13,232 nucleotides of DNA from Deltaproteobacteria bacterium (lineage in GTDB: Bacteria > Desulfobacterota > Desulfobacteria > Desulfobacterales > Desulfobacteraceae): assembly GCA_003647385.1 (NCBI GenBank), contig QMMT01000013.1, positions 1 to 13,232 on the forward strand, given 5' to 3'. The notes beneath the pieces were generated by a model. It had not been told where the DNA came from and did no database searches. It saw nothing but the letters and a program-made list of their open reading frames with translations. Shown piece by piece: positions 1-13,232 of the stretch (positions are counted from its first letter, which is position 1; the number at the start of each line of letters is the position of its first letter). The position numbers were made by a program, and so were the translations under genes.

Positions 1-477
1 ATAAAAGGGTATGCTGCGGCAATGGGCAAAGCCAAAGAAATGATTGATAAAGCAAAGAAGGAAATTTATGTTCGAATGTCTCCTGAAGAAGGAGACCATC
101 TTGATTCAAAGCTGATGATTGCTGAATCACGTGGGGTGCAGGTCAAATATATTTCAATGAAACCCGGGCCTTTAATATTTAAATTTCAGGTCGTTCATCC
201 TTCTCCAGCCCCTTTTGAACAAGATTCTAACATCCGATTCTTTGATATTGTTGTGGACAAGGAAGAAATTTTGTGTGGGATGTTCACAGCCGAAATTGAG
301 GAAAACAACGAAAATTGTGTTATTAACTGGGGTCAAAACAAAAGATTTGTCTTGTCGGGCAGAGACAGTCTGCGGCATGATTTTTTCCATTATTTTCTTT
401 ATAAAACACAGAATGAAAAAAAAGAACTCACCCGGGAGGAAAAGGCTTTATATGAATTTATCCAGAAAGATGTCTAA
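1..477 (+). CDS. TrmB-family transcriptional regulator, C-terminal part (5' end outside window)
   Basis: The reading frame is open from base 1, so the gene starts upstream; the ATG at 22 is internal. The visible 158 codons resemble the effector part of TrmB-type regulators: an amphipathic Lys/Glu-rich helix (AKEMIDKAKKEIYV, about residues 9-24 of the visible part), then an alternating alpha/beta fold of the phospholipase-D-like kind, with strand-like segments such as VQVKYISM and RFFDIVVD and a late FVLSGRD segment. In the family this domain binds an effector, while an N-terminal winged helix, absent here, binds DNA. No HKD catalytic motif is visible, as expected for a regulator. The target cannot be told from this fragment; the next gene on the same strand is 348 bp away. 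The family assignment is from pattern recognition only. Confidence 0.6.
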   Translation: MKGYAAAMGKAKEMIDKAKKEIYVRMSPEEGDHLDSKLMIAESRGVQVKYISMKPGPLIFKFQVVHPSPAPFEQDSNIRFFDIVVDKEEILCGMFTAEIEENNENCVINWGQNKRFVLSGRDSLRHDFFHYFLYKTQNEKKELTREEKALYEFIQKDV

Positions 478-601
478 AGGCTCATTCAAAAATATTTCAT
501 AATTTTTGTATTTGTTAAAATATTGGGAAACAAAGTTCTTACTATTTTGTTTTATTAAAAAAATAATGAGTATTTTAGCAAAAAATAGGTATTTTCCCCT
601 A

Positions 602-630
602 TTGACACAGGCTCTTCTACCCGGTATTTT
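602..630 (+). promoter_or_regulatory. Candidate sigma70-type promoter
   Basis: A perfect -35 box TTGACA (602-607) is followed after 17 bp by TATTTT (625-630), which matches four of six bases of TATAAT. A start near 637 would give a transcript that enters the hairpin at 693-732 and may continue into the histidinol-phosphatase gene at 826. An inverted repeat AATAGG-N8-CCTATT (584-603) abuts the -35 box and could be an operator. Confidence 0.5.
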
Positions 631-636
631 TTAGAT

Positions 637-742
637 AGATAAAATCAGAGTTCATATTTTTATGGGCACCTCCGCTGATTATTATCCTTTCGTGGCGAAC
701 AAGGACGGATCTTCATTCTGCCTTGTTCGCCATTTCTATTAA
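637..742 (+). ncRNA. Candidate small transcript with 12-bp hairpin (or a 26-codon small ORF)
   Basis: Downstream of the promoter at 602-630, TGGCGAACAAGG (693-704) and CCTTGTTCGCCA (721-732) form a perfect 12-bp stem with a 16-nt loop, followed by the modest T-rich run ATTTCTATT. This could end a roughly 100-nt RNA. Its unpaired 5' part carries CACCTCC (667-673), which is complementary to Shine-Dalgarno sequences. The same segment also encodes an ORF of 26 codons (ATG 662, TAA 740-742) running through the hairpin, but no Shine-Dalgarno precedes it. I do not recognise an RNA family or the peptide. Other possibilities are a leader terminator of the next gene or a dispersed palindromic repeat. 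Confidence 0.25.
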
Positions 743-825
743 TCTTAAATTTGAAACCAGAAGTTGAATCCCGCGGATATTGAAACACTTGATTTTACCC
801 CTTTTTTGATGGTAGTTTCTCTTCC

Positions 826-1674
826 ATGGACAGGAAACGACTCATCTCACTTCACGGAGGCCATAGTGGCCAGTATTGCAACCATGCCAAAGATCTGCTC
901 GAAGATATCATCATAAGATATATAGAGCTTGGTTTTACCAAAGTCGGTATTACCGAACATGTCCCGCCAGTCAATGACCAATTTCTATACCCTGAAGAAA
1001 TAGAGCTGAATCTTACGACCGCTGATCTGCACAAAAAATTTAAAGAATACTTTAAAAATCTCAGGCATTTGAAAAAAAAATATGCACCAAAAATTAAAAT
1101 TTTTATCGGGATGGAAACAGAAACTCATGTGGGCTATGTTGACCATATTAAAAACTTGATCTCAACGTTTCAGCCGGATTATATTGTGGGATCCGTTCAC
1201 CATGTTGATGATATCTGTTTTGATTATTCCAAAAAAAAATATGACAAGGCTGCGTCTGTTTGCGGCTCATATGACGTCATGTATGAAAAATATTTTGATT
1301 TGCAGTATGCCATGATAAAATCACTCAAGCCGTTTGTTGTAGGACATTTTGACCTGATCAGGATCTATGATAAGAGCTATAAAAACAGGCTTTTGCTTCC
1401 ACAGATCAAACAGAAAATCAAAAGGAACCTCACACTTATCAAATCTTTGAACCTTGTCATGGATTTTAATCTGCGGCCCCTTGCCAGAGGTGAAAAAGAA
1501 CCCTATATCACACCCTCAATCCTTAAAATCGTAAAAAATATGGGAATCCGGATTGTTCCCGGAGATGATTCACACGGCGTGGATGAAGCAGGCCTATATG
1601 TTGACAAGGCCATTGAGATATTAGACACTTATGAATTTGATACCCAATGGCCTGATCCAGTGCTGCTAACTTAA
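826..1674 (+). CDS. hisK: Histidinol-phosphatase, PHP family (HisK type)
   Basis: Predicted to hydrolyse L-histidinol phosphate to L-histidinol and phosphate, the penultimate part of histidine synthesis, using a cluster of metal ions in a PHP barrel. Visible PHP motifs, with likely ligands, are LHGGHS (residues 9-14), GITEH (41-45), GMETE (95-99, E97), VGSVHH (121-126), VVGHFD (171-176) and GDDSHG (246-251). The 282-residue length is slightly above the usual 260-280. The start at 826 puts the first His motif at residue 10, as in the family, although no good Shine-Dalgarno precedes it. No other his gene is in the window. The next gene starts 28 bp later, suggesting co-transcription. Some PHP relatives act on other phosphate esters, so the substrate is family inference. 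Confidence 0.75.
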   Translation: MDRKRLISLHGGHSGQYCNHAKDLLEDIIIRYIELGFTKVGITEHVPPVNDQFLYPEEIELNLTTADLHKKFKEYFKNLRHLKKKYAPKIKIFIGMETETHVGYVDHIKNLISTFQPDYIVGSVHHVDDICFDYSKKKYDKAASVCGSYDVMYEKYFDLQYAMIKSLKPFVVGHFDLIRIYDKSYKNRLLLPQIKQKIKRNLTLIKSLNLVMDFNLRPLARGEKEPYITPSILKIVKNMGIRIVPGDDSHGVDEAGLYVDKAIEILDTYEFDTQWPDPVLLT

Positions 1675-1702
1675 GACCGGAAAGGTTAAAAAAACAATAG
1701 AA

Positions 1703-2458
1703 ATGACATTTGAAAACTTGATCATCATTCTTGTTGAACCCCAGGGACCGATTAATATCGGCTCTGTTTGCAGAACCATGATGAATTTCGGTTTTACTCA
1801 GCTTCGACTGGTAAATCCCACAAAACATTATAAATCCCTTTTAGCCAAAAAAATGTCCTTAAGCGCATTCAGTGTCCTTGAAAATGCATTGATTTTCGAT
1901 AATCTTCAATCGGCCCTTTCAGATATACAGATCGCCTTTGGCACCACCCGAAGGTTTGGCAAATACAGGAAAAACTTTTTCACACCTGCAAAAGCGGCTA
2001 AAAAACTTTGGGAAAGTAATCAAGAAACCTGCTGTGGCTTAGTACTGGGACCTGAAGACACAGGGCTTGAAACAAAAGATCTTGATCTTTGCCAGCATTT
2101 TATCACCATTCCAACCCATGCTGCCTACCCGTCCATGAACCTGAGTCATGCTCTGGCAGTGTTGTTATATGAAGTATCCTTAAAATCCGATACCACAAGA
2201 AAATTTTCTGACCCGTCTCCTAAAAAACTGGCAAACGGGCATGAAATTGAACACATGTTTGCTCATATGAAGAAAAGCCTTATGGATATTGATTTTCTTG
2301 ACAGACAAAACCCGGATCACCTCTTACGGACATTCCGGCGGATCTTTGGCGCAGCAGGCTTATCATCCAGGGATGTCAAAATTATCCGGGGAATGATGAG
2401 CCGCATAGACTGGACAGAAAACCAGAGGAGGAAACAAAAAAATGTTCACGATGGATGA
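1703..2458 (+). CDS. trmJ: tRNA (cytidine/uridine-2'-O-)-methyltransferase, TrmJ type
   Basis: A SPOUT-class methyltransferase that would use S-adenosylmethionine to 2'-O-methylate the ribose at position 32 of the tRNA anticodon loop. The three family motifs are clear: ILVEPQGPINIGSVCR (residues 9-24, motif 1 with Asn18 and Arg24), GLVLGPEDTGLE (about 111-122, motif 2) and IPTHAAYPSMNLSHALAVLL (about 134-153, motif 3, the trefoil-knot SAM site). The 251-residue length and the basic helical C-terminal extension match TrmJ rather than the shorter TrmL. It starts 28 bp after the histidinol-phosphatase gene. AAAGG upstream lies rather far from the ATG. Its last 17 bases overlap the next gene, and the strong Shine-Dalgarno of that gene sits inside the trmJ C-terminal codons. 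Confidence 0.85.
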   Translation: MTFENLIIILVEPQGPINIGSVCRTMMNFGFTQLRLVNPTKHYKSLLAKKMSLSAFSVLENALIFDNLQSALSDIQIAFGTTRRFGKYRKNFFTPAKAAKKLWESNQETCCGLVLGPEDTGLETKDLDLCQHFITIPTHAAYPSMNLSHALAVLLYEVSLKSDTTRKFSDPSPKKLANGHEIEHMFAHMKKSLMDIDFLDRQNPDHLLRTFRRIFGAAGLSSRDVKIIRGMMSRIDWTENQRRKQKNVHDG

Positions 2459-2924
2459 TCTTCTCGAAATTGCTGTAAAAATGGAAGAAAATGGAGAAGC
2501 TGTTTACAAGAACGCTATTAAAAAAATCAAAGGAAAAGAACTAAAGGCCCTGCTGAAGTGGATGGCAGATGAAGAGTCTTCCCATGGCAAATGGTTTGCA
2601 GGCCAGAAAAACAGCCTTTCCCTTGATGTGAGCGAAGCCAATCTAAAAAAAATGGTACCCCGGGCACTTCAGGATATGATGGGAGAAAAAACGCTTTCAC
2701 TGGGTGAAGTCGATTTCAGTAAAATCACAAGAGTTTCACAACTACTGGAAACGTTTATAGGGTTTGAAAAGGACACCATCCAGTTTTACGAGCTGCTTGA
2801 AATGTTTATTGAAGAAGAAAAAGTATTGACTGGATTAAAAAAGATTATTCTTGAAGAAAAAAAGCACATTGAAACCTTACGTTCAATGATGACATCAGTA
2901 ACGGATAACACCATCCTGAAATAA
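2442..2924 (+). CDS. Rubrerythrin-like ferritin-fold diiron protein (no rubredoxin domain)
   Basis: A 160-residue four-helix bundle of the ferritin-like/rubrerythrin group. Two ExxH iron-binding motifs are visible, EESSH (44-48; E45, H48) and EEKKH (138-142; E139, H142). Each is preceded by a helix offering a Glu, MEENGEAVY (14-22) and FEKDTIQFY (108-116), which gives the internal two-fold pattern of the family. The C-terminal rubredoxin Cys4 domain of classical rubrerythrin is absent. Such proteins typically handle peroxide or iron in anaerobes; the exact activity here is not known. The start at 2442 is supported by AGGAGG (2426-2431); an in-frame ATG at 2451 is a less likely alternative. 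It overlaps trmJ by 17 bases. Confidence 0.75.
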   Translation: MFTMDDLLEIAVKMEENGEAVYKNAIKKIKGKELKALLKWMADEESSHGKWFAGQKNSLSLDVSEANLKKMVPRALQDMMGEKTLSLGEVDFSKITRVSQLLETFIGFEKDTIQFYELLEMFIEEEKVLTGLKKIILEEKKHIETLRSMMTSVTDNTILK

Positions 2925-2925
2925 A

Positions 2926-2957
2926 AACTGCACACAGACGTTTGTCTGCGTGCAGTT
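2926..2957 (-). terminator. Intrinsic terminator of the thiolase gene
   Basis: Read on the minus strand, a 14-bp stem (arms 2944-2957 and 2926-2939) with a 4-nt loop is followed by TTTTTAT. The central pair 2934/2949 is G-U in minus-strand RNA but an A-C mismatch in plus-strand RNA, and only the minus strand has a U tract. The element therefore fits the minus-strand gene ending at 3002. Confidence 0.8.
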
Positions 2958-2967
2958 GAAATGCTTG

Positions 2968-2988
2968 AAAGTTGGAAAATCCAACTTT
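2968..2988. repeat. Short inverted repeat between convergent genes
   Basis: AAAGTTGGA (2968-2976) and TCCAACTTT (2980-2988) form a 9-bp stem with a 3-nt loop. On the plus strand it is followed by A residues and on the minus strand it is preceded by a T run, so it is not a canonical terminator in either direction. It may shield 3' ends from nucleases. Confidence 0.4.
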
Positions 2989-3001
2989 AAAAAAACAAAG
3001 A

Positions 3002-4180
3002 CTATTTTTTGCGTTCTACTATCAGGGCCATTCCCTGACCGCCACCGATGCAGAGTGTTGCAAGGCCGTATCTCAAATCTCTTGCTTCCATTTCATACAG
3101 AAGTTTGGTGAGAATGACGCCGCCTGATGCAGATACAGGGTGACCCAGTGCAATGGCACCACCGTTGACATTCACTTTATCCATATCCATGTTCAACTCA
3201 CGGACACATGCCAGGGCCTGGGATGCAAACGCTTCATTGAGCTCAATCAAATCCATATCATCCATGGTCAGCCCTGCTTTTTCAAGGGCCATTTTTGTGG
3301 CAGGAATCGGTCCGATTCCCATATATGCAGGATCAACACCGGCAGAGGCATATGAAACAATGGAAGCCATGGGTGAAAGCCCCAGTTCATCTGCTTTATC
3401 TTTTGACATGACAACCAGTGCTGAAGCACCGTCATTCATACCGGATGAACTTCCGGCGGTGACAGATCCACCCTTTCTGAAAGGCGGTTTCAATCTCTGA
3501 AGACTTTCTATGGTCGTACCAAACCTCGGGTGCTCGTCTGTATCAAATATTTTGGGTTCCCCTTTTCTCTGGGGAATTTCAACAGGAACGATCTGCTCTT
3601 TAAACTTTCCTTCGGTGATGGCTTTTTCAGTCAACTGCTGGCTTCTAAGCCCGAATTCATCCTGGTCTTCTCTGGATACATTATATTTTTCAGCTACATT
3701 CTCAGCTGTCTCTCCCATGGTGTTACCGCTTAAAGGATCAAAAAGAATCAACTGATCCATCAGCTGTCCATGGCCCAGACGATACCCCCATCTGGCTTTT
3801 TTCAGCATGAATGTTGCATTACTCATACTTTCCATACCACCGGCCACAATAATATCTGCATCACCGGATTTAATCACCTGGGCGGCAAGGGTGACGGCTT
3901 TAATACTTCCGGCACAGGCTTTGCTGATGGTAAACTGGGGTTTTTCTTGTGGAATTCCGGCCTTAACCGCAACAACACGGGCTGAATTGATAGGAAGATC
4001 CCCGGTCCTGTATCCGGATGCATAGATGACTTCATCAATCTGATCACCGGTCAAACCGGCTCTTTTGATAACTTCCTTTATGGGAATGGGACCAAAATCA
4101 ATATCACTCAAGGCTGCGAGTGTTCCACCAAATTTACCAACCGCCGTTCTACAGGCAGCGACTATTACAACTTCTTTCAT
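3002..4180 (-). CDS. Thiolase (acetyl-CoA C-acetyltransferase / acyltransferase)
   Basis: Predicted cytoplasmic thiolase II-type enzyme that condenses two acetyl-CoA or cleaves 3-ketoacyl-CoA. The 392-residue length is typical. Catalytic residues are in place: nucleophile Cys89 in SKACAGSIKA (86-95), the NEAF motif in ELNEAFASQ (about 313-321), His347 in GHPVSASGG (346-354) and Cys377 in CIGGGQG (377-383). Both active-site loops deviate slightly from the commonest forms (NKxCGSGLKA and GHPIGASG), so chain-length preference cannot be assigned. AGGAGG lies 4 nt before the ATG on the minus strand. It appears to be a single-gene unit, divergent from the trp operon and closed by the terminator at 2926-2957. 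Acetyl-CoA or fatty/aromatic acid oxidation is the likely setting in a sulfate reducer, but this is inference. Confidence 0.85.
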   Translation of the reverse strand: MKEVVIVAACRTAVGKFGGTLAALSDIDFGPIPIKEVIKRAGLTGDQIDEVIYASGYRTGDLPINSARVVAVKAGIPQEKPQFTISKACAGSIKAVTLAAQVIKSGDADIIVAGGMESMSNATFMLKKARWGYRLGHGQLMDQLILFDPLSGNTMGETAENVAEKYNVSREDQDEFGLRSQQLTEKAITEGKFKEQIVPVEIPQRKGEPKIFDTDEHPRFGTTIESLQRLKPPFRKGGSVTAGSSSGMNDGASALVVMSKDKADELGLSPMASIVSYASAGVDPAYMGIGPIPATKMALEKAGLTMDDMDLIELNEAFASQALACVRELNMDMDKVNVNGGAIALGHPVSASGGVILTKLLYEMEARDLRYGLATLCIGGGQGMALIVERKK

Positions 4181-4219
4181 TTTTCCTCCTGAAAATAGAT
4201 CTGTTTATACCTCATCCTT

Positions 4220-4266
4220 ATTATAGCTTTAATATAGCTGTATTATAAATAGTTGAGCGTGTCAAC
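4220..4266 (-). promoter_or_regulatory. Repeat-rich promoter/operator region upstream of the thiolase
   Basis: Two TATAAT boxes lie on the minus strand (4242-4247 and 4220-4225), as does a perfect TTGACA (4260-4265), but no pair has ideal spacing: TTGACA is only 12 bp from the first TATAAT. Three tandem 11-bp units occur on the plus strand: TATAGCTTTAA, TATAGCTGTAT and TATAAATAGTT (4222-4254). Next to them, GTTGA-GCGTG-TCAAC (4252-4266) is an inverted repeat overlapping the TTGACA. The set suggests a regulated promoter; the regulator is unknown. Confidence 0.35.
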
Positions 4267-4288
4267 CAAAAACATTTGAAGAAAAGAA

Positions 4289-4318
4289 TTGACAAAGTGA
4301 ATCTATTTAATTTAACAT
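4289..4318 (+). promoter_or_regulatory. Promoter of the trp operon
   Basis: A perfect -35 box TTGACA (4289-4294) and a -10-like TAACAT (4313-4318) are 18 bp apart, predicting a start near 4325. This gives a short untranslated leader before trpL and a leader RNA of about 190 nt ending at the attenuator. No TrpR-type operator palindrome is evident around it. Confidence 0.6.
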
Positions 4319-4356
4319 CCTTGAAAATTTTAATGACGGATAAAAATACAATAGCA

Positions 4357-4431
4357 ATGAAAACAAACTTTACAAATAATGTTGAAACTTGGAGCGGCTG
4401 GTGGTGGCTTTGCGGCAGTAAGATGTGCTGA
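4357..4431 (+). CDS. trpL: trp operon leader peptide, four Trp codons
   Basis: A 24-codon ORF, ATG at 4357 and TGA at 4429-4431. Its centre reads T-W-S-G-W-W-W-L, with Trp at positions 12, 15, 16 and 17 (codons 4390-4392 and 4399-4407). Four Trp codons in 24, just upstream of a strong terminator and a Trp biosynthetic operon, identify a ribosome-sensing leader peptide. Neither this ATG nor an in-frame ATG at 4333 has a strong Shine-Dalgarno; 4357 is preferred because 4333 would be only about 8 nt from the predicted transcription start. When Trp-tRNA is scarce the ribosome should stall at the Trp codons and cover region 1 (4370-4381) of the attenuator. Confidence 0.88.
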   Translation: MKTNFTNNVETWSGWWWLCGSKMC

Positions 4432-4516
4432 CGGTTGTCATTATTTGTAATTAAATAAAATAAAAATTTTAAAGAACCCTAGGCATTAAAGAAAATGTCT
4501 AGGGTTCTTTTTTTTG
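4370..4516 (+). promoter_or_regulatory. trp attenuator: regions 1, 2, 3 and 4
   Basis: Region 1 TTACAAATAATG (4370-4381, inside trpL) pairs perfectly with region 2 CATTATTTGTAA (4439-4450, just after the trpL stop). Region 2 can instead pair with region 3 at 4485-4497: 4439-4451 against 4485-4497 gives 11 pairs of 13, one of them G-U, with mismatches at 4443/4493 and 4447/4489. Region 3 is the apical left arm and loop of the terminator (4471-4510), so 2:3 and the terminator exclude each other. Expected logic: a ribosome stalled on Trp codons masks region 1, so 2:3 forms and transcription continues. A ribosome at the stop codon masks region 2, so the terminator forms. With no translation, 1:2 forms and so does the terminator. 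The pairings are read directly; the logic follows the classical enterobacterial model. Confidence 0.8.
4471..4515 (+). terminator. Attenuator terminator of the trp leader
   Basis: AAAGAACCCTAGGCAT (4471-4486) pairs with ATGTCTAGGGTTCTTT (4495-4510), a 16-bp stem with one G-U pair and an 8-nt loop. A run of eight T residues follows (4508-4515), part of it in the stem. An A-rich stretch (4453-4466) precedes the stem. The aroF Shine-Dalgarno begins only 6 nt after the T run. Confidence 0.93.
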
Positions 4517-4533
4517 TTTAAGGAGGTAAAAAA

Positions 4534-5388
4534 ATGCTGGCCATAATGGAAAAAGAATCGTCACCCTGTATGCTTGTCAGCAGGGAATTTCAAAATGAAA
4601 ACAGTTGTATCAAAGTTGGTGATGCTGTTTTTGGTGATAACAGCATACCGGTAATTGCAGGGCCCTGTGCGGTGGAAAGCCGGGATCAGGTACTATATAT
4701 TGCCAAATCGGTTAAAAAGGCCGGTGCAAAATTGTTCAGAGGAGGAGCATTTAAACCCAGAACATCCCCCTATTCTTTCCAGGGACTCGGAGAAAAAGGT
4801 CTTCAATATCTATCCAGGGTACGCGAAGAAACCGGGCTACCCATCGTAACAGAGGTTTTAGACCTTTCAACTTTTGATCTTGTTGAATCCTATACCGATG
4901 TTATTCAAATCGGTGCCAGAAATATGCAGAATTTCAGTCTGTTAAAACGGGCGGGAAAATCAAAAAAACCGATATTGCTCAAAAGAGGCATGGCGGCAGA
5001 ACTTTCCGAATGGCTCATGGCTGCAGAATATATCATGGAAGAGGGCAACGCGGATATTATTCTCTGTGAACGGGGTATCAGGACCTTTGCCACCCACAGC
5101 AGAAACACCCTGGATCTTTCCATTATACCTGCGGTTAAAAAACAAAGCCATCTTCCCATCATCGTTGATCCAAGCCATGCCACCGGGGTAAGGGATCAGG
5201 TATTTTCAATGGCCTGTGCCGGTGCTGCAACTGGCGCAGACGGTATCTTAATTGAAGTCCATAACAAACCTAAACAGGCTCGATGCGATGGGGCTCAGTC
5301 TTTATATCCGGACCAGTTTGCCAAACTGATGGGAACGATAAACACCATTCATGACATCGTCAAAAAGAATAAAGGGAAAAGAAAATAA
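4534..5388 (+). CDS. aroF: 3-deoxy-7-phosphoheptulonate (DAHP) synthase, type I-beta
   Basis: Condenses phosphoenolpyruvate with erythrose 4-phosphate to DAHP, the first step of the shikimate pathway. The KDO8P-synthase-like (beta) subfamily is shown by GPCAVES (43-49, metal ligand Cys45), RGGAFKPRTSP (69-79), IGARNMQNF, PILLKRGM, CERGIRTF, DPSHATG (His ligand), IEVH (Glu ligand) and DGAQS (Asp ligand). At 284 residues only a short N-terminal extension precedes the barrel: neither the ferredoxin-like domain of Thermotoga-type enzymes nor a chorismate mutase/ACT domain is present. Feedback inhibition through such domains is therefore unlikely (inference), leaving attenuation as the visible control. 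AGGAGG (4521-4526) with a 7-nt spacer fixes the start at 4534. Its TAA overlaps the trpE ATG by one base (TAATG). Confidence 0.92.
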   Translation: MLAIMEKESSPCMLVSREFQNENSCIKVGDAVFGDNSIPVIAGPCAVESRDQVLYIAKSVKKAGAKLFRGGAFKPRTSPYSFQGLGEKGLQYLSRVREETGLPIVTEVLDLSTFDLVESYTDVIQIGARNMQNFSLLKRAGKSKKPILLKRGMAAELSEWLMAAEYIMEEGNADIILCERGIRTFATHSRNTLDLSIIPAVKKQSHLPIIVDPSHATGVRDQVFSMACAGAATGADGILIEVHNKPKQARCDGAQSLYPDQFAKLMGTINTIHDIVKKNKGKRK

Positions 5389-6887
5389 TGCTGTTCAATC
5401 AATTTCCAGATAAAAAACAATATCTAACCCTGTCTGACACCTGTAATGTTATCCCTGTTTGCATGGAAATACTGGCTGATATGGAGACGCCAGTGTCTTT
5501 ACTGCGAAAACTTTATAATAAAAAAGAGCCCTTGTTTTTGTTTGAAAGTGTTGAAGGACGCGAAAGATGGGGAAGATACAGTTTTTTGGGAACTTGTGCC
5601 AAAAAAGAAATACTGGTGTTTAAAGACCATATAAAGATTCTTGAAAAAAATGAGTCAAAAAAAATACTCCATGACAACAAACCCTTAGATGTACTGCGTA
5701 AGCTTCTGGCAGAATATAAAGCAGCTGATATTCCGGAACTGCCAAGATTCTGGGGGGGGATGATCGGTTACATGACCTATGAAATGGTCTCGTTTTTTGA
5801 AGATATCCCCAACACGCTGCCGGATTCAAAACCAAGGGCTCATTTTATGATACCCGGCGAAGTGATTATATTTGATAATGAGAAAAACACGGTGACCGCT
5901 ATTGTGATTTCTTTTTTAGATAAAACCAGAGACAAAGAAAAAAACTATGAAGACGCAACAGGAAAATTAAAGCAGCTTATCAAGAGGATAAGATGTGAAC
6001 AGAAGGTTGTACAAAAAAGAGAAGAAAAAAAGGTTTATAAACTCAGCCCCAGATATCCTGATAAGAGATATCACGATCATGTAAAAAAAGTAAAAGAGCA
6101 TATTTATCAAGGCGATATTATTCAGGCTGTTATTTCACAGCCCTTTGAATGTCCAGATTCGCCGGATCTTGTAGACCTTTACCGGGCACAAAGATATATC
6201 AATCCTTCGCCGTATCTCTATTTTATAAACCTGTCCTCCAGTGCCCTTGTGGGGTCTTCACCGGAAACCATGGTTCGTTTGGAAAACAACACTGCCACAT
6301 TACGGCCCATTGCCGGTACAAGGCCAAGGGGTAAAACCGAACAGGAAGACCGTGCCCTTGCCGATCATCTGCTTTCTGATGAAAAAGAACGTGCCGAACA
6401 TCTGATGCTGGTTGATCTTGGCCGAAACGATCTCGGCAGAATTGCTGCGACGGGAAGCGTACAGGTGACAGACCTTATGGGGGTGGAGCGTTATTCCCAT
6501 GTCATGCACCTGGTATCCAATATCAAATGCGACCTTAAACCGGACAAAGATGCATGGGACCTGTTAAAATCCTGTTTCCCGGCAGGGACACTTTCCGGTG
6601 CTCCAAAGGTTCGTGCCATGCAGATTATTCATGATCTGGAAAAAGAAGCTCGGGGTCCCTATGGCGGTGCAGTGGGGTATATTTCCTTTGACGGCAACAT
6701 GGATCTTGCCATCACCATAAGAACCGCCTGCATCGAAGAGGGGAAATTAAGAGTCCAGGCGGGTGCCGGGATTGTTGCCGATTCTGACCCTGAAACCGAA
6801 TGCATTGAAACACACAATAAAGCAAAAGCGTTGGAAAAGGCATTAACCCTTGTTTCCGACCTTCAATATTCAGGAGAAAACCAATGA
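5388..6887 (+). CDS. trpE: Anthranilate synthase component I
   Basis: Converts chorismate plus ammonia, supplied by TrpG, to anthranilate and pyruvate; the first committed step of Trp synthesis. The 499-residue length is normal. The N-terminal part has FLFESVEG (50-57), the counterpart of the LLES Trp-binding motif, and GRERWGRYSFLG (57-68), which suggests feedback inhibition by Trp. The C-terminal chorismate-binding domain shows DIIQAVISQ, GSSPETMVRLE, RPIAGTRPRG (306-315), HLMLVDLGRNDLGR, FPAGTLSGAPKVRAM and GAGIVADSDPETE (about 459-471). PIAGT, rather than the PIKGT of aminodeoxychorismate synthase, supports TrpE over PabB. It is coupled by 1-base and 4-base overlaps to aroF and trpG. Confidence 0.96.
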   Translation: MLFNQFPDKKQYLTLSDTCNVIPVCMEILADMETPVSLLRKLYNKKEPLFLFESVEGRERWGRYSFLGTCAKKEILVFKDHIKILEKNESKKILHDNKPLDVLRKLLAEYKAADIPELPRFWGGMIGYMTYEMVSFFEDIPNTLPDSKPRAHFMIPGEVIIFDNEKNTVTAIVISFLDKTRDKEKNYEDATGKLKQLIKRIRCEQKVVQKREEKKVYKLSPRYPDKRYHDHVKKVKEHIYQGDIIQAVISQPFECPDSPDLVDLYRAQRYINPSPYLYFINLSSSALVGSSPETMVRLENNTATLRPIAGTRPRGKTEQEDRALADHLLSDEKERAEHLMLVDLGRNDLGRIAATGSVQVTDLMGVERYSHVMHLVSNIKCDLKPDKDAWDLLKSCFPAGTLSGAPKVRAMQIIHDLEKEARGPYGGAVGYISFDGNMDLAITIRTACIEEGKLRVQAGAGIVADSDPETECIETHNKAKALEKALTLVSDLQYSGENQ

Positions 6888-7486
6888 TCCTCATGATAGA
6901 CAACTATGATTCATTTACGTATAATCTTGTACAATACATCAGACAAATCGGAGAAGACGTCATAGTATTTAGAAATGATGCCCTCACACTAAAAGAGATA
7001 TCAGATCTAAAACCTGTGGCAATCGTTCTTTCTCCTGGCCCGGGTCTTCCCGAGTCTGCCGGTATTTGTCTTGATGTAGTGAAACACTTTTCAGGGATAA
7101 TTCCCATTCTCGGGGTTTGTTTAGGTCATCAGACCATAGCCCTCTCCTTTGGAAGCAACATTATCCACGCAAAAAAACTGGTACATGGAAAAACATCACA
7201 AATAAGCTGTGATGGGAAAAATATATTTCAGGGATTTAAAAAACCATTCCAGGCCATGCGGTATCATTCCATGGCAGTAGAAAAGACAAGCCTGGCGGAC
7301 TGCCTTGACATTACAGCAATGTCTGATGATGGAGAAATTATGGGAATCAGACATGTGTCCCATGCTACTGAAGGGATTCAATTTCACCCCGAATCCATCA
7401 TGACTCCATCAGGGAAAAGATTGTTAAGAAATTTTATAAATACGATCAACAACAAAAAATTAAATGAGGAAAAAAATGTTCAATAA
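6884..7486 (+). CDS. trpG: Anthranilate synthase component II (glutamine amidotransferase)
   Basis: Class I glutamine amidotransferase that releases ammonia from glutamine and passes it to TrpE. Motifs: DNYDSFTYNL (6-15), LSPGPGLP (49-56), the nucleophile elbow GVCLGHQ (77-83, Cys79), RYHSM (126-130) and QFHPES (166-171, His168 and Glu170). The 200-residue length is typical for a stand-alone TrpG, not fused to TrpD as in enterobacteria. ATGA overlaps the trpE stop by 4 bases, implying translational coupling and equal stoichiometry. No second PabA-like gene is in the window, so the protein might also serve folate synthesis, as in some bacteria (inference). Confidence 0.95.
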   Translation: MILMIDNYDSFTYNLVQYIRQIGEDVIVFRNDALTLKEISDLKPVAIVLSPGPGLPESAGICLDVVKHFSGIIPILGVCLGHQTIALSFGSNIIHAKKLVHGKTSQISCDGKNIFQGFKKPFQAMRYHSMAVEKTSLADCLDITAMSDDGEIMGIRHVSHATEGIQFHPESIMTPSGKRLLRNFINTINNKKLNEEKNVQ

Positions 7487-8495
7487 AAACCTAAATCAAA
7501 TAATTTCAGGAAAAGATCTGACAAACACACAAATGGGTGAAATGATTTCTCACATTTTTTCCGGCAGGCTTACTGATGTTCAGGTGGCTGGATTTATAGC
7601 TGCCCTTGCCGCAAAGGGAGAAACCATTGAAGAACTTACAGGAGCCGCCCAAATTATGAGGCAAAACGCGGTTAAGATTCAGGTGACAGGACATGATACA
7701 GTGATTGATACCTGTGGAACCGGTGGTGATGCGGCTGACACCTTTAATATTTCCACAACCACTGCCTTTGTTGCAGCAGGCTGCAATGTCATTGTAGCCA
7801 AGCATGGGAATCGCTCTGTTTCCAGTAAATGCGGCAGTGCCGACCTTGTTGAAGCCTTAGGCGTCAACCTGGATGTTGATCCGGAAATTGTTGAAGAGGC
7901 CATTGCCCAAATAGGCATTGGATTTGTCTTTGCACCCAGACACCATGGTGCAATGAAATTTGCAGCACCGGCAAGAAAAGAACTGGGTATAAAAAGTATT
8001 TTTAATATGCTGGGCCCTCTTTCAAACCCGGCCGGGGCAAATTGCCAGCTCCTTGGCGTTTACGCACCTGAGCTGACTGAAATGTTTGCCCGCACCTTAA
8101 ATAAACTTGGGACAAAAAGAGCCTTTGTCGTTCATGGTCATGATGGGTTGGACGAAATTTCAGTCTGCTCACCCACACGGGTATCAGAACTGAACCAGGG
8201 GCAGATAAAAACCTATGACATTCACCCTGAAGATTTTTTTGGAACTTTGTCCGATCCCCAAGATATAAAAGGAGGAGACTTAAAAACAAATCTGCAGATC
8301 ACAAAAGATGTGTTAAACGGCAAAAAAGGCCCTAAAAGAAATATAGTCTTGATCAATACTTCAGCAGCACTAGTTGCTGCCGGAAAATCAGACAGCTTAA
8401 AAGAGGGCATCTTAATGGCAGAAGAATCCATTGATTCAAGGAAGGCCATAACAAAGCTCAATGAGCTCATCGCCTTTACACAGGATAATGCATAG
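7476..8495 (+). CDS. trpD: Anthranilate phosphoribosyltransferase
   Basis: Transfers phosphoribose from PRPP to anthranilate. The chosen start gives 339 residues, the usual size. Motifs: DTCGTGGD (78-85, PRPP binding), KHGNRSVSSKCGSAD (109-123), the anthranilate-site segment FAPRHHGAMK (152-161), MLGPLSNP (178-185) and GHDGLDE (221-227, magnesium ligands Asp225 and Glu226). Two in-frame ATGs exist, at 7464 and 7476. GAGGA (7466-7470) lies 5 nt before 7476 and would fall inside a gene starting at 7464, so 7476 is preferred. It overlaps the end of trpG by 11 bases. Confidence 0.95.
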   Translation: MFNKNLNQIISGKDLTNTQMGEMISHIFSGRLTDVQVAGFIAALAAKGETIEELTGAAQIMRQNAVKIQVTGHDTVIDTCGTGGDAADTFNISTTTAFVAAGCNVIVAKHGNRSVSSKCGSADLVEALGVNLDVDPEIVEEAIAQIGIGFVFAPRHHGAMKFAAPARKELGIKSIFNMLGPLSNPAGANCQLLGVYAPELTEMFARTLNKLGTKRAFVVHGHDGLDEISVCSPTRVSELNQGQIKTYDIHPEDFFGTLSDPQDIKGGDLKTNLQITKDVLNGKKGPKRNIVLINTSAALVAAGKSDSLKEGILMAEESIDSRKAITKLNELIAFTQDNA

Positions 8496-8507
8496 GGAAA
8501 ATTTAAG

Positions 8508-9290
8508 ATGAAAAAAGATTTTTTAAAAATAATTATTGAGCACAAAAAAAAAGAAGTTGAGGCCTTAAAGAAAAAAAGACCTGAGACGCTTCTTCGTCTA
8601 GAATCTCAAGCTGAAAGAGACATAAGACCTTTTTATGAAAATTTAAAAAAACCAGACAAAATAAATATTATTGCTGAAATAAAAAGAGCCTCCCCATCCA
8701 AAGGAGATATTTGTTTAAACCTTGATCCTGCGAAAATGGCAAAGGATTATGAAAAAGGCGGGGCCTGCGCCATTTCCGTTCTAACAGATGAAAAATTTTT
8801 TAAAGGCAGCCTGGATGATTTTATCTTTGCAAGAAAAGCAACAAGCCTTCCCATGTTGAGAAAAGATTTTATCATATCTTCCTATCAAGTGTATGAATCC
8901 TTTATTTCAGGTGCAGATGCTGTTCTTTTAATTGCAAAAATTTTATCGAAAGAGCAATTAAAAGACCTGCTCGCTTTAACACATGAATTGAAAATGAGTG
9001 CGCTTGTGGAAATTAACTCTGAAAAAGACTTTAAAAAAGCCGCTGATGCCGGTGCGCGAATAATTGGCATTAATAATCGAGATTTAAACTCCTTTAATAC
9101 GGATATTACCACTGCCACAAGGCTGATTTCCCTTTTTAACAAGGACCAAATCGCTGTTGCAGCAAGTGGGATATCCGGCAAAAAAGATATTATTAAAACG
9201 TGTAAAGCCGGGATCTTAAATTTTTTGATTGGTGAAAGTCTTGTAAAAGCAGACAATCCTGTAACCTTTTTAAAAAGCCTGATTGAATAA
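8508..9290 (+). CDS. trpC: Indole-3-glycerol-phosphate synthase
   Basis: Closes the indole ring: CdRP to indole-3-glycerol phosphate, with loss of CO2 and water. A 260-residue (beta/alpha)8 barrel with the catalytic set in order: Glu57 and Lys59 in AEIKRASPSKG (56-66), Lys119 in LRKDF (117-121), Glu168 in ALVEIN (165-170), Asn189 in GINNRDL (187-193), Ser220 in AASGI, and the phosphate loop IGES (241-244). Spacing between these residues matches that of the archaeal enzyme. It is not fused to TrpF, unlike the enterobacterial TrpC. AGGGA (8494-8498) overlaps the trpD stop and serves as Shine-Dalgarno; the gap after trpD is 12 bp. Confidence 0.96.
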   Translation: MKKDFLKIIIEHKKKEVEALKKKRPETLLRLESQAERDIRPFYENLKKPDKINIIAEIKRASPSKGDICLNLDPAKMAKDYEKGGACAISVLTDEKFFKGSLDDFIFARKATSLPMLRKDFIISSYQVYESFISGADAVLLIAKILSKEQLKDLLALTHELKMSALVEINSEKDFKKAADAGARIIGINNRDLNSFNTDITTATRLISLFNKDQIAVAASGISGKKDIIKTCKAGILNFLIGESLVKADNPVTFLKSLIE

Positions 9291-9329
9291 TTTGATGAAA
9301 TAGTTTGATGAGCTAAGGGCACAAATAAA

Positions 9330-10043
9330 ATGATCACACAAATCCCAGTTAAAATTCAGGTTAAAATCTGTGGGCTGACAAAAATTGATGAGGCCCAAAG
9401 AATTGCTGCTTTAGGCGTCAATGCCATTGGCTTTGTTTTTTATCCAAAAAGCAGGCGGCATATAAGTGTAAAAAAGGCAAAAGAGATTCAAAGAAGTTTA
9501 CCCTCCAAGGTTTCCTGCGTCGGTGTTTTTGTAGATGAATCTTTTTCATCCATTATGCAGAAAGTAAATGACTGCCATCTTGATGCTGTACAGCTCCACG
9601 GAAATGAGACGAGAGAGATGGTATCAAAATTGAAAAAAGAAAATCTCAATGTCATCAAAGCCCTTTATATGGAAGATGAACCCAATATAAAAAATGCAAA
9701 AAAGTATGAAGCATCTTCATATCTTGTGGAATGCTGCCCCGGCAAACTGCCCGGCGGCAACGCCCGGTCATGGAATTGGAATAAAACAAGATCGTATAAG
9801 ACGAATGCCCCGCTTATTTTAGCAGGAGGTTTAACACCGGATAATATAGAAGAGGCTGTATTATCCTGTATGCCTGATGCAGTGGATATCAGTTCAGGCG
9901 TAGAAATTTCTCCCGGGCATAAAGACATTTTAAAGGTTAAACATCTTTTAAAAAATCTGAAATCCGCCTTTAAAAAAATAAACCCGGATTCAAAAAGAAA
10001 AATAAGGACAGTTTTTTATGACAAATCAAAGAAAAAATCTTAA
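9330..10043 (+). CDS. trpF: Phosphoribosylanthranilate isomerase
   Basis: Catalyses the Amadori rearrangement of phosphoribosylanthranilate to CdRP. Barrel motifs: VKICGLT (11-17, general base Cys14), [12 protein letters not shown] (32-43), VGVFVD (64-69), DAVQLHG (85-91), a phosphate-side loop [10 protein letters not shown] (141-150), [10 protein letters not shown] (164-173) and [10 protein letters not shown] (183-192, general acid Asp186). At 237 residues it is longer than the usual 200-215, because of a Lys-rich C-terminal tail from about residue 211 that runs into trpB. The loop GGNARSWNW differs from the common GGTGxxFDW form. AAGGG (9315-9319) precedes the ATG; the gap after trpC is 39 bp, the largest in the operon. 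It overlaps trpB by 26 bases. Confidence 0.94.
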
Positions 10044-11214
10044 TGAAAATGGTCATTTCGGCCTCTTTGGCGGCAGGTATGTGGGTGAAACCCTTATGCC
10101 GGCAATTCTGGAATTAGAAGAAGCGTTTTATAAATATTCAAAAGATGATGATTTTATCAATGAATTATCCGCCCTTCTTGAAACGTATGTGGGACGGCCC
10201 ACGCCGCTCTATTTTGCCAAAAGGCTTTCACACCATTTAAAGGGTGGGAAAATTTATTTAAAACGTGAAGATCTGGCCCATACCGGTGCGCATAAAATCA
10301 ATAACACACTGGGCCAGGCACTCCTTGCCAGATATATGGGTAAAAACAAACTCATAGCCGAAACAGGCGCAGGTCAGCATGGCGTGGCCACAGCCACCAC
10401 AGCCGCCCTGTTTGGAATGCAATGCCATGTCTTTATGGGAACACAGGATATTAAGCGCCAGGCGCCCAATGTAAAAAGAATGGAACTTTTAGGTGCTAAA
10501 ATTATCCCGGTGGATTCAGGCACCGGCACGCTGAAAGATGCCATGAACGAGGCTATGCGGTATTGGGTCGGTGCTGCAAAAGACACCTTCTATGTGATCG
10601 GATCTGTTGCAGGGCCCCATCCTTACCCTGAGATGGTCAGAGAATTTCAAAAAATCATAGGAATTGAAACAAAAAAACAGATTATTAAATTGACCGGTAA
10701 ACTTCCCGACACACTCATCGCCTGTGTGGGGGGAGGCAGCAATGCAATGGGATTGTTCCACCCCTTTATATCTGATAAAAATGTTGAAATAATCGGCGTG
10801 GAAGCCGCCGGCAAAGGAATTGATACAAATAAACATGCTGCAACCTTAACCAAAGGATCGGTGGGAGTGCTTCATGGATCAAAATCCTATGTGCTCCAGG
10901 ATGAATTCGGTCAGATCAGCGAGGCACACTCCATATCAGCAGGCCTTGACTATCCCGGCGTTGGACCGGAACATGCACTGCTCAAAGAGACAAAAAGAGT
11001 CTCCTATCTTTCCATCACCGATGATGAGGCATTGAAGGCCCTGCATATATTATGCAGATATGAAGGCATCATCCCCGCCCTTGAAAGTTCCCATGCCCTT
11101 GCCCAGGCCATGAAAACAGCCCCAAAAAGGTCCCCCAAAGACATCATCATTGTAAACCTGTCAGGCAGAGGGGATAAGGATTTGGAAACCGTTATCAATT
11201 TTGACTCGAAATAA
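10018..11214 (+). CDS. trpB: Tryptophan synthase beta chain
   Basis: PLP enzyme that joins indole, channelled from TrpA, with serine to give tryptophan. The 398-residue length and motifs are of the TrpB1 class: [15 protein letters not shown] (14-28), [15 protein letters not shown] (82-96, Schiff-base Lys93), ETGAGQHG (115-122, catalytic Glu115), the PLP phosphate loop GGGSNAMG (238-245), [13 protein letters not shown] (307-319) and LSGRGDKD (381-388). AAGGA (10004-10008) with a 9-nt spacer supports the ATG at 10018, which lies within the last codons of trpF. trpA begins 16 bp after the stop. Confidence 0.97.
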
Positions 11215-11230
11215 AATTAAGGAATAGATC

Positions 11231-12031
11231 ATGAATAGAATAAAAAGAAAATTTGATGAATTAAAAGGGAAAAAAGAAAAAGCTCTGGTCGGCTTTCTTA
11301 CCGCCGGCGACCCTGACCCATCAAGATCCTTAGATATTACCACACAGATGTGTGAAGCCGGACTCGATGTGCTGGAACTGGGGGTTCCATTTTCCGACCC
11401 CACTGCAGACGGCCCTGTTATTCAAAGGTCTTCGGCAAGATCTATTGCAAAGGGAACCCATATTTCAACCATACTTAAAATGATAAAAAAAATTAGAAAA
11501 AAAACTGATATTCCCATCATTTTATTTACCTATTATAATCCGGTTCTGGCCTTTGGTGTTGAAAAATTATACATAGAAGCCAAAAAGGCAGGCGCTGATG
11601 GAACACTTGTGGTGGATCTGCCGCCGGAAGAATCAGATGAAATGACAAAATTCTGGGATGGTGACAATGATTTTTCTTTCATCCGCTTATTCGCCCCCAC
11701 AACTCCGATAGAACGGATGGAAAAAATATCACGGGCAGCGTCCGGATTCATCTATCTTGTTTCCAAAACAGGCGTTACAGGAAGTGAAGGTATTGAGTCT
11801 TCAAAAATCTCAAAACAGATGGAAACCATACGGAAAGTTTCTGATCTTCCTGTATGCGTAGGATTTGGAATTTCCACACCCAGGGATGTATCGCAAATCG
11901 CATCCTTTGCAGACGGTGTTGTCATTGGAAGTGCCTTTGAAAGACTCATAGAAAGCAATATAAACAACCCGGAACTGCCATCCATCATGGCTGAAAAAGT
12001 GAGAGAATATAAAAAAGCCACTATTGTTTGA
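11231..12031 (+). CDS. trpA: Tryptophan synthase alpha chain
   Basis: Cleaves indole-3-glycerol phosphate to indole and glyceraldehyde 3-phosphate within the alpha2-beta2 complex. The 266-residue barrel keeps the catalytic pair at the same numbers as E. coli: Glu49 (DVLELGVPFSDP, 46-57) and Asp60 (TADGP). Also present are YYNPV (101-105, loop 2), the mobile loop 6 segment SKTGVTGSEG (178-187) and the phosphate-binding GFGIS and GSAFE segments. AAGGA (11219-11223) lies 7 nt before the ATG. It is the last gene of the operon; a strong hairpin starts 8 bp after the stop. Confidence 0.97.
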   Translation: MNRIKRKFDELKGKKEKALVGFLTAGDPDPSRSLDITTQMCEAGLDVLELGVPFSDPTADGPVIQRSSARSIAKGTHISTILKMIKKIRKKTDIPIILFTYYNPVLAFGVEKLYIEAKKAGADGTLVVDLPPEESDEMTKFWDGDNDFSFIRLFAPTTPIERMEKISRAASGFIYLVSKTGVTGSEGIESSKISKQMETIRKVSDLPVCVGFGISTPRDVSQIASFADGVVIGSAFERLIESNINNPELPSIMAEKVREYKKATIV

Positions 12032-12038
12032 AAAAGTC

Positions 12039-12081
12039 TTAATAAACTACCCCGCCGCAAGCGGACGGGGTAGTTTATTAA
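12039..12081. terminator. Bidirectional terminator between trpA and uspA
   Basis: TTAATAAACTACCCCG (12039-12054) pairs with CGGGGTAGTTTATTAA (12066-12081), 16 bp. CCGC/GCGG adds 4 bp across one bulged A (12065), leaving a 2-nt loop. The plus strand lacks a long U run after it. The minus strand continues into a T5 run (complement of 12031-12035), so it suits the minus-strand uspA at least as well as trpA. Confidence 0.8.
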
Positions 12082-12134
12082 AAAATTGTCGAGTATTTTA
12101 ATGGTTTATGAGCCTTTGGGATGTTCAGCCCTGC

Positions 12135-12629
12135 TTATAAAATGTCTTGAGAGCTATAAAGAGCAAATTTGGGCTCTGCATTTTCCTTTTGATGAATGGC
12201 AAGAACAGCGCAGGGAGCTGAACGTACAACTTCATCTAAAATACTGCCAAGCAGCAATCTCACCCCTTGCTTGCGATGAGCATCCATTACAATGAGATCA
12301 ATGCTATTTTCAGCAGCATACTTTAAAATTGTTTCTGAAGGTGTCATACCACGCTCGTACACTTGCTTAATCTCTATATCTTGAATATCAGATTTTTCAA
12401 GATCAGTGCTCATCTGATCTTTAGCAGCATTTAGTAATCGTGTTTGGAGTTCTTTTTTATCCGAAAAATGATAGGCTGGATTATGAGGATCATCATCCCA
12501 TAATACCTGGGCATGAAGCAAATGCAACTCAGCTTTATACTTTTTGGCCAATTGAAGCGAATATGCTATGGACCATTTACTGCGGTGTGAAAAACGTGTT
12601 GGAAATAAAATTTTCTTAATTTGTATCAT
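12135..12629 (-). CDS. Universal stress protein (UspA family) with degenerate nucleotide-binding motif
   Basis: A 164-residue single UspA domain. The N-terminal strand IKKILFPTRFSHRS (4-17) matches the usual ILVPxDFS start, and LHLLHA (35-40), VYERGMTPSETILKYA (90-105) and DLIVMDAH (111-118) are typical. In the family, ATP-binding members carry G-x2-G-x9-G-(S/T). Here the first two glycines are replaced by Asp116 and Arg119; only Gly128-Ser129 in LLLGSILDEVV remain, and the loop is one residue short. ATP binding is therefore doubtful (inference). The start at 12629 has AGAGGA 8 nt upstream on the minus strand. It may be transcribed alone from a promoter at 12651-12678. The role is unknown beyond stress-related. 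Confidence 0.8.
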   Translation of the reverse strand: MIQIKKILFPTRFSHRSKWSIAYSLQLAKKYKAELHLLHAQVLWDDDPHNPAYHFSDKKELQTRLLNAAKDQMSTDLEKSDIQDIEIKQVYERGMTPSETILKYAAENSIDLIVMDAHRKQGVRLLLGSILDEVVRSAPCAVLAIHQKENAEPKFALYSSQDIL

Positions 12630-12650
12630 ATTTTTAATCCTCTTTTTATC

Positions 12651-12678
12651 AGTATAATTATGCCATTATTAATACCAA
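12651..12678 (-). promoter_or_regulatory. Candidate promoter of uspA
   Basis: On the minus strand TTGGTA (12673-12678) and TATACT (12651-12656) are 16 bp apart, predicting a start near 12644, with the Shine-Dalgarno directly downstream. Confidence 0.4.
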
Positions 12679-12744
12679 TTTCCATCAAAGTGATCTTACT
12701 TTCAAGTCTATTGCTGCAACAGGCATTAAAACCCAGTCAACCAG

Positions 12745-12791
12745 AATAAGAAGCCCGGACAGGCCTATTTCAAGGCCTCAAACAGCTTATT
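12745..12791 (-). repeat. Inverted repeat downstream of metS, possible weak terminator
   Basis: Two AGGCCT hexamers (12761-12766 and 12773-12778) form a 6-bp stem with a 6-nt loop, and AATAAG (12745-12750) with CTTATT (12786-12791) could pair outside it. The structure starts at the metS stop codon. No clear U tract follows on the minus strand, so termination is uncertain. Confidence 0.3.
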
Positions 12792-12900
12792 CAGTTTTCT
12801 TTTTTTTGTTGGTGTCATAGGCAAGCTTTACGCAATAAATCGTCCCGCCTAAGAGGAAAACAGTGCCTAAAATCATCATGACAATTGCTGTTGTTTCCAT
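12787..12900 (-). CDS. metS: MetS-like small subunit of an NSS-family transporter (37 residues)
   Basis: A 37-codon gene: ATG at 12898-12900, stop TAA at 12787-12789. The N-terminus (METTAIVMMILG) and residues 4-26 form one hydrophobic transmembrane helix with the small-residue motif LLGGTIYC (16-23), followed by a basic end with four Lys. This is the layout of the small subunit of MetPS-type methionine/alanine importers, which are encoded directly after the large NSS subunit, as here. AAGGA lies 8 nt before the ATG on the minus strand. It begins 55 bp after the stop of the transporter gene. The identification rests on size, helix, charge pattern and position; the amino acid transported is inferred from family precedent. 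Confidence 0.72.
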   Translation of the reverse strand: METTAIVMMILGTVFLLGGTIYCVKLAYDTNKKKKTE

Positions 12901-12955
12901 GTTATAATTCCTTTTTTTTATTTAGTTTATCTTGTTTCTGCTTCATTGGTTACAG

Positions 12956-13232
12956 TTACTGGGCTATCTTTCCATCAGTAGGAATTTTCACCTCTTTATC
13001 AGATTTTGTTGATGAAAGAACAATAGCTCCAATCAAGCAAAGTAAAAAACTTCCAAGACCTATAACAAGGAGTGCAGATACAGGATATCCCTCATAGGGT
13101 TTTTGAACCTCCTCTATGATTGATTTAATAACGATAACGGTCAGAATACCAGGGGCTAAGAAATAGATGCAAAGTTTAAATAGCTTACCAAGTTTTAATT
13201 CAGCATTTGTATTGAGTTCCTTAATCAATTTA
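12956..13232 (-). CDS. Sodium-dependent transporter of the NSS family, C-terminal end (5' end outside window)
   Basis: The frame is open to the right edge, so only the last 91 complete codons are visible; no ATG start lies in this part. Two hydrophobic segments, CIYFLAPGILTVIVIKSII and PVSALLVIGLGSFLLCLIGA, separated by a loop ending in PYEGYP, resemble the last two membrane helices of bacterial neurotransmitter:sodium symporters. Such proteins import amino acids with sodium across the inner membrane. The following 37-residue MetS-like gene points to the MetP branch (methionine/alanine uptake). The substrate cannot be decided from the C-terminus, since the binding-site helices lie outside the window. 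Confidence 0.7.
   Translation of the reverse strand, partial: KLIKELNTNAELKLGKLFKLCIYFLAPGILTVIVIKSIIEEVQKPYEGYPVSALLVIGLGSFLLCLIGAIVLSSTKSDKEVKIPTDGKIAQ

Follow-up and report, generated by a model that had tools for sequence, protein, structure and literature searches.

A probable classical trp attenuator with a conventional antiterminator ahead of a DAHP synthase gene and trpEGDCFBA in a member of the Desulfobacteraceae

The leader ahead of the tryptophan genes in the window (the whole analysed stretch of 13,232 nucleotides; contig C13 of the incomplete assembly G000, 81% complete) is probably a classical ribosome-mediated trp attenuator in which a conventional antiterminator competes with the terminator. 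That it is an attenuator of this type had been proposed in a first-pass annotation of the DNA and is borne out by the full set of trp genes downstream, by the conservation of the Trp codons and the terminator in the closest relative found (G192) and by similar leaders across the order. The switch looks ordinary in kind, and the topological mechanism that had been claimed for it is not supported.

The gene order is leader, terminator, DAHP synthase gene and then trpEGDCFBA, all on the + strand, with the following features.

4289..4318, + strand: sigma-70-like promoter, TTGACA - 18 nt - TAACAT (pattern scan, 10/12 matches)
4357..4431, + strand: predicted leader peptide MKTNFTNNVETWSGWWWLCGSKMC, ATG 4357-4359, stop TGA 4429-4431 (from sequence)
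4370..4450, + strand: outer helix and probable clamp, 4370-4381/4439-4450, 12 bp (minimum free energy (MFE) fold)
within 4406..4439, + strand: core of the inner 1:2 hairpin, 4413-4417/4426-4430 (unmasked MFE fold)
4410-4412/4432-4434 and 4406-4408/4437-4439, + strand: extensions of the inner hairpin, seen with the core when 4372-4405 is masked
4425..4436, + strand: region 2, which forms the 5' side of the antiterminator and overlaps the stop codon of the leader (partition function)
4475..4486, + strand: region 3, which forms the 3' side of the antiterminator within the 5' arm of the terminator (duplex search, partition function)
4471..4515, + strand: intrinsic terminator, 17 bp (4471-4487/4494-4510), 6-nt loop, U tract 4508-4515 (scan and fold)
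4534..5388, + strand: DAHP synthase gene, first of the structural genes (NCBIfam NF006421, matched from profile position 66 on)
5388..6887, + strand: trpE (TIGR00564 above cut-off)
6884..7486, + strand: trpG (TIGR00566 above cut-off)
7464..8495, + strand: trpD (TIGR01245 above cut-off)
8508..9290, + strand: trpC (NF001377 above cut-off)
9330..10043, + strand: trpF (NF002298 above cut-off)
10018..11214, + strand: trpB (TIGR00263 above cut-off)
11231..12031, + strand: trpA (TIGR00262 above cut-off)

In the proposed switch, a leader ribosome supplied with charged tRNA-Trp would get to the UGA at 4429-4431 and cover region 2 (4425-4436), allowing the terminator (4471-4510) to form. When Trp is short, the ribosome would stall in the Trp15-17 cluster, with Trp16-17 the most effective positions in the model, and would cover the 5' strand of the inner hairpin (4406-4417), leaving region 2 free to take 4475-4486. 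With this antiterminator formed, RNA polymerase could go on to transcribe DAHP synthase and trpEGDCFBA. When no ribosome is present, region 2 would be held by the inner hairpin together with the 12-bp outer clamp, and the terminator would form. What has been computed of this switch is the set of pairings, how far one relative conserves them and the codon-dependent exposure; the levels of leader and read-through RNA would be expected to respond to Trp.

The leader ORF has 24 codons and contains the Trp12 (4390-4392) and Trp15-17 (4399-4407) noted in the first-pass annotation, and the Trp codons are retained in the G192 leader (MNKEFTNNNLTTWSGWWWLCGSKMC). The trp genes are thus preceded by a short predicted leader ORF in which Trp codons cluster. 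The TTGACA of the promoter is also retained in G192; the sigma-70-like pattern had 4 sites in the 1001 bases scanned against 2.6 expected. Between the leader and the first structural gene lies an intrinsic terminator with an energy of -24.7 kcal/mol. It had been described as a 16-bp stem with eight U; the terminator and the eight U (4508-4515) are present, but the stem is 17 bp long and the U tract overlaps its last three A-U pairs, leaving five U beyond the full stem. Compared with G192, 13/17 terminator pairs are unchanged, one has a one-sided change, one is broken, and at 4474-4507 and 4482-4499 both sides differ with pairing retained (G-C to A-U). The RNA from 4325 to 4533 folds at -53.5 kcal/mol (z -5.43), and none of 200 shuffled sequences was as stable.

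The antiterminator consists of 4425-4429/4482-4486 and 4433-4436/4475-4478 and occupies the middle of the terminator 5' arm. It is the MFE fold, at -8.2 to -8.5 kcal/mol, when the RNA starts at 4415, 4418 or 4421 and ends at 4486-4497. A ribosome at Trp16-17 would hide the RNA up to about 4415. The probability of its nine pairs is about 0.62-0.99 from these starts and about 0.22-0.67 from 4412, where CGGCA (4413-4417) competes for UGCUG (4426-4430). An unguided duplex search returned the same pairing as the best duplex in G192 (-10.2), and the best duplex in the window (-10.6) contains it along with another short helix and a single isolated pair. All 9 antiterminator pairs and all 11 inner hairpin pairs are kept in G192, in each case one of them via a one-sided change. 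With shuffled linkers, the antiterminator of the window was equalled or beaten in 42/100 cases by duplex energy and in 115/500 by probability, and that of G192 in 25/100 and 1/60, respectively. As the terminator is far more stable than the antiterminator (-24.7 against -8.5), antitermination would have to be kinetic.

The effect of ribosome position was modelled with a footprint that extends from the first A-site base 18 nt upstream and 14 nt downstream. When folding was limited to RNA beyond the 3' edge of the ribosome, the terminator 5' arm was paired upstream with a probability of 0.23 at Trp12, 0.53, 0.59 and 0.59 at Trp15, 16 and 17, 0.04 at the stop codon and 0.34 without a ribosome; in this model a stall at the Trp codons exposes region 2 and a ribosome at the stop codon hides it. 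The corresponding values in G192 were 0.20, then 0.55-0.59, and 0.16 at the stop. In the masking model, a ribosome mask was stepped through the 24 codons and the stop (25 positions), with transcripts ending at 4490 and 4497, and pairing across the masked ribosome was allowed. Here the outer helix dominated at Trp15-17 (0.52-0.96), the antiterminator reached at most 0.12 and region 2 was not exposed at Trp stalls in the window, while in G192 the antiterminator reached 0.49-0.61 at Trp17, Trp18 and the next codon. With the ribosome at Trp15, the inner hairpin was still formed in this model (0.74). Presumably, RNA does not readily form a helix around a 70S ribosome, and we would not expect the clamp to close around a stalled one. 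Across 124 leaders, the downstream-only medians were 0.68 at the best Trp position, 0.03 at the stop and 0.56 without a ribosome, the last of which indicates that this simple model captures the 1:2 competition poorly in many relatives. As a control with identical code, the E. coli K-12 leader formed its antiterminator with a ribosome at Trp10, and its region 2 lay just past the trpL stop.

The 12-bp complementarity between 4370-4381 and 4439-4450, which had been taken as the 1:2 helix of the attenuator, is perfect and present in the MFE fold of 4325-4533, with an energy of -8.3 kcal/mol. A Watson-Crick match of at least 12 was found in 14/3000 shuffled segment pairs, and as good a duplex energy in 198/5000, so the complementarity is only moderately unlikely by chance. 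Of the complementarity between regions 1 and 2 that had been expected in relatives, G192 retains 11/12 pairs, with one broken and none compensatory. A ribosome stalled in the Trp15-17 cluster would have 4370-4381, the region 1 of the first-pass annotation, on its upstream side. The masking model shows the helix opened by stalls at codons 2-14 and not at Trp15-17, and 4370-4381 is therefore not a standard, Trp-gated region 1 for Trp15-17. The helix is probably an outer clamp instead. It crosses the antiterminator pairs, making the two mutually exclusive in a nested fold, and could act to keep termination active in the absence of a stalled ribosome, which may lower basal read-through. As a general feature of leaders the clamp was rejected, since 10/119 leaders had a clamp stem matched by at most 10/200 shuffles against about 6 expected; the window (4/200) and G192 (7/200) are both among these ten.

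TrpE matches were found in 23/26 genomes of the genus, 72/86 of the family (E 1e-80) and 272/389 of the order (E 1e-150). The TrpE of G192 is 82% identical to that of the window, and its leader is directly ahead of trpE. Among the 26 genus and 389 order genomes, G192 is the only one that clearly carries another member of this leader type. G367 has a partial TrpE (77%) on a contig that ends before the leader, and the search for further members gave a 31-base match (91%) in G133.

The survey of the order covered 143 upstream regions (L114-L150, L159-L183, L184-L263 and the window; 37 + 25 + 80 + 1), which represent part of the TrpE-bearing genomes found. An automatic rule requiring clustered Trp codons followed by a terminator was passed by 124 of the 143, although six of these are likely false positives by eye (L187, L203, L204, L206, L207, L208) and L167 is doubtful; 19 failed, some from contig ends. 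In some regions (e.g. L121, L127, L181) the second terminator was chosen over the first. WW occurs in 95 and WWW in 67 of the 124 leaders. For the shuffle tests, two leaders were dropped from the antiterminator tests (linker too short) and five from the clamp test. The antiterminator was matched by at most 5/100 shuffles in 82/122 leaders against about 6 expected, and a partition-function test gave a weaker contrast, with 40/122 leaders at no more than 3/60 shuffles, again against about 6 expected. The survey thus points to trp attenuation as a common feature of this order. No report of attenuation in Desulfo- or deltaproteobacteria was found in the open literature; a 2004 study by Vitreschak et al. 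reportedly dealt with proteobacterial attenuators and may cover some of the present findings.

When bases below the terminator were allowed to pair, an MFE antiterminator was found in 110/124 leaders. At least two loop bases are paired in 89 of these 110 and at least two bases below the terminator in 67, and region 2 spans the leader stop in 47. Antiterminators that enter the loop are therefore common in relatives, and such a pairing is not the best solution of the window itself. Tandem terminators (at least two) follow the leader in 72/124 regions (e.g. L115, L116, L117, L118 and others of L159-L263), the second of which is often GGCCGTGG...CCACGGCC by eye.

The first-pass annotation had envisaged a different antiterminator, in which 4439-4451 would engage the terminator at its apex and loop (4485-4497) and the block would be topological, with the lower stem left free. 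The letters agree with this, as 11/13 positions can pair (one as G-U), and the frequency of loop entry in relatives is in its favour. As part of a coherent switch, however, this 2:3 helix was not confirmed: its intramolecular energy is +1.5 kcal/mol, its probability was 0.00 at 25/25 ribosome positions with both transcript ends, including those at which region 1 was hidden, and the unpaired positions rise from 2/13 in the window to 3/13 in G192, where the third pair is lost through a loop deletion and none is gained. The helix was therefore rejected as the antiterminator, the special region 3 and the topological block are not supported, and we regard this reading as very improbable. The conventional antiterminator on 4475-4486 explains the anatomy better. 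Alternatively, the leader could be a weakened or decaying attenuator, with an antiterminator too weak to matter and mostly fixed, low-rate read-through. This would fit with its strong terminator and with an antiterminator that does no better than shuffled linkers and ranks 116th of 122 leaders in duplex energy, but the window and G192 both retain the Trp codons, the inner hairpin and the antiterminator pairs, and double-sided changes at two terminator pairs have left pairing intact, which makes decay unlikely.

The outer helix offers two further ways in which the leader could work. If Trp12, the first Trp codon encountered, was the sensor, a ribosome stalled there would cover 4370-4381, and opening of the clamp would be the regulated step. 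In the masking model a stall at Trp12 does remove the outer helix (0.00) and stalls at Trp15-17 do not, but the inner hairpin core 4413-4417/4426-4430 persists at Trp12 (0.67), the antiterminator is at 0.00 and, in the downstream-only model, the terminator arm is little paired upstream at this codon, so sensing by Trp12 appears improbable. The clamp may also act as the outer part of a two-tier lock, in which it bars the antiterminator as well. Since in the model Trp12 opens the clamp and Trp16-17 open the inner hairpin, read-through might need a stall at Trp15-17 plus a second, queued ribosome over 4370-4381. We hold this to be rather unlikely; if true, the switch would sense translation initiation besides Trp supply.

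The proposed classical switch shares with E. coli trpL the clustered Trp codons of its leader peptide, 1:2, 2:3 and 3:4 helices that exclude one another, an intrinsic terminator ahead of the first structural gene and a stop codon near region 2. It differs by the added outer 12-bp clamp, by four Trp codons instead of two and by having DAHP synthase as the first gene. The antiterminator of the window takes 1 basal, 5 lower, 5 upper and 0 loop bases of the terminator, compared with 6, 3, 2 and 0 for E. coli in the control model. The his operon attenuator described in PMC1183508 has an extra hairpin, whose role the clamp could take on if it functions as proposed; here the clamp pairs early leader codons with RNA past the stop, and the regulatory codons differ. 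Trp attenuators of Actinobacteria, as outlined in PMC1262725, are predicted to be classical; their UGG codons come in twos or threes and their terminators alternate with antiterminators, features that the proposed switch shares. Those attenuators are described there as GC-rich with a conserved gGCC-rGCy-GGCC triple, whereas GGCC is absent from 4357-4520 in the window. Membership in Trp_leader or any other Rfam leader family was rejected, as the window had no match above the gathering score; its only leader match was His_leader (27.7 bits against 49, E 0.44). At E 0.01, Rfam leader families matched 0/20 upstream regions of relatives, with one match to an sRNA family below its cut-off.

A palindrome, GTTTCT-N4-8-AGAAAC, lies upstream of trp leaders in relatives (for example L279 in G245 and L278 in G257; it also occurs in L273, L276 and L277). 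It was observed in 56/143 upstream regions and in 52/62 family regions, starting 24-26 nt ahead of a TTGACA in 54 of the 56. It is absent from the window and from the trp leader region of G192. Per genome there are three sites each in G245 and G257, one in G192 and none in G000, and the palindrome read backwards, as a control, gave one site in G257 and none in the other three. Apart from trpE, the genes that follow it include a trpB gene (L273) and TrpB-like genes (L276, L277); no trp gene was recognised beside the third G245 site (L275) or the G192 site (L274). The palindrome may serve as operator for a trp regulator not yet described.

G192 has no DAHP synthase gene between its leader and trpE; its two DAHP synthase matches are on other contigs and are 72% and 60% identical to that of the window. 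In the 123 other leader-called regions, the stretch examined ahead of trpE is 671 bases at most and includes the leader, leaving no space for a DAHP synthase gene of 855 bases. From these gene orders, the gene would be either an insertion in the lineage of the window or a loss in that of G192. In several genomes (G021:C27, G083:C289, G248:C654) DAHP synthase and trpE are adjacent but opposite in direction, so the linkage recurs with differing layouts. The protein encoded at 4534-5388 lacks about 56 residues ahead of the GPCAVE motif compared with six full-length relatives, and the N-terminal ferredoxin-like domain PF18152, found in relative L087, had no match in it. A G192 copy (L269) is also short, as are the open frames of the other G000 and G298 copies (291 and 281 aa), so by its predicted length the trp-linked copy is not uniquely short.

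These results correct a tempting misreading of the antiterminator and place a DAHP synthase gene under a predicted trp attenuator in this bacterium. In the 21 sources scanned (the window and 20 relatives), trp attenuation was missed by the Rfam models. The loop-entering antiterminators of the relatives vary the E. coli layout in a way that can be tested.
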